Shown here one piece after another: positions 1-64,000 of a DNA stretch of 64,000 nucleotides. This stretch comes from Arthrobacter sp. MA-N2. Lineage in GTDB: Bacteria > Actinomycetota > Actinomycetes > Actinomycetales > Micrococcaceae. The notes beneath the pieces are model-generated. The model searched no databases and was not told the origin of the DNA. It was given only the letters and a program-made list of their open reading frames with translations. A program made the translations under genes and the position numbers. The stretch covers positions 559,707 through 623,706 of the forward strand of contig NZ_KI912155.1 in NCBI RefSeq assembly GCF_000517125.1, given 5' to 3'. Within the stretch, counting starts at the first letter, position 1. Each line of letters starts with the position of its first letter.

Positions 1-959
1 CGGGCTGCGAGGTCGAAACCGGGAGGCGAGTCCTTGAGGGACAGTCCCAGTTCAACCAGCTTTGCCTTGACCTCATCGATGGACTTCGCACCGAAGTTAC
101 GGATGTCCATCAGGTCAGCCTCGGAGCGGGCAACGAGTTCACCCACGGTGTGGATGCCCTCACGCTTGAGGCAGTTGTAGGAACGGACTGTGAGGTCCAG
201 ATCCTCGATCGGCAGTGCCATGTCAGCTGCCAGGGCAGCGTCCGTCGGCGACGGGCCAATCTCGATACCTTCAGCTGCGGTGTTCAGCTCACGGGCAAGA
301 CCGAACAGCTCCACCAGCGTGGTGCCTGCCGAGGCAACGGCGTCGCGCGGGGCGATAGCCTGCTTGGTCTCGACGTCGACAATGAGCTTGTCGAAGTCAG
401 TGCGCTGCTCAACACGGGTAGCTTCCACGCGGAAGGTAACCTTCAAGACCGGCGAGTAGATCGAGTCGACCGGAATACGGCCGATCTCGGAGTCGCCGGA
501 CTTGTTCTGAGCTGCCGAAACGTAGCCGCGGCCGCGTTCGATGGTCAGTTCGAGCTCGAACTTGCCCTTCGAGTTCAGCGTGGCAATGTGCAGATCCGGG
601 TTGTGGAATTCGACGCCGGCCGGCGGGGCAATGTCCGCGGCCGTGACGACTCCGGGGCCCTGCTTACGCAGGTATGCAACAACCGGCTCATCGTGCTCGG
701 AGGACACGGAGAGGTTCTTGATGTTCAGGATGATCTCAGTGACATCTTCCTTGACACCCGGAACCGTGGTGAACTCGTGCAGCACGCCATCGATCCGGAT
801 GCTGGTTACAGCGGCACCGGGGATGGAGGAGAGCAGGGTACGGCGGAGGGAGTTTCCGAGGGTGTAACCGAAGCCCGGTTCCAGCGGTTCAATGATGAAA
901 CGCGAGCGGTTCTCGGAGACTACTTCTTCAGACAGAGTGGGGCGCTGTGCAATAAGCAC
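1..959 (-). CDS. rpoA: DNA-directed RNA polymerase subunit alpha (3' end cut by window edge)
   Basis: This is the alpha subunit, which dimerises to scaffold beta and beta' and contacts activators and UP elements through its C-terminal domain. About 319 residues are visible. The N-terminal domain begins [12 protein letters not shown], and the C-terminal domain contains the helix-hairpin-helix stretch [20 protein letters not shown]. The stop codon lies outside the window. The start is a GTG preceded by GAAAGGA a few bases upstream. It is the last gene of the infA-rpmJ-rpsM-rpsK-rpoA group, but a large hairpin and a candidate promoter separate it from rpsK, so it may have its own transcript as well. 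Confidence 0.97.
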
Positions 960-984
960 TTAGGTTTCCTTTCGGCGAGCATCC

Positions 985-1013
985 GCTATATGACGCAACA
1001 CAGGTGGTGGAAA
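985..1013 (-). promoter_or_regulatory. Candidate promoter upstream of rpoA
   Basis: On the minus strand TTTCCA (1013-1008) and TATAGC (990-985) are separated by 17 bp, about 25 bp ahead of the GTG start of rpoA. The -10 side lies inside an 11-bp element, TCATATAGCGG, that occurs twice more upstream of rpoB. Each hexamer matches 4 of 6 of the sigma-70 consensus. The promoter role is inferred. Confidence 0.45.
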
Positions 1014-1026
1014 TCGGCTTGGTTCC

Positions 1027-1091
1027 GGCTTTGCCGGCCGGGCGTTGCGGAACAGTCAGACTGTTCCGCAACGGACCCGGCCGGCAAAGCC
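1027..1091 (-). other. Long hairpin between rpsK and rpoA
   Basis: Bases 1027-1055 pair with 1061-1091, giving about 29 base pairs around a 5-nt loop with one 2-nt bulge (GA at 1074-1075). It starts 10 nt past the rpsK stop. There is no U-tract on the minus strand, so it is not a textbook intrinsic terminator. It could be an RNA processing or stability element, or a partial transcription stop, within the alpha operon. Confidence 0.8.
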
Positions 1092-1101
1092 AAGAAGCCA
1101 A

Positions 1102-1503
1102 TTAGACGCGGCGGCGCTTCGGCGGGCGGCAACCGTTGTGGGCGCTGGGGGTGACGTCCTGGATGGAGCCGACCTCGAGGCCAGCGGCCTGCAGCGAACG
1201 GATTGCGGTCTCGCGTCCGGATCCCGGTCCCTTGACGAAAACGTCAACCTTGCGCAGCCCGTGCTCCTGGGCGCGCTTTGCAGCTGCCTCGGCAGCCATC
1301 TGGGCAGCGAACGGGGTGGACTTACGGGAGCCCTTGAATCCAACCTCACCGGCAGAAGCCCAGGAGATGACAGCACCGTTCGGGTCCGTGATGGAGACGA
1401 TGGTGTTGTTAAAAGTGCTCTTGATGTGCGCCTGGCCAAGCGCGATGTTCTTCTTGTCCTTCTTACGCGGCTTGCGAACCGCGCCACGAGTCTTCGGGGG
1501 CAT
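1102..1503 (-). CDS. rpsK: 30S ribosomal protein S11
   Basis: Small-subunit protein of the platform, near the E site and the Shine-Dalgarno helix. The 133-residue length is usual. The core contains the family signature [19 protein letters not shown], then [12 protein letters not shown] and [13 protein letters not shown], and ends in the basic tail RPPKRRRV. An ATG start follows a purine-rich AGGAGAAATA stretch. It lies between rpsM (99 nt upstream) and rpoA, in the standard order of the alpha operon. Confidence 0.98.
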
Positions 1504-1602
1504 TATTTCTCCTACAGAAAGTTATTCGGGTGACCGTGCTATTGGGCCCACACTTGCGGGGTTCCCTGGAAGCGCGAAGCGCTTTTAGGGGGCAAGTGGG
1601 GA

Positions 1603-1980
1603 CTAGCGGCCGGCCTTCTTCTTGCCGGCGACGGTACGCTTCGGACCCTTGCGGGTACGGGCGTTGGTCTTCGTACGCTGACCGCGTACGGGCAGGCCCT
1701 TGCGGTGACGCAGGCCTTCGTAGCTGCCGATTTCAACCTTGCGGCGGATATCTGCTGCTACTTCGCGGCGAAGGTCACCCTCAACCTTGTAGTTGCCTTC
1801 AATGTAGTCACGCAGCTGAACCAGCTCGGCGTCAGTCAGGTCCTTGACGCGAACGTCAGCGCTGATGCCGGTGGCAGCGAGGGTTTCGTGTGCACGGGTC
1901 TTGCCCACGCCGTAGATGTAAGTAAGCGCAATTTCCAACCGCTTTTCGCGGGGAATGTCTACGCCAGCGAGACGAGCCAT
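1603..1980 (-). CDS. rpsM: 30S ribosomal protein S13
   Basis: Head protein of the small subunit that contacts 23S rRNA and P-site tRNA through its basic C-terminal tail. It has 125 residues, beginning [14 protein letters not shown] and carrying the helix-two-turn-helix region [17 protein letters not shown] and the tail [19 protein letters not shown]. The frame stays open upstream, but the ATG at 1980 follows an AAGGAGTA site and gives the family's normal N-terminus. It sits between rpmJ and rpsK. Confidence 0.98.
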
Positions 1981-2170
1981 AGTGGCAGTACTCCTTGAAT
2001 AAACCGGAGGTCGTAGGCAGTACACCCGCACTTTCAGTGCGGCCCCAGCCTCCGACCGGGGGTTAGCTGTCCGGGCTCTGTACGTCCCAATTCAGCTTGT
2101 GCTGCCTTTATTTACTTGCGTGGGTTAGCAACCCAGGTTGCCCTCGCGGGCGCTATTTCCCTTGCGGGAA

Positions 2171-2284
2171 TTAGCCCTGGCGCTGCTTGTGGCGCGGGTT
2201 CTCGCAGATCACCATGACCCGGCCATTACGGCGGATCACTTTGCACTTGTCGCAGATCTGCTTAACGCTCGGCTTGACCTTCAT
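2171..2284 (-). CDS. rpmJ: 50S ribosomal protein L36 (zinc-ribbon form)
   Basis: A 37-residue protein, [17 protein letters not shown] onwards, ending RHKQRQG. The four zinc ligands of the C+ form are present: Cys11, Cys14, Cys27 and His32. It binds 23S rRNA near the base of the L7/L12 stalk. It follows infA by 74 nt. The C- paralogues found in many actinobacteria lack these ligands, so this is the zinc-dependent copy. Confidence 0.97.
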
Positions 2285-2358
2285 GGCGTTCCTTTGCGTG
2301 TTGCAGTTGGTCAGCTGTCGCGGCACTGCCCGGGTTTCCCCAGGCTGCCGCCCAGCAA

Positions 2359-2580
2359 TTACTTGTAGCGGTAGACGATGCGACCACGTGTGAGGTCGTA
2401 AGGGCTCAGCTCCACCACTACGCGGTCCTCAGGGAGAATCCTGATGTAGTGCTGTCGCATCTTCCCCGAGATGTGTGCAAGAACGATGTGCTTGTTGGTG
2501 AGCTCAACGCGAAACATCGCATTGGGCAGCGCCTCAGTCACAACGCCCTCGATCTCAATGACCCCGTCCTTCTTGGCCAT
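2359..2580 (-). CDS. infA: Translation initiation factor IF-1
   Basis: A 73-residue single OB-fold protein that occupies the 30S A site during initiation and helps IF-2 and IF-3. The sequence [14 protein letters not shown], the central [20 protein letters not shown] and the C-terminal RGRIVYRYK are diagnostic. The ATG follows GGAGGAT. A good candidate promoter lies about 160 nt upstream, which suggests that infA opens the transcript running through rpmJ, rpsM and rpsK to rpoA. Confidence 0.98.
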
Positions 2581-2736
2581 ATCCTCCGCTAACTGTTGTT
2601 TGCCGCAGCCCTCCGGTTAAGCACCGGAAAATCTGCGGACGTTTTTTGTTTGTTTAGCCATCCCGCTCCTGCCACTCCACCCAGCAGGACTCGCGACCTG
2701 TTAAATGGGCGTGGCTGCGCAGACAACCAACAGACA

Positions 2737-2765
2737 ACTCTACTCCAATGCGGCGCGAATGTTAA
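2737..2765 (-). promoter_or_regulatory. Candidate promoter of the infA operon
   Basis: On the minus strand TTAACA (2765-2760) and TAGAGT (2742-2737) are spaced by 17 bp. The inferred start leaves a leader of about 150 nt before infA. This is one of the better sigma-70-like matches in the window (5/6 and 4/6). No operator was recognised beside it. Confidence 0.55.
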
Positions 2766-2836
2766 ATCCGCCTATGCTAGCGCAGACGACGGCGCGGTGC
2801 CACCCTCCCTCGGGGCACGGAACCCCCTGGATCGCG

Positions 2837-3787
2837 CTAAACGGGACCGTAGGCCGGGAAGGTACCTGCCGCCGTCGTAATCGAATCGGCGGACGCGACG
2901 CCGTCAAGAACAGCCAGGCGGACGGCGTCTGCCGCTGCGCTTTGCAGGGTAATGAGCGAAACCTGCCTCGCTTGTTCCGAACTGCGGTCAAGCCCGACGG
3001 CGCATGTCGCCAGCGCGAACACGGTGTCGCCGTCGGCGAGGGTATGGGAAGGGCTCAAGGCCCGGGCCAGGCCTGCATGTGCCGCACTGGCGGTCCGCTT
3101 GCATTCTGCGGGGTCGAGCACCGCATTCGTAGCGACGACCACAAGGGTTGTGTTCAACGCCGGGGGCGCCACCTGACGGGTGCTGCCGGGCTCCGCCTGC
3201 CGGAGCGATACGCCGAAAGGCATCCCGAGCGCGTTCACCACAGCGAGCGCGCCGACCACCACTCCGCCGTCAAGGGTGATGGATGAAGTTCCCACTCCCG
3301 CCTTGAACGCACCGCGGCCAATCACGGCACCAGTACCGGCACCGATGCTTCCGCGCCCGACGTCGGCATGCTCGTTCGCTGCCGCAGCCGCAGCGGCCGC
3401 TTCGTAGCCCATCGCTTCGTCGGGGCGGGCGGTGATGTCGCCTCCGCGACCCAAGTCAAAGATCGCGGCAGCCGGAACGATCGGGACCACTCCCCCAGGC
3501 ACGGCGAACCCACGTCCTTGCTCTTCGCACCACCGTTGGGCACCATGGGCCGTGATCAGGCCGAAAGCACTCCCCCCGGTGAGCACTACTGCATCGACCG
3601 TGGGTACCAAGGTGGTGGGGTCAAGCGCGTCCGTCTCGTGCGTTCCCGGGCCGCCGCCCCGGACATCCACCGAGCCCACGGTCCCCGGGGGCGGAAGGAC
3701 CACCGTCACCCCGCTCAGCCAGCCGTCGCCGATTCGCTGGACATGTCCCACCCGGATTTCTGGCACGTCAGTGATCTTGGAAGTCAT
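2837..3787 (-). CDS. P1 (S58/DmpA-like) family peptidase
   Basis: Predicted cytosolic Ntn-type aminopeptidase of 316 residues that would self-cleave to expose an N-terminal nucleophile. Family signatures are visible: early VGHVQ and GTHETDAL, then LTGGSAFGL near residue 70, GAGTGAVIGRGAFKAGVGTSS around 150-169, and the cleavage region LNTTLVVVATNA, where Thr213 after Asn212 is the likely nucleophile. The start chosen is the ATG with GAAGGAG 12 nt upstream; the frame continues further 5' without a ribosome site. It lies between the infA promoter and a divergent sugar transporter, with no evident functional link to either. The substrate is unknown. Confidence 0.88.
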   Translation of the reverse strand: MTSKITDVPEIRVGHVQRIGDGWLSGVTVVLPPPGTVGSVDVRGGGPGTHETDALDPTTLVPTVDAVVLTGGSAFGLITAHGAQRWCEEQGRGFAVPGGVVPIVPAAAIFDLGRGGDITARPDEAMGYEAAAAAAAANEHADVGRGSIGAGTGAVIGRGAFKAGVGTSSITLDGGVVVGALAVVNALGMPFGVSLRQAEPGSTRQVAPPALNTTLVVVATNAVLDPAECKRTASAAHAGLARALSPSHTLADGDTVFALATCAVGLDRSSEQARQVSLITLQSAAADAVRLAVLDGVASADSITTAAGTFPAYGPV

Positions 3788-3921
3788 GTGCCTATTCTGC
3801 TCCTTCGGCACAAACGGTAGTTCTGCCTCGAATGTAAACAAGTCCCCACCCCCCACGAAACATCGAGTAAACGAGCGCAGAAGGCTTATCCAACAATCCC
3901 GGCGATCGCCCGTTTTCTGAC

Positions 3922-3951
3922 TTGACAGGTGTTTCCGTGTGGTGGGCTAAA
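3922..3951 (+). promoter_or_regulatory. Candidate promoter of the sugar ABC operon
   Basis: A perfect TTGACA at 3922-3927 is followed 18 bp later by GCTAAA (3946-3951), about 70 nt ahead of the first permease gene. The -10 is weak, as expected if an activator is needed. No clear LacI-type operator was seen. Confidence 0.45.
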
Positions 3952-4022
3952 GCTAGCCGCCCCTCGACCCGACAGTCCGAATCCGGCGCGCCCCAATATC
4001 TGCAAACCGTTAGAGACTCCCC

Positions 4023-4973
4023 ATGACAAGACAACTGATTGGCAGGCCCGCGCGCCCCGCGCAGACTGTCCCGGCTGCTCAGCGCCGGGTACGTTGGTCC
4101 GGCCGGACCCGACGCGACTTTTTCGTGTTCCTGGCATTGGCCCTGCCGAATCTGGCGCTGATAGCGCTATTCACGTACCTGCCGCTGATCAACAACATGT
4201 ACTACTCGACCCTTGACTGGACCTTGGGCTCCGCGTCTGCCACGGTCGTTGGCTTCGACAACTACATCAACTTCTTCACCAGCTCCGACGCTCCCCAAGT
4301 GCTAGGAACAACGGCCCTCTTCACGGTGGTCACCGTTGGTGGTTCCATGGTGCTGGGGCTCCTGGTCGCCCTGGCTTTGAACTCCAAGGTCCGTGGCACC
4401 ACTTTTGCGCGTTCGGCAGTCTTCGCCCCCTATGTCCTCAGCGGTGTGGGCGTGGGCCTTGTGTGGCTGTTCATCTTCGACCCCGGGTACGGCGTCCTGT
4501 CTTGGCTTCTCCGGGGCATCGGCCAGCAAAGCCCGCAATGGATCAACGATCCTCAGCTTGCCTTGGTGATGGTCATCATCGTCTATGTCTGGAAGAACCT
4601 GGGATATTGCGCGGTCGTCTACCTCGCAGGACTTCAGTCGCTCCCGAAAGACGTCATGGAGGCGGCGTCCCTGGATGGCGCCAACGGCGTCCGCCGCTTC
4701 ATAAGCATCTCGGTCCCGCTGCTTTCGCCCACCACGTTCTTCCTGCTGATCACCACCATGATCAGTTCACTCCAAGCCTTCGACCTGATCCGGATCATGA
4801 CGCCGCTGGGCAACGGAACCAGCACCCTGATCTACGAGGCCTACCTGCAGGCCTTCGGAGCCTACAACCGCGCCGGATACTCGGCCGCTATCTCTGTGGT
4901 GCTCTTCGCCATCCTGCTCATCATTACCGTGCTCCAGCTGCGGTTCGTCGAACGGAAGGTGCACTACTCATGA
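4023..4973 (+). CDS. Sugar ABC transporter permease, UgpA/MalF type
   Basis: Inner-membrane permease of a carbohydrate (CUT1) importer, 316 residues with six predicted membrane spans after a basic cytoplasmic N-terminus. The first span follows RRDFFVFLALALPNLALIAL, and the ATPase-docking EAA loop, EAASLDGANGVRRFISISVP, is near residues 218-237. The gene overlaps the next by the ATGA arrangement and is followed by a binding protein, the usual permease-permease-lipoprotein set. No ATPase gene is present, as is common for CUT1 systems that share a central MsmK/MalK-type ATPase. The Shine-Dalgarno sequence is weak. The substrate cannot be read from sequence. Confidence 0.92.
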   Translation: MTRQLIGRPARPAQTVPAAQRRVRWSGRTRRDFFVFLALALPNLALIALFTYLPLINNMYYSTLDWTLGSASATVVGFDNYINFFTSSDAPQVLGTTALFTVVTVGGSMVLGLLVALALNSKVRGTTFARSAVFAPYVLSGVGVGLVWLFIFDPGYGVLSWLLRGIGQQSPQWINDPQLALVMVIIVYVWKNLGYCAVVYLAGLQSLPKDVMEAASLDGANGVRRFISISVPLLSPTTFFLLITTMISSLQAFDLIRIMTPLGNGTSTLIYEAYLQAFGAYNRAGYSAAISVVLFAILLIITVLQLRFVERKVHYS

Positions 4974-5908
4974 GCACCCTCTCCCCCGTCAATCCCAGCC
5001 CTGCAACGGTCGCCGGAACCCAGGCAGCGCCCGACGGCGGTCCGGAGCGCCCGGCGCGGCGCGACCGGCCGTTCTCCCGCGCGAACCTCGTCCAGACGGT
5101 GGCCGGAGGCTACATCCCTCTGATCGTCGCCACCCTCGTGGTGGTGCTGCCGCTCTTGTGGATGGTGCTGAGCTCCTTCAAACAGCCTGGCGAGATCGTC
5201 ACCACGGATCTCAAAATCCTTCCGCAGGGCCTGAACTTGGAGAACTACCAGACGGCCATGACCACCGTACCGTTCGCCCGGTTTTTCCTGAACAGCTTGA
5301 TCGTCACCACGGTGGGTTCCACGGTAAAAGTGATCCTGGCGATCCTCACGGCGTACGCCTTGGTATTTGTCCGTTTCCCGTTCAAGAACGTCATCTTCGT
5401 CGTGATCCTCGTGGCCCTGATGGTGCCGCCACAGGTGTCGATCCTCCCGAACTACATCCTGATTGCGGGAATCGGCGGGAAGAACACCCTGTGGGGAATC
5501 ATTCTCCCGGGCCTCGGCACGGCCTTCGGAACCTTCCTCCTCCGCCAGCATTTCAAGACCCTTCCGGCATCCATCCTCGAAGCCGCGGAAATCGACGGCG
5601 CAGGCCACTGGCGCAGGCTGTGGCAAGTGGTGGCTCCCGTATCCCTCCCCTCGATCGCCACCGTAGCCCTCGTCACCGTGGTCAGCGAATGGAACGACTA
5701 CATTTGGCCCCTGATCATCACGGATCGGCCGGACACCATGACTCTCCCGGTCGGACTGACCCTCCTTCAGAACTCTGAAGGAAATGGTGCCGGCTGGGGG
5801 ATCCTGATGGCCGGGGCAGTCTTGGTAATCATCCCCATCCTCCTGGTCTTCGCCGCACTGCAGCGCTACATCGTTGCCGGACTCACCCAAGGCAGTGTCA
5901 CCGGCTAA
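4970..5908 (+). CDS. Sugar ABC transporter permease, UgpE/MalG type
   Basis: Second permease of the same importer, 312 residues, with a proline- and alanine-rich tail of about 45 residues before the first membrane span. The EAA loop ILEAAEIDGAGHWRRLWQVV lies near residues 202-221. The ATG at 4970 overlaps the preceding stop (ATGA), which implies translational coupling. The C-terminal YIVAGLTQGSVTG is typical of the MalG family. It would pair with the UgpA-type permease and an external ATPase. Confidence 0.92.
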   Translation: MSTLSPVNPSPATVAGTQAAPDGGPERPARRDRPFSRANLVQTVAGGYIPLIVATLVVVLPLLWMVLSSFKQPGEIVTTDLKILPQGLNLENYQTAMTTVPFARFFLNSLIVTTVGSTVKVILAILTAYALVFVRFPFKNVIFVVILVALMVPPQVSILPNYILIAGIGGKNTLWGIILPGLGTAFGTFLLRQHFKTLPASILEAAEIDGAGHWRRLWQVVAPVSLPSIATVALVTVVSEWNDYIWPLIITDRPDTMTLPVGLTLLQNSEGNGAGWGILMAGAVLVIIPILLVFAALQRYIVAGLTQGSVTG

Positions 5909-6017
5909 CCACGCGACACCAAACCCGCACCCTCCCCCCATGGCCTTGCCCCAACCCGTGCTTGGCCGCGCCGTCCAAACAACCATCACCACCTTTGCAT
6001 CCTTGAGAGGACCAACC

Positions 6018-7364
6018 ATGGCAATGAACCTTGACCGTAGAAACTTCCTGGGGCTCGCCGGACTCGGAGTCGGAGCCGCCGCCCTGGCAGCATGCGGCGG
6101 TCCGTCTACCACCGGCAGCGCAGTAAGCAGCAGCCCTTCGGATATCGACTTCACGGGCGTCAAACCGGCCGGCTCGTTCGATTTCTGGACCAGCCACCCC
6201 GGGCAGTCCCAAACCGTCGAGCAATCCATCATCGACAAGTTTCAAGCGAAGTTCCCGGACATCAAGGTGAACCTTGTGACGGCAGGCGCCAACTACGAGG
6301 AAATCGCCCAAAAGTTCCAGACCTCGCAAGCCGCGAAGTCCGCCCTTCCCGGCCTTGTGGTGCTCTCCGACGTCTGGTGGTTCCGCTACTACACCAACGG
6401 CAACATCATTCCGTTGGACGGCCTCATCAAGCAGCTTGACGTCAAAATCGATGACTTCCAGAAGTCCCTCGTAGCGGACTACCAGTACGCCGACAAGCAG
6501 TGGGCGCTTCCCTACGGCCGTTCCACCCCCCTCTTCTACTACAACAAGGACCACTTCAACGCTGCCGGCCTTCCGGACCGGGCACCCAAGACCTGGCAGG
6601 AATTCGCTGACTGGGCTCCCAAACTCCAGGCAAGCACGGGCGCCAAGTACGCCTACATCTACCCCGCGCTGGCCGGCTACGCAGGATGGACGCTGCAGAA
6701 CAACCTGTGGGGCTGGGGCGGCAGCTGGTCCAACGGATGGACCTTCAACTGCGATTCGGCTGAGTCCGTCACTGCCCTGCAGTGGGCGCAAGACTCTATC
6801 TACAAGGACAAGTGGGCCGGCGTCTCCTCCAAGAATGCGGCCGACGATTTCGCCGCAGGCATTACCTCAACCACGATCTCCTCCACTGGGGACCTTCTGG
6901 GTGTGCTGAAGTCCGCCAAGTTCAACGTCGGAGTCGGCTTCCTGCCGGGCGGTCCCAAGGCCGGGACCAACGTCTGCCCCACTGGCGGCGCCGGCCTCGG
7001 GATTCCCAGCGGTGTGAGCAAGGAGGTCCAGCTCGCGGCTGCCACCTTCCTGAAGTTCATGACCGAACCTGAAAACACGGCGGCCTTCTCAGCCGCGACC
7101 GGCTACATGCCCACCCGCGTTTCGGCGGACATGACGGCAGTCCTCGCAAAGACTCCTCAGATAAAGACCGCGATGGACCAGCTCGCAGTCACCAAGGTGC
7201 AGGACAACGCCAGGGTCTTCCTGCCCGGTGCCGATCAGGAGATGGCTAAGGCTGCCGCGAAGATCCTCACCCAGCAGGGCGACGTGAAGGCCACCATGAC
7301 CGACCTCAAGACAACCCTCGAGGGCATCTACACCAAGGACGTGAAGCCGAAGCTCAAGAGCTAG
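6018..7364 (+). CDS. Extracellular sugar-binding lipoprotein of the ABC importer
   Basis: Periplasmic-type solute-binding protein (SBP family 1), 448 residues. The N-terminus shows a twin-arginine motif, DRRNFLG at residues 6-12, followed by a hydrophobic stretch and a lipobox LAAC with Cys26, so it is probably a Tat-exported lipoprotein. Aromatic-rich segments such as WWFRYYTNGN and NNLWGWGGSWSNGW are typical of carbohydrate binding. The chosen ATG has GAGAGG 7 nt upstream; the frame extends 5' into the preceding gene without support. It is the last gene of the operon, closed by a bidirectional terminator. Confidence 0.93.
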   Translation: MAMNLDRRNFLGLAGLGVGAAALAACGGPSTTGSAVSSSPSDIDFTGVKPAGSFDFWTSHPGQSQTVEQSIIDKFQAKFPDIKVNLVTAGANYEEIAQKFQTSQAAKSALPGLVVLSDVWWFRYYTNGNIIPLDGLIKQLDVKIDDFQKSLVADYQYADKQWALPYGRSTPLFYYNKDHFNAAGLPDRAPKTWQEFADWAPKLQASTGAKYAYIYPALAGYAGWTLQNNLWGWGGSWSNGWTFNCDSAESVTALQWAQDSIYKDKWAGVSSKNAADDFAAGITSTTISSTGDLLGVLKSAKFNVGVGFLPGGPKAGTNVCPTGGAGLGIPSGVSKEVQLAAATFLKFMTEPENTAAFSAATGYMPTRVSADMTAVLAKTPQIKTAMDQLAVTKVQDNARVFLPGADQEMAKAAAKILTQQGDVKATMTDLKTTLEGIYTKDVKPKLKS

Positions 7365-7383
7365 AGATCGCGCTCGGACACGC

Positions 7384-7433
7384 AAAATCTCTGGCGACAC
7401 CCGGATACGGATACGGGCGTCGCCAGGGATTTT
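7384..7433. terminator. Bidirectional terminator between the sugar-binding protein gene and map
   Basis: Bases 7384-7398 pair with 7419-7433 over 15 positions with one wobble pair. AAAA on one flank and TTTT on the other give a U-run in both directions. It serves the plus-strand transporter operon and the convergent minus-strand map gene. Confidence 0.85.
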
Positions 7434-7460
7434 CTGTATCGCTGGGGCCTTTGCGTGTCG

Positions 7461-8288
7461 TCAGGGAATCGGAACGGGTACGACGCCGAGCGGCATCAGC
7501 TGCTCTGCGCCGCCGTCGGGCGCGGAAAGCACCCAGATACCCTTTTCGTGGACGGCAACCGAGTGCTCCCACTGGCACGAACGCTTGCCGTCGGTGGTCA
7601 CCACGGTCCAGTCGTCGTCGAGGGTGGCTGTTTCGATGCTGCCACGAACCAGCATGGGTTCGATGGCAAGGCACAATCCGGGCCTGATCTTCGGACCCCG
7701 GTGGGTGGTGCGATAGTTCAACACGTCAGGGGCCATGTGCATCTCCGAACCGATGCCGTGGCCCACATAGTCTTCCAGGATGCCCAGGGGCTTTCCCGGC
7801 ACCGAGGAGACGTAGTCGTCCACCGCGTTGCCGATATCTCCCACAAACTTCCCCAAGGCCAAAGCAGCGATCCCCCGCCACATCGCGGCCTGGGTTACAT
7901 CGGATAGCCGCTGGTCCTCTGGATCGGCCGTGCCGACTATCACGGTGCGCGCGGAGTCGGAGTGCCAACCATCGACGATCGCTCCGCCATCAATCGAAAT
8001 GATGTCCCCGTCCTGAAGCACGCGGTCGCCAGGGATGCCATGGACCACTTCCTCATTGACGGAGGTGCAGATGGTGGCCGGGAAGCCGTGGTAACCGAGG
8101 AAATTCGACTTAGCTCCGGCGTCGTTCAGGACAGCCGCAAAGACGGCATCGAGCTGCCGCGTGGTGACGCCCGGTTTCGCAGCTGCAACGGTTGCGTCGA
8201 GCGCTCTGCTGAGGACCAATCCGGCCTCTTGCATCTTGCGCATTTGCTCATTGGTCTTGTATTCAATGCGGGGCTGGCCGAACGCCAT
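7461..8288 (-). CDS. map: Methionine aminopeptidase, type I
   Basis: Removes the initiator methionine from nascent proteins. It has 275 residues with the pita-bread metal ligands visible: Asp in ISIDGGAIVDGW, Asp in HSDSARTVIVG, His in GHGIGSEMH, Glu in AIEPMLV and Glu in CQWEHSVAV. Upstream is the substrate-pocket segment HGFPATICTSVNEEVVHGIP. The start at 8288 has AAGAGGAG just upstream; a longer frame exists but lacks a site. In most bacteria map is coupled to adk and infA. Here a terminator precedes it and the sugar transporter separates it from infA. Confidence 0.97.
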   Translation of the reverse strand: MAFGQPRIEYKTNEQMRKMQEAGLVLSRALDATVAAAKPGVTTRQLDAVFAAVLNDAGAKSNFLGYHGFPATICTSVNEEVVHGIPGDRVLQDGDIISIDGGAIVDGWHSDSARTVIVGTADPEDQRLSDVTQAAMWRGIAALALGKFVGDIGNAVDDYVSSVPGKPLGILEDYVGHGIGSEMHMAPDVLNYRTTHRGPKIRPGLCLAIEPMLVRGSIETATLDDDWTVVTTDGKRSCQWEHSVAVHEKGIWVLSAPDGGAEQLMPLGVVPVPIP

Positions 8289-8434
8289 GGTCTCCTCTTG
8301 GGGTGGGGTGCTTGTGATGGGATGCAGGACCAAATCACCCTGCCTACTCCTATTTTCCCGCATCAGCGGCGCTGCCCGAAACCGGAGCCATCAGTGATCC
8401 AGGACGGTACGGATTCTCGGTGATCGCGCACGGT

Positions 8435-8487
8435 GAAAAGAAAAGGGCGCGTCCCGGGCCGGGAGCATTTTCACTCCGGCGCGGGAC
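8435..8487 (-). terminator. Terminator downstream of adk
   Basis: The GC-rich arms GTCCCGGGCCGGGAG (8451-8465) and CTCCGGCGCGGGAC (8474-8487) form an imperfect stem, and the GAAAAGAAAA at 8435-8444 gives a U-rich tail on the minus strand. It would end the secY-adk transcript before map. Confidence 0.75.
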
Positions 8488-8514
8488 ACACCCTCTTCGA
8501 CAATCATGCGGCGA

Positions 8515-9093
8515 CTAGACGGCCTTGGTTGTCTCTATGGCCAACAAGACGCGGTCAGTGACCTCATCGATGCCGCCAATACCATCGACCTTGGTCAGGA
8601 TGCCGCGATCGGCGTACCTGGCCACCACTGCTTCCGTCTGCTGGTGGTAGAGGTCCAGGCGATGGCGGATGACAGCTTCGTTGTCGTCCGAGCGTCCGGT
8701 CTCCTTGGCACGGCCCAGCAGGCGCGAGACAAGCTCCTCGTCGTCGGCCGTCAGCTGAAGCACGACGTCGAGCTTCTCTTCCGTGTCGGCGAGGATTTGG
8801 TCCAAGTAGTCCACCTGGGCGGTGGTGCGCGGGTATCCATCAAGCAGGAAGCCGTTTTCGACGTCGTTTTCGTTCAGTCGATCACGCACCATCTTGTTGG
8901 TCACGCTGTCCGGAACGAAATCACCGGCGTCCATGTACTTCTTGGCTTCGATACCCAGCGGGGTTTCGCCTTTGACGTTTGCACGGAAGATGTCGCCCGT
9001 GGAAATGGCGACTACGCCCAAGCGCTCGGAAATCCGCTCAGCTTGGGTTCCCTTGCCCGAACCCGGAGGTCCAATGATCAGCATTCTCGTCAT
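8515..9093 (-). CDS. adk: Adenylate kinase
   Basis: Interconverts ATP plus AMP and two ADP. The P-loop GPPGSGKGT is at residues 8-16, the AMP site follows in STGDIFRANV, and the DGYPRT motif is near residue 86. At 192 residues it is the short form, with a brief LID segment (RAKETGRSDDNEAV) and no zinc-binding cysteines, normal for actinobacteria. Its ATG overlaps the stop of secY (ATGA), so the two are coupled. A terminator follows. Confidence 0.97.
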   Translation of the reverse strand: MTRMLIIGPPGSGKGTQAERISERLGVVAISTGDIFRANVKGETPLGIEAKKYMDAGDFVPDSVTNKMVRDRLNENDVENGFLLDGYPRTTAQVDYLDQILADTEEKLDVVLQLTADDEELVSRLLGRAKETGRSDDNEAVIRHRLDLYHQQTEAVVARYADRGILTKVDGIGGIDEVTDRVLLAIETTKAV

Positions 9094-10400
9094 CGCAAAA
9101 GCCCTTCGTAGTGACGTTGTTGTAGCTGCGCATCAATCTGCTTGACGGTCTCCAGGCCCACACCCACCATGATCAGAATTGACGTGCCACCGAACGGGAA
9201 GTTCTGGTTTGCGCTGATCAGGACAAGTGCAACCAACGGAATCAACGCCACGAAGCCCAAGTAGAAGGCTCCGGGGAGGGTGATCCTGGAAAGCACGTAC
9301 TGCAGGTAGTCCGCGGTCGGTTTACCCGCCCGGATGCCCGGAATGAACCCACCGTACTTCTTCATGTTGTCGGAGACCTCTTCAGGATTGAAGGTGATCG
9401 CGACATAGAAGTAGGTGAAGAACACGATCATGACGAAGTACAACGCCATGTAGATGGGGTGGTCACCCTTGGTGAGGTTGTTGTTGATCCATTCAACCCA
9501 TGGGGCCAGGGACTCTCCAGCCTTCGGCTGGTTGAACTGTGCAATCAGCCCGGGCAAGTAGAGCATCGAGGAAGCAAAGATAACGGGCACGACGCCGGCC
9601 ATGTTCACCTTGATGGGAATGTATGTGCTGGTGCCGCCCACGGTGCGACGGCCGATCATACGCTTGGCGTACTGGACCGGAATGCGCCGCTGGGACTGTT
9701 CAACGAACACGACAAGTGCAACGGTCACCAAACCGATGATCAACACCATGAAGAAGGTGCCAGGGCCCTTGGAGTTCCAGATGGCACCCAAGGAGGTCGG
9801 AAAGCCGGCCGCAATGGAAGTGAAGATGAGCAGGGACATGCCGTTGCCCACGCCCTTCTCGGTGACGAGTTCACCCATCCACATGATGAGGCCCGTACCG
9901 GCCGTCAGCGTAATGATCACAAGAATCGTGGCGATGATGCTGGTGTCGGGGATGATCGGCAGCTGGCAGTTGGGCAGCAGCTGCCCGGAGCGTGCCAGGG
10001 ACACCAGGGTGGTGGCGTTCAAAAGACCCAGCGCGATGGTCAGATAGCGCGTGTACTGCGTCAGCTTCGACTGGCCCGAGGCGCCTTCCTCATACAGCTG
10101 CTGGAACCGCGGAATGACCACGCGGAGCAACTGCACGATGATGCTGGCCGTGATGTACGGCATGATCCCCAAGGCAAAGATCGATACCTGCAGCAGTGCA
10201 CCACCGCTGAACAGGTTCACGAGCTGGTAGAGGCCGCCCTGGTCCTGATTGCTTGACAAACATTGCTGAACATTTTGGTAGCTCACACCAGGCGAGGGGA
10301 TAAAAGCGCCCAAGCGGAAGATTGTGATGATTCCCAGCGTGAACAACAACTTGCGTCGCAGATCAGGCGTTCGAAATGCCCGGCTGAATGCGCTTAGCAA
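9090..10400 (-). CDS. secY: Preprotein translocase subunit SecY
   Basis: Channel-forming subunit of the Sec translocon, 436 residues with ten expected membrane spans. The start RAFRTPDLRRKLLFTLGII and the plug-side segment GAFIPSPGV are typical. The TTG at 10400 is chosen because AGGAGG lies 4 nt upstream and it restores the family N-terminus; an in-frame ATG 57 nt further upstream lacks a ribosome site. SecE is encoded at 42.6-42.9 kb. A terminator separates secY from rplO, so a promoter of its own is expected in 10401-10511. Confidence 0.96.
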   Translation of the reverse strand: MLSAFSRAFRTPDLRRKLLFTLGIITIFRLGAFIPSPGVSYQNVQQCLSSNQDQGGLYQLVNLFSGGALLQVSIFALGIMPYITASIIVQLLRVVIPRFQQLYEEGASGQSKLTQYTRYLTIALGLLNATTLVSLARSGQLLPNCQLPIIPDTSIIATILVIITLTAGTGLIMWMGELVTEKGVGNGMSLLIFTSIAAGFPTSLGAIWNSKGPGTFFMVLIIGLVTVALVVFVEQSQRRIPVQYAKRMIGRRTVGGTSTYIPIKVNMAGVVPVIFASSMLYLPGLIAQFNQPKAGESLAPWVEWINNNLTKGDHPIYMALYFVMIVFFTYFYVAITFNPEEVSDNMKKYGGFIPGIRAGKPTADYLQYVLSRITLPGAFYLGFVALIPLVALVLISANQNFPFGGTSILIMVGVGLETVKQIDAQLQQRHYEGLLR

Positions 10401-10511
10401 GCGTCCTCCTGAGTTAAAAAGTCCAAGGGTGTCGAAGGGGTCATTGAAACCCAACACCCGAGTCTAACGGCTTCATGCGCCATGCGAACAATCGAGGGTC
10501 TGCGCCACATG

Positions 10512-10555
10512 AAAAAACTCCCGGTGCGAGAGGCCGAAGCCCCCGCACCGGGAGT
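10512..10555 (-). terminator. Terminator downstream of rplO
   Basis: A perfect 12-bp stem, ACTCCCGGTGCG (10517-10528) with its complement at 10544-10555, carries AAAAAA at 10512-10517 on the plus strand, which gives a U6 tail on the minus strand. It splits the ribosomal genes from secY-adk. Confidence 0.88.
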
Positions 10556-10586
10556 CTATTTACAGCGGGCTGCGCCCCAAAGCCCC

Positions 10587-11081
10587 TTAGAGGGCAGTGG
10601 TGGTTCCGCCTGCTGCTGCGATCTTTTCAGCGGCGCTGGAAGAGAAAGCGTGGGCCGTGACGTCAACCTTGACGGTGATGTCGCCGGTGCCCAGCACCTT
10701 GACGGGCTGGTTCTTGCGAACGGCGCCCTTCTCGACCAAGGACTCGACGGTGACAACTCCACCTTCCGGGAACAGCTCATTGAGCTTGTCCAGGTTGACA
10801 ACCTGGAACTCAACCCGGAACGGGTTCTTGAAGCCGCGGAGCTTCGGCAAGCGCATGTGCAGCGGCAGTTGGCCGCCGGCAAAGCCAGCCTTGACCTGGT
10901 AGCGGGCCTTAGTACCCTTGGTACCGCGACCGGCGGTCTTACCCTTGGAGCCTTCACCACGACCAACACGGGTCTTGGCAGTCTTGGCACCCGGGGCGGG
11001 ACGCAGGTGGTGGACCTTCAGAGCGTTCTGCTTGTCAGCAGCCTCGTTCTGTGCCTTATCGGCAGTCTTGTTCTCAGCCAT
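10587..11081 (-). CDS. rplO: 50S ribosomal protein L15
   Basis: Large-subunit assembly protein, 164 residues. It has a disordered, lysine-rich N-terminus ([16 protein letters not shown]) before the conserved LHHLRP-like segment, followed by [19 protein letters not shown] and [19 protein letters not shown]. Its ATG overlaps the rpmD stop by one base (TAATG), so translation is coupled. It is the last gene of the spc transcript before a strong terminator. Confidence 0.97.
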
Positions 11082-11287
11082 TACTTCGCCTCCTCTACAT
11101 TCACGAGGTGCGGAACCGTGTTGAGCATTCCAACGGTCACGGCGTCAGCGGTACGGACAACGGTGTGTCCGATGCGCTTGAGGCCGAGGGACCGCAGGGT
11201 TTCGCGCTGGTTCTGCTTGGCGCCGATGACGCCCTTGATCTGGGTGATCTCCAACTGAGCGTCGGAGGGAGTCACGTTCTTAGCCAT
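11081..11287 (-). CDS. rpmD: 50S ribosomal protein L30
   Basis: A 68-residue large-subunit protein with the family motif [20 protein letters not shown] and KRIGHTVVR. It lies between rpsE and rplO with a 2-nt gap on one side and a 1-nt overlap on the other. L30 is absent from some bacteria but standard in actinobacteria. Confidence 0.97.
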
Positions 11288-11289
11288 GA

Positions 11290-11994
11290 CTAAACACCTG
11301 CCTTCTGGTTCTGGAGTGCGCGCACCAGAGCAGCCGGAGCGACCTCGTCCAGCGGCAAGCCACGACGGGCTGCCACGGAAGCGGGCTCTTCCAGACGCTT
11401 CAGAGCGTCAACAGTCGCGTGAACGATGTTGATGGCGTTCGAAGAACCGAGCGACTTGGAGAGAACGTCGTGGATACCGACGCATTCCAGTACCGCGCGG
11501 ACCGGACCACCGGCGATAACACCGGTACCCGGCGAAGCCGGACGCAGCATGACAACGCCTGCTGCGGCCTCACCCTGCACGCGGTGCGGGATGGTGCTGC
11601 CAACGCGGGGAACGCGGAAGAAGGACTTCTTGGCTTCTTCAACGCCCTTTGCGATAGCTGCGGGAACTTCCTTGGCCTTGCCGTAGCCGACGCCAACCAG
11701 GCCGTTGCCGTCGCCAACGACGACGAGGGCGGTGAAGCTGAAGCGACGACCACCCTTGACGACCTTGGCAACACGGTTGATGGTCACAACGCGCTCTACG
11801 AACTGGCTCTTCTCGGCCTCGCGACCGCCGTCGCGGCCACCACGGCCACCACGGTCGCCGCGGCCCTGGCCACGGTCACCACGCTCGCCACGACGGCCGC
11901 CGCGGCGGTCGTCGGTGGCAGCAGCGGTCTCAGTTGCCTCAGCAGCTGCAGCTTCAGTCACCTGAATGTCCTTTTCGTTATTCTCAACGGTCAC
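11290..11994 (-). CDS. rpsE: 30S ribosomal protein S5 with Arg/Gly-rich N-terminal extension
   Basis: Small-subunit protein involved in decoding fidelity and helicase activity at the mRNA entry site. It has 234 residues, compared with about 167 in E. coli. The S5 core begins at [20 protein letters not shown] near residue 65. Before it is an Ala/Glu stretch, then an RGG-type segment, [20 protein letters not shown] and onwards, predicted to be disordered. The GTG start overlaps the rplR stop by 4 nt. Confidence 0.97.
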
Positions 11995-12374
11995 AGTGCC
12001 AGCCCACCTTCGCGAGCACCGTCAGCGACGGCGGCGATGCGGCCGTGGTACTTGTTACCACCGCGGTCGAAGACGACTGCTTCGATGCCGGCAGCCTTGG
12101 CACGCTCGGCAACGAGCTCGCCGACGCGCTTGGCCTTGGCAGTCTTGTCGCCGTCGAGTGCACGAAGGTCAGCTTCCAGGGTGGAAGCGTAAGCCACGGT
12201 TACACCCTTGGAGTCATCGACAACCTGGACGAAGATGTGGCGTGCGGAGCGGTTGACGACCAGACGAGGACGGACAGCCGTGCCGCTGATGCGCTTGCGG
12301 ATACGAAGCTGGCGACGGCTGCGTGCAGCAGACTTGCTCTTGTTCGTGCGCTTCTTGTTAATTGCGATGGCCAT
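11991..12374 (-). CDS. rplR: 50S ribosomal protein L18
   Basis: 5S rRNA-binding protein of 127 residues. The start [20 protein letters not shown] is strongly basic, followed by the conserved [20 protein letters not shown] and ending [20 protein letters not shown]. It is 3 nt from rplF and overlaps rpsE by 4 nt, inside the tight spc cluster. Confidence 0.98.
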
Positions 12375-12377
12375 GGT

Positions 12378-12914
12378 TTACTTACCAGCCTTTCCGACCT
12401 TGCGGCGGATAACTTCGCCTGCGTAACGGACACCCTTGCCCTTGTAGGGGTCGGGCTTGCGCAGCTTGCGAATGTTGGCAGCAACCTCGCCGACCTGCTG
12501 CTTGGAGATACCAGCGACGGAGAGCTTGGTCGGCCCCTCCACCGTGAAGGTAATGCCTTCGGGAGCGGAGACATTGACCGGGTGGCTGAAGCCGAGAGCG
12601 AACTCAAGGTCAGTACCCTTGGCCTGAACGCGGTAACCAGTACCCACGATTTCAAGCTTCTTTTCGTAGCCCTTGGTGACGCCCTCGATCATGTTGGCGA
12701 TCAGGGTGCGGGTCAGGCCGTGGAGGGAACGCGAAGCGCGCTCGTCGTTCGGGCGGGTGACAGTCAAGGTGCTTTCGTCCAGGGTGACCTCGATCGGGCT
12801 GGCTACAGTGTGGCTCAGCTCGCCCTTGGTGCCCTTGACGTTGATGACAGAGCCATCAACCTTAACTTCAACGCCGGCAGGAACGGTGATGGGGAGACGT
12901 CCAATACGTGACAT
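12378..12914 (-). CDS. rplF: 50S ribosomal protein L6
   Basis: Two-domain 23S rRNA-binding protein near the factor-binding site, 178 residues. The sequence [17 protein letters not shown], the central [18 protein letters not shown] and the C-terminal [20 protein letters not shown] are diagnostic. It lies 18 nt downstream of rpsH. Confidence 0.98.
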
Positions 12915-12932
12915 TATTCTCTTCCTTTCCCG

Positions 12933-13331
12933 TTACCAGACGTACGCGAGGACTTCGCCGCCCACGCCCTTCTTGCCGGCCTGCTTGTCAGTCAGGAGGC
13001 CGGAAGAGGTGGACAGGATTGCGATACCCAGGCCACCCAGCACGTGAGGCAGGTTGGTGGACTTCGCGTAAACGCGGAGACCAGGCTTGGAAATACGGCG
13101 GACACCAGCAATCGAACGCTCGCGGTTCGGACCGAACTTGAGGTCGATGGTCAGCTTCTTGCCGACCTCGGCTTCCTCTTCCTTCCAGGCAGCGATGTAG
13201 CCTTCTGCCTTCAGGATGTCGGCAACGCGTGCCTTGAGCTTGCTGTACGGCATGCTCACGGTGTCGTGGTATGCCGAGTTGGCGTTGCGCAGACGCGTAA
13301 GCATGTCTGCGACAGGATCTGTCATAGTCAT
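12933..13331 (-). CDS. rpsH: 30S ribosomal protein S8
   Basis: Primary 16S rRNA-binding protein of 132 residues, with [19 protein letters not shown] at the start and the C-terminal [19 protein letters not shown] that binds helix 21. In E. coli S8 represses the spc operon by binding its own mRNA; no such site was tested here. The intergenic stretch to rplE is only 76 nt, too short for the rpsN gene often found at this place. Confidence 0.98.
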
Positions 13332-13407
13332 TTGGGCTCTTGCCCTTCCTCGTAATGGTTTCCGCGTTGGCTCTTAGGCAGCCGCGGCCGGACCTACTAC
13401 GTAGTTA

Positions 13408-13995
13408 TTAGTCTTCGGATTTGAACGGGAAACCAAGCGCCTTGAGCAGCGCGCGGCCTTCGTCATCGGTCTTTGCAGTGGTAACGACCGTGATGTCCAT
13501 GCCGCGTACGCGGTCGATGGAGTCCTGGTCGATTTCGTGGAACATAACCTGCTCGGTCAGACCGAAGGTGTAGTTGCCGTTACCGTCGAACTGCTTGCCG
13601 TTGAGACCGCGGAAGTCGCGGATACGGGGCAGGGCGAGGGACACGAGGCGGTCCACGAATTCCCACATACGGTCTCCACGCAGGGTTGCGTGTGCACCGA
13701 TGGGCATGCCTTCGCGCAGCTTGAACTGGGCGATGGACTTGCGGGCCTTGGTTACCTGCGGCTTCTGGCCGGTGATCAGGGTGAGGTCGCGGACGGCGCC
13801 GTCGATCAGCTTGGAGTCCTTGGCGGCATCTCCAACACCCATGTTCACAACAACCTTCACGAGGCGGGGAACCTGGTTCACGTTCGCGTACTTGAATTCC
13901 TCAACCAGGGTCTGCTTGATGGAATCGGCGTACTTCGTCTTCAGACGCGGAACGATCTTCGTTTCGACCGAAGTCTCAGACAGTGTCTCACTCAT
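13408..13995 (-). CDS. rplE: 50S ribosomal protein L5
   Basis: Binds 5S rRNA and contacts P-site tRNA. It has 195 residues, with a short variable N-terminus before [17 protein letters not shown], then [40 protein letters not shown] and [20 protein letters not shown]. Its ATG overlaps the rplX stop by one base (TGATG). Confidence 0.98.
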
Positions 13996-14354
13996 CAGAT
14001 GTCCTTCCCGGATGCCTTGGACACGCGGACACGGACGGTCTTGGAGACGCCGTCCTTCTCAACGGTCTCGAGACGGAAACCAACGCGGGTCGGCTTCTTG
14101 GTCGAGGGGTCAACAAGAGCAACGTTAGAGACGTGGATCGGGGCCTCAACGACCTCGATGCCACCGGTCTTGGTGCCGCGCTGCGACTGACCGACCTTGG
14201 TGTGCTTGGTGACGCGGTTGATGCCTTCTACCAGGATGCGGTTGGCTTCCGGGTAGACGCGCAAGACCTTGCCTTGCTTGCCGCGGTCGCCGCCGCGCTC
14301 CTGCTTGGCTCCGGTGATGACCTGAACGAGGTCACCCTTCTTGATTTTAGCCAT
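13995..14354 (-). CDS. rplX: 50S ribosomal protein L24
   Basis: Assembly initiator protein with a KOW fold at its N-terminus. It has 119 residues and begins [18 protein letters not shown], followed by [20 protein letters not shown] and the conserved [11 protein letters not shown]. It lies 3 nt downstream of rplN and is coupled to rplE. Confidence 0.98.
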
Positions 14355-14357
14355 GGA

Positions 14358-14726
14358 CTAAAGCACCTCCGGGGCCAGCGAGACGATCTTCATGAACTTC
14401 TTGTCACGGAGTTCACGACCAACCGGGCCGAAGATACGGGTACCGCGAGGGTCGCCGTCGTTCTTCAGAATCACAGCTGCGTTCTCGTCAAACTTGATGT
14501 AGGAACCATCCGCACGGCGGCGTTCCTTCTTAGTGCGAACGATGACAGCCTTGACGACGTCACCCTTCTTTACGTTGCCGCCCGGGATAGCGTCCTTGAC
14601 GGTTGCGACGATGACGTCGCCAATGCCTGCGTAGCGACGACCGGACCCACCGAGAACGCGAATGGTAAGGATTTCCTTAGCACCCGTGTTGTCGGCGACC
14701 TTAAGTCGCGACTCCTGCTGAATCAA
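14358..14726 (-). CDS. rplN: 50S ribosomal protein L14
   Basis: Large-subunit protein at the intersubunit bridge, 122 residues, beginning [20 protein letters not shown] and containing the signature [20 protein letters not shown]. The start codon is TTG with AAGGAG 6 nt upstream. It opens the spc group after a terminator and a candidate promoter in the 348-nt gap to rpsQ. Confidence 0.98.
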
Positions 14727-14963
14727 TTTTTACTCCTTGCGTCGCGCCGGTTCTCAGACCGAAATGAAGCATACGGAATGAGCCTTGCGGAACGGTTGAT
14801 CGGGGTGTCTCTTGACCTGCCTGGATTTTGCCAGTACAGGCCTAAACTCCCGTGCCGCCAGCATCAGCTTCCCTTGCGGAAATAACTGCGCGGGGCAGTA
14901 TGCCGCGGCACGATTGTTTACGAGGTGGTTGTTGACGCACAACTGGCGCCATACAAACTCAAT

Positions 14964-14992
14964 ATCCTAGCACGTTTTACGCTATGGACTGA
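14964..14992 (-). promoter_or_regulatory. Candidate promoter of the rplN (spc) group
   Basis: A TAGGAT -10 box on the minus strand (14969-14964) lies just downstream of the terminator hairpin. The -35 region, TCAGTC or TTCAGT at 17-18 bp spacing, is weak. Its position between two transcription units is the main support. Confidence 0.35.
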
Positions 14993-15000
14993 AACGCAGA

Positions 15001-15032
15001 AAGGCCCGCATTCCTTCCGGAATACGGGCCTT
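15001..15032 (-). terminator. Terminator-like hairpin downstream of rpsQ
   Basis: AAGGCCCGCATTCC (15001-15014) pairs with GGAATACGGGCCTT (15019-15032), 14 positions with one mismatch. The minus-strand tail is only CCTTTCTG, so termination may be partial. Confidence 0.7.
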
Positions 15033-15074
15033 CCTACCAATCCATGTCGCTGCCGGACAGGGCCCGGCGCGGGA

Positions 15075-15374
15075 TTACTTAGCCTTTTCGAGGATCTCGA
15101 CCAGGCGCCACCGCTTGGTAGCGGAGAGTGGGCGAGTCTCAGAGATCAGAACGAGGTCGCCGATACCGGCGGCATTCTGCTCATCGTGAGCCTTGACCTT
15201 CGAGGTGCGGCGAATGACCTTGCCGTACAGAGCGTGCTTCACGCGGTCTTCAACCTGAACAACGATGGTCTTTTCCATCTTGTCAGAGACAACGTAGCCG
15301 CGACGCGTCTTACGGTAACCGCGCTGTTCAGCGCTGGCTGCTGCTTCCGTCACAGTTTCCTTCTGTTCGCTCAC
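15075..15374 (-). CDS. rpsQ: 30S ribosomal protein S17
   Basis: Primary 16S rRNA-binding protein with an OB fold, 99 residues. A variable N-terminus of about 20 residues precedes [20 protein letters not shown]. The core ends [20 protein letters not shown]. It starts at GTG and overlaps the rpmC stop by 4 nt. It is the last gene of the S10 group here; a terminator-like hairpin follows. Confidence 0.97.
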
Positions 15375-15694
15375 TTGTCGTCCTCCCCAGCCTCAGCTTC
15401 GGCCTTTTCAGCCTTGGCTGCTGCCTTCTTGGACTTCTTTTCTTCCTTGGCTTCCACAACCGGTGCGGCAACCTCGGCACGAATGCCCAGCTCACGCTCA
15501 CGGAGAACGGTGTAGATACGTGCGATGTCCTTCTTTACCGCGCGCAGACGACCGTGGTTCTCCAGCTGTCCGGTGGCGGACTGGAAACGCAGGTTGAACA
15601 GCTCTTCCTTGGACTTGCGGAGTTCTTCAACGAGACGCTCGTTGTCGAAACCGTCCAGCTGTGCGGGTGCGAGATCCTTCGACCCTACTGCCAT
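15371..15694 (-). CDS. rpmC: 50S ribosomal protein L29 with C-terminal Lys/Ala/Glu tail
   Basis: L29 lies at the polypeptide exit tunnel, near the binding sites of trigger factor and SRP. The conserved core ([20 protein letters not shown], then [20 protein letters not shown]) is about 75 residues. A further 30 residues, rich in Lys, Ala and Glu ([20 protein letters not shown]), extend it to 107, longer than the usual 63-75. The tail is predicted to be disordered and is expected to be variable. Confidence 0.97.
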
Positions 15695-15696
15695 TT

Positions 15697-16113
15697 CTAT
15701 TCACCACCTTCGCGACGCACAATGCGTGCCTTCAACGGCAGCTTGTGGATTGCCAGGCGCAGTGCCTCGCGAGCTACCTCTTCATTGACACCGGCGAGTT
15801 CGAAGAGAACACGGCCCGGCTTGACGTTTGCGACCCACCATTCCGGAGAACCCTTACCGGAACCCATGCGGGTTTCGGCCGGCTTCTTCGTCAGCGGACG
15901 GTCCGGATAGATGTTGATCCAAACCTTGCCGCCACGCTTGATGTGGCGGGTCATCGCGATACGGGCAGACTCGATCTGACGGTTCGTGACGTAGGCCGGG
16001 CTCAGAGCCTGGATGCCGTACTCACCGAAAGTGACCTTGGTGCCGCCCGTTGCAGCGCCGGAACGACCCGGGTGGTGCTGCTTACGGTGCTTGACTCGAC
16101 GTGGGATAAGCAT
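15697..16113 (-). CDS. rplP: 50S ribosomal protein L16
   Basis: Binds helix 38 and helps position tRNA in the A site. It has 138 residues, beginning [19 protein letters not shown], then [20 protein letters not shown] and the conserved [20 protein letters not shown]. It abuts rpsC with no gap and lies 2 nt from rpmC. Confidence 0.98.
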
Positions 16114-16950
16114 TTAAGCCTGTCCTCCTTCTGCTGCGGGAGCAGCAGCTTCAGCTGCCGGAGCCTCTGCAGCAACAGGTGCTGCGTCAGCTGCCGGGCG
16201 GTCGGTACGACGACGGCGGTCACCACGGTCAGCGCCACCCGGGCGCCCCGGACGGTCGCTCGGACCGCGGCCGCGGGACGGAGCAGCAGCTGCCTGCTGA
16301 GCCAGTTCCTTGGCAGTGACGTCGCCCTTGTAGATCCAGACCTTCACGCCGATGCGGCCGAAGGTGGTCTTGGCTTCGTAGAAGCCGTAGTCGATGTTCG
16401 CACGCAGGGTGTGCAGGGGCACACGGCCTTCGCGGTAGAACTCCGAGCGGGACATTTCTGCGCCACCCAGTCGACCGGAGCAAGCGATACGGATGCCCTT
16501 GGCACCCGCGCGCTGTGCGGACTGCATGGCCTTCTTCATCGCACGGCGGAAAGCCACGCGGGAAGTCAGCTGCTCGGCAACGCCCTGGGCAACAAGCTGG
16601 GCTTCCATCTCGGGGTTCTTGACCTCGAGGATGTTCAGCTGGACCTGCTTGCCGGTGAGCTTTTCGAGCTCGCCGCGGATGCGGTCTGCTTCTGCACCGC
16701 GGCGGCCGATGACGATACCCGGGCGGGCCGTGTGGATGTCCACGCGGACACGGTCACGGGTACGTTCGATTTCGACCTTGGCGATACCGGCGCGTTCCAT
16801 GCCCGTGGACATGAGCTGGCGGATGCGGATGTCTTCGCGAACGAAGTCCTTGTACCGCTGGCCCGCCTTGGTGCTGTCAGCAAACCAGTGCGATACGTGA
16901 TCGGTGGTGATGCCGAGTCGGAACCCGTGCGGGTTTACTTTCTGTCCCAC
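16114..16950 (-). CDS. rpsC: 30S ribosomal protein S3 with low-complexity C-terminal tail
   Basis: Forms the mRNA entry site together with S4 and S5. The KH-domain [20 protein letters not shown] and the core [20 protein letters not shown] are clear. After residue 215 it continues in an Arg/Gly/Pro-rich then Ala/Glu-rich tail to 278 residues, compared with 233 in E. coli. The GTG start directly follows the rplV stop. Confidence 0.97.
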
Positions 16951-17316
16951 TTAGCGAGCCTCCTCTTTCTCCGGGGTAGCGACTACCACGGTGATGTGGC
17001 TCGTGCGCTTCTTGATCTGAAATGCGCGACCCTGAGCACGCGGCTGGAACCGCTTCATGGTCGGGCCTTCATCAACAAACGCTTCGCTGATGTAGAGGTC
17101 TCCTTCGTCAAAGGCAACGCCATCGCGGTCCGCGAGGACCCGGGCATTCGCCATTGCCGACTGAACTACCTTGAATACCGGCTCCGAAGCTGCCTGTTCG
17201 GCAAACTTCAGAATTGCCAGAGCCTCATTCGCTTGCTTACCACGAACAAGGTTGACGACGCGCCGGGCCTTCATAGGCGTTACGCGGATGTGACGCGCAA
17301 TAGCCTTGGCTTCCAT
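16951..17316 (-). CDS. rplV: 50S ribosomal protein L22
   Basis: Lines the exit tunnel with its long beta-hairpin. It has 121 residues and contains [20 protein letters not shown], the central [20 protein letters not shown] and the hairpin [20 protein letters not shown]. Macrolide-associated deletions at the hairpin tip are not seen. It sits between rpsS and rpsC. Confidence 0.98.
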
Positions 17317-17354
17317 TGCTTTCCTTCTCTCGTCTAAGCCGTAGAGCGAGCGCC

Positions 17355-17636
17355 TTAGCGGCGCTTGCCCTTACGGTCGTCCTTGACATGGCCGCGGAAT
17401 GTCCGCGTGGGAGCGAATTCGCCGAGCTTGTGCCCGACCATCGACTCAGTGACAAACACCGGAATGTGCTTGCGTCCATCGTGAACGGCAATCGTGTGAC
17501 CCAGCATGTCCGGGACGATCATCGAACGGCGGGACCAGGTCTTGATGACGTTCTTGGTGCCCTTTTCGTTTTCCCTGGCGACCTTCACAAAGAGGTGCTG
17601 GTCTACGAAAGGACCTTTTTTCAGGCTGCGTGGCAT
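17355..17636 (-). CDS. rpsS: 30S ribosomal protein S19
   Basis: Head protein that forms a complex with S13 and touches A-site tRNA. It has 93 residues, beginning [19 protein letters not shown] and ending [16 protein letters not shown], with the signature [20 protein letters not shown]. It lies 12 nt downstream of rplB. Confidence 0.98.
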
Positions 17637-17648
17637 GTGTCCAGGCTC

Positions 17649-18488
17649 CTATCGCTTGTTCTTGCCAGTACGGCGGCGACGAACAATAAGCTTGTCGCTC
17701 TCTTTGTTGGGGCGGCGGGTGCGGCCTTCACGCTTACCGTTCGGGTTGACCGGGTGACGTCCACCGGAAGTCTTACCTTCACCACCACCGTGCGGGTGAT
17801 CGACCGGGTTCATGGCGACACCACGGACGGTCGGGCGAACGCCCTTCCAACGCATACGGCCGGCCTTGCCCCAGTTGATGTTCGACTGCTCGGCGTTGCC
17901 AACCTCGCCGACGGTTGCGCGGCAGCGCACGTCGACGTTGCGGATTTCACCGGAAGGCAGACGCAGCTGGGCGAAACGGCCTTCCTTGGCGACGAGCTGA
18001 ACCGAAGCACCTGCGGAACGGGCCATCTTGGCGCCGCCACCCGGACGCAGTTCAACTGCGTGGATGGTGGTACCAACCGGGATGTTGCGCAGCGGCAGGT
18101 TGTTGCCCGGCTTGATGTCAGCGTCGGGGCCAGCCTCGACGAAGTCACCCTGGGACAGCTTGTTCGGGGCGATGATGTAACGCTTGGTGCCATCAACGTA
18201 GTGCAGGAGGGCGATGCGAGCCGTGCGGTTCGGATCGTACTCGATTTCGGCAACGCGGGCGTTGACGCCGTCCTTGTCGTGACGACGGAAGTCGATCAGA
18301 CGGTACTGGCGCTTGTGCCCACCACCCTTGTGACGGGTGGTGATCTTACCGGTGTTGTTACGGCCGCCAGTCTTGTGCAGCGGACGCAGCAACGACTTTT
18401 CCGGAGTCGATCGCGTGATTTCGGAGAAGTCGGCTACGCTCGAGCCGCGACGGCCCGGGGTAGTCGGCTTGTATTTACGGATTCCCAT
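17649..18488 (-). CDS. rplB: 50S ribosomal protein L2
   Basis: Needed for subunit association and peptidyl transferase assembly. It has 279 residues: [20 protein letters not shown] at the N-terminus and the C-terminal histidine region [20 protein letters not shown] that reaches the peptidyl transferase centre. It is preceded by rplW (29 nt gap). Confidence 0.98.
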
Positions 18489-18517
18489 AATTCATTTCCT
18501 CGTTAAAGTGGTCTCCG

Positions 18518-18823
18518 CTACGCGAGCGGACCGCCGAAGATGTCGATTGTGCCTTCTTTGAGGGTGACAATTGCACGCTTGGTGCTCTTGCGCTGTCCCC
18601 AGCCGAATTTGGTGCGCTTGCGCTTACCGGCACGGTTGATGGTGTTGATCGATTCGACCTTGACGGAGAAAATCTTCTCCACGGCCAGCTTGATCTCAGC
18701 CTTGTTCGAGCGGGGGTCCACCAGGAAGGTGTACTTACCCTCGTCGATCAGGCCGTAGCTCTTTTCCGAAACGACGGGTGCAATGACGACGTCGCGCGGG
18801 TCTTTGATGGTGGCTGCACTCAC
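18518..18823 (-). CDS. rplW: 50S ribosomal protein L23
   Basis: Tunnel-exit protein that docks trigger factor and SRP. It has 101 residues, with [20 protein letters not shown], the strand [20 protein letters not shown] and [20 protein letters not shown]. Its start overlaps the rplD stop by 4 nt. Confidence 0.98.
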
Positions 18824-19437
18824 TTGGCATCCTCCTCGTTCTTTGCCTTGTCAGCGATGAAAGCCTCGAACGCAGCCTTGGTGAAGACCACGTCGTCGGA
18901 AACCAGCACGTCGTAGGTGTTCAGCTGGTCTGCGTACAGAACGTGAACATCTGCGAGGTTGCGCACGGACAGTGCTGCGACGTCGTTTGCGCGCTCGATC
19001 ACAACGAGCAGGTTCCTGCGCTCAGAGACTGCACGCAGTGCGGCCAATGCTGCCTTGGAGGACGGCTTGGTGCCCTCGACCAGTTCAGCAACGACGTGGA
19101 TGCGTCCGTTACGTGCGCGGTCAGAGAGGGCGCCACGCAGTGCGGCAGCCTTCATCTTCTTGGGGGTGCGCTGGCTGTAGTCACGCGGCGTCGGGCCGTG
19201 GACGATGCCACCACCGGTCATGTGAGGAGCACGGATGGAACCCTGACGGGCGCGCCCGGTGCCCTTCTGCTTGAACGGCTTGCGGCCTGCACCGGAGACT
19301 TCGGCGCGGGTCTTGGTCTTGTGGGTACCCTGGCGAGCAGCAGCGAGCTGTGCGACGACGACCTGGTGCAGCAACGGCACGTTGGTCTGGACATCGAAGA
19401 TCTCTGCAGGCAGGTCTACCTTGACAGTGCTAGTCAT
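18820..19437 (-). CDS. rplD: 50S ribosomal protein L4
   Basis: Tunnel-lining protein; in E. coli it also represses the S10 operon. It has 205 residues, with the extended-loop motif [20 protein letters not shown] and [20 protein letters not shown], then a Rossmann-like C-terminal part. It lies 4 nt downstream of rplC and is coupled to rplW. Confidence 0.98.
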
Positions 19438-19441
19438 TGAA

Positions 19442-20092
19442 CTAGGCTCCCTTCACGGCGGTGCGTACGAGGACGACCTGGCCGCGGGCGCCGGGAACGG
19501 CACCCTTGATAAGGAGCAGCGACTTCTCAACGTCAACGGCGTGAACCGTGAGGTTCAGCGTGGTGTGACGTTCTGCGCCCATGCGGCCGGCCATTTTCAG
19601 ACCCTTGAAGACGCGGCTCGGGGTGGATGCGCCACCGATGGAACCGGGCTTGCGGTGGTTCTTGTGCGCACCGTGGGAGGCTCCAACGCCGTGGAAGCCG
19701 TGACGCTTCATAACACCGGCGAAGCCTTTACCCTTGCTGGTGCCGACGACGTCGATCTTCTGACCGGCTTCGAAGAGCTCCACAGAAAGCTCCTGACCCA
19801 GTTCGTAAGATGCGGCGTCTGCAGTGCGCAGTTCGACGACGTGGCGGCGGGGGGTTACGCCAGCCTTTTCAAAGTGACCAGCCAAGGGCTTGGTGACCTT
19901 GCGGGGATCGATCTGGCCGTAGCCGATCTGAACGGCGACATAGCCATCAGTCTCTGCGTTGCGCAGCTGGGTGATGACGTTCGAGTCAGCCTGGACGACA
20001 GTGACGGGGATGAGCTTGTTGTTCTCGTCCCAGACCTGGGTCATGCCGAGCTTCGTGCCCAGCAGGCCCTTTACGTTACGGGTTGCGGTCAT
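19442..20092 (-). CDS. rplC: 50S ribosomal protein L3
   Basis: Early assembly protein that reaches the peptidyl transferase centre. It has 216 residues: [20 protein letters not shown] at the start and the central [20 protein letters not shown], where the methylatable Gln of E. coli is replaced, as is common. It lies 18 nt after rpsJ. Confidence 0.98.
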
Positions 20093-20110
20093 AGTTTTCT
20101 CAGCACCTCC

Positions 20111-20419
20111 CTACAGCTTGATTTCGATGTTCACGTCGGCCGGCAGGTCGAGACGCATAAGCGAGTCGACAGCCTTGGGCGTGGGGTCGATGATGTCGAT
20201 CAGACGCTTGTGAGTACGCATTTCAAAGTGCTCACGGCTGTCCTTGTACTTGTGGGGAGAGCGGATAACGCAGTACACGTTCTTCTCCGTCGGCAGCGGC
20301 ACGGGGCCGACTACCGTTGCGCCTGCGCGCGTGACCGTCTCAACGATCTTCCGCGCTGAAACATCAATGACCTCGTGGTCATATGACTTCAGCCGGATGC
20401 GGATTTTTTGTCCCGCCAT
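20111..20419 (-). CDS. rpsJ: 30S ribosomal protein S10
   Basis: Head protein, also NusE in transcription antitermination with NusB and NusG. It has 102 residues: [20 protein letters not shown] at the start, then [20 protein letters not shown] and [19 protein letters not shown]. It is the first gene of the S10 group, which runs without long gaps to rpsQ. Confidence 0.98.
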
Positions 20420-20807
20420 GTCGCCTGACTCTCTTTCAGTCTGTGCTGCCCTCGATTAAAGGCTGCCCTGTTCACTTACGTGTTGTATGTGGCTGCCGAA
20501 GCATTTGAAGCAGTACTACCACCCGCCGCACAAGCTGAATCCGGAGGGATCCGGGTTCCTCAACTTGCCGGTGTAACCGACCCCCGCGGTCGGGCGTGTC
20601 GCGATTTCCACGCACACGCGTCCGAATTCCTTGGGGGATCTGGGTTATGTTTGGGCTTCAGCTTGGACCCTGACATCCGGCATTATCCGGATCGGGACAC
20701 GAAGAAGCGCTTGAACAACTCACCTAGTATGCCCGAATTCCTCGGCAGAAGCCAATTGAGGCCCGTGGACCATTGCCATCGACTCTTGCCGTCAGGATGA
20801 TAGGGGC
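20420..20807. other. Divergent intergenic region rpsJ / GH1 gene
   Basis: These 388 bases contain the leaders of two divergent units and no supported gene. A candidate rpsJ promoter lies at 20482-20509. For the GH1 gene on the plus strand I see no convincing -35/-10 pair. The rpsJ leader would be about 55 nt if that promoter is right, much shorter than the L4-regulated leader of E. coli. Confidence 0.6.
20482..20509 (-). promoter_or_regulatory. Candidate promoter of the S10 group
   Basis: On the minus strand TTCAAA (20509-20504) and TACAAC (20487-20482) are spaced by 16 bp. Each matches 4 of 6 consensus bases. This is the best pair found upstream of rpsJ, but it is not strong. Confidence 0.35.
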
Positions 20808-22235
20808 ATGACTGTCCAAGATGCTGCCACGGTGGGGGAGCTCGCGGAGCGCATCCGGCCGGGCTTCACCTTGGGCGTCGCTTCAGCAGCCTTCCAGATC
20901 GAGGGATCGCTCACAGCCGATGGACGCGGACCGTCCAGTTGGGATGCGTTTGCCGAGAAGCCGGGCGCAATCGTCGACGGCCACTCCCCCGCAGTTGCCT
21001 GCGACCACTACAACCGGGCTGACGAGGACATCGCCCTCATGCAGGACCTGGGCGTGGATTCCTACCGACTCTCCCTCTCCTGGCCGCGGATCCAGCCGAG
21101 CGGCAAGGGACCGATCAACCAGCAGGGCCTGGACTTCTACGATCGGCTGATCGACAAGCTCTTGAAGGCCGGCATCTCCCCCATGGTGACCCTCTTCCAC
21201 TGGGACACCCCCCTGCCACTGGAACACGACGGCGGTTGGCTGACGCGTTCGACGGCGGAACGTTTCGCCGAATACTCCGCTGCGGCCGCCGGCCGCTTCG
21301 GCGACCGGGTGGCGCAATGGGTCACGCTGAACGAACCGGTTTCCGTCGCATTGCAAGGTTATGCCTTGGGCGTCCATGCTCCAGGTAGGCGCTTGCTTTT
21401 CGACGCGTTGCCTGCCGCGCACCACCAATTGTTGGGGCATGGTTTGGCTGTCCAGGCCTTGCGGGCGGAAGGCGTTGCGGGCGCCATCGGCGTTGCCAAC
21501 ATGCATTCGCCGGTCCGGCCCGCGAGCAAGCGCCTCACGGACGGCCTCATGTCGAAAGCCTTCGACCTCGTTTTCAACCGCGTTTATGCGGATCCGATCC
21601 TGCTCGGGCACTATCCGAAGCCGCCACTGCAGGTGAGGCCGTGGTTCCGCGCTCTGGGAAACGTCTCGGACGAGGATCTCAAGACTATCCACCAGCCGCT
21701 GGATTTCTATGGCGTCAACTACTACTACCCCGTCAAGATAGCTTCGGGCCGTGGGGACGGAACCACACCGGGCAACCATGCCGACATGATGACCAAGCTG
21801 CCGTTCCATCTGGCGGCCTTTCCCGAATACCAATCCACGGGATTCGGCTGGCCCGTGGCTCCCGAACATCTAGGTATCCTGCTGCGTGAGCTCAAAGACC
21901 GCTACGGAGCTGCGCTGCCTCCACTGTTCATCACAGAGAGCGGTGCGAGCTTCCCGGAGCCGGACCACACCGCGGGTCCAGTCCATGACTCCGACCGCAT
22001 CGATTACCTTGCTTCGCACCTCGGCCACGCATTGCGTGCCACGGCACCGGGCGGGATCGCCCACGACGTGGAACTACTGGGCTACTATGTCTGGACCCTG
22101 CTGGACAACTTCGAATGGGCCGCCGGCTATTCGCAGCGATTCGGGCTGGTTCACGTGGACTTCGACACCCTCGAGAGAACCCCCAAGGACTCCTTCTACT
22201 GGTACAAGTCCCTCAGCAGGGCGCGCCGGAGCTGA
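20808..22235 (+). CDS. Glycoside hydrolase family 1, predicted beta-glucosidase
   Basis: Retaining beta-glycosidase of 475 residues without a signal peptide, so it should act in the cytoplasm on imported or phosphate-free beta-glucosides. Family 1 motifs are complete: FTLGVASAAFQIEGS at 20-34, the acid/base in TLNEP (Glu176), and the nucleophile in ITESG (Glu377), where most members have ITENG. The C-terminal WTLLDNFEWAAGYSQRFGLV is also typical. The gene stands alone on the plus strand between rpsJ and tuf. The sugar ABC operon at 4-7 kb could supply substrate, but nothing ties the two together beyond proximity. Confidence 0.93.
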   Translation: MTVQDAATVGELAERIRPGFTLGVASAAFQIEGSLTADGRGPSSWDAFAEKPGAIVDGHSPAVACDHYNRADEDIALMQDLGVDSYRLSLSWPRIQPSGKGPINQQGLDFYDRLIDKLLKAGISPMVTLFHWDTPLPLEHDGGWLTRSTAERFAEYSAAAAGRFGDRVAQWVTLNEPVSVALQGYALGVHAPGRRLLFDALPAAHHQLLGHGLAVQALRAEGVAGAIGVANMHSPVRPASKRLTDGLMSKAFDLVFNRVYADPILLGHYPKPPLQVRPWFRALGNVSDEDLKTIHQPLDFYGVNYYYPVKIASGRGDGTTPGNHADMMTKLPFHLAAFPEYQSTGFGWPVAPEHLGILLRELKDRYGAALPPLFITESGASFPEPDHTAGPVHDSDRIDYLASHLGHALRATAPGGIAHDVELLGYYVWTLLDNFEWAAGYSQRFGLVHVDFDTLERTPKDSFYWYKSLSRARRS

Positions 22236-22267
22236 CGCAAAGTCCTTGATGGACCGAGCGTGCTAAA

Positions 22268-22393
22268 TCACTCTTTCTTATTCGCCCTGTTGATTCGCTT
22301 GGCACGATCGATTTCGCGGCGGAAGTACTTCCTCCCCCACGAGACCCCGACCGCTATCACCACAACCACGAGCAGAAAAATGAGCCATCCCAT
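22268..22393 (-). CDS. Small single-pass membrane protein, unknown function
   Basis: A 41-residue protein, starting MGWLIFLLVVVVIAVGVSWG and then strongly basic (RKYFRREIDRAKRINRANKK). One N-terminal membrane span with a positively charged cytoplasmic tail is predicted. The ATG has AGGAGG 8 nt upstream, a near-ideal ribosome site, which is the main reason to accept it. The frame is open further 5' but without a site. It is convergent with the GH1 gene. I do not recognise a family. Confidence 0.7.
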   Translation of the reverse strand: MGWLIFLLVVVVIAVGVSWGRKYFRREIDRAKRINRANKKE

Positions 22394-22737
22394 TCCGCAT
22401 TCCTCCTTTGGGCCAACGCTATCAGGGCGCAGTCCGCATCCGGCAGTGCAGACGTGCACTCCCGGGCCCAGACGCGCGCTCACTTATGCCGCCCCCGCCG
22501 GACGCTCGTACAGCCGAAGTAACGTTTGCAGCGAGACTACCTCCGACGGATTCATCGTTGAGGCACAAGAAGCCGCAATGGATCGTGCCTGACAGCCGTC
22601 TGTAGGCATTTTGCGCGATCCGAGCCGCTCAGCGAAAAAGACGACAAAGAATAACCCCGCCACACAGTGACGGGGTTATTCTTTGGTTTGCTGCCGGCCG
22701 ACAAGCGGCCGGCACTTCACCGATCTACAAGTAGGAG
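22394..22737. other. Intergenic region between the small membrane protein and tuf
   Basis: These 344 bases hold the tuf terminator at 22646-22684 and the presumed promoter of the 41-residue protein, for which no clear boxes were found. No further gene is supported. Confidence 0.6.
22646..22684. terminator. tuf terminator, symmetrical
   Basis: A perfect 14-bp stem (22646-22659 with 22671-22684) around an 11-nt loop, with AAAGAATAA on one arm and TTATTCTTT on the other. It can end the fusA-tuf transcript on the minus strand and block readthrough from the plus side. Confidence 0.88.
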
Positions 22738-23928
22738 CTACTTGAGGATCTTGGTGACACGTCCCGAACCAACGGTGCGGCCACCTTCACGGATTGCGAA
22801 GCCGAGGCCCTCTTCCATAGCGATCGGCTGGATGAGCTCAACGGTCATCTCAGTGTTGTCGCCAGGCATAACCATTTCCGTGCCTTCCGGCAGGGTGATA
22901 ACGCCGGTTACGTCCGTGGTACGGAAGTAGAACTGCGGGCGGTAGTTCGAGTAGAACGGGTTGTGACGTCCGCCTTCGTCCTTGGAAAGGATGTAGACGT
23001 TGGCCTCGAAGTCGGTGTGCGGGGTGATGGAACCCGGCTTGACGACAACCTGGCCACGCTCGACGTCGTCGCGCTTCAGACCGCGGAGCAGGAGGCCACA
23101 GTTCTCGCCGGCCCATGCTTCGTCGAGCTGCTTGTGGAACATCTCGATACCGGTAACGGTGGTCTTCTGGACCGGACGGATACCAACGATTTCAACTTCA
23201 GAGTTGATCGCGAGGGTACCACGCTCGGCGCGACCCGTAACAACGGTGCCACGACCGGTGATCGTGAAGACGTCTTCGATCGGCATCAGGAACGGCTTGT
23301 CGCGGTCACGAACGGGGTCCGGAACCGAGTTGTCGACAGCTTCCATGAGGTCCTCGACGGACTTGACCCAAACCGGGTCGCCTTCGAGTGCCTTGAGGCC
23401 GGAAACGCGGACAACCGGAGCGTCGTCGCCATCAAAGCCCTGAGCGCTGAGCAGCTCGCGAACTTCCATTTCAACGAGGTCGAGAAGCTCTTCGTCGTCG
23501 ACCATGTCGGACTTGTTCAGCGCGACCAGCAGGTAGGGAACACCAACCTGGCGGGCGAGCAGAACGTGCTCGCGGGTCTGAGCCATCGGGCCGTCAGTGG
23601 CGGCAACCACGAGGATCGCACCGTCCATCTGGGCAGCACCGGTGATCATGTTCTTGATGTAGTCAGCGTGACCCGGAGCGTCTACGTGTGCGTAGTGGCG
23701 CTTCTCGGTCTGGTACTCAACGTGGGAGATGTTGATGGTAATACCACGCTGGCGCTCTTCCGGAGCAGAGTCAATCGACGCGAAGTCGCGCTGCTCGTTG
23801 AGAGTGGGGTACTTGTCGTACAGCACCTTGGAAATGGCGGCAGTCAGCGTCGTCTTACCGTGGTCAACGTGACCAATGGTGCCGATGTTGACGTGCGGCT
23901 TAGTCCGCTCGAACTTTGCCTTTGCCAC
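22738..23928 (-). CDS. tuf: Elongation factor Tu
   Basis: GTPase that delivers aminoacyl-tRNA to the ribosome, 396 residues. The G1 loop GHVDHGKTT is near residues 19-27, G3 is DAPGHADY, G4 is NKSDMVD, and the domain 2 and 3 landmarks GRAERGTL and [17 protein letters not shown]-like segments are present. The GTG start follows AGGAGG. It lies 236 nt after fusA, with a candidate -10 box of its own, and ends at a strong terminator. Confidence 0.98.
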
Positions 23929-23997
23929 AGGTTCCTCCTAGAACGATTTCAAGTGAGTTGCTCCTCGGCCGCGCTTTTCGCGGCAGAAACTCCAGCA

Positions 23998-24003
23998 AGT
24001 CTA
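23998..24003 (-). promoter_or_regulatory. Candidate -10 box in the fusA-tuf gap
   Basis: TAGACT on the minus strand, 70 nt before the tuf start, is the same -10 hexamer as upstream of tRNA-Trp. No good -35 was found at 16-19 bp; TTCACC lies at 19 bp. A separate tuf promoter is plausible for a gene needed at higher level than fusA. Confidence 0.3.
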
Positions 24004-24164
24004 CTTGGGGGCTTTGGATTTGGTGAAATTGCAGATTCAGGGGCCAATGCTGGTACCTGGAGTCTGTTCGTGCAGGGACCGGACTGCAGCCTGGGCCAAA
24101 GCCCGGCCACCCGCACTGAATGCCTTCCCGGAACGGGCCAGCATCCTGGTTAATCCGTCGGTGA

Positions 24165-26279
24165 TTACTCGCCGCGGTTCTTCTGGATGATCTCGTCGGC
24201 AACTGCCTTCGGGACCTCGGCGTAGCTGTTGAACGTCATGGAGTACACAGCACGGCCCTGGGTCTTCGAACGCAGGTCACCGATGTATCCGAACATGCCG
24301 GACAACGGAACGTGCGCACGGATCACCTTGACACCAGCGGCATCTTCCATGGACTGCATCTGGCCACGGCGGGAGTTGAGGTCACCGATTACTTCACCCA
24401 TGTATTCCTCAGGGGTGCGGACCTCAACATCCATCAGCGGTTCGAGCAGAACGGGGTTAGCCTTGCGTGCAGCTTCCTTGAAAGCCATACGGCCGGCGAT
24501 CTTGAATGCCATTTCCGAGGAGTCAACATCGTGGTACGCGCCGTCGATCAGCGTGGCCTTGATGCCGACAACCGGGTAGCCGGCCAGAACGCCGTCGTTG
24601 AGCGCATCCTGGATGCCCGCGTCAACGGACGGGATGTACTCGCGGGGCACGCGGCCACCCGTGACCTTGTTCTCGAACGCGTAGAGTTCGCCGTCGGAGG
24701 TGTCCATCGGCTCAATAGCGATCTGGATCTTCGCGAACTGACCCGAACCACCGGTCTGCTTCTTGTGCGTGTAGTCGTGACGCTCTACAGCGCGCTTGAT
24801 GGTTTCGCGGTAAGCAACCTGCGGCTTGCCAACGTTTGCCTCGACCTTGAATTCGCGGCGCATGCGGTCCACCAGGATGTCCAGGTGGAGCTCGCCCATG
24901 CCGGCGATGATGGTCTGACCGGTGTCCTCGTTGAGGGAAACCTGGAAGGTCGGGTCCTCAGCGGAGAGTTTCTGGATAGCCGTGGAGAGCTTCTCCTGGT
25001 CACCCTTGGTGTTCGGCTCGATCGCAACCGAGATCACGGGCTCCGGGAAGCTCATGGACTCGAGGACAATCTGGTTGTTCGGGTCGCACAGGGTGTCGCC
25101 CGTGGTGGTGTCCTTCAGACCGATAGCTGCGTAGATGTGGCCAGCGGTAGCGCCTTCAACAGGCATTTCCTTGTTGGCGTGCATCTGGAACAGCTTGCCG
25201 ATGCGCTCCTTCTTGCCCTTGGTGGAGTTGACCACCTGGGCACCTGCTTCTACGTGACCGGAGTACACGCGGATGAAGGTGAGCTGGCCGAAGAACGGGT
25301 GCGCGGCAATCTTGAACGCCAGGGCCGAGAACGGCTCGTCGGCAGAAGGCTTGCGGGTGAGCTCCTTCTCTTCGTCGCGCGGGTCGTGACCGACCATGGG
25401 CGGGACGTCGAGCGGGTTCGGCAGGAAGTCAACAACAGCATCCAGCATCGGCTGCACGCCGCGGTTCTTGAAGGCAGAACCACAGAGAACCGGGTAGAGC
25501 TCGGAGTTGATGGTCATCTTGCGGATGCCGGCCTTGAGCTCCTCGACAGTGAGTTCTTCACCTTCGAGGTACTTCTCCATGAGTTCTTCGGAAGCCTCGG
25601 CAACAGTCTCGACGAGCTGCGCACGGTATTCCTCAGCCTTGGCCTGGAGATCAGCGGGGATCTCCTGGACCTCGTACTTGGCGCCCATGGTGACGTCACC
25701 CTTGGCATCGCCCGGCCACACCAGGGCGCGCATCTCAAGGAGATCCACGACGCCGATGAAGTCGTTCTCAGCACCGATCGGCAGCTGGATAACCAGCGGC
25801 TTGGCGCCGAGGCGGCTGATGATGGTGTCTACGGTGAAGTAGAAGTCAGCGCCGAGCTTGTCCATCTTGTTGACGAAGCAGATACGCGGCACGTTGTACT
25901 TGTCAGCCTGACGCCACACAGTCTCGGACTGCGGCTCGACGCCTTCCTTGCCGTCGAAGACAGCAACTGCACCGTCGAGGACGCGCAGCGAGCGCTCGAC
26001 CTCAACCGTGAAGTCCACGTGGCCCGGGGTGTCGATGATGTTGATCTGGTTCTTGTCCCAGAAGCAGGTGACGGCGGCAGACGTGATGGTAATGCCGCGT
26101 TCCTTTTCCTGTTCCATCCAGTCGGTCGTCGAAGCGCCGTCGTGCGTTTCGCCGATCTTGTGGTTCACACCTGTGTAAAACAGAATGCGCTCGGTGGTAG
26201 TGGTCTTGCCGGCATCGATGTGGGCCATGATGCCGATGTTGCGGACCTTGCTAAGGTCGGTAAGCACGTCCTGTGCCAC
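24165..26279 (-). CDS. fusA: Elongation factor G
   Basis: Translocation and recycling GTPase, 704 residues. Visible motifs are G1 [15 protein letters not shown], switch 2 [20 protein letters not shown] and G4 [10 protein letters not shown], with domain IV near [15 protein letters not shown] and the C-terminal GDLNSRRGQ segment. The GTG start has AGGGAG upstream. It follows rpsG by 68 nt in the str operon. Confidence 0.98.
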
Positions 26280-26347
26280 GGTGTCTCCCTTTCGGATGGA
26301 CTACACGTTCGCCGCCAGCTCAAAGAGCCGGCGGCGTCCGGGAAGTT

Positions 26348-26818
26348 TTACCAGCGGTAGTGTGCGAAGGCCTTGTTCGACTCGGCCATCTTGTGGGTGT
26401 CTTCGCGACGCTTCACAGCGGCACCGAGACCGTTGGACGCATCCAGGATTTCGTTCTGGAGGCGCTCGGTCATCGTCTTCTCGCGGCGTGCCTTGGAGTA
26501 GCCAACGAGCCAGCGGAGGGCGAGGGCGGTGGAGCGGCCCGGCTTGACCTCAACGGGAACCTGATAGGTAGCGCCACCGACACGGCGGGAGCGAACCTCA
26601 AGGGAAGGCTTGACGTTATCCATGGCCTTCTTGAGGGCGGCGACGGGGTCGCCACCGGACTTGGCGCGTGCACCTTCGAGGGCACCGTAAACGATGCGCT
26701 CTGCGGTGGACTTCTTGCCGTCGACCAGAACCTTGTTGATCAGCTGGGTGACCAACGGGGAACCGTAAACGGGATCGGAAACTAGCGGCCGCTTCGGGGC
26801 CGGACCCTTGCGAGGCAT
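26348..26818 (-). CDS. rpsG: 30S ribosomal protein S7
   Basis: Head assembly protein of 156 residues, starting [20 protein letters not shown] and with [20 protein letters not shown]; the C-terminus [13 protein letters not shown] matches the long S7 form. The ATG at 26818 lies 1 nt after the rpsL stop, so the upstream extension of the frame is ignored. Confidence 0.98.
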
Positions 26819-26819
26819 A

Positions 26820-27194
26820 TTACTTCTTCTCCATCTTTGCGCCGTAGCGGCTGCGGGCCTGCTTGCGGTTCTTGACACCCTGGGTATCGAGGGCACCACG
26901 GACGATCTTGTAACGGACACCGGGAAGGTCCTTCACGCGACCACCACGGACGAGCACGATGGAGTGCTCCTGAAGGTTGTGGCCAACACCGGGGATGTAG
27001 GCGGTAACTTCAACGCCACCGTTGAGGCGCACACGTGCAACCTTACGCAGAGCCGAGTTCGGCTTCTTCGGGGTGGTCGTGTAAACGCGGGTGCAAACAC
27101 CGCGGCGCATCGGGCTGCCCTTAAGCGCGGGAGCCTTGGTCTTGGAGACCTTAGGCGTGCGGCCCTTGCGGACCAGCTGGTTAATCGTAGGCAC
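26820..27194 (-). CDS. rpsL: 30S ribosomal protein S12
   Basis: Decoding-centre protein, 124 residues. The GTG at 27194 gives the standard N-terminus [15 protein letters not shown], with GGAG 9 nt upstream. Lys43 in [11 protein letters not shown] and Lys88 in [13 protein letters not shown], the usual positions of streptomycin-resistance changes, are both wild type. It is the first gene of rpsL-rpsG-fusA. Confidence 0.98.
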
Positions 27195-27436
27195 TTTCGT
27201 GTTCTCCGTTGGTTTGATCTCTGCCCCCACGCCCGGGCGTCAGCCTGGGTTTACGTGAGAGCTTTGGCGTTGTCCCTGCGGCCTGGGCCCGAGGACCCGA
27301 AGGGCGTGCAAAAGTGCGGCATTCGTTGCGCACGTAGCCCGCAACCCGGAAACAGGCTCCACCCAACATCATGAGAACAAAACCAAAATGATGCCGCGGC
27401 GGCCTTCATCCACTGCCACACAGAACAATTACACAA

Positions 27437-27466
27437 ATTCTAGCATGGCTTGATCGGAGGGCTTAA
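27437..27466 (-). promoter_or_regulatory. Candidate promoter of the rpsL-rpsG-fusA operon
   Basis: TAGAAT on the minus strand (27442-27437) is a strong -10 match. TTAAGC (27466-27461) is 18 bp upstream as a weak -35. The inferred leader is about 235 nt. Confidence 0.5.
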
Positions 27467-27486
27467 TCGGGTGTATGGGGTCGAAC

Positions 27487-27515
27487 GACGACGGCGGCCC
27501 CCTTCCGCCGTCGTC
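27487..27515 (-). other. Second hairpin downstream of rpoC
   Basis: GACGACGGCGG (27487-27497) pairs perfectly with CCGCCGTCGTC (27505-27515). It lies beyond the main rpoC terminator and may act as a backup stop. Confidence 0.6.
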
Positions 27516-27530
27516 GGGCACCAAACGGGA

Positions 27531-27561
27531 AGGACCCCGCACTCATCGAGTGCGGGGTCCT
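27531..27561 (-). terminator. Terminator downstream of rpoC
   Basis: A perfect 14-bp stem, AGGACCCCGCACTC (27531-27544) with its complement at 27548-27561, around a 3-nt loop. The tail on the minus strand is TTCCCGTTTG, so the U-run is modest but the stem is very stable. Confidence 0.8.
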
Positions 27562-27645
27562 ACCTTGACTTGAATACTAAGGGCAGGGCGGCAGGGTCCC
27601 TACGTGGCGCGGAACGCGACACGAAAGGGCCCGCCGTGCCCGTTC

Positions 27646-31545
<3,900 letters not shown>

Positions 31546-31611
31546 ATGGTCCCTGTTCTCTCTTGTTCTCTAAATTCTGAAGTCTTGGGTTTGCGGAAAG
31601 AGGCAGCTGCC

Positions 31612-31639
31612 TTGGCTGGCGGCTCGCGCCGCCAGCCAA
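31612..31639 (-). other. Hairpin between rpoB and rpoC
   Basis: TTGGCTGGCGGC (31612-31623) pairs perfectly with 31628-31639 around a TCGC loop, 9 nt after the rpoB stop. There is no U-tract. It may be a processing or stability element that sets the ratio of the two subunits. Confidence 0.7.
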
Positions 31640-31648
31640 AAGCGCTGT

Positions 31649-34600
31649 TTAGACCTCTTCTACGGAGCTGGGCTCTGCGCGAGACAGATCAATGCCCAGT
31701 TCTTCCGCAGCCGTAAAGACTGCGTCATCAGAGTCACGCATTTCGATCGTCGTACCGTCCGTGGAAAGGACTTCCACATTCAGGCACAGCGACTGCATTT
31801 CCTTGATCAAGACCTTGAAGGATTCCGGAACGCCAGGCTCGGGGATGTTCTCGCCCTTGACGATGGCTTCGTAAACCTTCACGCGGCCGTGGATATCATC
31901 CGACTTGATCGTGAGCAGTTCCTGGAGGGTGTAGGCAGCGCCGTATGCTTCGAGCGCCCACACTTCCATTTCACCGAAGCGCTGGCCACCGAACTGTGCC
32001 TTACCACCCAGCGGCTGCTGCGTGATCATGGAGTACGGGCCGGTGGAGCGAGCGTGGATCTTGTCGTCCACCAGGTGGTGGAGCTTCAGGATGTACATGT
32101 AGCCCACGGAGATCGGGTCCGGGAACGGCTCGCCGGAACGGCCGTCAAACAGACGCGTCTTGCCGGAGGAGCCGATCAGGCGGTCGCCGTCGCGGGTCAC
32201 GTTGGTGGAATCCAGCAGACCTGTGATTTCCTCTTCACGTGCACCGTCGAACACCGGCGTGGCCACCGTCGTCTGGCCGGTTTCACGAGGCAGGTTCGGG
32301 AGGTTCTTGACCCACTCCGGCTCGCCTTCGATCTTCCAACCAGTCTTGGCAACCCAACCGAGGTGCGTTTCCAGCACCTGGCCGACGTTCATTCGGCCCG
32401 GAACACCCAAGGGGTTCAGGACGATGTCCACGGGGGTACCGTCTGCGAGGAACGGCATGTCTTCGATCGGCAAGATCTTGGAGATGACGCCCTTGTTGCC
32501 GTGGCGGCCGGCGAGCTTGTCGCCGTCGGTGATCTTGCGCTTGGCAGCAACGTAGACGCGGACCAGCTGGTTGACGCCAGGGGGCAGCTCGTCGTCGTTG
32601 TCGCGATCGAAGACGCGCACGCCGATGACCGTGCCGGACTCGCCGTGGGGAACCTTCAGGGAGGTGTCACGCACTTCGCGGGACTTCTCGCCGAAGATCG
32701 CACGGAGCAGGCGCTCTTCCGGGGTCAGTTCGGTTTCACCCTTCGGGGTGACTTTACCTACCAGGATGTCGCCGGCTTCAACCTCGGCACCGATGTGGAT
32801 GATGCCGCGTTCGTCCAGTCCTGCGAGGACTTCCTCGGACACGTTGGGGATGTCACGGGTGATTTCCTCGGCACCAAGCTTGGTGTCGCGGGCATCGATC
32901 TCGTGCTCCTCGATGTGGATGGAGGAAAGGACGTCCTCAGCGACGATGCGCTGCGACAGGATGATGGCGTCCTCGAAGTTGTGGCCTTCCCACGACATGA
33001 ATGCCACGAGGAGGTTCTTGCCGAGGGCGAGTTCACCCTGGTCCGTTGCCGGGCCGTCGGCGATGATGCCGCCGACTTCGAGGCGCTGGCCTTCGTTGAC
33101 GAGAACACGGTGGTTGTAGCAGTTGCCCTGGTTGGAACGGGCGAACTTGTTGATGCGGTAGCTGGTTTCCGTGCCGTCGTCGTTAAGCATGGTGACGAGG
33201 TCAGCGGAAACTTCGTTGACCACACCGGCCTTCTTCGCGATGACAACGTCACCGGCGTCGACGGCGGCTGCGCGTTCCATGCCGGTACCCACGAACGGGG
33301 CTTCGGAACGGACCAGCGGCACGGCCTGGCGCTGCATGTTGGCACCCATGAGTGCGCGGTTTGCATCGTCATGCTCGAGGAACGGAATCAACGCGGTAGC
33401 AACGGACACCATCTGGCGCGGGGAGACGTCCATGAACTGAACTTCGCCGGCCGGAACCAGCACGGGCTCGCCTCCACCACCACGGGCACGGACAAGCACG
33501 GTCTCTTCCGCAAACTTCTTGTCTGCGTCCAAAGGAGCGTTGGCCTGTGCAATCAGAACCTCTGCTTCGTCGTCGGCGGTGAGGTACTGGACCTCATCGG
33601 AAACGACACCCTCGGAAACCAGGCGGTACGGAGTCTCGATGAAACCGAACGGGTTGATGCGGCCGTAGGAAGCCAACGAACCGATCAGACCAATGTTCGG
33701 GCCTTCAGGAGTTTCGATGGGGCACATACGTCCGTAGTGAGACGGGTGGACGTCTCGAACTTCCATGCCTGCGCGGTCACGGGACAGACCACCCGGGCCA
33801 AGGGCCGACAGGCGGCGCTTGTGGGTCAGACCCGACAACGGGTTGTTCTGGTCCATGAACTGCGACAGCTGGGACGTTCCGAAGAACTCCTTGATGGCTG
33901 CCACGACAGGGCGGATGTTGATCAGGGTCTGCGGCGTGATCGCTTCGACGTCCTGCGTGGTCATGCGTTCGCGGACAACGCGTTCCATACGCGACAGGCC
34001 GGTGCGGACCTGGTTTTCGATCAGTTCGCCGACGGCGCGGATGCGGCGGTTGCCGAAGTGGTCGATGTCGTCGATCTCGACGCGGAGCTCGTGGTCTTCG
34101 CCGTCCCGCTTGCCCATGAGGGTTTTCTCGCCGGCGTGAAGCGCGACGAGGAACTTGATCATGGCAACGATGTCTTCAACGTGCAGGACCGAAGCTTCCT
34201 TGTCGCCAAGGGAGCGGTCGATGCCGAGCTTGCGGTTGATCTTGTAACGGCCAACCTTGGCCAGATCGTAGCGCTTGGCGTTGAAGTACAGGTTGTCCAG
34301 CAGGGACTGGGCAGCCTCGACTGTGGGCGGCTCGCCCGGACGCAGCTTGCGGTAGATGTCCAGGAGGGCATCTTCGCGGGTTTCTGTGGCGTCCTTCTCC
34401 AGCGTTGCGCGCATGGAGTCGTACTGGCCGAACTCTTCAAGGATCTGGCCTTCGGTCCAACCAAGGGCCTTCAGCAGAACCGTGACGGACTGCTTGCGCT
34501 TCCGGTCGAGGCGGACGCCGACCTGGTCGCGCTTGTCGATCTCGAGCTCGAACCATGCACCGCGGGACGGGATGATCTTTGCCGTGAAGATGTCCTTGTC

Positions 34601-35155
34601 ACTGGTCTTGTCGGCGGTGCGCTCAAAGTAGGCGCCCGGCGAACGGACCAGCTGGGAGACGACGACACGCTCGGTGCCGTTGACAACGAACGTTCCCTTC
34701 TCGGTCATGAGAGGGAAATCGCCCATGAACACGGTCTGCTGCTTGATCTCACCCGTGTTGTTGTTCATGAACTCGGCCTTGACATACAGCGGTGCCGAGT
34801 AAGTGGCGTCACGGTCCTTGCATTCGGCCATGGTGTACTTCGGATCAGCGAACTCCGGCTCGGAGAAGCTCAGGGACATAGTGCCCTGGAAGTCCTCGAT
34901 AGGGGAGATCTCTTCGAAGATGTCGGCAAGACCAGAAGTGGTGGCGACGCTCAGGTCGCCTTCCTCGACAGCCTTCGCTACCCGCGCCTGCCAGCGTTCG
35001 TTTCCGACCAGCCAATCAAAGCTGTCTGTCTGCAGTGCGAGCAGATTTGGAACGTCCAGCGGTTCGTGAATCTTTGCGAATGAGAGCCGGCGAGTTGCAC
35101 CATCGGTGCTTGCCGTATTAGCGGTTTCGTTATTAGAGGTGCTCGAGGCGACCAA
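31649..35155 (-). CDS. rpoB: DNA-directed RNA polymerase subunit beta
   Basis: Catalytic subunit of 1168 residues. The rifampicin pocket is wild type in the cluster [20 protein letters not shown] followed by [13 protein letters not shown]. The C-terminal part contains the usual [20 protein letters not shown] chose the TTG at 35155, which has GGAAGGA 6 nt upstream; a GTG 15 nt further up overlaps that site and would add five residues. Transcription probably starts at one or both of two TCATATAGCGG elements upstream. The usual partners rplJ-rplL are separated from it by two plus-strand genes. Confidence 0.97.
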
Positions 35156-35242
35156 GAGGGATCCTTCCACAGACCTTCAGGCGTTTTCAGTTCTCCCCCG
35201 CTTGCACCCTGCAGATTGAATCCGCAGTGTACCTTTCCGGTT

Positions 35243-35272
35243 CCGCTATATGACCCGGGACCCCGGCCGGCC
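35243..35272 (-). promoter_or_regulatory. Candidate rpoB promoter, proximal
   Basis: TTGGCC followed after 18 bp by TATAGC on the minus strand. The -10 is inside TCATATAGCGG (35243-35253 on the plus strand as CCGCTATATGA), the same element as upstream of rpoA. Confidence 0.45.
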
Positions 35273-35328
35273 AAGACGATGCTCGTTCTAAACGGCACGT
35301 CGATGACGCAGCTGAGAGGTAAAGCCCA

Positions 35329-35362
35329 CCGCTATATGAAGGCTGAAGGTTAACAGGGAAGA
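35329..35362 (-). promoter_or_regulatory. Candidate rpoB promoter, distal
   Basis: A second TCATATAGCGG element on the minus strand (CCGCTATATGA at 35329-35339), with TTCCCT about 18 bp upstream as a poor -35. It lies 86 bp upstream of the proximal copy. Confidence 0.4.
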
Positions 35363-35461
35363 CGCAAATATCCACACTACGGCAAATCAACCCACCTGTC
35401 TACCCCACATCCCGCCCGAATGCAAGCACCGTTGCCGCGGGCACCAATCCGGACCAGCACC

Positions 35462-35467
35462 TATACT
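35462..35467 (+). promoter_or_regulatory. Candidate -10 box of the thiolase gene
   Basis: TATACT at 35462-35467 is a 5/6 match, about 100 nt before the start codon. No acceptable -35 was found at 16-18 bp. Confidence 0.35.
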
Positions 35468-35567
35468 CCCCCCGGAACGGAATGTTGTCCCGGTCTCAAC
35501 TGTTGAATGGAGAGGTGATAAGCCCCACGGTAGCCTTGGCTCACCATCCTTGATCGGAAGAGAGAAA

Positions 35568-36779
35568 ATGAGCACCCCTTCAGAAAAAAGGGACAACAAC
35601 AACGACGTTGTCATCCTTTCCGCCATCCGCACCCCACAGGGACGGTTGAACGGTCAACTAGCTGGGCTCACCGCCGTCGAGCTCGGTTCACACGCCATAT
35701 CAGGTGCCATCGCGGCGAGCGGAATCAGCGCTGACAAAGTGGATGCAGTGATCATGGGCCAGGTCCTGCAGGCGGGTGCTGGCCAGAACCCGGCCCGGCA
35801 AAGCGCCATCGCCGCCGGCATCGGCTGGAACATCCCGGCGGTGACCATCAACAAGGTCTGCCTCTCCGGGCTGACAGCCGTGATCGATGCGGCTCGAATG
35901 ATCCGCAGCGGGGACGCCGCCGTCGTAGTCGCCGGTGGTCAGGAATCGATGAGCCGCGCACCCCACTTGCTCCCAGGCTCCCGGCAAGGCTGGAGCTACG
36001 GGGCGATTCAAGCCCTCGACGTCGCGGCCCACGACGGTCTCACCGACGCCTTTGACGGGCAGTCGATGGGCCTGTCCACGGAGATCAAGAACCTCTCGTT
36101 GGGCATCGACCGCCGTTCCCAGGACGAAGTGGCAGCCGCTTCGCACCAGCGCGCGGCCGCGGCCGCCGAACAAGGAGTGTTCGACGCCGAGATCGCACCT
36201 ATCAGTGTCAAGCAGCGCAAAGGAGAACCCTTGGTGCTGAAGAGCGACGAAGGCATCCGTCCCCAGACCACGCTCGAAACCTTGGCACCTTTGAAGGGCG
36301 CTTTTGCCACTGACGGAACCATCACGGCAGGCAACTCCTCACCCCTGTCCGACGGCGCCTCCGCACTGGTGCTCACGAGCCGCCGTTTTGCCGAGGAGAA
36401 CGGCCTTGAGTACCTTGCCGTACTTGGTAAGCCAGGGCAGGTAGCCGGTCCTGACAACAGCCTGCACTCGCAGCCGTCCAACGCCATCCGCCACGCTTTG
36501 GACCGTGCAGGGTGGACAACAGCCGATCTGGACTTCATCGAAATCAACGAAGCCTTCGGTTCGGTTGCGGTGCAGTCCTTGAAGGACTTGGACTATCCCT
36601 TGGAGAAGTGCAATATCCACGGCGGAGCAATTGCGATTGGACATCCGATCGGCGCTTCGGGAGCGCGGCTCGCCCTCCATGCAGCCCACGAGCTGAAGCG
36701 GCGCGGGAAGGGCAAAGCGGCGGTCGCCCTGTGTGGTGGTGGCGGCCAAGGCGAGGCACTGCTCCTCTACCGCGACTAG
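35568..36779 (+). CDS. Acetyl-CoA C-acetyltransferase (thiolase)
   Basis: Condenses or cleaves acyl-CoA and acetyl-CoA in fatty acid or acetoacetyl-CoA metabolism, 403 residues. The three catalytic elements are present: nucleophile Cys98 in NKVCLSGLTAV, the His in GGAIAIGHPIGASG and the second Cys in LCGGGGQGEA. The ATG at 35568 has GGAAGAGAG just upstream; a TTG 18 nt earlier is less likely. It stands alone between rpoB and a YbaK-like gene. Whether it is biosynthetic or degradative cannot be read from the sequence. Confidence 0.95.
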   Translation: MSTPSEKRDNNNDVVILSAIRTPQGRLNGQLAGLTAVELGSHAISGAIAASGISADKVDAVIMGQVLQAGAGQNPARQSAIAAGIGWNIPAVTINKVCLSGLTAVIDAARMIRSGDAAVVVAGGQESMSRAPHLLPGSRQGWSYGAIQALDVAAHDGLTDAFDGQSMGLSTEIKNLSLGIDRRSQDEVAAASHQRAAAAAEQGVFDAEIAPISVKQRKGEPLVLKSDEGIRPQTTLETLAPLKGAFATDGTITAGNSSPLSDGASALVLTSRRFAEENGLEYLAVLGKPGQVAGPDNSLHSQPSNAIRHALDRAGWTTADLDFIEINEAFGSVAVQSLKDLDYPLEKCNIHGGAIAIGHPIGASGARLALHAAHELKRRGKGKAAVALCGGGGQGEALLLYRD

Positions 36780-36819
36780 ATTCGACGGCTGCATGGCTAC
36801 GGCCAGAATTGAGGTGTGA

Positions 36820-37287
36820 ATGCGGGGCACTGAGCGATTCCTCGCTGACGCGGCCGCCCGTGGGCTTGAAGTCCATCTCGTCAAGCGGGCACCGGCACGC
36901 AGCCTCGAGGAAGCTGCCTGCATTATGGGGATCACGCCGTCGGACATTGTGAAGTCCTTGGTGGTCAAGCATCGGGACGGAACTTTCCTGTTTGCTCTGA
37001 TCCCCGGAGACCGGCAGATTTCCTGGCCGAAGCTGCGCACCCTCCTCGGCGTCAACAAGCTGTCCATGCCGCCTGCCGATACCGCGCTCGAGGCCACCGG
37101 CTATGAGCGCGGCACCATCACCCCCTTGGGAAGTTCAAAGCCGTGGCCGGTCTATGCGGATGCCAGCATCACCGGACGCAGGATTTCCATTGGTGCGGGC
37201 GAACACGGATTCAGCGCCTTCGTGGAGGCTGATGAGTTGACTGCCGCCCTGCATGCGGTCGTTGCCGACATCAGTGACCCCATCTGA
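36820..37287 (+). CDS. YbaK/EbsC-family aminoacyl-tRNA deacylase
   Basis: Predicted trans-editing enzyme that hydrolyses mischarged tRNA, as YbaK does for Cys-tRNA(Pro). It has 155 residues with the family features: the conserved Lys in DIVKSLVVKHRDGTFLFALIPGD near residues 42-64, and a C-terminal ISIGAGEHGFSAFVEADELT. The ATG has GAGGTG nearby. It lies 40 nt after the thiolase gene on the same strand, possibly cotranscribed. Its exact tRNA substrate is open. Confidence 0.88.
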   Translation: MRGTERFLADAAARGLEVHLVKRAPARSLEEAACIMGITPSDIVKSLVVKHRDGTFLFALIPGDRQISWPKLRTLLGVNKLSMPPADTALEATGYERGTITPLGSSKPWPVYADASITGRRISIGAGEHGFSAFVEADELTAALHAVVADISDPI

Positions 37288-37339
37288 CTCGCAATAGATG
37301 TCGTTCTGAGGCGTTAAAACGACAACAACTGCGAGTCAG
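37284..37339. repeat. Nested palindrome (possible dispersed repeat) after the YbaK-like gene
   Basis: An outer 10-bp arm, CTGACTCGCA (37284-37293), pairs with TGCGAGTCAG (37330-37339), and an inner 7-bp arm, TGTCGTT (37299-37305), pairs with AACGACA (37318-37324). The nested symmetry without a U-run looks more like a REP-type element than a terminator. Copy number in the genome is unknown. Confidence 0.55.
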
Positions 37340-37352
37340 TTGGGTTAAATGC

Positions 37353-37390
37353 GGGAAGCCCCGCCCGGACGAATCCGGACGGGGCTTCCC
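37353..37390 (-). terminator. Terminator downstream of rplL
   Basis: GGGAAGCCCCG (37353-37363) pairs with CGGGGCTTCCC (37380-37390), and an inner CCGGA/TCCGG extends the stem to a CGAA loop. The tail on the minus strand is weak in U (GCATTTAAC). It closes rplJ-rplL and faces the convergent YbaK-like gene. Confidence 0.8.
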
Positions 37391-37419
37391 GGGTAAAGTG
37401 AATTACCGGAAAACGCGAA

Positions 37420-37797
37420 TTACTTGACAGTAACCGAGGCGCCAGCAGCTTCGAGCTGCTCCTTGGCCTTCTCTGCTGCTTCCTTGGTTGCACCTTCGAG
37501 GACAGCCTTCGGTGCGCTGTCAACCAGGTCCTTGGCTTCCTTGAGGCCGAGGGAGGTGATGGCGCGAACTTCCTTGATCACTGCGATCTTCTTCTCGCCG
37601 GCACCTTCGAGGATGACATCAAATTCAGTCTTCTCTTCGACCTCTTCGCCAGCGCCGCCCGCAGCCGGGCCTGCAACTGCAACAGCAGCAGCAGTAACTT
37701 CGAAGGTCTCTTCGAAGAGCTTGACGAACTCGGAGAGCTCGATGATGGTCAGTTCCTTGAAAGCTTCAATGAGCTCTTCGTTGCTGAGCTTCGCCAT
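37420..37797 (-). CDS. rplL: 50S ribosomal protein L7/L12
   Basis: Stalk protein that recruits translational GTPases, 125 residues. It shows the dimerisation N-terminus [20 protein letters not shown], an Ala/Gly hinge ([12 protein letters not shown]) and the C-terminal domain with [20 protein letters not shown] and [14 protein letters not shown]. The start at 37797 has a GGAAGGACG site. It lies 75 nt after rplJ. Confidence 0.98.
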
Positions 37798-37872
37798 GTT
37801 TGGCGTCCTTCCTTTAGGTGGTGCCGCGACGAACATAATCCGTTACTGCACCGCAGTTTGATGGGTGAGAAC

Positions 37873-38478
37873 TTAGTTCTCTTCGGTTGCTGCTTCAGCG
37901 GCTTCAGCCGGAGCGGCAGCCTCTTCTGCAGCAGCCTCGGCGGGAGCCTCTTCGGCAGCCGGTGTTTCTTCAGCGGCCGGTGCTACAGCGCCGCCCTCTT
38001 CTTCAAGCTTGAGGCGCAGAGCGTCAATGATGCGTGCAGCAGCGGCAGCAGGTGCCTTGAGGATGCCTGCGACCTTGGCGAGCTGCAGCTCACGGGACTC
38101 GAGGGCTGCCAGCGCGGCAACCTCTGCTGCGTTCAGTGCCTTGCCTTCGAAGTAACCGGTCTTGATGACCAGCTGCTTGTGGGCCTTGGCAAAGTCCGTC
38201 AGGCTCTTGGCGGCAGCAACCGCGTCACCCTTGATGAATGCAATTGCAGTAGGGCCGGCGAGCTGACCGTCGAATGCTTCGACACCAGCTTCCTTGGCTG
38301 CAATGGCGGTCAGGGTGTTCTTGACGACCGAGAACTTGGTGTCCAGGCCGAGAGAAACACGCAGCTCCTTGAGCTGTGCGACAGAGAGCCCGCGGTATTC
38401 GGTCAGGACAGCGGCGTTCGATTCCTTGAAATCGTTGGTGATCTCAGCTACTGCGGAGATCTTGCTAGGCGTTGCCAT
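37873..38478 (-). CDS. rplJ: 50S ribosomal protein L10 with Ala/Glu-rich C-terminus
   Basis: Stalk base protein that binds L7/L12 dimers, 201 residues. The core begins MATPSKISAVAEITNDFKES, with the helix 8 region KVAGILKAPAAAAARIIDAL, followed by about 40 residues rich in Ala and Glu that are absent from E. coli L10. ATG follows GGAAGGAGGG. A 260-nt structured leader with a terminator-like hairpin precedes it, so autogenous control is likely. Confidence 0.98.
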   Translation of the reverse strand: MATPSKISAVAEITNDFKESNAAVLTEYRGLSVAQLKELRVSLGLDTKFSVVKNTLTAIAAKEAGVEAFDGQLAGPTAIAFIKGDAVAAAKSLTDFAKAHKQLVIKTGYFEGKALNAAEVAALAALESRELQLAKVAGILKAPAAAAARIIDALRLKLEEEGGAVAPAAEETPAAEEAPAEAAAEEAAAPAEAAEAATEEN

Positions 38479-38537
38479 AACCCTCCTTCCGGGGAATAAA
38501 GCCGGTTTTCCGGGTCCCCACTCAAAAGAGCTACAAC

Positions 38538-38567
38538 TAAAAAACGCCCCGCGCAGATGCACGGGGC
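38538..38567 (-). terminator. Attenuator-like terminator in the rplJ leader
   Basis: GCCCCG at 38546-38551 pairs with CGGGGC at 38562-38567. On the minus strand the stem is followed by GTTTTTTAG, a good U-run. It lies about 60 nt upstream of rplJ and could be an off-switch used by L10-L12 binding. Confidence 0.65.
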
Positions 38568-38739
38568 TTGGCTCGACACGATCCAACGATCGTGGAGACT
38601 TGCTTCGTTCACCTGCGCCGGCCGCCCTTTGTCAGGGTCCTTCGTCAAGGAACCCACTTTGATCTTCCGCGCGCAGCTGCAGAGTTGAGCTGAGCCCGGA
38701 AGAGTGGATTCCCATCAACCGACGGTCTTTGGTAGTTCA

Positions 38740-38769
38740 AGCTTACGGGACGCGGAAGTGCATCGCCAA
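38740..38769 (-). promoter_or_regulatory. Candidate rplJ promoter
   Basis: TTGGCG (38769-38764) and TAAGCT (38745-38740) are spaced by 18 bp on the minus strand. The -35 begins just 12 nt past the stop of the preceding GNAT gene. Confidence 0.5.
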
Positions 38770-38780
38770 ATCGCGCGGCC

Positions 38781-39914
38781 TCACTCGGAGGAAGTAACCT
38801 TCGGGCCCATGTCCGGAAGCTCCTTCTGCCACAGCCCCGTCACTCCGGCCGTGGTGAATCCCAATTGCTTATTCACCGTGAGCAAATACCGGTTTTCCGG
38901 GGCATTCCAGGTGTAGATCACCCGGGCATCGGGGAACTGCTCGCTGAGTCGCTGCATATTGGCAACCTTGATGAGGAGTCCGAGCTTGTTTCCCCGGTGC
39001 TCCTGCAGGACGATCGTGTCGTCCTGGAAGACGACATCCTGGCGCTGCGCGAGGACGCCGATGGTGGTGAGTCCAACGATGCGCCCGCTGGCAATATGCT
39101 CGACGGCGGTGACCACCGTTCGGCGCCCCTGCGCGACGGCGGCTTCTTCCGCCTGACGCAACACACCGGCGTCGAACACTAACTGCTGCTGCTCGGCGTT
39201 CGTCGTCCCGTTGTCCTCGGTCACAACTTCCCCGGCGGCGTTTTCCAGTGCTGCCACGGCTTCAAGCCACTGTTGCGGGCATCGGTCGGTCCAGTGGTGG
39301 ACCCGGTAGCGGCCGGCGTTCGCGTCTTCCGCTTCGGCCTCCAGCTCGGCGACGAGTTTCGAATCAAGCGGGAGAGCACAGGAACTGAACTGCTCGATGT
39401 GCTGGAGGGTGTATCCCGTACGCCGGGCAAAGTCCACCTCGCGACTGGCGAGGGGGACGAACCCAAGGCCGCTGCCCGGCACTAGCTGTCCCTCGGCACC
39501 GCCGTGCAGGGACGCGGCAGGGTGGTTGGTGTCCACCATGATCATCGTCCGGCCCTCGCTCTTGGCGAAGTGTTCGGCGGCTTCCAGAAGTTGGCGCCCG
39601 ATACCCCTGCGCTGAAACTCGGGAAGAATGTCGAGGGTGAATTCCGCCAGGTCCATGTTGTCGGCAAGAGGCAGCGCGATATCGACGGTACCGACAATGC
39701 GGCCGTCAACCCGAGCCACAAGAATGACCTGGCGTTCGTAGGGATCTGCGAGTTCGAGCAATTTTTCCAACGGCGTGTAAGCGAGATCATCGCTGCCCCA
39801 GATCTGCATCCGGACCTTGCGACTGACTTCCACGGCTGCCAGAAAGTCCTTCGCGTCAGCGGCGTCGAGGGAATCCGGGATCCAGAGTTGGCCGATCTCC
39901 ACGGTGCTCGTCAT
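38781..39914 (-). CDS. Double GNAT-domain acetyltransferase
   Basis: Predicted N-acetyltransferase of 377 residues with two GNAT folds. The first is intact, with the acetyl-CoA loop LDILPEFQRRGIGRQLLEAA near residues 96-115. The second, near 300-350, has a degenerate loop (QEHRGNKLGLLIKVANMQRL) and ends with the typical YLLTVNKQLGF. The start at 39914 has GAGG 5-6 nt upstream; two upstream in-frame ATGs are possible. It lies between the rplA terminator and the rplJ promoter. The substrate is unknown. The architecture resembles mycothiol synthase, but the real mshD is at 58.4 kb. Confidence 0.85.
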   Translation of the reverse strand: MTSTVEIGQLWIPDSLDAADAKDFLAAVEVSRKVRMQIWGSDDLAYTPLEKLLELADPYERQVILVARVDGRIVGTVDIALPLADNMDLAEFTLDILPEFQRRGIGRQLLEAAEHFAKSEGRTMIMVDTNHPAASLHGGAEGQLVPGSGLGFVPLASREVDFARRTGYTLQHIEQFSSCALPLDSKLVAELEAEAEDANAGRYRVHHWTDRCPQQWLEAVAALENAAGEVVTEDNGTTNAEQQQLVFDAGVLRQAEEAAVAQGRRTVVTAVEHIASGRIVGLTTIGVLAQRQDVVFQDDTIVLQEHRGNKLGLLIKVANMQRLSEQFPDARVIYTWNAPENRYLLTVNKQLGFTTAGVTGLWQKELPDMGPKVTSSE

Positions 39915-40124
39915 TTGATCCTCTTTTGCCATTGGCCGTCTCATCCCACCGCTCGGAAGCCGAGCTGTACGTTGAGGGCCAGCATATGTTCGTTTTCCTC
40001 GGCGTTAAAGTCATGACGCGCTCGACTGCCGGAGTGTCCATGCTCATCGGCACGTCATGCCCCAGCCTAATCAGCGCCGGCGAGCCACGATAGGTACCTG
40101 CCTGCCACAGTGGCGCAGATACAC

Positions 40125-40160
40125 GAAAGGACCGCCCGGCACATGCCGGACGGTCCTTTC
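40125..40160 (-). terminator. Terminator downstream of rplA
   Basis: GAAAGGACCG (40125-40134) pairs with CGGTCCTTTC (40151-40160), and an inner CCGGCA/TGCCGG extends the stem. It closes the rplK-rplA transcript. Confidence 0.82.
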
Positions 40161-40181
40161 AGAGTCGATGCGCCCTGAGGC

Positions 40182-40889
40182 TTACGCCTCGGTGAGAACC
40201 TTGGTGACGTTCGGGTCAACGGAGATGCCCGGGCCGAACGTGGTGGCGACCGTAGCCTTCTGGATGTAACGGCCCTTGGAAGCGGACGGCTTCAAACGAA
40301 GCACCTCTTCCAAGGCGGCTGCGTAGTTTTCGGCCAGCTTCAGCTCGTCGAAGGAAACCTTGCCGATGATGAAGTGCAGGTTCGAGTGCTTGTCGACGCG
40401 GAAGTCGATCTTGCCACCCTTGATGTCGTTGACAGCCTTGGTGACGTCTGCGGTCACGGTGCCGGTCTTCGGGTTCGGCATGAGGTTACGCGGGCCGAGG
40501 ACCTTACCGAGGCGGCCGACCTTGCCCATGAGGTCAGGGGTTGCCACGGCGGCGTCGAAGTCGGTCCAGCCCGCTGCGATCTTTTCGATCAGGTCATCGG
40601 AACCAACGAAATCGGCGCCTGCAGCGATTGCTGCTTCGGCCTTGTCACCCGTAGCGAAAACCAAGACGCGGGCAGTCTTGCCGGTACCGTGCGGCAGGTT
40701 GACGGTGCCGCGCACCATCTGGTCGGCCTTACGCGGGTCAACGCCCAAACGGAAAGCGACCTCAACGGTTGCGTCGAACTTGGACGGGTTGGTGTCCTTG
40801 GCGAGCTTGATGGCCTCGAACGGGGCGTAGAACTTGTCTGCCTCGATCTTGGCTGCGGCTGCCTCATATGCTTTGCTGCGCTTTGCCAT
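40182..40889 (-). CDS. rplA: 50S ribosomal protein L1
   Basis: Mobile L1 stalk protein involved in E-site tRNA release; it represses its own operon in many bacteria. It has 235 residues: [40 protein letters not shown], then [20 protein letters not shown], the family signature. The ATG at 40889 follows an AAGGAG site. A 220-nt gap separates it from rplK. Confidence 0.98.
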
Positions 40890-41109
40890 GCTGCTTATTC
40901 TCCTTGTGCAGTTGTGGTCTGCGGACCGCGCTGGGCCCTGCCACAGTTGGAGATCCGGCGTGGATTCCCAACATCTCAATAATTCAATGGTGCCGGTTTC
41001 CCGGCGGGAGGTGGTTAGCCCTCGACTGTATCTGATTGTCGAAAGTCTCCGGGACTCACTTCCGGCGAGTGCTTCATTCCTCAGCCCTCACCGTCCGTTC
41101 ATTCCTCGA

Positions 41110-41538
41110 CTATTCGACAGTGATACCCATGGAGCGTGCGGTGCCAGCAATGATCTTGGCAGCACCCTCGAGGCTCGTGGCGTTGAGGTCTTCCATCTTG
41201 GTGGTGGCAATCTCGTTGACCTGGGCCTGGGTCAGCTTGGCAACCTTGACGGTGTGCGGCGTGGCCGAACCCTTGGCAACGCCTGCAGCCTTCTTGATGA
41301 GCTCTGCAGCCGGCGGGGTCTTGGTGATGAAGGTGAAGGAACGGTCTTCGTAAACCGTGATTTCAACCGGGATAACGTTTCCGCGCTGGGCTTCCGTTGC
41401 AGCGTTGTACGCCTTGCAGAATTCCATGATGTTGACACCGTGCTGGCCAAGCGCAGGACCGATCGGCGGGGCCGGGTTGGCGGCACCTGCCTGGATCTGC
41501 AGCTTGATGAGGCCGGTGACCTTCTTCTTGGGAGCCAA
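41110..41538 (-). CDS. rplK: 50S ribosomal protein L11
   Basis: Binds the GTPase-associated centre of 23S rRNA, 142 residues. The start [20 protein letters not shown] uses TTG at 41538, with GAAGGA 6 nt upstream. The proline-rich [20 protein letters not shown], the thiostrepton-contact region, is intact. It lies 129 nt after nusG. Confidence 0.97.
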
Positions 41539-41667
41539 TGTAGGTCCTTCTCTCAATAACTTCCTAGGACACAGGAGCGTGCCTCAGGTTTGTGGCCGCC
41601 ATGGCAAGGCGACCGACCGCTCCGTTGCTGCTAAGCGGGCAGCCGCGGAGCGAAATTCTGGGAACAA

Positions 41668-42519
41668 CTAGATTTTGGTGACCTGGTTGAATGCGAGCGT
41701 AACCGGGGTTTCGCGTTCGAAGATCGACACGAGGACCACAAGGGTCTGGGATTCGACCTTGATCTCGGAGATCGTGGCGGGGAGGGTCTCGAACGGACCT
41801 TCCTTGACAATGACGGACTCTCCGACTTCGAAGTCGACGTCCACCGGCGTCTGGTGCTGCTTGTTGACCGGTTTGCCCTTCTCGGCCTGCTGCTCTTCGA
41901 AGATCGGTGCCAGCATGGAGAAGACCTCGTCGAGGCGCAACGGGACCGGGTTGTGGGCATTGCCCACGAAGCCGGTAACACCAGGAGTGTGGCGGACGGC
42001 GCCCCAAGACGCGTCGGTGAGGTCCATGCGGACTAGAACGTAACCCGGAATCCGCACGCGGTTGATGATCTTGCGCTGGGCGTTCTTGATCTCAACCACT
42101 TCCTCCATGGGCACCTGGATTTCGAAGATGTAATCTTCCATGTCCAGGGTCTGGATGCGGGTCTCAAGGTTGGCCTTGACGCGGTTTTCGTAGCCGGCGT
42201 AGGAGTGGATGACGTACCAGTCACCCTCCTGGCGGCGAAGCTTGGCCTTGAACTCCTCAGCGGGGTCGGCGGGCGCTACGGCGGCAGCGGCAGCCAGCGC
42301 GTCAGCGGACTCGGCCTCGTCGGACTCACCGTCGGCAGACTCGGCGTCGTCGGACTCTGCCTCGTCGGATTCGACAGACTCACCGTCGGCGTCGTCGGCA
42401 GTTTCGGGCGCAGCAGAATCGACCTCGGACCCTTCCACGGCGTCAGCCGTGGCGTGCGCCGTGCTTTCAGCGGACCCATCCAGCTCAGTCTCAGTTACCT
42501 CGAGCTCCTGCTCAGACAC
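41668..42519 (-). CDS. nusG: Transcription termination/antitermination protein NusG, with acidic N-terminal extension
   Basis: Couples RNA polymerase to Rho or the ribosome. It has 283 residues; the NGN domain starts at [20 protein letters not shown] near residue 98, and the KOW domain contains [20 protein letters not shown]. The first 90 residues are rich in Glu, Asp, Ser and Ala, with repeated SDEAES/DAESADG units, and must be disordered. The GTG at 42519 is preferred because AGGAG lies 5 nt upstream; an ATG 30 nt earlier has no site. It follows secE. Confidence 0.96.
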
Positions 42520-42632
42520 TTGGTCTCCTGCTTCCTCATTGCCTAACATGCCTATTTAAATGGCTCAATTCCGCAAACCCTGCAAAATCCCTTGATTTCC
42601 GGGGATTTCACGCGGTTTACGGAGCGATCCGC

Positions 42633-42914
42633 TTAGTGGTTCGTGCTACCAGTAGCGCCGAAGACCCATTTGATTCCCGTACCGAAAGCCAGGTCCAGGA
42701 TGGTGACGACGAGCATCATGATTGCCACGAACACCAGCACCACGACCGTGTAATTGACCAGTTCCTTACGGGTGGGCGCAACAACCTTCTTGAGCTCGCC
42801 AATTACCTGGCGAACAAAAAGTGCAATTCGAGCGAAGAAGCCGGAATCGGACTTCTTGGCAGGGCGGCCCTTCGAGCTGCTCGCAGCTGTTTCGGTCACC
42901 TGATCCTCACTCAT
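42633..42914 (-). CDS. secE: Preprotein translocase subunit SecE
   Basis: Clamps SecY. It has 93 residues: an N-terminal hydrophilic part, the amphipathic RIALFVRQVIGELKKVVAPT and a single membrane span VNYTVVVLVFVAIMMLVVTI. This single-span form is the usual one outside Gammaproteobacteria. It lies between tRNA-Trp and nusG. Confidence 0.96.
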   Translation of the reverse strand: MSEDQVTETAASSSKGRPAKKSDSGFFARIALFVRQVIGELKKVVAPTRKELVNYTVVVLVFVAIMMLVVTILDLAFGTGIKWVFGATGSTNH

Positions 42915-42996
42915 CTATGCAAACGTCGTTGACCCGACTCTGATCAGAGCCATGGTTGCTGCGCTTGTTCCGACGATTATTCCGGAACAGCTTGCG

Positions 42997-43069
42997 CAGG
43001 GCAGACAGGACTCGAACCTGCAACCTGCGGTTTTGGAGACCGCTGCGCTACCAATTGCGCCACTACCCT
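42997..43069 (-). tRNA. tRNA-Trp (CCA)
   Basis: The minus strand folds as a cloverleaf: acceptor AGGGTAG with CTGCCCT (one G-U pair), D-loop with AATTGGTAG, anticodon loop CTCCAAA with anticodon CCA, and T-loop TTCGAGT. The 3' CCA is not encoded; the discriminator base is G. tRNA-Trp upstream of secE-nusG is a common actinobacterial arrangement. Confidence 0.96.
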
Positions 43070-43189
43070 ATGGAACGAATCCACATTTTTGGCCACGCAC
43101 CGTAGAACCCGAGAAATCCCTGGCAACAGGATTCTCCGAACCCAGTCTGGGGCGCGAACCATTGTGATGTTTTTCAACACCGGTGAACC

Positions 43190-43219
43190 AGTCTACGCAA
43201 CAACGTCGCGATAGTCGAA
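43190..43219 (-). promoter_or_regulatory. Candidate promoter of tRNA-Trp-secE-nusG
   Basis: TAGACT (43195-43190) with TTCGAC (43219-43214) 18 bp upstream on the minus strand. The -10 equals the candidate -10 of tuf. The start site would lie about 115 nt ahead of the tRNA. Confidence 0.4.
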
Positions 43220-43408
43220 CCGGCTCATTCCGGAGTGTTCGGGCCGGCCCGCTCGTGTGATCAGCGCTTCGTTTGATCAGCCTGCTTGATCAACCTGCAC
43301 TGTCACTTTCCCGAGCTTAGCCCGATAGCTCCGCAGAACAGCATAAAGTAGATTCCGTCGAATCCCATCATCCAGCTCCTGAGCTGCCCGCGAAGAACGG
43401 TGCTTTAA

Positions 43409-44638
43409 ATGTCTGCCGGAATACCTGCCGCCCGCATTTCACAGCGAATTTCCGCCATCGCCGAATCCGCCACCCTTGCCGTTGACGCCAAGGCAAAGGC
43501 CCTCAAGGCGGCGGGTCGCCCCGTGATTGGTTTCGGCGCCGGGGAGCCCGACTTCCCGACACCGGACTATATCGTCAAGGCCGCCGTCGAGGCCGCCCCT
43601 CAGCCGAAGTACCACCGCTACTCCCCGGCAGCGGGCCTGCCGGAACTGAGGCAAGCCATCGCGGAGAAGACGTTCCGCGACTCCGGCTACAAGGTCGACG
43701 CTTCCCAGGTCCTGGTGACCAATGGCGGCAAGCAAGCGGTCTACAACACCTTCGCCACCCTGATTGACCCGGGCGATGAAGTCATTATCCCCACGCCGTT
43801 CTGGACCACCTACCCCGAGGCAATCCGCTTGGCCGGAGGCGTCCCTGTCGAGGTCTTCGCCGGCCCGGAGCAGGGTTACCTGGTCACGGTCGAGCAGCTC
43901 GAGGCCGCCGTCACGGACAGGTCCAAGATCCTGCTTTTCGTTTCCCCGTCCAACCCGACCGGCGCCGTCTACAGCGCCGAACAGGTAGCAGAGATCGGAA
44001 AGTGGGCGGCAGCGAAGGGCCTCTGGGTTGTCACCGACGAAATCTATGAGCACCTCACGTACGACGGCGTACCTTTCACCTCGATTGCCACTGCCGCCCC
44101 CGAGCTCGGGGACAAGGTGGTCATCCTCAACGGTGTCGCCAAGACCTACGCCATGACAGGATGGCGCGTCGGATGGATGATCGGCCCGGTTGACGTCATC
44201 AAGGCCGCCACCAATCTCCAGTCGCACTCGACCTCCAACGTCTCCAACATCATGCAGATCGCAGCCCTGGCAGCAGTGTCCGGGCCGCTGACCGCCGTCG
44301 ACGAGATGAAGGTCGCCTTCGACCGCCGCCGCAAGGCGATTGTTGCCGGACTGAACGCGATCGAGGGCGTGAAGTGCCCGACGCCGACCGGCGCCTTCTA
44401 CGTGTACGCGGACGTCCGCGCGCTGCTGGGCAAGGAATTCCCGACGTCGAACGGCCCGGTCCGCCCATCGACGTCGGCCGAGCTTGCCTCGCTGATCCTC
44501 GACGAAGTGGAGGTTGCCGTAGTTCCGGGCGAGGCCTTCGGCCCCTCGGGTTACTTGCGCCTCTCCTACGCTTTGGGCGACGAAGACCTCGCCGAAGGTG
44601 TCCGGCGCCTCCAGGAATTCCTGGGCCGGGCCAAGTAG
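43409..44638 (+). CDS. Pyridoxal-phosphate aminotransferase, aspartate aminotransferase type
   Basis: Class I aminotransferase of 409 residues, probably making aspartate/oxaloacetate. The cofactor Lys lies in [14 protein letters not shown], the phosphate and ring contacts are in [11 protein letters not shown] and [11 protein letters not shown], and the substrate Arg is in [12 protein letters not shown]-terminal [13 protein letters not shown] is typical of the thermostable-type subgroup. It is divergent from tRNA-Trp and closes at a strong bidirectional hairpin. The exact amino donor is inferred. Confidence 0.92.
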
Positions 44639-44652
44639 CCTTTCGACTGCGC

Positions 44653-44692
44653 AAACGCACGCTCACCTTGGGATGTAGGTGAGCGTGCGTTT
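44653..44692. terminator. Bidirectional terminator between aminotransferase and response regulator
   Basis: A perfect 15-bp stem, AAACGCACGCTCACC (44653-44667) with its complement (44678-44692), with AAA/TTT ends. It separates two convergent genes. Confidence 0.82.
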
Positions 44693-44721
44693 GGGTTTAA
44701 GGCACCATAGGTGAGAGAGCG

Positions 44722-45411
44722 TCAGAGGAGGCGGCGCTCGGCAGCCCATCTTGTCAATTCGTGGCGGCTGGAGAGCTGCAGTTTGCGGAGAACCGCGGAG
44801 ACATGGGTTTCCACGGTCTTGATCGAGATGAACAGTTCCTTGGCCACCTCCTTGTAGCTGTAGCCACGGGCGATGAGGCGCATGACTTCCAGTTCCCGCG
44901 CGGAGAGGCGGTCGAGTTCGTCGTCGGCGATCTCCGCCGGGGAGGTCCCGAACGCGTCCAGGACGAAACCCGCCAGCCGCGGCGAGAAAACGGCGTCACC
45001 GTCGGCTACCCGGATCACGGCGTCGGAGATTTCGGGGCCGGAAATGGTCTTCGTGACATAGCCACGGGCCCCGGCCCGGATGACGGCCACGACGTCCTCG
45101 GCGGCATCTGAAACGCTCAATGCCAGGAAGCTCGTGCTCCCGATCAACTGAGAGCATGCACCGATGACTTCCCGACCGCCACCGCCAAGGCCGCCGGGCA
45201 AATGAACGTCAAGCAACACCACTTCCGGACGTACCTCGGAAATCACGGCAATGGCTTGCTCCACCGTTCCGGCTTCGCCCACCACGTCGATTCTCGAATC
45301 GAGATCGGCCTTGAGGCCGGAACGGAAGATGGCGTGGTCGTCCACGATCACCACCCGGACGGTCCTCTGTGCGGGTTCTGGCTGAATGTGCTCCGCGGGG
45401 CCACTCATCAT
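44722..45411 (-). CDS. NarL/LuxR-family response regulator
   Basis: Two-domain regulator, 229 residues. In the receiver the acidic pair is Asp24/Asp25, the phospho-acceptor is Asp68 in VLLDVHLPGG, and Lys121 is in YVTKTISGPE. The C-terminal LuxR helix-turn-helix starts at LSARELEVMRLIARGYSYKE. Its ATG overlaps the kinase stop by 4 nt, so it is the cognate partner of the PspC-containing kinase. The glycine stretch GGLGGGG after the phospho-site is unusual. Its likely target is the divergent PspC region. Confidence 0.94.
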   Translation of the reverse strand: MMSGPAEHIQPEPAQRTVRVVIVDDHAIFRSGLKADLDSRIDVVGEAGTVEQAIAVISEVRPEVVLLDVHLPGGLGGGGREVIGACSQLIGSTSFLALSVSDAAEDVVAVIRAGARGYVTKTISGPEISDAVIRVADGDAVFSPRLAGFVLDAFGTSPAEIADDELDRLSARELEVMRLIARGYSYKEVAKELFISIKTVETHVSAVLRKLQLSSRHELTRWAAERRLL

Positions 45412-46748
45412 CTGGTTTCTCCGTTTCGGTTCTCTGCTTTGTCCGCGTTCTCGGCGGGCAGTTTGAGGTGGACCTCAGTGCCCTCGGAGCTGCTGTTGAT
45501 GACCGCAGTGCCGCCGTGGCGCTTCATCCGTCCGATGATTGATTCCTTGACTCCGAGCCTGTCCTCCGGGACGGCGTCCGGGTCGAAGCCTGGTCCGCGG
45601 TCCCTGACAAAGACTTCGCTACCGGCATCCGAGCTCTCGAGATAGACCGACACGGCTCCGCCGCCGTGCCGGGCAGCATTGTGCATGGCCTCACGGGCCG
45701 CCAGGACCAGCGCTTCGTGCCGGTCCGTCATGGCGGCGTCTCCCACGCTGACAACGTCGACAGGGTGTCCGTGGGCGTCCTCCACTTCGGCTGCGGCCGC
45801 CGCGATCCGCTCAGCCAAGAGTCCTGCATCCTTGGCGGCATCCCGGTACAACCACGTACGCAGTTCGCGCTCCTGAGCCCGGGCGAGGCGGACCACGTCC
45901 TGTTCGGAGCCTGCCCGGCGCTGGATCAAGGCAAGCGTCTGCAGCACAGAGTCGTGCAGATGGGCAGCAATCTCCGCCCGCTCAGTCTCGCGAACACGCG
46001 CTGCGCGCTCGGTTTCAAGGTCTTTCCAGAATTTCAAGCCCCACGGCAGCAACACCAAGGCGACGCCACCCAACACGGCAATCGAAGCCAACAGCGCGAG
46101 CCATGTCTGCTCCCACGAGCCGGACCCGGACACCATGACCAACACGCCAGCAACCACCAGGGCCAGGCCTGCGGCGAGGCGGACCCAGCCACCGGCTTGG
46201 TCCGCTTTGGTCTTGTCCACCAATCCGGCCCGGCGCGACTCGTCCAGCTGCATCCAGGCGATCGCGGCCCCACCGAGAATGGCTGCCGCCGGGATCAGAG
46301 TGCCGAGAGGGACATCGACGCCGAACTGCCGGGCGATAAGGATTGCGGCCACCAAGAGGAGGCCGGCTCCCAAGAGGAACTCCTTCCAGTACTGGATGCG
46401 CCGCGTCCTGAACCACGAGGCGAAGACGGGAGCGGGGGTGGCCAACGGTTGCGGCGCCGGACCGGCACCCGGCGCACGGCCACCGTATGGGGGGATGCTC
46501 ACCGAAGGAGCAATGGGCGACGTCGGCCGGCGGCTATTGCGGCGGGCACTTTCGTCGACAGTGGGTACCATGACCCAGAGCCAGGCGTAGAGGGCCAGGC
46601 CTGCGCCCCCGGCGAACGAGGCAAGGACCATGCCGAGCCGGATGTACTTCACGGGCCAGCCAAGGTGATCGGCCAGGCCGCTGCAGACGCCCGCAATCAT
46701 CCGGTCGCTGCTGCGGACCAGTGCCGGGCGTTGCGTGGCGGTTGTCAT
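45408..46748 (-). CDS. Sensor histidine kinase with N-terminal PspC domain
   Basis: Membrane kinase of 446 residues. A PspC domain (residues about 8-63, with SDRMIAGVCSGLADHLGWPV) contains the first membrane helix. A Pro-rich linker, a further set of about four membrane helices (125-237) and a HisKA_3 dimerisation domain follow, with phospho-acceptor His265 in AEIAAHLHDSVLQTL. The ATPase domain shows ALVLAAREAMHNAARHG and RDRGPGFDPDAVPEDRLGVK. ATG at 46748 has GGATGGA upstream. This architecture suggests a LiaS/DesK-like sensor of membrane state. Confidence 0.92.
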   Translation of the reverse strand: MTTATQRPALVRSSDRMIAGVCSGLADHLGWPVKYIRLGMVLASFAGGAGLALYAWLWVMVPTVDESARRNSRRPTSPIAPSVSIPPYGGRAPGAGPAPQPLATPAPVFASWFRTRRIQYWKEFLLGAGLLLVAAILIARQFGVDVPLGTLIPAAAILGGAAIAWMQLDESRRAGLVDKTKADQAGGWVRLAAGLALVVAGVLVMVSGSGSWEQTWLALLASIAVLGGVALVLLPWGLKFWKDLETERAARVRETERAEIAAHLHDSVLQTLALIQRRAGSEQDVVRLARAQERELRTWLYRDAAKDAGLLAERIAAAAAEVEDAHGHPVDVVSVGDAAMTDRHEALVLAAREAMHNAARHGGGAVSVYLESSDAGSEVFVRDRGPGFDPDAVPEDRLGVKESIIGRMKRHGGTAVINSSSEGTEVHLKLPAENADKAENRNGETR

Positions 46749-46799
46749 GAATCCATCCAAACACGTATCAGGGGCCTTCGGCGCTGGAAGAAGAGCATC

Positions 46800-46828
46800 T
46801 CAGGGGGGCACTCAGGGAACGTTCAGGG
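46800..46828. promoter_or_regulatory. Three TCAGGG repeats in the divergent PspC promoter
   Basis: TCAGGG occurs at 46800-46805, 46812-46817 and 46823-46828, with 12- and 11-bp steps, so all lie on one face of the helix. The array sits between the kinase gene and the divergent PspC operon. It is a candidate binding site for the response regulator. Confidence 0.4.
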
Positions 46829-46874
46829 TATCCCCCAATAGAGGGAGCACGTCGCCAGGCGGCAAGATCGAAGT

Positions 46875-48341
46875 ATGAACGCGAACAGCATGAATCCAGA
46901 GGACCCCGGACAAGCCCCGGGGCCCGACCAAGCTGCAGAATCCAGCCAGCCGGCCGGGACAGGCGTACCGGAAGAACCGGCCCAGCCAAGCGAAGGCAAT
47001 ACCGGCGGCGCCGCACCGGACTACGCCGTGCCCGCTCCGGACTATGCCGCGCCCGCTCCGCCGCAGAACTTTTTCACCTGGATTCGCAGCCAAGGGATCA
47101 GCCGCGGTCAGGACCGGTGGATAGGCGGTGTGGCGAGCGGAATCGCGCACCGATTTGGTATCGATCCTTTGATCGTCCGCGGCATCTTCATCGTCCTGAC
47201 CCTCTTCGCCGGCATCGGCATCCTGCTCTACGGCCTCGCTTGGGCTCTCCTGCCCGAACCCGATGGCCGCATCCACGCCCAAGAGGCCGGGGCTGGCAGG
47301 TGGTCCGCAGGCATGACTGGAGCCGTCATCACCACCATCGTCGGATTGCCAAGCCTTGGCCACGGTTTCTGGGGATGGGGATGGAACGGCCTTCCGGGTC
47401 TGTTCTGGGCGCTGTTCTGGGTAGGCGGCATCATCTACCTGGTCTATTTCCTGGTCCAGCGCAACAAGTCCCGCAATGGAAGACAGACCATGAGCACCCA
47501 CCCTTATGCGCCCGCTCCAGGTTCCCACGGCGGAAGCTACGGAGCGCAGAGCACCTCCTACGAACCCAGCGGGATGGGCTACGGTGCAGTGCCGCCGTCG
47601 GGCGCTGGCTATTCAGCGCCGCCCACCACCGGACAGTACGGCACGAGTAGTGCATACGGGGCTGACCCATACCTACCGGCCGGCGCACATCACAGGCCCG
47701 CACGGCCGAAACGGCAGGGACCGGGCGCAGCAATCGTTACCGTCTCCGCGGGGGCAGCCCTGCTGGCCGGCGGAACCCTCAAACTGCTCGACGTCGGCAA
47801 CGTCATCCAACTCGGCGACGCCGCCAACGCGGTGGTCTGGGCCACGGGCGCCGGAGTCCTCGGACTGGGCATCCTGGTTGCGGGGCTTCGTGGCCGAACT
47901 TCCGGGCTGCTGGGATTCCTCGCCGTTGCGACGCTGGTCATCGGCGGAATCTTCAATATCGCCCCCAACCCGAACCAATTCCACTTGCAGTCCGGTCAAT
48001 GGAACCCCGTGAGCATCGACGATGCCCGCAAGGGTTTCGACCTCACCGGAGCCAATGGGACGGTCGACCTGAGCAAACTCAACCTGACGGCACCGCTGAG
48101 CTCCGACGTCGTGGTTCCGATGGATGTGACGGTAAGCAACATCAGGCTCCTCATCCCGACGACCGTGCCGGTGGAGGTCCAAGCAGACATGACCTTCGCG
48201 AACCTCAAGCAGGACGGTAGCGCAGTGACCCAAAGCAACGGCGTTACCCGGGACAGCTTCAACACGGATAAACCCGGCGCCAAGCTGATCGTCAGGCTCA
48301 ACGGCGCCTTCAGCAACGTCACCGTCCAGGAAGGAAACTGA
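46875..48341 (+). CDS. PspC-domain membrane protein with C-terminal extracytoplasmic domain
   Basis: A 488-residue protein. After a disordered Pro/Ala-rich N-terminus, a PspC domain (about 75-130, RWIGGVASGIAHRFGID) is followed by membrane segments, a Gly/Tyr/Ser/Pro-rich linker (YAPAPGSHGGSYGAQSTSY) and, near residue 285 onward, three more membrane spans and a soluble C-terminal domain of about 120 residues like the LiaF/DUF2154 adhesin-like fold. It is divergent from the kinase and heads an operon with a two-span protein and a short PspC protein. Its likely role is regulator or target of the envelope-stress system. Confidence 0.85.
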   Translation: MNANSMNPEDPGQAPGPDQAAESSQPAGTGVPEEPAQPSEGNTGGAAPDYAVPAPDYAAPAPPQNFFTWIRSQGISRGQDRWIGGVASGIAHRFGIDPLIVRGIFIVLTLFAGIGILLYGLAWALLPEPDGRIHAQEAGAGRWSAGMTGAVITTIVGLPSLGHGFWGWGWNGLPGLFWALFWVGGIIYLVYFLVQRNKSRNGRQTMSTHPYAPAPGSHGGSYGAQSTSYEPSGMGYGAVPPSGAGYSAPPTTGQYGTSSAYGADPYLPAGAHHRPARPKRQGPGAAIVTVSAGAALLAGGTLKLLDVGNVIQLGDAANAVVWATGAGVLGLGILVAGLRGRTSGLLGFLAVATLVIGGIFNIAPNPNQFHLQSGQWNPVSIDDARKGFDLTGANGTVDLSKLNLTAPLSSDVVVPMDVTVSNIRLLIPTTVPVEVQADMTFANLKQDGSAVTQSNGVTRDSFNTDKPGAKLIVRLNGAFSNVTVQEGN

Positions 48342-48342
48342 C

Positions 48343-48651
48343 ATGAGCACGCACGAGCCCACACGGGCGTTTGAACCGGTACCCGCGTCCCCACCTGAGC
48401 CCTTGGCGCAGTCTGCCCGGGCCAGGGTCGGCACCGTGGTCTGGGGACTGATTATCCTGGCCCTCGCAGCCCTCATCATCATTTCGAAACTCGGCCTCGT
48501 GGCCCTCAACAGCAACTACGTGCTGATCGGGCTAATGATCGGGGCGGGCGCGGCACTTGTGATCGGAGGCTTGATGTCAGCCCGCTCCCGCAAGGGCAGC
48601 GGGTCTGCCCCGGAGCCCGGGTCCAGCACCACCAATCCTGACCATCACTAG
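48343..48651 (+). CDS. Small two-span membrane protein
   Basis: A 102-residue protein with two predicted helices (VVWGLIILALAALIIISKLG and YVLIGLMIGAGAALVIGGLM) flanked by Pro-rich and Ser/Gly-rich ends. It begins 1 nt after the stop of the PspC protein, so the two are coupled. It resembles LiaI-type helper proteins in layout; function is inferred from context only. Confidence 0.8.
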   Translation: MSTHEPTRAFEPVPASPPEPLAQSARARVGTVVWGLIILALAALIIISKLGLVALNSNYVLIGLMIGAGAALVIGGLMSARSRKGSGSAPEPGSSTTNPDHH

Positions 48652-48696
48652 CAACCGGCACGTGACAAAGCGGCCACAACAGGGAAGGCTCTAGCC

Positions 48697-48942
48697 ATGA
48701 ACAAGTTCTTCAGCATCGTACGGGGCATGGGCCTGAAGCGCGGACCGCAGCGTTGGCTCGGAGGAGTTTGCGGTGGCGTTGCCGCCAAACTGAATGTAGA
48801 CGTAGCCTATGTCCGCGTCGGCTACCTGCTCTTCTGCCTTCTACCCGGTCCTGCCGTGGTGATCTACGTGGTGGCGTGGCTTCTGCTTCCCAACCAGAAC
48901 GGCACCATTGCGCTGGAATCTTTCCTCAACCGCCGCTCGTAA
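48697..48942 (+). CDS. Short PspC-domain protein
   Basis: An 81-residue stand-alone PspC protein with RWLGGVCGGVAAKLNVDVAY, a single hydrophobic segment LLFCLLPGPAVVIYVVAWLL and the ending NQNGTIALESF. It lies 45 nt after the preceding gene and completes the third PspC domain of this locus. A GC-rich hairpin follows. Confidence 0.88.
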   Translation: MNKFFSIVRGMGLKRGPQRWLGGVCGGVAAKLNVDVAYVRVGYLLFCLLPGPAVVIYVVAWLLLPNQNGTIALESFLNRRS

Positions 48943-48958
48943 GGCAAGAATCAGGGCA

Positions 48959-48988
48959 AGCCGGCCCGGCAGGTTCACTGGGCCGGCT
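48959..48988 (+). terminator. Hairpin after the PspC operon
   Basis: AGCCGGCCC (48959-48967) pairs with GGGCCGGCT (48980-48988). There is only CTTC after it, so terminator strength is uncertain. Confidence 0.5.
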
Positions 48989-49070
48989 CTTCGCGTGATA
49001 TGTCCATGGTGTTTCATGAGCTTCACTCCAGGCACCGGTCATGGTTTGTGTCCCACCCCACATTGCTGCC

Positions 49071-49076
49071 TACAAT
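49071..49076 (+). promoter_or_regulatory. Candidate -10 box of pfkA
   Basis: TACAAT at 49071-49076 is a 5/6 match, about 60 nt before the start codon; no good -35 was found at 16-18 bp. Confidence 0.35.
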
Positions 49077-49135
49077 CATTGTGAGCTCAGCGTGGCGCTC
49101 TACACGTATACCTCCTAACCAGGATTTGAGCCCTC

Positions 49136-50161
49136 ATGAAAATTGGAATCCTTACCAGCGGTGGCGACTGCCCCGGACTAAACGCCGTCATCCGTGGCGC
49201 CGTGCTCAAGGGAATTGCCATCCACGGCCAGGAATTCGTCGGTTTCCGGGATGGGTGGCGCGGCGTCGTGGAGGGTGACGTCATCGACATTCCCCGCACC
49301 ATGGTCCGCGGCATCGCCAAACAGGGCGGAACCATCCTTGGCACCTCCCGCACCAACCCGTTTGAGAACGGCGGCGGCCCGGAGGTCATCAAGGGCCACA
49401 TGGACCGTCTGGGCATCGATGCCATCATTGCCATCGGAGGGGAAGGCACCCTGGCCGCCGCGAAGCGCCTCACCGACGCCGGGCTGAAAATCGTCGGCGT
49501 TCCCAAGACAGTGGACAACGACCTCGACGCCACCGACTACACCTTCGGTTTCGACACCGCCGTCCAAATCGCCACCGAGGCCATCGATCGGCTACGCACC
49601 ACCGGAGAATCGCACCACCGCTGCATGATCGCCGAGGTCATGGGCCGGCACGTAGGCTGGATCGCCCTGCACGCCGGGATGGCAGCTGGCGCACACGCCA
49701 TCCTGATCCCCGAGCAAAAGGTCAGCATCGAGCAGGTCACCGAGTGGGTTCAGGAGGCCCACGACCGTGGCCGGGCGCCGTTGATTGTTGTTGCCGAAGG
49801 TTTCGTCCCGGACCACATGGAGGCTCCGCATTCCGAACGCGGCCTCGACACCTTCGGCCGTCCCCGTCTGGGTGGCATCGCGGACCAGCTCGCTCCGGAA
49901 ATCGAAGCCCGCACCGGCATCGAGACCCGTGCCACCATCCTGGGCCACATCCAGCGCGGCGGCGTGCCCTCAGCCTTCGATCGGGTCCTGGCCACCCGCC
50001 TGGGCATGGCCGCCATCGATTCCGTCGTCGAAGGCCGCTGGGGAACCATGGTGGCCCTCAAAGGCACGGACATCGAACATGTGGGCTTCGAAGCCGCCTT
50101 GGGCAAACTCAAGACCGTCCCGCAGAACCGGTACGACGAAGCCGCGGTGTTGTTCGGCTAA
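49136..50161 (+). CDS. pfkA: 6-phosphofructokinase
   Basis: Phosphorylates fructose 6-phosphate in glycolysis, 341 residues. Motifs: nucleotide loop GGDCPGLNAVIRG at 9-21, GGEGT at 101-105, and the catalytic PKTVDNDLDATDYTFGFDTA at 123-142. Gly104 favours ATP over pyrophosphate; Lys124 replaces the Gly124 of E. coli PfkA. This Gly104/Lys124 combination is known from actinobacterial ATP-dependent enzymes. It stands alone with a candidate -10 upstream and a hairpin after it. Confidence 0.94.
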   Translation: MKIGILTSGGDCPGLNAVIRGAVLKGIAIHGQEFVGFRDGWRGVVEGDVIDIPRTMVRGIAKQGGTILGTSRTNPFENGGGPEVIKGHMDRLGIDAIIAIGGEGTLAAAKRLTDAGLKIVGVPKTVDNDLDATDYTFGFDTAVQIATEAIDRLRTTGESHHRCMIAEVMGRHVGWIALHAGMAAGAHAILIPEQKVSIEQVTEWVQEAHDRGRAPLIVVAEGFVPDHMEAPHSERGLDTFGRPRLGGIADQLAPEIEARTGIETRATILGHIQRGGVPSAFDRVLATRLGMAAIDSVVEGRWGTMVALKGTDIEHVGFEAALGKLKTVPQNRYDEAAVLFG

Positions 50162-50171
50162 GCCGTTCTTC

Positions 50172-50211
50172 AAGGGGCAAACAGGTGCTCTCCGGCGCCT
50201 GCTTGCCCCTT
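50172..50211 (+). terminator. Terminator downstream of pfkA
   Basis: AAGGGGCAA (50172-50180) pairs with TTGCCCCTT (50203-50211) and an inner CAGG/CCTG extends the stem; TCCTTCTCC follows. Confidence 0.72.
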
Positions 50212-50242
50212 CCTTCTCCACGGACTGCATAGACTCGATGTC

Positions 50243-50974
50243 ATGGAACTTGATGCGGGATCGGCCGAAATTGTGTTGCTGGCCTGGGCTCGTCATTTGG
50301 GGTTCGACGACGAGGCCTTCAGTTTTGTCTCCGGCTCACCGGCAGCCCGCGCTGGCGAGCGGCTCGTCCGGGAAGACAACGACGCCCCGTCCATCACGTT
50401 CGTGAGGCTCTTTGGCCGCTCCGCCCTGGTGGCCCCGGAATGGGCGGTGGCTGCCGCCGTCGGGCTCTCAGATGATCAACTAAGCGAGCATTCCGCGCTC
50501 CTGCGGATCAGCCGGGAGCATGGCGGCCATGGCTTGGGAACGTCCGCGCTGCTGTTCGCCGACGATCTTCCCCTCTTCCAGCCGGGCGGTGAAGTCACCG
50601 TCTCCCACGGTCATCCGGAGGCGATTGAATTGGAGGGCAGATGCCCTCCGGACGATGTCAATGAAGTCCATCTCTCCAGGATGGACCACCTTTTCACGGT
50701 CATGGATGGCAACGAACCGGACCGCAAACCCGTGGCCTGCGGCGCCTATGCCGAGTGGCAAGGGATCCTCGCGGATATGGGCGTCCTGGTGCCACCGGAA
50801 TTGCGCCGGCAAGGGCTCGGAACCTTAGCTGCTTCGATTGCGGCCCATGAGGCTCTTGCCTCCGGTTTGACGCTCCAGTGGCAGACGGCCCTGGATAACC
50901 GGGGATCTCTCGCGCTTGCCCGGAGGCTGGGATTCGTCGACGGCGGCGTCCAGACCTCTGTATTGCTCCGCTAA
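50243..50974 (+). CDS. GNAT-family N-acetyltransferase
   Basis: A 243-residue protein. The N-terminal half is unrecognised; the C-terminal half has the acetyl-CoA loop VPPELRRQGLGTLAASIAAH near residues 180-199 and ends with the typical NRGSLALARRLGF. It follows pfkA by 81 nt but lies beyond its terminator. Substrate unknown. Confidence 0.82.
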   Translation: MELDAGSAEIVLLAWARHLGFDDEAFSFVSGSPAARAGERLVREDNDAPSITFVRLFGRSALVAPEWAVAAAVGLSDDQLSEHSALLRISREHGGHGLGTSALLFADDLPLFQPGGEVTVSHGHPEAIELEGRCPPDDVNEVHLSRMDHLFTVMDGNEPDRKPVACGAYAEWQGILADMGVLVPPELRRQGLGTLAASIAAHEALASGLTLQWQTALDNRGSLALARRLGFVDGGVQTSVLLR

Positions 50975-50996
50975 GGCTCCCTTGGCCGCCGCGAGT

Positions 50997-51043
50997 TGGC
51001 AGACGATGCCCCCAAAATCGTATTTTGGGGGCATCGTCTGCCA
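50997..51043. terminator. Very long perfect hairpin between GNAT and MFS genes
   Basis: A perfect 22-bp palindrome (50997-51018 with 51022-51043) with a 3-nt loop and AAAAT/ATTTT next to the loop. It lies between two convergent genes and may act as a terminator on both strands, but the U-run is inside the stem and not after it. It may equally be a dispersed repeat. Confidence 0.65.
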
Positions 51044-51054
51044 GTTCGCGCGGG

Positions 51055-52581
51055 CTAGCCGTCTTGCGAAACGGTCTCCGGCTTGACCTCGCCGGCAGCC
51101 GCCGGGGAGCCCCAACCCTGGACCGCTTTGGGCTTGCCAAACATCAACGCCGCTACTGCTCCCAGCAAAATCGCGAAAGCAGGCAGCAAGACCGACTGGC
51201 TCATCGCCGTCGAAAAACCCGCATGCAGGAATTCAGGCAACTGGCCCGTGAATCCCCCTTCGCCAGCCGGGGCGGCCCCAGGGGGAGCCGCGGGCAGCTC
51301 AGCGGCAAGCCGGGACTGGATCAGGGCAGCAATCGCTGCCGATCCCAGCACCGCCCCGATCTGGCGTGTCGTATTGAAGACACCCGAGCCGGCACCGGCT
51401 TGGCGCGGTGGGAGGTTGCGAGTGGTGGCGTTGGAGACCGGACCCCAGATGAAGCCGTTGGCCACACCCTGGAGGGCGCTGGGGAGCAGGAACATCCAGA
51501 TGGGAGTGTCCGGTTTCAGGAGCGTCGCGGTCCAGAACAGTGCCCCGGACAGGCAGAGAAGTCCGAAAGCGGCGAACCAGCGCGGGTTGATGCGGTCGAT
51601 CAGCCGGCCCACGAAAGGGGCCAGCGCGCCGGAGATCACGGCCATGGGGATCATGAGCAACGCGGACTGGGTTGGGGACAACCCACGCACCACTTGGTAG
51701 TAGAAGATCGTGGGCAGCGGAAACGCGGTGATGGTGAAGCCCATCGCCATGATGGTGGTGTTGCCCAGGGAGAAGTTGCGATCCTTGAACAGGCCCAGCG
51801 GCAGCAAGGGCTCGCCGCCGCGGCGCTCCAACAGCCACTGCCACCAGACAAACACAGCCAAGACAACCAAGCCCGAGATAATCAGGCCCCACACGGTAAC
51901 GGGACCGGTCACGGTGCCCCACTTGTAGCTTTGGCCTTCTTGTATGCCGAACACCAGCAGGAACATGCCGGCTGCAGACAGCAGCACACCGGGGACGTCA
52001 AACTTATGGCTGTGCGTGGTCAGCTTCGGTACAAGCCGGGTCACAAGGACGAACGCGACAATGCCGATGGGAACGTTGACGAAGAAGATCCATTCCCACC
52101 CGAGACCGTCAACCAGCACACCACCGAGGATCGGGCCCACGAGCACGGCCATGCCTGCAGTGGCTCCCCAGAGGCCCATGGCTGCACCGCGGCGGTCCGG
52201 CGGGAAGATCCGGGTGATGACGGCCATGGTCTGGGGCGTCATCATCGCTGCGCCGATTCCCTGCACCACCCTGGCCCCGATCAGCATTCCGATGTCAGCC
52301 GACAGGCCGCACCACAACGACGCAAGCGTGAAGACTACGAGGCCGATCAGGTAGAGGTTCTTGGGCCCGAAGCGGTCACCCAGCCTTCCGGTGATCAGCA
52401 AGGGCACGGCGTACGCGAGGAGGTAGGCGCTCGTCACCCAGATGACGGAGTTGATGTCGGTGTGCAGGCCCTCCATGATCCGCGGGTTCGCGACGGAAAC
52501 AATGGTGGTGTCGATCAGGATCATGAAGAACCCGACCACGAGGGACCACAGTGCGGGCCACGGTTTAGCTACGTTTTCCAT
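51055..52581 (-). CDS. DHA2-family (EmrB/QacA-like) drug efflux transporter
   Basis: Proton-driven multidrug exporter of 508 residues, 14 predicted membrane spans. Motifs are FFMILIDTTIVSVANPRI in the first helix and motif C GATAGMAVLVGPILGGVLVD in the fifth. ATG at 52581 has AAAGGAA 4 nt upstream. It lies 66 nt after the PadR gene on the same strand and is probably controlled by it. Substrates cannot be inferred. Confidence 0.92.
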   Translation of the reverse strand: MENVAKPWPALWSLVVGFFMILIDTTIVSVANPRIMEGLHTDINSVIWVTSAYLLAYAVPLLITGRLGDRFGPKNLYLIGLVVFTLASLWCGLSADIGMLIGARVVQGIGAAMMTPQTMAVITRIFPPDRRGAAMGLWGATAGMAVLVGPILGGVLVDGLGWEWIFFVNVPIGIVAFVLVTRLVPKLTTHSHKFDVPGVLLSAAGMFLLVFGIQEGQSYKWGTVTGPVTVWGLIISGLVVLAVFVWWQWLLERRGGEPLLPLGLFKDRNFSLGNTTIMAMGFTITAFPLPTIFYYQVVRGLSPTQSALLMIPMAVISGALAPFVGRLIDRINPRWFAAFGLLCLSGALFWTATLLKPDTPIWMFLLPSALQGVANGFIWGPVSNATTRNLPPRQAGAGSGVFNTTRQIGAVLGSAAIAALIQSRLAAELPAAPPGAAPAGEGGFTGQLPEFLHAGFSTAMSQSVLLPAFAILLGAVAALMFGKPKAVQGWGSPAAAGEVKPETVSQDG

Positions 52582-52647
52582 GGGATTCCTTTGACTGTGC
52601 TGAATTTTTTGCAAGATTTATTGAGCAACGATGCGTTGGATGGGCGG

Positions 52648-53208
52648 TCACCATGGCAACTGCCCGCTGCGGAGATCATTTTGGAAGCTGCGTATCCAGT
52701 CGATTTCCGTCCGCAGCATGGATTGTTGGTATCTGACGTCGATCCAGAATTTCGGCTCGATGCCTTTGGCAGCGACAGCTTCTTCACCCCTCAGCAGGAA
52801 GTCGAGTTGCTTTTCCAGGTTCGCCACGCGGTGGTCCAGTAGTTCAAGTACGACGCCGGACGGCAGGTTATGTGCCTCGGCGATCGCGTGGGGGAAGCTC
52901 GGGTATTCGTTGACGGGTTCCGCCAGCATGTTCTGCAGGCGCTCGGTCAATGCTTCGCGGCCGATTTCGGTGATTCGGTAGGTGGTTCGCTCGGGCCGGT
53001 TGCCGGCGCGGTCAATTCCTGTCGCCTCAACCAAAGCTGCTTCTTCAAGGCGACCCACCGCGTGGTAAAGGGTACCCGGCCGTACCTTGACCAAGCGGTC
53101 TTCATGGCGGGCCATCAGGAGCTGGTACATCTCGTAGGGATGCATCGGCGCCTCGACAAGGAGGGCCAGTGCGGCGACGCCAAGGGGGGTCAGTGCGGTT
53201 CGTGCCAT
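52648..53208 (-). CDS. PadR-family transcriptional regulator
   Basis: A 186-residue regulator. The winged helix is at the N-terminus (TPLGVAALALLVEAPMHPYE, then RPGTLYHAVGRLEEAALVEA), and the C-terminal Vir-type helix region makes the dimer. The start at 53208 is the first Met of the domain. A TATTCCA inverted repeat and a direct repeat lie 36-51 nt upstream, a likely autoregulatory operator. It is the first gene before the efflux pump. Confidence 0.92.
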   Translation of the reverse strand: MARTALTPLGVAALALLVEAPMHPYEMYQLLMARHEDRLVKVRPGTLYHAVGRLEEAALVEATGIDRAGNRPERTTYRITEIGREALTERLQNMLAEPVNEYPSFPHAIAEAHNLPSGVVLELLDHRVANLEKQLDFLLRGEEAVAAKGIEPKFWIDVRYQQSMLRTEIDWIRSFQNDLRSGQLPW

Positions 53209-53227
53209 GTCCCGATCTTCCGTGCGA

Positions 53228-53259
53228 ACTATTCCACAACAACTATTCCACATGGAATA
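53228..53259 (-). promoter_or_regulatory. Putative PadR operator
   Basis: TATTCCA (53244-53250) and TGGAATA (53253-53259) form an inverted repeat with a 2-nt spacer. A second copy of ACTATTCCACA lies at 53228-53238, 14 bp from the copy at 53242-53252. Three half-sites close to the padR start are consistent with cooperative autorepression. Confidence 0.45.
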
Positions 53260-53320
53260 TATGACGGCAAGCTACCAGCCAGCGACCGCGCCAAGCAAAG
53301 CCCGGCGGCCCTTGGCTGGC

Positions 53321-53731
53321 CTATCCGAGCAGTTCGAGAATCTCCGTACGGGCAAACATTTGGGCGGCCTCACGCGCAGTGGGCGCTCCGGCGTCGGGAT
53401 CGGCCCCGGCGTCAAGCAGCACCCGGGCCACTTCGGTGTAACCCTTGAAAACCGCGCCGGCCAAAGGCGTCTGGCCACGATCGTTGGCAACGTTTGCCTC
53501 GGCACCGTGGTGAAGCAGCAACTGAACGGTTTCAGCGTGGCCGTGGTACGCGGACAGCATCAGGAGCGAATCGCCGGCAGCATTGCGCATTCCCGCAGGA
53601 GCACCTGCCTGGAGGTAGCTGCGCAAGAGCTCGGAGTTGCCCTCGCGGGCGGCATCGAACAACGTGTGCGCCAAAGCAACGGCCTCGTCGTCGGCACCTG
53701 TCCGGGTTTCAGCGCCCGTAGTTTCGCTCAT
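53321..53731 (-). CDS. Ankyrin-repeat protein
   Basis: A 136-residue protein made of about three ankyrin repeats, for example GDSLLMLSAYHGHAETVQLL and GQTPLAGAVFKGYTEVARVL. It has no signal peptide. It overlaps the stop of the YgfZ-like gene by 4 nt (ATGA), so it is coupled to it. The partner is not known; in other bacteria small ankyrin proteins like this are found near catalase or oxidative-stress genes. Confidence 0.85.
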   Translation of the reverse strand: MSETTGAETRTGADDEAVALAHTLFDAAREGNSELLRSYLQAGAPAGMRNAAGDSLLMLSAYHGHAETVQLLLHHGAEANVANDRGQTPLAGAVFKGYTEVARVLLDAGADPDAGAPTAREAAQMFARTEILELLG

Positions 53732-54813
53732 CGGTGGGGTCCCTTCAGGAATCCGGACTGACGCCCCACCACCTGGCCGGCGTCGGGCGCTACGATTATT
53801 TCCTGGGCGGCCGGATAAGGCTCCTCACCGTCCAGCACCGTCAGCACTTCCTGCGGATCGACGGACCGTTTGATCAACGCCAAGCCCACAGCTCCCATTT
53901 CGTAATGCTGAGCCACGGACGTCAGCGTACCCACCTTGCGCTCCCCGGAAAGCACAGAGCTGCCTGCCGCGGGGAGGGTGTGCTGCGAGCCGTCCAGTTG
54001 CAGGAAGACGAGCCGCCGGGGCGGATGCCCCAGGTTGTGAACGCGGGCGATGGTCTCCTGGCCCTTGTAACAGCCCTTGGACAAGTGGACCGAGGTCCGC
54101 AGGAGATCGAGCTCGTGCGGAATGGTCTTCTCGTCCGTCTCCGCGCCGAGCCGGGGACGCCAAGCGGCGATGCGGAGCGCCTCCGCGGCCAAAGAACCGG
54201 CAAGTGGCATGCCATCCACGGCCGCTTCAAGCTCGGAGGCGGGAATGAGGTACTCGAACCACGGGCGCTCAAGACCGGGGTGGGAGCCCTCCTTCACCAC
54301 ACTGTAGGAGTAGCCGCCGACGCCGACATGGGGCCAAGGATCCTCCCAGACAATCCTCCCGGACCACGCGTCAACCGCCTTGGTTGAGCCGATGACCGCC
54401 CAGTCAGCAGAAACGTCAGCCACCTCGACGCGCAGCATGAACTTCATCTTGTTGAGCCACTCCGCCAACGGGGCAGCCTCAGCTGCCTCGACCAGCAGCC
54501 AGGTGGTCCCGCCGTCGTCCACCACACGGGCGTCAAACTCGATGCGGCCCTGAATGGTGAGGAGCAGGAGTTCGCTCGAGACGCCTGGCTGGAGATTGGT
54601 CAGTTGCTGCGAGGACAGGGTGTTGAGCCAGCTGAGGCGGTCCGGCCCGGTGACCGTGACCACGCCCCGGTAGGAAAGATCGACGACGGCGGTGCCAGCG
54701 GCGAGCGCGCGCTGCTCCCGCAAGGGCTCGCCGTAGTGGGCCGCAACGCCGGAGTCCTCGCCGCCGCCTTCTACAGCTCCGGGGCGCAACAAAAGGGGGC
54801 TCTTGTAAGTCAT
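53728..54813 (-). CDS. ygfZ: YgfZ-like tetrahydrofolate-dependent protein
   Basis: Aminomethyltransferase-like protein of 361 residues, involved in iron-sulfur protein maturation in known members. The family signature KGCYKGQE is present in HLSKGCYKGQETIARVHNLG near residue 245. The start at 54813, MTYKSPLLLRPGA, has AAGGAC upstream; the frame extends 5' without support. It overlaps the ankyrin gene and follows the flavodoxin-fold gene by 22 nt. Confidence 0.9.
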   Translation of the reverse strand: MTYKSPLLLRPGAVEGGGEDSGVAAHYGEPLREQRALAAGTAVVDLSYRGVVTVTGPDRLSWLNTLSSQQLTNLQPGVSSELLLLTIQGRIEFDARVVDDGGTTWLLVEAAEAAPLAEWLNKMKFMLRVEVADVSADWAVIGSTKAVDAWSGRIVWEDPWPHVGVGGYSYSVVKEGSHPGLERPWFEYLIPASELEAAVDGMPLAGSLAAEALRIAAWRPRLGAETDEKTIPHELDLLRTSVHLSKGCYKGQETIARVHNLGHPPRRLVFLQLDGSQHTLPAAGSSVLSGERKVGTLTSVAQHYEMGAVGLALIKRSVDPQEVLTVLDGEEPYPAAQEIIVAPDAGQVVGRQSGFLKGPHR

Positions 54814-54835
54814 ATGTAGTAGAAGTCCTTGGGGC

Positions 54836-55558
54836 TCAGCGGTATTCCGGGTTTTCAAAATCGAAGCGCGTACCGGCTTTCCATTCATCCGGGAGATTGC
54901 CGTAGGCCGGAATGCCACCCGCGTCCTTGAGCATCCGGGCGTAGTGGAGCAGGTTCCAGGTCATGAAGGTGGTGTTCCGGTTGGTGAAGTCGCTCTCCGG
55001 GCCGCCGGATCCTTCGTCGAGATAGCTGGGGCCGGGACCGACTGCACCGATCCACCCGGCATCGGCCTGGGGCGGAATGGTGAAACCGACGTGCTGGAGG
55101 CTGTAGAGGATGTTCATTGCGCAGTGCTTGATGCCGTCCTCGTTGCCGGTAATCAGGCAGCCGCCGACCTTTGGGTAGTACGCCCACTGGCCCTTGCTAT
55201 TCAGCTGGCCCGAATGGGCGTAGAGACGCTCGATGAGTTTCTTGGTCTGGGAGGAATTGTCGCCCAGCCAGATGGGGCCAGCCACCACCACGATGTCGGC
55301 CTCCAACACCGCCGGGTAGAGCTCCGGCCATTCATCCGTGGCCCAGCCGTGTTCTCGCATGTCCGGATACACTCCGGCGGCGATGTCGTGGTCCACCGTG
55401 CGGATGACGCTGGTACTGACGCCTTGCTTTTCCATGATCCGCCGACTGATGGCGATGAGCCCGTCGGTGTTGCTCACTTGCGGGGACGGCTTGAGCGTCC
55501 CGTTGAAGAACACCGCCTTGAGATCGTCATAGCCGGTAGGTTTTGCTGCGCCGTTCAT
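54836..55558 (-). CDS. Flavodoxin-fold NAD(P)H-dependent oxidoreductase
   Basis: Predicted FMN reductase of 240 residues. The N-terminal strand AVFFNGTLKPSPQVSNTDGL contains the phosphate loop, and VVVAGPIWLGDNSSQTKKLI with GGCLITGNEDGIKH completes the FMN site. The ATG has GGGAG 7 nt upstream. Upstream are three copies of a 16-nt repeat. The gene lies at the head of the YgfZ-ankyrin pair. Substrate unknown. Confidence 0.87.
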   Translation of the reverse strand: MNGAAKPTGYDDLKAVFFNGTLKPSPQVSNTDGLIAISRRIMEKQGVSTSVIRTVDHDIAAGVYPDMREHGWATDEWPELYPAVLEADIVVVAGPIWLGDNSSQTKKLIERLYAHSGQLNSKGQWAYYPKVGGCLITGNEDGIKHCAMNILYSLQHVGFTIPPQADAGWIGAVGPGPSYLDEGSGGPESDFTNRNTTFMTWNLLHYARMLKDAGGIPAYGNLPDEWKAGTRFDFENPEYR

Positions 55559-55570
55559 TTGCTGCTCCCT

Positions 55571-55618
55571 CGGTGGTTTGAGCTGCTGGTGGTTCGAGCC
55601 GCTGGTGGTTCGAACCGC
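55571..55618. repeat. Three tandem copies of a 16-nt repeat
   Basis: Units at 55571-55586, 55587-55602 and 55603-55618 share the consensus YGGTGGTTYGARCYGC. They are located 13 nt upstream of the oxidoreductase start, on its leader side, and contain palindromes such as GGTTCGAACC. Slippage could change the leader length. Confidence 0.75.
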
Positions 55619-55671
55619 GAACACGGGACGCTTAGTGAGACCTCTTCAGCGAGACCTTGAAGCCGGCCTTC

Positions 55672-56271
55672 CTAGGAAAGCTTGTTCAGGAAAGCCGAAG
55701 CATGCGCCTCGAACGACTTTTCCGGCGTGGACACATCCCAGCGCCACAACAGATTGCCATCCACGAGGCCGAAAATACGTGTGGCCGCAGTGTATTCCTT
55801 GGAGTGTCCCCCGCGCATCACCATGTCAGTGGTCATGTGGATCTGCGGCCCCTTGATTTGGCCGTAATAGAGCTCGCTGATACCACCCGGATGGGCAATC
55901 GTCACCGTGATATCGAACCCGCCATCGGCGTTCCGGTGGGCCTCGACGTCGTCGGCGGTTTTCAATACCGGGACAATCTCCGCGGGAATCAGGCCCGGGC
56001 CACCGTCGGCGTCGAGCATTTTCCGCTCCAGCGCCCAGAAGCCCGTCTCCACGGTGAGTGGGCGCAACTTGGTGCCGTCCTCGTCGCTGAGCCAGCTTTC
56101 GGCGCGGTACTCCAAGTACGGCAGACCGTGGTGGGTAAACGAAACGTGTTGGATGAAGTGTTCCGAGTCGTCTTCACCGCTTCCAAGCCGTCCCCGGCCT
56201 TCCCACTCACCAATGAGCCAGGAAAGGGGTACCAGTTCGGGAGTCAGGTCGGAAGGAATTTCGATGGGCAC
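55672..56271 (-). CDS. FABP/nitrobindin-like beta-barrel protein
   Basis: A 199-residue barrel protein like mycobacterial Rv0813c and the THAP4/nitrobindin family. The N-terminal motif GEWEGRG follows LSWLI near residue 21, and a conserved His is near the end in FEAHASAFL. The family binds haem or fatty acids; which applies here is not shown. Start codon and length are usual. Neighbouring glnR-mshD matches the mycobacterial gene order around Rv0813c-Rv0819 in a loose way. Confidence 0.85.
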   Translation of the reverse strand: MPIEIPSDLTPELVPLSWLIGEWEGRGRLGSGEDDSEHFIQHVSFTHHGLPYLEYRAESWLSDEDGTKLRPLTVETGFWALERKMLDADGGPGLIPAEIVPVLKTADDVEAHRNADGGFDITVTIAHPGGISELYYGQIKGPQIHMTTDMVMRGGHSKEYTAATRIFGLVDGNLLWRWDVSTPEKSFEAHASAFLNKLS

Positions 56272-56307
56272 GACAGATACCTCAGTGGGCCAGAAGGAAC
56301 AGAAGCG

Positions 56308-56421
56308 TTACTTCTGGCCCTTGAAGAGACGGTAAACGACAAAACCGGCAAACCACGCCATCGAGATGCTGGCCAAGCCGAGGAGGACAAGGAAGAAGAT
56401 TTCAAATGCAAGTACGGACAT
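56308..56421 (-). CDS. 37-residue single-pass membrane protein
   Basis: A very short frame reading MSVLAFEIFFLVLLGLASIS and ending in a basic YRLFKGQK. One long hydrophobic helix is predicted. AGGATGG precedes the ATG, and the frame fits exactly between two genes of the same strand (36 nt before the nitrobindin-like gene). I do not recognise a family; such proteins are easily missed. Confidence 0.65.
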   Translation of the reverse strand: MSVLAFEIFFLVLLGLASISMAWFAGFVVYRLFKGQK

Positions 56422-56437
56422 GATGCCATCCTAACTG

Positions 56438-57172
56438 TTAGTAGATGAGTAGTTTGTCGATGAAGTAGGACAGGGCACCGACAGCCCAGACGGGCGCGAC
56501 GCCCATTCCCAGGACAGCCAGGAGATTCAGGCGGCCAAGCCGAAGCGTCACCATCCGACGGAAGCTGACCAAGACCGAGCCGACGACGACGCCCACGACG
56601 ATCGCTGGAATGATCGAAATATCCGAGAACACCAAGCCTGCCAATGGCGCTATCAAGCCGGCGGCCAGGATGCCCAAAGGCGCCACGACCCGGTCCGGCC
56701 AGCGCAACAGGCCTGCGAGAAGGGCGACTGCGGCACTCAGCGCGGCAACCAACACCATTTCCTTGATGCCGTTGAACCTCGCACCAGCGATCCACCCTGC
56801 GCCGAGGCAACTCAGCAAGACGCCCGCACAGCTGCCGAGGGTGGATTCGAGCCGCTGGGCTTGACCGGTTCCGCGAATCAATTGCACGACGAACACGGCG
56901 ATCACGCCTGCTCCGATGAAGGCGGGAGTTGCGTCGAGGAATCCGGGGGCCGGGATGAGGCCCGCAGCCAACGCCGAACCTGCGCCACTGAGCCCGATCA
57001 CCGTGGCGAGCGTCTTCTTCGCGGGGACCGCCAGAAAGTGGGGCCAGCCGACGCCGACGACGGCCGACGCCAGGATCCCGACGGCAACCAACCATTCCGT
57101 GGGGCCGTACGAGCTGGCCACGAAAACCGCGAGCGCCACGAGGCCGACCACCCCGATGCTCCAAGACTTCAC
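56438..57172 (-). CDS. Polytopic membrane protein, unknown function
   Basis: A 244-residue protein with about seven to eight hydrophobic helices, including VGLVALAVFVASSYG, SALAAGLIPAPGFLDATPAF and VAPLGILAAGLIAPLAGLVF. There are few charged residues and no transporter motif. It is divergent from glnR and followed by a 37-residue membrane protein. A conserved actinobacterial family is likely, but I cannot name it. Confidence 0.8.
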   Translation of the reverse strand: MKSWSIGVVGLVALAVFVASSYGPTEWLVAVGILASAVVGVGWPHFLAVPAKKTLATVIGLSGAGSALAAGLIPAPGFLDATPAFIGAGVIAVFVVQLIRGTGQAQRLESTLGSCAGVLLSCLGAGWIAGARFNGIKEMVLVAALSAAVALLAGLLRWPDRVVAPLGILAAGLIAPLAGLVFSDISIIPAIVVGVVVGSVLVSFRRMVTLRLGRLNLLAVLGMGVAPVWAVGALSYFIDKLLIY

Positions 57173-57268
57173 TGCGCCCCTGACCTCACTATGCCTCTAA
57201 CCTCCTGCCAATCCTGCCTTATGCGAGACAAATATGTCGCAAACAGGAGCTGAAGGTGACACGAATCC

Positions 57269-57297
57269 CTGACGTTGCAGAGGCCTTTGGGTATACT
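57269..57297 (+). promoter_or_regulatory. Candidate glnR promoter
   Basis: CTGACG (57269-57274) and TATACT (57292-57297) are spaced by 17 bp, about 130 nt before glnR. Three GTTGTCAAC/GTTRCAAC sites follow immediately (57300-57340). Confidence 0.5.
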
Positions 57298-57425
57298 CGG
57301 TTGTCAACAGCGCTTCTTGTTGCAACGCTTCCGTTACAACGGGACCACGCCCCATAAGCAGCTGCCGGCCGGTGGAAACCCGGTTCAGACGCCCGATGAT
57401 GCGCGGACCGCCCATTGGAGGAACT

Positions 57426-58124
57426 ATGTCGCACATCCTGCTCCTGACGAACAGCACCGGCTCGTCGGTAGACATCCTGCCTGCCTTGGAGCTCTTGAAC
57501 CATCGGGTCCACATCCTTCCGGCAGAGCCAACGGCCTTGCTGGATACCGATCCCACCGACGTCGTATTCCTCGATGCCCGCAAGGACCTGGTCGGGGCAC
57601 GTTCCCTGACCCAGCTGCTCAAGGCCACGGGGTTGAGCGCGCCCTTGATGCTCATCCTCACTGAAGGCGGCATGGCTGCCGTTTCTTCTGCGTGGTCCGT
57701 GGACGACATCGTCCTCGATTCGGCGGGGCCGGCTGAGGTCGAAGCCCGTATTCGCCTGGCCATGGCCCGCGCGGTCCCCGGCGAAGAGGAATCCAACACC
57801 GAAATCCGCGCGGCCGGGGTCATCATCGATGAGGCCAGCTACACAGCCCGCGTGAACGGGCAGCCGCTCAACCTAACCTTCAAGGAGTTCGAGCTCTTGA
57901 AGTACCTGGCCCAGCACCCGGGCAGGGTCTTCACCCGTCAGCAGCTCCTCACCGAGGTGTGGGGCTACGACTACTACGGCGGCACGCGTACCGTGGACGT
58001 CCACGTCCGTCGCCTACGAGCCAAGCTGGGCGTGGACCACGAAAACCTGATCAGCACGGTCCGCAACGTCGGCTACCGGCTGACCTTGGTCCGCTTGCCG
58101 GAAGACGAACTCTCGGAGGCCTAG
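57426..58124 (+). CDS. glnR: GlnR, orphan OmpR-type regulator of nitrogen metabolism
   Basis: A 232-residue regulator close to actinobacterial GlnR, the master controller of nitrogen assimilation genes. The N-terminus [27 protein letters not shown] around Asp50 and [20 protein letters not shown] match that family. In GlnR this Asp is not phosphorylated in the usual way. The C-terminal winged helix spans [20 protein letters not shown] to [18 protein letters not shown] at 57426 has GGAGG. mshD follows, as in Streptomyces and mycobacteria. Confidence 0.93.
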
Positions 58125-58149
58125 GTCCCTGAAACCCCAAGAGAGACAG

Positions 58150-58180
58150 GAAGGCCCGGACTCACCGAGTCCGGGCCTTC
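58150..58180 (+). terminator. Terminator downstream of glnR
   Basis: GAAGGCCCGGACT (58150-58162) pairs with AGTCCGGGCCTTC (58168-58180), 13 bp with a 5-nt loop; TCTTTGCCGTTTT follows. Confidence 0.82.
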
Positions 58181-58202
58181 TCTTTGCCGTTTTCGGCTTG
58201 AG

Positions 58203-58227
58203 TGGAGGACATACGGGTCGAACGTAT
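58203..58227 (-). other. tRNA-like T-arm fragment
   Basis: On the minus strand ATACG-TTCGACC-CGTAT folds as a perfect T-arm with the conserved G53, TTC, R57, A58 and C61 positions, followed by a 7-nt acceptor-like GTCCTCC and an A discriminator. No complementary acceptor half, D-arm or 7-nt anticodon loop was found within 90 nt, so it is not a functional tRNA. Confidence 0.35.
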
Positions 58228-58361
58228 CGCGGCCACCCCACTGGTGGATCCCCCTTGCATCCCGCTTCGCAAAGCCGGACGAGTTATAGACCTTACACGG
58301 CCACGGGAGTGCCTGCAAAATCCATCCCGCCAAACCGGCTGCGGAAGTATAACCTTGCAGC

Positions 58362-59333
58362 ATGAGTCCTGCGCACCCGGAGAATTGGCCTGTCCTCGTC
58401 GTCAAAGGCGCCTCGGATGGTGAGTTGTTGAGAGACATCAAGTCACTCGCTGCAGCCGCCGAGGAGTCTGACGGCAACCCCCCGCTGTCCGAACAGACCC
58501 TGGTCATGCTGCGCGGGGCCGATGCCGGCGACCACTCAGTGCTTACCCTGGCCCTGTATGCCCCGGACGAGCAGTCCGATCCCGCAAGCGGCCAGGATCT
58601 GGCGGGAATCGCCGTCGTGGTCGAAGCGGACGACGGGACCGGCGTCCTGGAAATGGCGGTCCACCCTAGCTACCGCAACCAAGGTGCCGCGGGCCGGCTG
58701 TTGGACGCCCTCCGGGACGGCCGCGGACTCGCAGGGCTGAACGCCTGGTCCCATGGAAACCATGAGGCCGCGGCGGACCTCGCCGCCCGCTACGGCTACG
58801 GCCCGGTGCGTGAACTGTGGAAGATGCGGCTCATGTCCTCCAGCGCGGAACTGCCCGACGTCGGCCTGCCTGAGGGAGTCTCGCTGCGCGCGTTCGTGCC
58901 GGGACAGGACGAGTCCGCTTGGCTGGCTGCCAACAGGGCCGCATTTGCGCATCACCCCGAACAGGGGTCCCTGACCCGGGCCGATCTGGAGGCCCGCATG
59001 GCCGAGGACTGGTTTGATCCCGCAGGCTTCCTGCTGGCCGTGAACCAAGAGGGGGAACTGCTCGGCTTCCACTGGACAAAGGTTCACCCGCGGCAAGGGC
59101 CGCATCCGGCGATCGGAGAGGTCTACGTGGTAGGCGTGACCCCCGAGGCTCAAGGATCAGGCCTCGGCAAGGCGCTCACTGTCGCCGGGATCAGGTACCT
59201 CCAGGGCCACGAACTGCATTCCGTGATGTTGTACGTGGACTCTGACAACACCGCCGCCGTCGCCCTTTACCAAAAGCTCGGATTCGTGCGTTGGGACGTA
59301 GATGTCATGTATGCGCCGTTGACCCGGAAATAG
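58362..59333 (+). CDS. mshD: Mycothiol synthase
   Basis: Transfers acetyl from acetyl-CoA to Cys-GlcN-Ins, the last step of mycothiol synthesis. It has 323 residues with two GNAT folds. The diagnostic segments are LNAWSHGNHEAAADLAARYG near 128-147, FHWTKVHPRQGPHPAIGEVY near 234-253, and VTPEAQGSGLGKALTVAGIR, the acetyl-CoA loop. It lies behind glnR and its terminator. Mycothiol marks the organism as an actinobacterium. Confidence 0.95.
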   Translation: MSPAHPENWPVLVVKGASDGELLRDIKSLAAAAEESDGNPPLSEQTLVMLRGADAGDHSVLTLALYAPDEQSDPASGQDLAGIAVVVEADDGTGVLEMAVHPSYRNQGAAGRLLDALRDGRGLAGLNAWSHGNHEAAADLAARYGYGPVRELWKMRLMSSSAELPDVGLPEGVSLRAFVPGQDESAWLAANRAAFAHHPEQGSLTRADLEARMAEDWFDPAGFLLAVNQEGELLGFHWTKVHPRQGPHPAIGEVYVVGVTPEAQGSGLGKALTVAGIRYLQGHELHSVMLYVDSDNTAAVALYQKLGFVRWDVDVMYAPLTRK

Positions 59334-59435
59334 GCCGGAACCAAGGCACATCTGAAAGGCTAGGTCGTCCAGGATTCCGGCACGTGGAATCCTAGTAGGG
59401 TTGAAGCAAACCCGCTCTGAACAAAGGAGAGCCCG

Positions 59436-61685
59436 ATGAATCCGGACCCGGTCGGAACCACCAAAACCGAGGTCAAGGGCGCAACCTTGCCTCCCCGCTT
59501 CGGCTCCTCCGAAGTCCCGGCGGCCCGGGCGACTCAGGACCGCATCGACATCCCTGAATTTGCTCCGTCCCTTGAGCCGGAAGGCGACATCTCGCCGGAC
59601 CGTTTCCTGGACCGCGAACTGAGCTGGCTTGCCTTCAACTCCCGCGTTCTTGAGCTCGCAGAAGATCCGGATCTTTTCCTGCTGGAGAGGGTCAACTTCC
59701 TCTCCATCTTTGCCTCGAACCTGGATGAATTCTTCATGGTGCGCGTTGCCGGTTTGAAACGCCGCATTGCCACCGGACTCGCAGTGCCCTCTCCTGCCGG
59801 GCTAAGTCCCATAGAGGTCCTGGAACAAATCGGCGATGCCGCCCGCAAGCTGCAGGAACGCCACGCCCGCGTTTTTGCCGAGCAGATCCGGCCCGCTCTG
59901 GCCTATGAGCACATCCACCTCATGCGCTGGGACGAGCTCGACGACGAGGCCCAGAACCGCTTGAGCGTCATGTTCGGCGAGAAGGTCTTCCCGATCCTCA
60001 CCCCCCTCGCCGTCGATCCCGCCCACCCGTTCCCGTATATCTCCGGGCTTTCCCTGAACTTGGCCGTGATTGTCCGTAACCCCGTGAGCGACAAAGAACT
60101 GTTCGCCCGCCTCAAGGTTCCGGACCAACTCCCCCGGCTCATCTCGATCGACGGCCCGCGTGCCGGCGCCGTCCCGGGCCGGGTGGCGCGCTTCATCGCG
60201 CTCGAAGAGGTCATCGCGGTGCACCTGGACAAGCTGTTCCCCGGCATGGAAGTCATGGAGCACCACAGCTTCCGCGTGACCCGCAACGAGGACGTGGAGG
60301 TTGAAGAGGACGACGCCGAGAACCTCCTGCAGGCGCTTGAAAAGGAACTCCTGCGCCGGCGCTTCGGCCCGCCCGTCAGGCTCGAGGTCACCACCGACAT
60401 CAACCCGAACATCCGCGCCCTCCTGGTCCGCGAACTCGGGGTCGAGGAATCCGAGGTCTACTCCGTTCCCGCACCGCTGGACCTTCGTGGCTTGTCTGTC
60501 ATCAGCGGAATCGACCGGGCTGACCTGCACTACCCGAAGCACGTGCCGCACACCTCGCGGTATTTGAACGAATCCGAGACGTCCAAAGCCGCGAACGTCT
60601 TCGCGGCGATGCGTCGCCGCGACATCCTGCTGCATCACCCGTACGACTCGTTCTCGACGTCGGTCCAGGCCTTCCTGGAGCAAGCCGCGGCCGACCCCAA
60701 AGTCCAGGCCATCAAGCAGACCCTGTACCGCACGTCCGGTGACTCCCCCATCGTCGACGCCCTGATCGACGCCGCGGAGGCCGGCAAGCAAGTCTTGGCC
60801 CTCGTTGAAATCAAGGCGCGTTTCGACGAGCAGGCCAACATCTCGTGGGCCCGCAAGCTGGAGCAGGCCGGCGTCCATGTGGTGTACGGCATCGTGGGAC
60901 TCAAGACACACTGTAAGTTGTCCCTGGTAGTGCGCCAGGAAGTGGATGGCCTCCGGCGGTATTGCCATATCGGTACGGGCAACTACCATCCGCGGACGGC
61001 TCGCTACTACGAGGACCTGGGACTGCTGACCTCCAATGAGCAGGTGGGCGAGGACCTGTCCAAGCTCTTCAATCAGCTCTCGGGATATGCGCCCAAGTCC
61101 ACCTTCAAGCGCCTTCTCGTGGCGCCGCGCTCGGTGCGTTCCGGCTTGATCGACAGGATCGAGACCGAGATCCGCAACGCTCGCGCGGGAATCGCCGCCA
61201 GGGTTCAAATCAAGGTGAACTCCATGGTGGACGAGGCCATCATCGACGCCCTCTACCGGGCGTCGCAGGCGGGCGTCAAGGTGGATGTCATAGTGCGTGG
61301 CATCTGCTCGCTGCGTCCCGGAGTACCCGGACTGAGCGAAAACATCACAGTCCGCTCGATTTTGGGCCGTTTCCTGGAGCACTCGCGCGTGTTTGCCTTC
61401 GCCAACGCCAACGATCCCGTGGTGTACATCGGCTCCGCGGACATGATGCACCGCAACCTCGACCGGCGGGTCGAAGCGCTGGTGCAGCTCGCCAGCCGCG
61501 AAGACACCGCCGATGTCGTGGACTTGCTGCGCCGTTACATGGACCCGGGCACGGCCAGCTGGCATCTGGACAACCAAGGTCACTGGACCAGGTTCCACCA
61601 GGCCGAAGACGGCACGCCGCTGCTGGACATACAGTCATGGCTTCTCGCATCCCGGTCCCGCCAACGTGCAGTGGCCCGGCGGTAG
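59436..61685 (+). CDS. ppk: Polyphosphate kinase 1
   Basis: Reversible synthesis of polyphosphate from ATP, 749 residues. An acidic/Pro N-terminal extension of about 50 residues precedes the conserved [20 protein letters not shown]. The two catalytic histidines correspond to His492 in [11 protein letters not shown] and His511 in [11 protein letters not shown]. Phospholipase-D-like C-terminal domains follow ([20 protein letters not shown]). It is 10 nt upstream of mutT1, the mycobacterial pair order. Confidence 0.96.
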
Positions 61686-61695
61686 GCAGCGAAAG

Positions 61696-62664
61696 GTGAA
61701 GAGCGATACACCTGTTGCGGACCAAACCGACCATCCCGGGGAGCCGATCGCCGTCACGGCCGCCGGGGTTGTTCCTTGGCGCGTCACCAAGGGTGCCCTC
61801 GAGGTCCTGCTGATCCACCGGCCCAAGTACGACGATTGGTCCTGGCCCAAGGGCAAGCTCGACGCCGGGGAAACCATCCCGGAGTGCGCCGTCCGGGAGA
61901 CCCGGGAAGAAATCGGCCTCGAGGCTGTCTTGGGGATCCCCCTTCCGCCGACCCATTACCATGTGGCGGCAGGGTTGAAGGTGGTTCACTACTGGGCGAC
62001 CCAGGTCAACGGATCCACCATCAAACCCGACGGTCAGGAAGTGGATGCCTACATGTGGGCAGTTCCGGATAAAGCCGCACGGTTCCTGAGCAACCCCACC
62101 GATGTAGCCCCGCTTCAGGCACTGGCTAAGGCGCACCTGAACGATGAGTTGGAGACGTGGCCCCTGATTCTGGTGCGCCACGCCAAAGCCAAGCCACGGT
62201 CCTCCTGGACCAAAGCCGAAGGCAGCCGCCCTCTGGCAGTGACGGGCCTGCGGCAAGCCCTCGCGGTGGAACGGCTGCTGGGTGTGTGGAAGCCCCTCCG
62301 GATCGTGAGCAGTCCTTGGGCACGGTGCGTTTCCACCATCGCCCCGTACGCCAAGGCGGCCGGGGCCAAGGTGAAACTCGTGGAGGCCTTGACGGAGCAC
62401 CATCACCAGCGGAGCCCCAAGAAGACGTCCGCCGTCATCGACGGCTTGTTCGACAAGCAGCGGGGAGTTGCCTTGTGCACCCACAGGCCGGCACTCCCCA
62501 CCATCTTCAAGACACTCGGCGAGCACATGGGCCCGGAGCTTCGCGAGGCCCTGCCCGCGCAAGATCCGTACTTGGCCCCCGGCGAGATGATCGTGTGCCA
62601 TGTGGCCCAGGGAAACGGCCATCGGGTGGTAGCTGTGGAACAGATCAAGCCCTTCGACGACTGA
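61696..62664 (+). CDS. mutT1: MutT1-like Nudix hydrolase with C-terminal histidine phosphatase domain
   Basis: Sanitises oxidised nucleotides (8-oxo-dGTP, diadenosine polyphosphates). It has 322 residues. The Nudix box is complete at 53-75 (GKLDAGETIPECAVRETREE), and the second domain starts at LILVRHAKAKPRSSW, with His162 as phospho-acceptor and a later CTHRPALPTI. The start chosen is GTG at 61696, giving MKSDTPVADQ; its ribosome site is weak (GAAAG). The frame is open upstream inside ppk. It matches mycobacterial MutT1, which also neighbours ppk. Confidence 0.93.
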   Translation: MKSDTPVADQTDHPGEPIAVTAAGVVPWRVTKGALEVLLIHRPKYDDWSWPKGKLDAGETIPECAVRETREEIGLEAVLGIPLPPTHYHVAAGLKVVHYWATQVNGSTIKPDGQEVDAYMWAVPDKAARFLSNPTDVAPLQALAKAHLNDELETWPLILVRHAKAKPRSSWTKAEGSRPLAVTGLRQALAVERLLGVWKPLRIVSSPWARCVSTIAPYAKAAGAKVKLVEALTEHHHQRSPKKTSAVIDGLFDKQRGVALCTHRPALPTIFKTLGEHMGPELREALPAQDPYLAPGEMIVCHVAQGNGHRVVAVEQIKPFDD

Positions 62665-62682
62665 CTCCAGTAAGCTGGTTGC

Positions 62683-63486
62683 GTGAGCATCCCAACCCCC
62701 TATGAAGACCTCCTGCGTGACGTCATGGCCAACGGCACGCACAAGTCGGACCGCACGGGTACCGGCACGCGGAGCGTTTTCGGCCGCCAGCTGCGCTTCG
62801 ATCTGAGCCAGGGTTTCCCGCTCATGACGACGAAGCGAGTGCACTTCAAATCGCTGGCGCTGGAACTCTTGTGGTTCCTCCGTGGCGAATCCAACGTGAA
62901 GTGGCTCCAGGAGCAGGGCGTCACCATCTGGGATGAATGGGCAGATGCCGATGGGGAGCTTGGTCCGGTGTACGGGGTGCAGTGGCGCAGTTGGCCAACA
63001 CCCGACGGCGGGCACATTGACCAGATCGCCGAACTCATGAAGAACCTGGCCGCCAACCCGGACTCCCGACGACACATCGTCTCGGCATGGAACGTATCCG
63101 AGATCAAGGACATGGCCTTGCCGCCGTGCCACGCGTTCTTCCAGTTCTACGTTGCCGACGGCAGATTATCGTGCCAGTTGTACCAGCGTTCCGCCGACAT
63201 GTTCCTGGGCGTCCCCTTCAATATCGCCTCCTACGCATTGCTGACCTGCATGGTTGCCCAGCAGCTGGGTCTTGAGCTTGGCGACTTTGTCTGGACCGGC
63301 GGGGATGTCCACGTCTACGACAACCACGTCGAGCAAGTCACGGAGCAGCTTTCCCGGGAACCCTACGAGTACCCTCAGTTGCGCATCAACCGCAAGCCTT
63401 CCTCGATTTTCGACTACGCCTTCGAGGATTTCGACGTGGTCGGGTACCGGCACCATCCCTCCATCAAGGCACCAGTGGCAGTATGA
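62683..63486 (+). CDS. thyA: Thymidylate synthase (ThyA)
   Basis: Converts dUMP to dTMP with methylene-tetrahydrofolate, 267 residues. The folate loop [31 protein letters not shown], catalytic Cys149 in [13 protein letters not shown] and [18 protein letters not shown] are all present. The GTG start has only a weak ribosome site. The stop overlaps folA by ATGA, which ties dTMP synthesis to dihydrofolate recycling. Confidence 0.96.
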
Positions 63487-64000
63487 GCACTCTCGAAACT
63501 CCCCCGGAGTCGGCGTCCTCCGGTGAGACCGCGGAAGCAATCAACGGTATCGGTTTGGTGTGGGCACAGACCGGTAACGGCGTGATCGGCAAGGGCGGGA
63601 CCATGCCCTGGCACGTCCCCGAAGACTTGAAGCACTTCAGCACGCTAACAACTGGGCATCCGGTCATTATGGGCCGCAAGACCTGGGAGTCGTTCCCTGC
63701 AAAGTACCGTCCCCTGCCGGGCCGAACCAATATCGTGGTGACCCGGCAGCAGAGCTGGGCCGACTCGCCCGAAGCGAGCGGCGCCGTCGTCGTCTCCTCC
63801 CTTGACGCCGCCCTTCTCGAGTCCCAGTTCGCCCCGGGCGGCCAGAACGTTTGGATCATTGGCGGCGGCGAAATCTACGGGCAGTCCATGGACATCGCGA
63901 ATGTCGCAGTAGTCACCGTGATCGATGCGGACATTGACGGCGACACTTTCGCTCCGGAGTTCAGCGACGCCTGGAATCTTGTGTCGACGCAGCCCGCGGA
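63483..64000 (+). CDS. folA: Dihydrofolate reductase (3' end cut by window edge)
   Basis: Regenerates tetrahydrofolate after ThyA. About 172 residues are visible. A variable N-terminal stretch of about 20 residues precedes [20 protein letters not shown], then [15 protein letters not shown] and the NADPH segment [15 protein letters not shown]. The later [13 protein letters not shown] is the conserved Gly-Gly-binding loop. It overlaps thyA by 4 nt and continues past the right edge. Confidence 0.95.

Follow-up and report, generated by a model that had tools for sequence, protein, structure and literature searches.

An EsrISR-type PspC kinase locus of Arthrobacter and a conserved TCAGGG repeat that probably marks genes under its control

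The window analysed here, a 64,000-nucleotide stretch of contig NZ_KI912155.1 of Arthrobacter sp. MA-N2, was found to carry a regulator and a kinase gene on the minus strand and, divergent from them, three genes on the plus strand. The features of the locus are as follows:

44722..45411, minus strand: EsrR-type response regulator of the LuxR/NarL class (Pfam; 57% identity to the C. glutamicum regulator)
45408..46760, minus strand: EsrS-type histidine kinase (open reading frame, Pfam, reciprocal best hit with C. glutamicum EsrS)
46748..46773, no strand given: conserved block at or just upstream of the kinase start, with TCAGGG at 46768-46773 (promoter alignment)
46800-46805: additional TCAGGG half-site
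46812..46828, plus strand: predicted response-regulator operator TCAGGG-N5-TCAGGG (conserved promoter repeat; the distance from its end to the first base of the esrI start codon, ATG, is 47 bp)
46875..48341, plus strand: EsrI-type membrane protein of 488 aa (Pfam, profile, predicted fold)
48343..48651, plus strand: 102-aa protein with two hydrophobic stretches, starting one base past the esrI stop
48697..48942, plus strand: 81-aa stand-alone PspC protein (Pfam PspC)
48959..48988, plus strand: inverted repeat AGCCGGCCC...GGGCCGGCT downstream of the last gene (read by eye from the sequence)

The regulator and kinase genes share 4 bp at the kinase stop, and the gap between the kinase and the 488-aa gene measures 114 or 126 bp, depending on whether the kinase starts at TTG 46760 or at ATG 46748. 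On the plus strand, 45 bp separate the 102-aa and 81-aa genes, and the inverted repeat could possibly be the end of the operon. An initial annotation had placed three PspC-domain proteins, a two-component system and a two-span protein in one divergent locus at 45408-48942. This gene content was borne out, and the kinase and the divergent genes do lie inside that span, whereas the regulator gene lies outside it. With a Pfam PspC (PF04024) cut-off of 25 bits, the domain scored 67 bits in the kinase (residues 14-66), 68.8 bits in the 488-aa protein (79-128) and 63.7 bits in the 81-aa protein (17-66); a whole-genome search (E <= 0.001) returned these three domains, all at the locus, and none besides. 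The locus is not a product of chance, because all five genes were present in 23 of the 23 genus loci examined, which came from 36 genus genomes besides the window's own.

The kinase begins with its PspC domain, followed by about four more membrane segments, the phospho-acceptor region and the HATPase. HATPase_c and HATPase_c_2 were above their Pfam cut-offs and HisKA_3 was weak (16.5 bits vs a cut-off of 24); the motif LHDSVLQ supplies the acceptor His269, and Asn361 belongs to the N-box (both numbered from TTG 46760). In the regulator, Response_reg and GerE were above cut-off in Pfam, with Asp68 as the acceptor. For the 102-aa protein, no Pfam or NCBIfam family was obtained above cut-off. Membership in MacRS/MadRS was considered and rejected, the NCBIfam models MacS (97.6 of 300 bits) and MadR (152.7 of 300 bits) both being under cut-off.

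The kinases of the window and of C. glutamicum (EsrS) were reciprocal best hits (E 7.8e-49 and 1.2e-48) with 34% identity over 430 columns, and LHDSVLQ was found to align with the motif of EsrS containing His250. The EsrS reference frame is 423 aa long and lies near a guaA-like frame; that the reference genome is the C. glutamicum one was inferred from this length, His250 and the neighbours, and CgtS7/Cg0707 is described as a 423-aa protein with PspC at 47-107 and a phosphorylated His250 (PMC3353115). The two EsrI counterparts could be aligned by BLAST only around PspC (E 4e-9).

Beyond PspC, the 488-aa protein contains more membrane segments and, at about residues 370-487, a C-terminal Toastrack domain, which had been overlooked in the initial annotation. 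This C-terminus matched PDB 4QRK with a profile of 25 relatives (E 1.1e-9), in Foldseek with the predicted domain (E 5.6e-4, the sole match at E <= 0.001) and by VIA (Z 9.0, rmsd 2.8, 106 aligned), and 4QRK is named as a Toastrack example in PMC11237479. The pLDDT of the domain is mostly 80-92, dropping to 65-68 at 441-460, and the full 488-aa model (mean pLDDT 61, pTM 0.34) is poor outside it. PF09922, the Pfam family of the LiaF C-terminus, did not reach its cut-off in the window protein (12.8 of 29 bits), was found at E <= 0.01 in 16 of the 25 relatives and was above cut-off in C. glutamicum EsrI (35.8 bits); it is the relatives, the profile and the fold that carry the case for a Toastrack. 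Because all three point to a LiaF-type domain, we regard the 488-aa protein as a LiaF/EsrI-like partner. In C. glutamicum, esrI (cg0706) is listed as the inhibitor of EsrSR (PMC6975037). The divergent PspC proteins had been put forward as probable targets of the system; by analogy with EsrI, the 488-aa protein is the counterpart of an EsrI/LiaF-like inhibitor rather than a target, and the suggestion may hold for the 81-aa protein.

Of the 59 genomes in the relatives set, 57 had a kinase match, and of 396 phylum genomes sampled, no fewer than 91 had one at E <= 1e-20, both counts including the own genome; the latter is a lower bound because the first look at the phylum scores few candidates. 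C. glutamicum was absent among the 80 listed of 544 confirmed kinase loci in the genome-contig scan. The rest of the order was sampled with 17 loci from 22 genomes of other families: kinase and regulator were present in all 17, PspC lay in the kinase frame in 16, and a neighbouring PspC protein with a closed frame on the opposite strand was found in 16. The exception to this last count, L038, is cut by a contig end, and its PspC frame is visible in the promoter alignment. Across the phylum, 18 of 20 sampled loci had the divergent layout, the exceptions being L087, which is co-directional, and L092, with no visible PspC or regulator. A relative of the 102-aa protein occurred in 23/23 genus loci and 5/17 loci of other families, and a small PspC gene downstream of the divergent gene in 23/23 and 1/17, respectively. 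From this distribution we conclude that the system has an old core, to which the small PspC gene of the esrI operon looks like a late addition.

The EsrISR system of C. glutamicum (esrI cg0706, esrS cg0707 = CgtS7, esrR) has in common with the window locus a PspC-fused kinase and a LuxR-type regulator, as well as a divergent inhibitor that carries PspC and a LiaF-like C-terminus in both families. A small stand-alone PspC gene also belongs to its regulon (cg1325; PMC6975037), but it lies elsewhere in the C. glutamicum genome, whereas here the small PspC gene is within the esrI operon together with the two-span gene. The promoters differ too, with TCAGGG-N5-TCAGGG here and TCAGGG-N4-CCCTGA plus a third TCAGGG in C. 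glutamicum. The same arrangement is seen in the 'Lia-like system without PspA' of Actinobacteria, for which a PspC-kinase with a divergent partner, and a Toastrack in some members, have been described (PMC11237479); the passages of that paper on the arrangement mention neither the two small extra genes nor an operator. The likeness to LiaFSR and the fusion of PspC to the sensor, both pointed out in the initial annotation, are correct and had already been published for Actinobacteria (PMC11237479, PMC9239133). The idea of a previously undescribed type of PspC signalling locus was dropped because the layout is described in PMC11237479 and a worked example exists. With PspABC/PspF of Escherichia coli the PspC domain is shared, but the window locus has no adjacent PspA, and inspection of its reading frames by eye revealed no PspB or PspF; the single PspA_IM30 match of the genome (C1:303852) is about 300 kb off the locus (C1:604400-608700). 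By sequence comparison, the locus is an orthologue of C. glutamicum EsrISR with two extra small genes, in a layout that is known.

Alignment of the divergent promoters of the genus revealed shared blocks, chiefly TCAGGG-N5-TCAGGG. Oriented toward esrI, this repeat was present in all 24 loci of the genus including the window, in 12 of the 16 loci from the order, in 3 of the 18 from the phylum and in none of the 16 from Corynebacterium, the expectation from 300 Markov shuffles being 0.007 or fewer per group; L045, L087 and L092 were left out, as no PspC pair could be located in them. Corynebacterium promoters have half-sites at other spacing (TCAGGG-N4-CCCTGA in 6/16), and most other loci have TCAGGG half-sites at some spacing in their divergent promoter. 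The conservation of TCAGGG-N5-TCAGGG suggests that it is likely the operator of the regulator. Neither the repeat nor the small candidate regulon presented below was found in the literature, and the founding EsrISR paper might contain them; what appears to be new here is a conserved TCAGGG repeat that probably marks the genes under control.

Four places in the genome of the window carry the exact repeat, with six overlapping matches: the esrI promoter, a site 46 bp ahead of a YccF gene, and two ABC transporter loci. At the first transporter locus (L216), the repeat points toward a pair of ABC ATPase and permease genes from about 196 bp upstream; it has three serial half-sites, and on its other side lies a second ABC ATPase gene, which is divergent. 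At the second (L217), again with three half-sites, it lies 83 bp upstream of a different ATPase/permease pair and points away from it. When 16 of the 36 genus genomes were scanned, 80 exact matches were obtained vs 1 for the reversed pattern; 16 of them belonged to esrI, 27 (in 15 places) to the ABC transporter, 13 to YccF and 24 to other sites. Counted by genome, the repeat accompanied esrI in 16/16, the L217-type ABC-2-type transporter in 15/16 and yccF in at least 13/16. Twelve of the 24 other matches were inspected, most of them lying inside long reading frames, and one of the remaining 12, in G024, could add a YccF case.

YccF was 83-92% identical across genomes, and the conserved L217-type transporter was 67-94% identical in the ATPase and mostly 37-42% in the permease. 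The end of the repeat was 46-47 bp from the start codon at the window esrI, at the own yccF and at 12 of the 13 sampled yccF genes, the exception having 62 bp (L267); at the ABC transporter, the repeat stood 75-106 bp from the start, and the gene on its other side is convergent. ABC_tran was above the Pfam cut-off in the ATPases, and in the permeases ABC-2 membrane families fell just short of theirs (20.2 vs 31.6 and 26.1 vs 27 bits). BcrA-like is a tentative label for this ABC transporter. The abstract of the founding EsrISR paper, by Kleine et al. in 2017, reportedly places a bacitracin-resistance ABC transporter in the Esr regulon.

Several further candidates were tried. With one mismatch allowed, 32 of the 38 matches in the own genome were one-mismatch sites, and the reversed control gave 17 at equal tolerance; these sites look like background and were rejected as regulon members. 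The direct repeat was also looked for and not found at the own pspA (L094), whose 3.7-kb locus contains single half-sites only, and at a C. glutamicum pspA paralogue (L291), taken as rsmP from its position, with single half-sites near the start only. A search for cg3322-3320 in 40 kb (L292, L293), at the place guessed from gene numbers, did not locate these genes; it gave a single short and incomplete ABC match at the edge and no composite or repeat site. The region upstream of the small PspC gene of C. glutamicum contains CCCCGAT as well as one TCAGGG, the second half-site there being degenerate.

The repeat might instead be the site of another envelope-gene regulator and not of the locus's own, which we consider possible though rather improbable. 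Binding by the locus regulator is a prediction, Corynebacterium spaces its half-sites differently, the repeat faces the other way at the conserved ABC transporter, and the rsmP-like gene is without it, all of which would suit such a regulator; its presence in the esrI promoter of every genus locus and of three quarters of the order loci, and the persistence of half-sites at some spacing in most other divergent promoters, argue against it and in favour of the locus's own EsrR.

As a whole, the data are best explained by an EsrISR-type three-component envelope-stress system at the locus, a reading that we hold with high confidence. Gene content, orthology, domains and the conservation of locus and repeat are its computed basis, and the inhibitor role of EsrI and the inducers are borrowed from C. 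glutamicum, where the Esr regulon is activated by bacitracin and vancomycin (PMC6975037). By analogy, EsrI, with its PspC, membrane segments and cytoplasmic Toastrack, would keep the PspC-fused EsrS inactive in the absence of stress, through a presumed contact between the two, for which the initial annotation had proposed a homotypic PspC interaction. Disturbance of the lipid II cycle or the membrane would make EsrI release EsrS, which would autophosphorylate at His269 and pass the phosphate to Asp68 of the LuxR-type EsrR. Phosphorylated EsrR, as the putative binder, would then occupy the TCAGGG half-sites of the divergent promoter, a direct repeat with an 11-bp period, and presumably activate the esrI operon. 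This would constitute negative feedback, with EsrR raising the operon of its own inhibitor (EsrI, the two-span protein and the small PspC protein), and protective genes elsewhere, those of the ABC-2-type transporter and the YccF membrane protein, would be raised as well. Against this explanation count the absence of the N5 repeat from 16/16 Corynebacterium and 15/18 phylum promoters and its direction away from the conserved ABC transporter gene. The rsmP-like C. glutamicum gene, with its single half-sites, also counts against it, as rsmP is a stated member of the Esr regulon (PMC6975037).

The 74-aa PspC frame of C. glutamicum, which the 81-aa protein resembles in size and domain, sits between MarR-like and Crp-like frames, and by gene order we take it to be cg1325. 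Since cg1325 is a listed member of the Esr regulon (PMC6975037), the 81-aa protein may, by analogy, be a target of the system. In a PspC tree of 52 columns, the 81-aa sequences grouped with the EsrI-type domains, near the small PspC of C. glutamicum, and apart from most kinase PspC domains; this tree is weak and has no support values, and the kinase domains of L037, L038, L042 and L044 fell on the EsrI side, which also speaks against the EsrISR explanation. In its row labels, the kinases L040, L047 and L084 are marked I in error.

It is unlikely that the divergent PspC proteins are membrane-stabilising effectors, as E. coli PspC is with PspA, with the kinase PspC sensing the same signal and no inhibitor involved. 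A pspA gene does exist elsewhere in the genome, and the membership of cg1325 in the Esr regulon (PMC6975037) makes the small PspC gene a plausible effector. However, the 488-aa protein matches EsrI, the listed inhibitor, in place and architecture and has a LiaF-type domain, and the pspA gene is distant and its locus is without the direct repeat. Returning to the EsrISR-type system, a joint reading to which we give an even chance is that the EsrISR regulators of the order read a TCAGGG array of 11-bp period and govern a small fixed core regulon of the inhibitor operon, the ABC-2-type transporter and YccF; as part of it, the small PspC would be a second, Toastrack-less PspC competing with EsrI for the kinase or a membrane effector. 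If true, YccF, a widespread protein of unknown role, would be placed in the envelope-stress response. The conserved candidate operator would connect two orphan membrane genes with envelope stress and would make the control targets of the system directly testable in many genera. The system is ordinary and the regulon prediction useful. The experimental work found in the literature comes from one species, and kinase relatives occur in at least 91 of the 396 phylum genomes.

LiaFSR of Bacillus subtilis has in common with the window locus the three-component logic and a membrane inhibitor ending in the LiaF C-terminal (Toastrack) domain, whereas its PspA-family target is missing here, and LiaS and LiaF are not known to carry PspC. 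That the system is LiaFSR proper with acquired PspC domains is very unlikely: the LiaF-type C-terminus, the LuxR-class regulator and a match to NCBIfam Strep_LiaS (16.8 bits, E 0.0031, far under the cut-off of 450 of a model built for streptococci) lean toward it, but the locus has no PspA-family gene, kinase and regulator have clear EsrSR orthologues, and PspC-fused kinases are an actinobacterial trait (PMC9239133). Among actinobacterial PspC proteins longer than 300 aa, the majority have a histidine kinase domain (PMC9239133).

Exact copies of TCAGGG-N5-TCAGGG, the predicted operator in the esrI promoter, and serial arrays of its TCAGGG half-site were also located elsewhere in the window's own genome (G000), and these places are given here together with the features at and around the esr locus itself:

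G000:C1:1093060-1093076 (L215:3561-3577), minus strand, exact TCAGGG-N5-TCAGGG, 46 bp before a YccF-family gene
G000:C2:444202-444229 (L217), three serial TCAGGG half-sites with an 11-bp period, upstream of an ABC-2-type transporter operon
G000:C1:3047769-3047796 (L216), the same arrangement, upstream of an ABC-2-type transporter operon
window 46748-46773, conserved block at the start of the kinase
window 41668-44638, flank of the locus, frames resembling nusG and secE (by eye), a tRNA-Trp gene and an aminotransferase-like frame
window 49136-50161, opposite flank, phosphofructokinase-like frame (by eye)

The gene downstream of the L215 repeat encodes 133 aa of the YccF family (PF03733, 125 bits), and its pairing with the repeat was found again in 13 of the 16 genus genomes; the L217-type place was kept in 15 of the 16. 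In L179, which was assigned to C. glutamicum by inference, the divergent esr promoter (5477-5833) carries TCAGGG-N4-CCCTGA and then a third TCAGGG, whereas a direct repeat is present in the window's order.

The block at 46748-46773 resembles ATCCAAACACGGATCAGGGT in the majority of genus loci and could belong to the promoter or the leader of the kinase. In another genus genome, G002, the exact repeat was matched at five places, four reading TCAGGGCGTTCTCAGGG and one a near copy, which possibly represent a repeated element and not regulatory sites.
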